Source of the DNA: Physocladia obscura
Lineage: Eukaryota > Chytridiomycota > Chytridiomycetes > Chytridiales > Chytriomycetaceae
Reading direction: 5' to 3'
DNA: 12,683 bases
NCBI GenBank assembly: GCA_027596945.1
Contig: JADGJH010000983.1
Coordinates: forward strand, 1 to 12,683
Notes under the pieces: model-generated
The model's database searches: none
What the model was told of the DNA's origin: nothing
Seen by the model: only the letters and a program-made list of their open reading frames with translations
Shown here: positions 1-12,683 of the stretch, piece after piece
How positions within the stretch are numbered: position 1 is the stretch's first letter
Layout of the letters: every line of letters starts with the position of its first letter
Made by a program: the position numbers and the translations under genes

Positions 1-1
1 T

Positions 2-1828
2 TATCTTTGTGTTTCTTTGGCACTGTCTTGAATTGACAGAGTTGCTCCAAATACATTAGGAATCTACCTATTGGGATTATTTAAACAAACAGCGGGCATA
101 TAGTTCAAATTGAATATAAGAACAACGTCATTATTGAAGTCAACAAGCACTATCAAGAGTCATTTTAGTATCTTAACAACTCCATTTAGAAACCAAAACC
201 TCATTAGTCTGGTCTTAGAGGCCTTCCAAATATACAAGGGAGATGATGCAATAGAGAGCACATTCAATCAAGTGACTCAATCTGTATTCTTCAACTGCGT
301 CAAAGGAGCAATTGTTGATACATTTTATGAACCATCAGAATCAGCCGATTTAAAGAGTTTCAATATTCAAAAATGCCATACAGCATGTTTGACCATCAAG
401 AATGAAATGTCTTGGTCTGTGTTTAGCATTTTTGATGAAGTCAAGCTGTACTGTGGTAAATTGAGAACAGGATTCTATTATGTTGAAACTGAGAACACGT
501 TTCCACTAAGAGGCACTTGTTGGTATTCAGCACCCATACTACGATATTGTCAAATGATTGGAGTGCCACTCAAGATTGTCTATGAAATCATTCCAAGTAA
601 CACTCTCAAAGCAGATTACTTCAATGATTTTGTAAAAAGGATATATGACAAGAGCGGCAATAATGCAAAGCTGATGATTAACTGTTTTGTAGGATGTTTG
701 AATAAAAGAAGTGATAAAAAGCAGACAGATAGATTCACAATGAGTTTGGATGATGCAGTTTGATACTTTTTCTCAAGCAACAATACAGTGTATTCATGCA
801 TCTTGCAGGAGCCAAAGCTTTATCATATTTCCATAAAGAATGACACACTAAAGCATTTCAACACAATTCCAATATACTGGCAGGTGATTGATAATGGCAA
901 TATGATGTTGCATCAATTAGCAATGAAAATGGGTGGTAGAATTGTCAAGCTAAAGACTGATTGCGTGGTAGTTGAGGATGGCAATGATGTCGAGTGTAAA
1001 CCAGGTATTGGTAATTATTGTCTAGAAGCATTACCATAAGAGTACAAAGTATCTGAGCCATTCAAGAGTACATATGCATTTCAGCTTGACAATAAAGACT
1101 GGATTCTAACAGATAATAGATTAGAGCGTCAGTTATTAACTGGAATGACAGGTATGGGGAAATTGACAGAAGTCAGAGAAACCATTAAAAAACTGGAGCT
1201 TGGTTTGTTTGTGCTATTAGCAAGTACAAACAAGGCAGCAAGATTGATAAATGGTCAGACAGTTCACCATTTCTTTCATATTGACAATAACAACAAGTGT
1301 AACTTGAAGGAAGCAGTAAAGGCAGCCAGCAGATATCAGTACATTTTCATTGATGAAGTTGGCATGTTGAGAGCAGCAATTTATGAAATCTTGTATTATG
1401 TGAAACTGCAAACAAAGGTCAAGTTTGTGTTAGTTGGTGACTATAAACAGTTGGGAGGAGTAGAGAAAAACAATAAAAAATACAATTACCTCAGTACCCT
1501 AGCATTAAAGGAGCTGGTTGATTACAGTATAACAAAGCTCTTGATTAATCATCATTCAGACAACTCAGTGACAGTGCTATTTGACAGTATGTACACATTG
1601 AATCCAAGTGACTTTGACAATAAGCACTCGTTTACTCAAGTCAATCTAGCGTACACTCTTGGTATTCCTGATGGGGTGGTACCAAGAGGATATGAGATAG
1701 ACCACATCAAGCCAAGATGTCAACATACCACTGATGATGGCTTCAAGAACATCAATGTTTATTGCAATCTGCGACTGATTTCAAGACAGGAAAACAACGA
1801 GTTGGGTCAAAAATTGCAATCGTCGTAA
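2..1828 (+). pseudogene. Broken family-B DNA polymerase / SF1 helicase / HNH-like polyprotein, 5' partial
   Basis: One frame (codons starting at 2, 5, 8...) reads as protein from the left edge to TAA 1826-1828. It is interrupted by TGA 29-31, TAG 101-103, TGA 761-763 and TAA 1037-1039. Up to about 1,040 it resembles the palm of a divergent viral-type family-B polymerase: KLMINCFVG (near 670-695) fits motif B (KxxxNSxYG), and LKTDCVVV (near 950-975) fits motif C with the first Asp of DTDS replaced by Lys. The next section is an SF1 (Pif1/RecD-like) helicase: Walker A GMTGMGKLT (near 1,141-1,167) with Leu before the usual Thr, a Ia-type TNKAARLINGQTVHHFF, Walker B YIFIDEVGML, and motif III VGDYKQLGG. 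Later helicase motifs are short or missing. The tail from about 1,690 has IDHIKPR followed by spaced Asn residues, HNH-like. Family assignment of the polymerase rests on pattern memory; the helicase call is firm. Confidence 0.7.
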
Positions 1829-1893
1829 AAAATGACAACTTTTCATTTTTGTGGAATTTCTCTAAACTTAAAATCTTTTGCCTATATTATAAA

Positions 1894-2715
1894 ATGGAAC
1901 CAATAGTAAACTACTCAATGAATTTAAAACAATCTGACTTGACCTGTTGTGTCTGTCTTGAAAACATAAACTTTCCAATTATCCAATGTGCAAATGGGTC
2001 AAATCCACACTTTGTTTGGATCAAATGGGGCCATTGATTGGGACAAAAGTGCCTGCAATGTAAGACAGAATCATTATTTCATAATAAACAGTTGCAGGTT
2101 ACTTTAACACCCTTTTTAGAATCATGCACCAATGAAAATTGTAAAATGAAAGTACTCAAATGGAATCTTGATGAACACGTTCAAGATTGTGACTTCAAAA
2201 AACATAAGTGCTTCATGTGTCAATGAAAAGTGATTTCAAGAAAGACAATGCAGAGTCACTTTGAAACAAGATGCAAGACTCAATTAATTGAAAAAAACCT
2301 GGCACAGATTGAATTGCATGGATGGGATGCAAAAAAACAAGGCTTCAAGCTGGATTTGAGTGACGGACCAACAGACGGAGTACTTACAACACACAAAGCA
2401 GTAGTCCTGGTTTATAAGAATGAATGTGGTAAGTGGGTTGTTTGTCCACTGTCACTGACTTAACTCCCAACCTCAATCACCATTACAACAATAAAGACTA
2501 TTTCAAATGGAACAATATCTGAGACATCAGTACACATGAACTGTTCATCTAATCCATAAGAGCCAGTATTTATGGAATTGGAGACCTGTGACACTGCATA
2601 CATAAACAAAAGACAAAACAGTCAAGGAAACAAAAGCATTCAAGACTTTCTGGGCTACATGTTTGCTCAGGATAGAGCACCACTGCCAGTATTTTCAGAC
2701 TCTGACAATGACTAA
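1894..2715 (+). pseudogene. Broken RING/SIAH-like zinc-finger gene of the element
   Basis: ATG at 1894 follows a TATATTATAAA sequence. The frame runs to TAA 2461-2463 with in-frame TGA at 2035-2037 and 2224-2226. It begins with a RING-like set: CCVC, then PIIQC, a GH, and KCLQC. A second Cys/His cluster follows (SCTNENC, a spaced H...C, KCFMC, H....C), the same order as in SIAH/TRAF-type E3 ubiquitin ligases, where a RING is followed by SIAH-type fingers and a substrate-binding domain. The segment HKAVVLVYKNECGKWVVCPLSL could belong to that last domain. After about 2,455 protein-like sequence moves to another frame (to about 2,590, with two more stops) and then back to the first, ending in an acidic tail and TAA 2713-2715, so frameshifts are likely. 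If intact it would tag a target with ubiquitin, perhaps a host protein; this is inference. A bare host-derived SIAH pseudogene is the alternative. Confidence 0.6.
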
Positions 2716-3338
2716 CATCGTTTAATCTCAACAATCTTTTCATCATCGAGTTCCTTCTTCAAGTGATAGTATAGTCTCTTTTGGATAGCTGGCTGGTTGT
2801 GATGGATTTCTTTACACAGGTTCAAGTCACCTTTCATCAAGTCTTGTTTGATTCGCTGAATCCTCTTTTTATTGTCACCACTGCTCTTCTTTCTTAGATA
2901 ATAAACCAAACTGTTGTCCACCAAGAACAACTCTGAATCAGTCTCAAAGTATTCATTTCCATTCATTAATTGTTTTATTTTATCCAGTAATGAATGTTTT
3001 ATTTCAATCACCGACAGCTTCTCAAAATCACTCTCATTCAATTCAGACTGTAATTGTTTGACAGTCTCTTCTAATTCAATAATTTGCTCCTTCATTGATT
3101 GATTTATGTTGGCTCACGTTGGGTTAATCATTTTCATCCATTTGTCAGGCACTTCAATGTTGATGGCTTGATTTGAACCAAAATAAGGTACGCCTACTTT
3201 TGATAAAGTAGTATTAATTTTATGTTCTTGTACTTCATAGTGGTGTTCATTACGTGGGTCCTTGTAGATTGTTCCAATAGAAAGGTCTTTAAGAATTGAT
3301 TTCTCACAGTTGAGGATGGAATTGTGACTGTCATAGTT
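2712..3338 (-). pseudogene. Broken coiled-coil gene of unknown function
   Basis: Not recognised. On the minus strand one frame is open from 3338 to 3117, meets TGA at 3116-3114, and continues open to TAG at 2714-2712. Both halves look like protein: the first is a compact mixed domain (GTIYKDPRNEHHYEVQEHK, GVPYFGSNQAINIEVPDKW), the second starts with a strong coiled coil (MKEQIIELEETVKQLQSEL) and ends in a charged, Lys-rich region. The best ATG (3334-3332) lies in a different frame from the body, so an early frameshift is likely. A folded N-terminal domain plus coiled coil recalls DNA-binding accessory proteins of large DNA viruses, but no motif supports a specific call. Its stop overlaps the stop of the RING gene. 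The stretch just upstream (3,335-3,400) is very AT-rich and could have held its promoter. Confidence 0.45.
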
Positions 3339-3511
3339 TTATTATTATAAAAGAAAATAATTTTAAGTAAATATAATTCAATTGAAATTAAAATAGTCGT
3401 TGATGTAATGTGTCTATTTTTAGTACAAAAAATCCAGCTGAGCGGCCTTTTTCTTTGACCACACAATACTCATTTCATTCAAACAACCACAACGTTTTCA
3501 CTGAAGACACC
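3339..3511. other. AT-rich non-coding stretch at the element's right side
   Basis: No convincing gene. The left part (3,339-3,410) is almost pure A/T, with TATAATAATAAAA on the minus strand just before the ATG at 3334, fitting a promoter of the leftward coiled-coil gene. A leftward open frame across 3,194-3,466 has biased, low-complexity composition and is probably not a gene. Confidence 0.4.
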
Positions 3512-3565
3512 CACTAAAATAAATCACATTATTCTTCACTCACTCCCAGTGAACAATCCCCACAC

Positions 3566-3586
3566 TATTCAAAGTTGAGTTGATTC
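3566..3586 (+). repeat. Direct repeat, 21 nt, copy 1
   Basis: Exact match to 3669-3689, the best-kept core of the roughly 103-bp tandem unit. Confidence 0.85.
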
Positions 3587-3668
3587 ACAACAATGAATTT
3601 TCTTAGTGAACGCACACACTAAATCAAACACAATACCCATCACTTTCATTGAGTGTAAATAAAACACT

Positions 3669-3689
3669 TATTCAAAGTTGAGTTGATTC
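3669..3689 (+). repeat. Direct repeat, 21 nt, copy 2
   Basis: Exact match to 3566-3586. It is followed about 40 nt later by sequence that behaves like the 5' leader of the host nucleotidyltransferase gene. Confidence 0.85.
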
Positions 3690-3845
3690 GTCACTTGCCA
3701 TAGTACAATCTCAATCAATTCAATTTTTTATTAGAGACGCTCCACAGAAAAGTGTGTGTGGGCTTTACAGATAATAAAATCCTTTAAAAGATTGATTGCT
3801 ACAGTTTCGCTGAGACACAGAGAGACTGAGAGTTCAATCAAAGTT

Positions 3846-4151
3846 ATGAAGGGGGAATATACGGAAAATGCAGAGGAGTTATTAACTTTATTAATCAAGG
3901 ATACGGCTGATGACGGTTGGAAAGTGGAGGTTGGATTGATTGCTGAAGGTGGGGAAAAACGTGTTGGAGATTGGGTGGCAAAGTCAACGTCAAAACACGC
4001 ACAAAACCGACAAGAGAGAACGAGAATAGAGCGAGAACAGAGAACTGCACCGCGCATAACCAACAAAGATTGGCGTTTCGATGCATCATCCGTACACCTT
4101 CGCTCAAACTGCGGCTCCTTCAACTTTAACATCGCCAGAGCCGTTGCTTGA
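3846..4151 (+). other. Upstream ORF overlapping the nucleotidyltransferase start
   Basis: An ATG at 3846 opens a 101-codon frame that ends at TGA 4149-4151, 71 nt past the main ATG at 4081 and in another frame. Its product is charged, with no domain I recognise. If it lies on the same mRNA it would compete with the main start, a usual way to keep a protein low. It could also be a real first exon spliced into the main frame, but no family sequence supports that, and the main frame has a stop (4057-4059) just before ATG 4081. The stretch 3,720-3,845 shows no other gene. Confidence 0.3.
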
Positions 4152-7100
4152 ATCTTCTTGTCCATCTTCCCCATCTCCATCGGCTGGAATCACTTATTCG
4201 AATCCCGAGTCGGCCGAAGCAATTCCCTCGACTGCTACAACAGGAATCTTCAGCTTTACCTCGCCCCCACCGCAATCCGTCGAAACACCGGCATCTTCCA
4301 TTACAACAACTTTCTCTGCAGCTGTAACTGCAACGTTCACACCGCATCATCAAATCTCAGATCTTGATACTGCCGATGCGCCACGATCATTATTTGCAAG
4401 CGGCCATCGCCATCGACGGTCAGCATCCGAAGTTGCCCTCAGTTCTCTTCCGTTCGCCAACCACGCCACTGCTTCTATCTGGGCTGACCACGTGACAAGA
4501 CAAACAATTCCAAAATTCATGGACAACAATAATAGCGCTACGAATAACGGTTCTGCTTTAGTCTTGCGACATAATAACTTGCATAGCCAGTCTCTTCTAA
4601 GCCAAACTTCAAACGCGCAAAAATATTTTGCGTCTGGTTCGGCGGCTGTCTTGTCAAAAAATATTCACCGCTCCGGAAGTTTGCTCGACATGAGTTTCTA
4701 CGCGGCCCACCAGCCAGAACTTCCACACAATCATATGCGCCAACTTAATCATCACGAATCTTCTTCCGGAGACGAGGCTGGCACCCTCTTCAATTTTGAC
4801 GAAGACACTGATATCACCAGTAGTAATCCTGGTCGTATTTCAAATCAGAATTTGCGTTCCTCCTCTTTGGATGGCAGCGTTGAATCTGCAAGTGATGCAT
4901 ACACCTGGGTTGGCTCTTTTGACCAGAATGGGGTTCGTCCCTCCTTTTATTATCATTATATTGATCGAAACACATTTCTACAAAATTTTTGTTTTTGTTT
5001 TTGTCTGGATTAGATAACCACAGCAGTCAAAAATAGTTTCTGGAGAACTCCTGGCCATGCAATTGATAGCGCTCTAGCGAGTGGGAAAGCTTCATTACTC
5101 AGCCCACCTGTAGCTGGAAACTATTTGTCCGAATACTCAACCTCAGAAGTTTCTCCTGCATTCTCTGGCGGCGGCGGAACTGGCGCTGCCATAGTGATGC
5201 CGGCTGGTGTCGGCAGTGTTGGTCGTCGTGGAGTCAATGCAAGTCCGAATAATAGTCAACATATTTTTCATCCCAGGAATTCAGCTGGTGATGTCATGAT
5301 GACCACTGCTAGATTCGGAAGCATTGGAGTAAATAGCCGGAATATTCAGAATAATGCAGAAGTTTCTGGATTCAATTTGCCCCCGGCTTTAGAGAACGCT
5401 AATTTAATCAAAGTAAGGAGGTGTTTTTATTACAAATGTAATTGGTCCAAAAATTGACGGAAAAAAAAAAGGCCCCAACATCTCCGCGGATATTTCCAAA
5501 AGAACACTCTCCACTATTCTTACCCAATTCTTCCGACTCCGCAAAAAATATTTGGGGAGCTCCAAATATTAGCATTGGAGTGTCGCTGTTGAAATCAACA
5601 ACCCCATCTACAGAAAGTTTAAAAAATTATGATCCATCTCGACTTGTTCCGTCTGAATTATTGAATTCCAGTAATATACACAACAATAACGTGATGCCTC
5701 AACAATTCTTCACATTGGCAACAACTACACCAACCACAAAGATTGCGACTGCAACCACAATTGCGACAGAAAACACTGCATCGTTCAACAAAAAGCCGCA
5801 ACTAAAAACAAAACTAAATCCTTTAAGTGCGCCGTTTGAATTCTACCCGTCAACCAACTTTTTTGGAAACGAACAACAACCGTCTCCCGAACGATCAAAT
5901 CAAAACGAATCATATCATGAACAACAGCAACAACTTTTCGCCAAAGATTCGTTATCGCCCATCACCGTATCCACGGCGGCGGTGCCGTTCGTCTCCCCAT
6001 TCGCGATGCAGATTCTGGACACGTCGTTGTCATTTTCGTCTTATCAGCAAAAACAAAACTCAGCATTCTATGATTACAGAAACATAACGAGTGCAAAAAA
6101 AGGAATGGACGTGAATGGAATGTTTTATAATCATGGAAGTAGCTTGGGAAACGGTGGATATAGCAATAGCACCAGCAGCGGCGGTGGCAGCGGTGTTGGT
6201 GGTTTAATAGCGACAGACCTGCGGATAGTGAAAGAAATACAAACATCGAAATTGAAGGTTGATGAATCGAAACTTACAAACGAATATTTTGAGCAGTTGA
6301 CGCGAGAGGCTGGAGTGATTTCGTTCCACATATGTCCAACTATAGATGAACGGGGGAGACAGGAGGTTACTTTTGGAAATGTTTTTGAGGTTGCAAGACG
6401 CGCTTTTCCAGGTTTCTATTTTTCTGAATGAATTTGTTTAATAATTTTTTTCACTCTACTGTTTCAGATTCAAATCTACATCATTTTGGATCCACGGCTT
6501 TGGGATTTTCTTTAGCGAATGCTGGTATAAAAAATACTTTTTTTCTCTGAGAAATATTTAATAGAAAAAGTGCTATATAGACATGGATTTGTCGATATCT
6601 TTAAACGATAATTACATGCAATTTACGTCAGCTCAATTGGTTGAAAAATTGGGCGCAGTGATGAAAAGTGGTTCGTTTTTTTTAAAAAAAAAATTTTATT
6701 CACTTTCTCTTTTCACAGCGGGAATGCGAGATGTAAAGTTGCTGACGAGAGCTCGAGTTCCGATTGTAAAGATTAGAGACCCTGTGACGTTAGATTTTTC
6801 ATTTTCAAATTTTTATTATTTTTATTTTTGTTTTAATTTGTTAATTAAGTTTTTTTAAATCAATAGAGGAATTCGATGTGATATAGGGTTTCAAAGTAAC
6901 CTTGTACTATACAATACGCGTTTACTGAAAGCGTATTCACAAATTGACTCGCGGTTCCGTGAGTTGGTGTTTATAATCAAGTATTGGTCGAAGCAACGCA
7001 ATATTAATGAACCTTATTTTGGGACACTTTCAAGGTTTTTTTTTGTTCTTAATTTGTTTGTTTTGTTGATAAACAAACTAATACAACCAAATATATATGT

Positions 7101-7832
7101 AGCTATTGTTTTGTTTTGATGATTATTCATTTCCTACAAATTCGTGGAGTACTGCCGTGTCTTCAAAAAATTGTTGGCGCATCAAGAAACACTGATGGTT
7201 CAGATATTCCGTATGTAAATGTAGACGGATTTAACGTGTACTTTTTTGAACAAGTGCATGATTTGGTGGAGTATTGGCATTGCGACAATTCAGAGAGTGT
7301 CGGTGAACTTGTTGTTGCATTTTTCAAGTATTACAGTGCTGAGTTCCCTTATGTTCATGGTCAGTATATTATATTATATATCTTTCTCTGAATAGAAGAA
7401 CACAGGTGTTGCAAGTGTAAGAACTGGTGGTGTAGTACCAAAAGAAGAAAAGGGGTGGACAAAAGAGAAACAGCAGGAAATTAATCGGTATGGTGCAGTG
7501 AAGGATCGTTACTGGCTTTGTGGTTTGTTTTTTGATTGTTATTTTTTCTTCTCATCTCTCATCTGCTCTCCCTTTCCTTCCTCCTGAAAGTTGAGGATCC
7601 GTTTGAAATCACAAATAACGTTGGTCGACCTGTTGATAAGGAAACGCTATTTGAAGTACGCGGTGAATTCATTCGCGCATCAAAGATTCTCTGTGCAGGA
7701 TCGATATCTCCAGACGAAAGTGTTCTTTCACGCGTGTGCGAAAAAGCACCGGTTGTTATATCGAAAAAAGGGGCCGGCGGCAATGGTAACGGCGGCGGTG
7801 GTAATGGTGGCGGAATGGTTAGAAAGTGGTGA
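4081..7832 (+). CDS. Cid1/TUT-type terminal nucleotidyltransferase (non-canonical poly(A)/poly(U) polymerase)
   Basis: Exons: 4081-4932, 5014-5412, 5472-6411, 6468-6524, 6581-6670, 6719-6788, 6867-7034, 7103-7359, 7406-7522, 7591-7832. They sum to 3,192 nt, 1,063 aa plus TGA, with phase kept at every junction. The enzyme adds U or A residues to RNA 3' ends, marking RNAs for decay or processing. The catalytic domain starts near residue 731: HHFGSTALGFSLANADMDL is the GS...DxD signature (Asp750, Asp752), and TGIRCDIGFQSN carries the third Asp808. The PAP-associated domain follows (SVGELVVAFFKYY near 924-936, then EDPFEITNNVGR near 985-996). The first ~700 residues are Ser/Thr/Asn-rich and probably disordered, with basophilic kinase-like sites (RHRRSAS, HRSGS). 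The C-terminus is a Gly/Asn run. ATG 4081 is the first after an in-frame TAA at 4057. U versus A preference cannot be read from sequence. Exon 5 could instead end at 6667 without changing frame. Confidence 0.9.
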
Positions 7833-8021
7833 TGGATTCTTTTTTTTTTCCCGCTTCTTTGATTACTGATTGGAGACAGGAATGGCGGAAATTACTTGAT
7901 TATAACGCGAAGATGAGATGATTGATGATTATGGTTGGGTAAAATGAGTGTGGGAAGCTGAGATTTTTTTTTATGAACTCGAAAAAAAAAAATCCTTGCA
8001 TTTCGCGATGTGAGAGAGATA
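7833..8021. other. Convergent 3' intergenic gap
   Basis: This 189-nt gap separates the stops of the nucleotidyltransferase (+) and VMA7 (-), so it must hold both 3' ends. It is marked by T-runs and A-runs (7,839-7,848, 7,964-7,972, 7,982-7,992). No gene is seen. Confidence 0.6.
7962..7994. terminator. A/T-arm inverted repeat between convergent genes
   Basis: GA followed by nine T (7962-7972), a 9-nt spacer, then eleven A followed by TC (7982-7994) form an 11-bp inverted repeat with two spare A. It is symmetric, so it would act for either gene. A role in 3' end formation is inference; it could be chance pairing of homopolymers, which are frequent here. Confidence 0.3.
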
Positions 8022-8586
8022 TCATCGCTGGTCATCACCAAACAGTTTTTGAACGCGTTTAAGAATTGAGTCTAGTGAAAAAAAGTAAAGCGAAGGGTTA
8101 AATTCAAAACCACAATACTATTAATAAACTGGAGAATTTGAACCTTTAGCCGGATCATATGGATGGTCTTTCGATGGAATCTCGAGCACTGTTGGAAATG
8201 CTTGGTGGTATTCGTCGAGCATCGAACGAATATCATCAGCAACCTGAAAAAAAAAAAAACTTAATTTTACGTTATGAATAATATGTCCGAAAGAAACATA
8301 CATGCTGATTGATAAGAATGATTCCGATGTCTTTACGTCTCGTAAACTCAATGAAAGATTCTTCAATAGTGGGTAGCGTTGTTTCTGGTTGGTGTTTTTT
8401 GTGAATATGTTTTCGATGATGTGCCATAGTAAAAAGTGTGGTGATTACGAAACTGGAATCTACAACGAGAAAGTTTGCCTTCTGTTTGGAGTCAACGTGA
8501 CCAATACCTGCAAGGAGAAGACCAGTCACAGTGTCTTCATCCCCGATCACAGCAATCAACGAACGATCTTTTTGATAGACGCTCAT
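8022..8586 (-). CDS. VMA7: V-type proton ATPase subunit F
   Basis: Exons on the minus strand: 8586-8454, 8384-8302, 8243-8144, 8071-8022; 366 nt, 121 aa plus TGA (yeast Vma7 is 118 aa). Subunit F sits in the central rotor stalk of the V1 sector with subunit D and couples ATP hydrolysis to proton pumping into vacuoles. Family signatures are in order: [21 protein letters not shown] (residues 9-29), [30 protein letters not shown], then [17 protein letters not shown] and the basic C-terminal KRVQKLFG. Two of the introns hide inside open sequence: reading through 8453-8385 would insert 23 foreign residues, and reading through 8143-8072 would replace the conserved C-terminus with GSNSPVY; splicing restores both. 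Start ATG 8586-8584 gives a normal N-terminus. It lies 79 nt from the stop of MDE1, same strand. Confidence 0.95.
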
Positions 8587-8602
8587 TTTTTTTTTTTTTT
8601 TT
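8587..8602 (-). promoter_or_regulatory. A16 tract immediately before the VMA7 ATG
   Basis: On the coding strand sixteen A residues sit directly before ATG. The whole spacer to MDE1 is 79 nt, so this tract should be in the 5' leader. A-rich leaders bind poly(A)-binding protein and favour initiation in yeast; effect here is inference. Confidence 0.45.
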
Positions 8603-8665
8603 GACAATGCTACCAAGACAAAAAAACAATATATTCATCGTTATTGCAGATTCTTTTTGGTACAC

Positions 8666-9913
8666 TTATTTGTGGCTGGCATTTTGGCTGTGGTCGTCAG
8701 CAGTGTGGGCATGTTCATCGTGTTTATGACTGCAAATATCCTTGTATTCACTATCTTCAGGGATCAGTTCAGGATCTAACCCTGCCAGCTTCATCTTGAC
8801 ACCAATTTCGAACAAATAATCGTAACATTCTGTCATGGACTTTGCTGAAAAATGAAGGATTAACTTTGGCCTAAAAACAAACGGAAGTGTAAGGACATAA
8901 CAAACCTTTCTGCCAGTTTTCACCCCACACATAAACTCCATGGCGTCTAACAAGAACGGCATTCGCGTCAGGGTGCTTGATCATTGCCTTTTGGATAATT
9001 TATTCAAAGAATTAACAAACGAAAACAAAAAAACCTGCTCCATACGATCCTTTAGATCTTCTTCTTCAGCGGTATTTTCGATAATTGGAATAACTAATGT
9101 ATCGTAATATTTGAGACTGTTTTTCGTCGACCCAATTCTAATCCCCTTGATCATTTCCTGATGCGTAATCTTGAAAACATCGCCATTCCACAACAGTGTG
9201 GCCATAACAGCATGTTGCGAATGAGTATGCACACAAGCTCCGGCGTTGCGCAAATTATATGCGTTGAAAAAAAGTGGCGTGCATTGCGACATTTTCCAAC
9301 CCTGGTTATTTTCAGTGAAATGGTTAAGGGAAAGAAACGTGTATCGAAACTATATTTTAATTTTTTTCTAGAGTAACCTTTTCGACAGGTGGGGCTCGAA
9401 CTACGGATTGAGTTGGCGTGAGTACGAAAAGATCCTCTGCTTTGATACGTTCCTTCTGCACTCCCGATGGCGCAATATAAATGTTGTCGTCTAACTTAAT
9501 TGTAATTCCGCCTCTATAAACAAGATAATCATTAAAAATATGGAATGCAATAGTGATGATCAATAGACAATCGTTATTCAACCATCGTCGCAATATTTGT
9601 ATTTAGTTTGCTAGCAATGCTGCTCAGACAGACAACTCCAATAACTCACCCAGTGCCTGTGACCCATCCATGAGTATACATAAGGCGACACAATTCTGGA
9701 ATCAGATTGGCCTAGCAGTTTCGATTGTTATTAGATTTAACGGTTAGATTATTGCAAACTGTCAACTTCCCATTCGAAAGAAAACATCAAATCTAGATTC
9801 TTCATTACACTTACCGGATGTTCTGGATTCGTAGATGTGATCAAGCTGGCGGTACTCTTATGCTTCTTTGCCGCATTCGGTCCTTTCTCTGAAATCCCAT
9901 CTTTTCGCTTCAT
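8666..9913 (-). CDS. MDE1: Methylthioribulose-1-phosphate dehydratase
   Basis: Exons on the minus strand: 9913-9815, 9711-9650, 9513-9378, 9301-9035, 8987-8906, 8844-8666; 825 nt, 274 aa plus TAA. The enzyme (MtnB in bacteria, APIP in animals) removes water from 5-methylthioribulose-1-phosphate in the methionine salvage pathway, in the cytosol. It belongs to the zinc class-II aldolase fold. Visible features: [20 protein letters not shown] near residues 40-60, [24 protein letters not shown] (104-114), zinc ligands HTH (His124, His126) and His204 in [12 protein letters not shown], and the catalytic Glu148 in HQEMIKG. The N-terminus has a basic stretch (KRK, KKHK). The last 22 residues are unusually His-rich ([20 protein letters not shown]). 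Start ATG 9913-9911 is 66 nt after the NOG2 stop. The bare class-II aldolase fold is shared with other enzymes, but these motifs fit MtnB. Confidence 0.93.
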
Positions 9914-9979
9914 CTTTGCTGTTATTTTTCTGAAATGTTATAATATCACTCATCAACCCTTATTATTTTTATTTGCTAA
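9914..9979 (-). promoter_or_regulatory. 66-nt NOG2-MDE1 spacer
   Basis: Both the NOG2 3' end and the MDE1 promoter must fit here or overlap the flanking genes. AATAAA on the minus strand (9973-9968) is seven nt past the NOG2 stop and could serve as its polyadenylation signal. A splice-acceptor-like TTTCAG at 9935-9930 lies just before the MDE1 ATG; whether it is used is unknown. Confidence 0.4.
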
Positions 9980-12638
9980 TTATTTTCTAGTCAGCCGTTT
10001 CAGGCCAGGAGCACGGATTCGTTTTGCCAACGATGCCTGGCTGATCGGTTTTGCTTTGGATCGCCGCTTGTTCTTCACGTTTGCGTCATCGTAGAAGTTA
10101 ACTCCAACCTTCTTCTTATTTGTCTTCATCCTCTCATCTTTCTGCACACTATCAGATTCGTTACTATCGCTATCTTGAGGAGCTGATGCCAATGCTTGGG
10201 TCGTCTCATTTTCTGAAGCCTCATCATCTTCTGATTCATCTTGTTCTTCAACAACTGCCTTTCGCTTCTTATTGTTGCCTTTCTTTGAAGGTACTTCCAG
10301 CTCAGAAACCTCCGTAGCAGAAGCTTCTTCGCCAACGACATTTCCGAAGATTTCGTCCCAGTCAGTTTCGGCAGATATGGCTGCTTTTCGCTTTGTAACG
10401 GCCTTCTTTTTTGTGGCCTTCTTTGCGACCGAGTCATCAACTTCAGATTCCTCTTCTTCTTCTTGATCAGCATCTACTTTACTATCTTCGTCACGGATTT
10501 CATCTTCCCCGGTTCCTTTCATATCTTCCGGGAGGAACTTCGTCGAAACAGGAATCTTGCTGAAAATCTGTTCGACATGAACATCAGGCTTTGGTGGATC
10601 GTTTTCCTGTTTTATTTGAATAAGCTAGAAAAGGAATGACAAAAAGACGAAACAGTGGTACATACACCAGGTTCAGGCACTTTAATGTCTTCCAATTGAG
10701 GTGGGGTTGTATAATAAGGAATTTTCCCGCGCAGCCAATCGTTCAAGATCATTTTCGCAACAGTTCCCACGTCCGGTTCACCCATTTTTAATAATCGCCC
10801 GCCTTTCTTTGCAAGCTTGGTCAAAAAATCTGTGTGATCTTCCCATTCATGAATATCGTAAGTTCGTTGAATATAGTCCGTGCGAACGCGTTCAAGAAGA
10901 GCCGCAATGTGATCTTCGGGTTGTGTGCAGTTCTCAACTCGGACAACCCCTTTTAAAATAATATCTGTCTCGCTATCGTTGGGATTGGGATACACAATTC
11001 CAGGACAATCTATCAAGTAGATCCGTTTCATGAGTGTAATGTACTGCCAGACTTTTGTTTCTCCAGGAATAGGGGCCACGTTGCAAACTTTCTTGTTTCG
11101 TAGAGTATTAATGATGCTTGATTTTCCTGTATTTGGGTATCCAACAAATCCGACACTGATTTGCTTCTTATCACTGTGGAGGTTGGCAAATTGACGCAGA
11201 AGTTGGATGAGCGAACCCTTTCCAAAAGAATTGGTAATATTGGCATGAAAAGCCAGAGTCGGATATTCTCTAGATAATATTTTAACCCATTTCGCCTATT
11301 CAAATAAAAAATTAGAAGGAAAATATAATTAAATATAGAGGGTAATCGAAAATAATGAAATGTTTGTTCGCAAAACTAAGATCGCCGGCACAGTGAGCAA
11401 CGAGGATACACCTCGGCCAGCCACCTACTCTCGCAGAACGGTAAGAATCGATCGGAGACTTCTCAGAACGAGAAGTAATTCTCCAGGTGAAAACTATATT
11501 ATCTTCCACAGTTGTAACACATAACATGTCGTAGTTGATTGAGAACTCGCAAGACGTGAGTCAGCTTCGTTATTCTCGGCGACAGATATATTGACTTAAC
11601 CGTGGGAAAGCAGGAGAATAGAATGGACACAAGGAAGATTGTGGCGAAATTAATAATACTTACAGTCACCCAAGTCGGGACTAGATCGCATTTGTTCAAA
11701 ACAAATATAAGATGCTTGTGTTTTGCTTCCTTTCGCAGGTGACTTTCAACATTTCGACATCGCGTGCCAATTGGATCTCTTGCGTCCAACACATGAATGA
11801 TAACATCCGAAGAATCGATAACCTGAAAGAATCGAGGGTTTACATTTTTGGGAAGAAACTCACATCAAAACATAAAAATTAGCAAACCTTGTAAAGTTCA
11901 GCCCAAATTCTACGAGATTGGCCCTTGCTGAAGATTGGATCCATTTGCGCAATAGATGCACCAGAAAGTGACTTGTTAGCTAAAAGTGAGCTGTCCTTGA
12001 CAACTTCGTAGCTATCTTGAGAAACCTCGGTTGAGGTAACGAGCTCATCTACTGAGCCAACTTTTAACTTCGGGCGCTTGCGTTGAGCCTTTGGACCGAA
12101 AGTATTTTGGAACGGATCAACTTCAAGCATATGCATACGGGATGTCTTCGTAAGAAAAAATAAAAATAAATTAAACATAAATTTTAAAATAAATAAAAAA
12201 ACGAGAAAAAAAAACCTTGGCCGAATCTTGCAGCAATGACATTGGCAGCTTATTCTGCCGCAACAAGAAAGTGTAGGGATCGTCCGCCTTGTCAGCCATA
12301 GCATCTCGGAAGGCAGCGAGTTCTTTCTGGCCAACAACTCGAGTGTTCTCAAACCACTTTCTGTTTGCGTCAACTCGCGCAACGGCAAATGATTTGTCTC
12401 GAGTTTGAAAAGCTGCTGCTTTGATGATTTCACCGCTCGCATTACGAGTCGCTTTGCCCGACTTCAGCAAATTAATCTGGCGCACCTTTGCAGCATCACG
12501 ATAGAAGTTTGTTCCCTTGGTGTGGATCACATTCTGCAGCCGTCGCTCACCGGCTTGTTGTCCCGATGTCTTTTGCGAAGTTGTATAGAAGGCTCGTCCA
12601 CTTGCCGCTCGGCTCTTCTCTTTCTTGTGAACGCCCAT
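9980..12638 (-). CDS. NOG2: Nucleolar GTP-binding protein 2 (pre-60S assembly GTPase)
   Basis: Exons on the minus strand: 12638-12216, 12145-11888, 11822-11664, 11295-10666, 10624-9980; 2,115 nt, 704 aa plus TAA, all introns in phase 0. Nog2/GNL2 binds pre-60S ribosomes in nucleolus and nucleus and acts as a checkpoint before export. It is a circularly permuted GTPase, and the motifs appear in that order: HVLDARDP (G5-like, residues 237-244), NKCDLVP (G4, 270-276), GYPNTGKSS (G1, 332-340), PGETK (G2, Thr360), DCPG (G3, 376-379). The N-terminal 200 residues include [11 protein letters not shown], usual for the family. Residues from about 530 alternate acidic runs and Lys/Arg runs, ending [10 protein letters not shown], as in nucleolar proteins. 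Length is near human GNL2 (731) and longer than yeast. Intron 3 is 368 nt and hosts a snoRNA. An out-of-frame ATG lies 17 nt before the start (12655). Confidence 0.95.
11358..11607 (-). ncRNA. snR191: H/ACA box snoRNA in NOG2 intron 3, snR191/U19-like
   Basis: The 5' hairpin has lower stem 11607-11598 with 11513-11505 (nine pairs, one bulged C), and upper stem 11591-11580 with 11531-11519. The open pocket carries AGUCA (11596-11592) and GUUAC (11518-11514). H box AGAUAA follows at 11504-11499, 14 nt from the pocket. The 3' guide hairpin has lower stem GUUCUGC/GCGAAC (11439-11433, 11371-11366) and upper stem 11426-11416 with 11389-11379; its pocket carries GAGAGU (11432-11427) and UAGUU (11378-11374). 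Box ACA is at 11363-11361, 15 nt from the pocket, with UUU after it. The pockets fit GUAAC-UA-UGACU and AACUA-UG-ACUCUC, the two adjacent pseudouridine sites in LSU helix 69. Yeast snR191 guides these sites from the NOG2 intron. A U-G pair in the upper stem would be a C/A mismatch on the other strand, which supports minus. Exact 5' end is unsure. Confidence 0.9.
11454..11484 (-). other. Extra hairpin between H box and 3' guide hairpin
   Basis: GGAG, a four-base bulge, then ACUUCUC-GUUCU-GAGAAGU closed by CUCC forms an 11-bp hairpin lying inside the snoRNA. Canonical H/ACA RNAs have two hairpins; this is a third. It could be an internal arm of the 3' domain. Confidence 0.7.
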
Positions 12639-12683
12639 TTGTTCCTTGTTTTCATGAATTGTAAAAAAAAAGAAAAAAAAAAA
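12639..12683 (-). promoter_or_regulatory. NOG2 5' leader with pyrimidine tract
   Basis: The coding strand before ATG holds a T-rich tract (T11 C T9 at 12683-12663) and then an A-rich leader with an upstream ATG at 12655. No clear TATA box fits before the window ends. Confidence 0.4.

Follow-up and report, generated by a model that had tools for sequence, protein, structure and literature searches.

A divergent snR191-type H/ACA snoRNA predicted in a NOG2 intron of Physocladia obscura

The window analysed here is a stretch of 12,683 nucleotides from the genome of Physocladia obscura. The third intron of its NOG2 gene very probably carries the fungal snoRNA snR191, which would guide modification of U2258 and U2260 in the large-subunit (LSU) rRNA, judging from guide complementarity, box spacing and the intron of a relative. 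Most likely, this is a divergent snR191 in its usual NOG2 intron, with a mechanism, targets and a host pairing that are already known. The conserved pairing of snoRNA and host is not put forward as a discovery, because snR191 is reported from NOG2 introns across fungi in the available portion of PMC8476143.

Host gene and intron

The NOG2/GNL2 gene occupies positions 9980..12638 of the minus strand and comprises five exons (12638-12216, 12145-11888, 11822-11664, 11295-10666 and 10606-9980, all minus) that encode a protein of 698 aa; the exon joins were set by eye and spliced by script, without a gene finder. NOG2 had been named as the host in the initial annotation, and the PDB search agrees: the matches of the GTPase core were chains of Nucleolar GTP-binding protein 2 (best E value 5.8e-126). 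Scores of 422 bits were obtained with 3jct, 7uqz and 7ug6, which we take to be yeast chains, 419 bits with 6lss, presumably the human chain, and 386 bits with 8pv1, presumably the Chaetomium chain.

The host intron (11296..11663, minus) is the third of the gene, is 368 nt long, lies in phase 0 and is bounded by GTAAGT...TAG. The remaining three introns of NOG2 measure 70, 65 and 59 nt, and the exceptional size noted at the outset holds within this gene; the range of 46-136 nt that was given for introns elsewhere is a figure of the initial annotation. Reading the intron as coding sequence was rejected, as the exon 3 frame enters the 368-nt intron and meets a stop at 11499. The first intron (12215-12146, minus), whose boundaries were placed by eye, opens with GT followed by a T run (GTTTTTTTTT), which is an odd 5′ splice site.

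Elsewhere in the window, Pfam matches were obtained for four of the ten frames scanned, the NOG2 exon counted. Downstream of NOG2 and on the same strand lie a frame with an ATP-synt_F match (8272-8634, minus; V-ATPase subunit F type) and one with a class II aldolase match (8981-9349, minus). An open frame on the plus strand (1040-1828) was matched by the profiles AAA_19 (41.3 bits), AAA_30, PIF1 and Viral_helicase1; it resembles a helicase fragment from a mobile or virus-like element, perhaps together with the adjoining frame 104-763 (plus), for which a Pfam scan gave no match.

Structure of the predicted snoRNA

The predicted snR191-type H/ACA snoRNA spans 11358..11607 (minus; about 250 nt), with its ends inferred from the boxes; all positions below refer to the minus strand. 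The lower stem of the 5′ hairpin is built from a left arm CCACGGUU (11598..11605) and a right arm AACUGUGG (11506..11513), whose eight pairs, one of them G-U, all form. Inside this stem, the left guide AGUCA (11592..11596) is complementary to UGACU of helix 69 and the right guide GUUAC (11514..11518) to GUAAC, with U2258-A left open between them. From the first base of the right guide to the H box AGAUAA (11499..11504) the distance is 14 nt; ATAATA at 11502 is a second fit to ANANNA. Folding predicts an extra hairpin (11453..11485) after the H box and ahead of the 3′ hairpin.

When guides and boxes are held open, the 3′ hairpin folds with a lower stem of GUUC(U)GC (11433..11439) and GCGAAC (11366..11371). 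The left guide GAGAGU (11427..11432) is complementary to ACUCUC and the right guide UAGUU (11374..11378) to AACUA, with U2260-G left open, and the upper stem and loop (11379..11426) lie directly between the two guides; in both hairpins, each guide abuts its upper stem. The ACA box (11361..11363) lies 15 nt from the first base of this right guide and 3 nt short of the inferred 3′ end. The order of predicted hairpin, H box (ANANNA), predicted hairpin and ACA, up to this inferred 3′ end, is that of an H/ACA RNA, and the distances from pocket to box (14 and 15 nt) lie within the 14-16 nt criterion for the class. The two-pocket H/ACA snoRNA first proposed for this interval, with a lower stem closing each pocket, is recovered in its guides, boxes, stems and spacing.

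Folding is among the results that speak against the prediction. The snoRNA folds only modestly better than its shuffled versions, with z-scores of -1.58 for the whole, -1.48 for the 5′ hairpin, -1.21 for the middle hairpin and -2.81 for the 3′ hairpin. Folded alone, the two 3′ guides pair almost wholly with each other, and keeping guides and boxes unpaired carries a penalty of 6.3 kcal/mol. The structure folding that had been proposed as a check returned the hairpins, at z-scores of only -1.21 to -2.81 and with the 3′ guides paired to each other.

Target site in helix 69

The pockets were matched to the conserved helix 69 sequence, with U2258 and U2260 numbered as in yeast. With the core GGGAGUAACUAUGACUCUCUU, the 5′ pocket forms 5+5 and the 3′ pocket 6+5 pairs, all Watson-Crick; by this complementarity to conserved helix 69, the guides would fit LSU U2258 and U2260, the two neighbouring uridines to which they had been assigned from the outset. 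For animal 28S genes, PMC3774820 gives the sequence GGGAGTAACTATGACTCTCTT.

In P. obscura itself, helix 69 would read GUAACUAUGACUCUC, on the assumption that it is conserved. The target is taken from conservation because LSU and 5.8S rRNA were not found in the assembly: a helix 69 pattern with up to two mismatches, a 5.8S family search and a sarcin-ricin pattern with one mismatch each gave no match there. The rDNA is probably missing from this assembly (21.76 Mb in 1222 contigs). The helix 69 pattern was also without a match in the viral contigs and in the genome that contains the relative L031 described below.

Chance expectation

The search grammar consisted of a box, a spacing of 13-16 nt and a closing stem of at least four pairs beside the pocket, with both pocket orders allowed. 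With pocket thresholds set to the observed values, none of 20,000 dinucleotide-shuffled introns contained both pockets; taken singly, the U2258 pocket (at least 10 pairs) occurred in 196 of the 20,000 and the U2260 pocket (at least 11 pairs) in nine. When the real intron was held against 100,000 shuffled targets, 12 gave a double pocket with G-U pairs allowed and none with Watson-Crick pairs only. Relaxation to nine pairs for each pocket gave one double pocket in 20,000 shuffled introns and 128 in 100,000 shuffled targets.

Under the relaxed grammar, both strands of 31 records (245,839 bases) yielded three matches, namely the window, its copy L030 and L018, the last of which is weaker (3+6 and 4+6 pairs) and has the opposite pocket order. 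Single pockets numbered 32 and 8 in these records, the window and L030 included. In the P. obscura genome, the snoRNA is present as a single copy by DNA search. A motif common to the window, L031 and the Rfam consensus, which was picked after all three sequences were in view, had one match in the 21.76-Mb genome, the 368-nt NOG2 intron, and its reversed control had none.

These counts bear on the reading that the length of the intron is accidental and its pockets and boxes are chance matches. The guides are indeed short (5+5 and 6+5), the folding z-scores are modest and single pockets are common, the 5′ one arising in nearly one in a hundred shuffles. The double pocket is nevertheless absent from all of the shuffled introns at the observed thresholds and from all Watson-Crick comparisons with shuffled targets, the G-U comparisons yielding the 12 cases given above, and an independent snR191 match is found in the intron at the same position of L031. 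We regard a chance origin as scarcely credible, and an snR191 snoRNA as the preferred reading.

Covariance models

The Rfam search that had been proposed as a check on the initial annotation stays below the cut-off for this sequence. When the intron was scanned alone (E value up to 10), the only match was snR191 (RF01263) on the correct strand, at 11.2 bits and an E value of 3.3, far below the cut-off of 46; the matched part comprises 21 bases of the inner middle hairpin (11476-11456, minus; model positions 107-127). At E values up to 10, the intron was not matched by the SNORA74 (U19) model. A scan of the whole window (E value up to 5) returned four matches, none of them inside the intron, and the snR191 search of the P. 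obscura genome gave no match, but its controls were equally silent, which leaves that search uninformative. The failing score against 46 is treated here as a limit of detection and not as a defining feature of snR191. Because the cut-off is missed, kinship to snR191 rests on intron position, pockets and an intermediate relative.

An independent relative

This relative is one of two loci returned when genome contigs of bacteria and archaea were scanned; scans of viral contigs found no NOG2 relatives. One locus, L032, shows 39% identity over 55 query residues. The other, L031 (NYXK01000235.1, 107,036 bases), is a eukaryotic, intron-bearing NOG2 gene. The record is filed as Deltaproteobacteria MAG isolate CPC1; the contig is probably fungal and misbinned, because an intron-containing eukaryotic NOG2 with snR191 lies on it. 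The NOG2 proteins of L031 and P. obscura are 71% identical after the intron (143 of 202 residues) and 47% identical over 257 columns before it.

A 329-nt intron of L031 interrupts the gene at the same codon boundary and in the same phase as the 368-nt intron of P. obscura; this comparison of intron position covers these two genes, the yeast NOG2 position lying outside it. The L031 intron was matched by the Rfam model of snR191 along positions 1-273 with an E value of 4e-8; the score of 43.0 bits narrowly misses the cut-off of 46. Pocket order and the right guide GUUAC are common to P. obscura, L031 and the Rfam consensus; in the same sequence of the three, the H box spacing is 14, 14 and 14 nt, the ACA spacing 15, 14 and 14 nt, the 5′ pocket 5+5, 5+5 and 4+5 pairs and the 3′ pocket 6+5, 4+4 and 4+4 pairs. 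The 3 nt that follow ACA in all three are equal because the ends were chosen so. An alignment of NOG2 introns from related fungi had been proposed as a check; the comparison with L031 supports the initial annotation, with boundary, phase and pocket order in common and near-equal spacings.

Other details set the sequences apart. Compared with the Rfam consensus letters, the 5′ lower stem of P. obscura has three pairs changed on both sides and one pair changed on one side; one of the three both-sided changes falls within the five pairs marked by Rfam and two in the stem extension made here. The 5′ lower stem of L031 has two mismatches, and its H box AGAUUG breaks ANANNA at the last base. The 5′ upper stem is much longer in P. 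obscura, where 73 nt separate the guides, than in L031, where 46 nt do. The best local similarity of the two introns covers the block from GUUAC to the H box (19 bases aligned, 17 identical) and was equalled by 23 of 5,000 shuffles and by five of 1,376 pieces of the P. obscura genome; taken by itself, the similarity between the introns is weak.

An H/ACA snoRNA unrelated to snR191 might have settled in the same intron and been selected for the same helix 69 targets, and the mere 11.2 bits from the snR191 model and the short similarity to the L031 intron would suit such an origin. Against it stand the host gene, intron boundary and phase shared with L031, which Rfam recognises as snR191, and the same pocket order, block from GUUAC to the H box and spacing; we consider an unrelated guide very improbable and retain an orthologous snR191 as the favoured explanation. 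The earlier proposal that snR191 and NOG2 have stayed together gains from the 43.0-bit match in the same-position intron and falls away as a discovery, since the pairing is described in the available portion of PMC8476143.

Proposed function and origin

By the known H/ACA pathway, the intron would be spliced out and debranched, and trimming by exonucleases would leave some 250 nt of RNA for assembly with Cbf5, Nhp2, Nop10 and Gar1. The 5′ pocket would then offer U2258, and the 3′ pocket U2260, to Cbf5 for pseudouridylation. In the genome, the DKCLD domain of Cbf5/dyskerin was found as two adjoining pieces on contig C7; seven Fungal_trans matches were also found, as well as six Chitin_synth_1 matches on three contigs, both of which are indicative of a fungus.

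The NOG2 core of P. obscura scores alike against the yeast and human chains (422 and 419 bits), whereas that of L031 leans towards the fungal ones (352 bits versus 287 bits for 6lss). Set beside each other, these scores hint at an early-diverging lineage, through one protein. Only tentatively, and with the balance somewhat against it, can it be suggested that the sequence is of early-diverging, non-Dikarya origin, that snR191 has resided in the NOG2 intron since before Dikarya, and that the extra hairpin is equally old and has a role of its own.

Comparison with known systems

A divergent member below the Rfam threshold is added here to an unusually stable pairing of snoRNA and host. Together, the P. 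obscura and L031 members could deepen the snR191 model, by which more fungal genomes could be annotated, and the set is useful for exploring what keeps this guide in NOG2 with so few exceptions.

For human U19 (SNORA74), the difference is the absence of a model match in the P. obscura intron, as given above. U19 sits in another host gene. The likeness is that one RNA guides both equivalent uridines, U19 being described as the human counterpart for both sites in the available portion of PMC2584109.

In the fungi, the presence of snR191 and its ties to the host are on record in the portions available of three papers: orthologs are present in all Saccharomycotina (PMC4937481), the gene has been lost in Naumovozyma dairenensis and has moved in Kazachstania africana (PMC4202332), and in two Candida species the NOG2 introns are too short for snR191, which is encoded elsewhere (PMC5033589). 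The main text of the Neurospora snoRNA paper (PMC2780460) names neither snR191 nor NOG2; for snR191 in early-diverging fungi, no title besides PMC8476143 was found among the matches listed. Removal of the yeast NOG2 intron is reported to cause a growth defect that the intron rescues, with NOG2 mRNA and protein unchanged (PMC10667330, in the part available), and one suggested reason for the stable pairing is that a 60S assembly factor and the guide for its rRNA are expressed together (PMC8476143, likewise).

From snR191 (RF01263), the P. obscura RNA differs in its longer 3′ guides (6+5 versus 4+4 in the Rfam consensus and in L031) and in the one middle hairpin found, versus two in the Rfam structure line. 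It resembles snR191 in its pocket order, the right guide GUUAC, the H box spacing and the extra hairpin material after the H box. The likeness extends to the NOG2 intron as host (PMC8476143 and PMC4937481, as far as available) and to both targets, yeast snR191 being listed for Ψ2258 and Ψ2260 in a table of PMC8307265, in the portion available.
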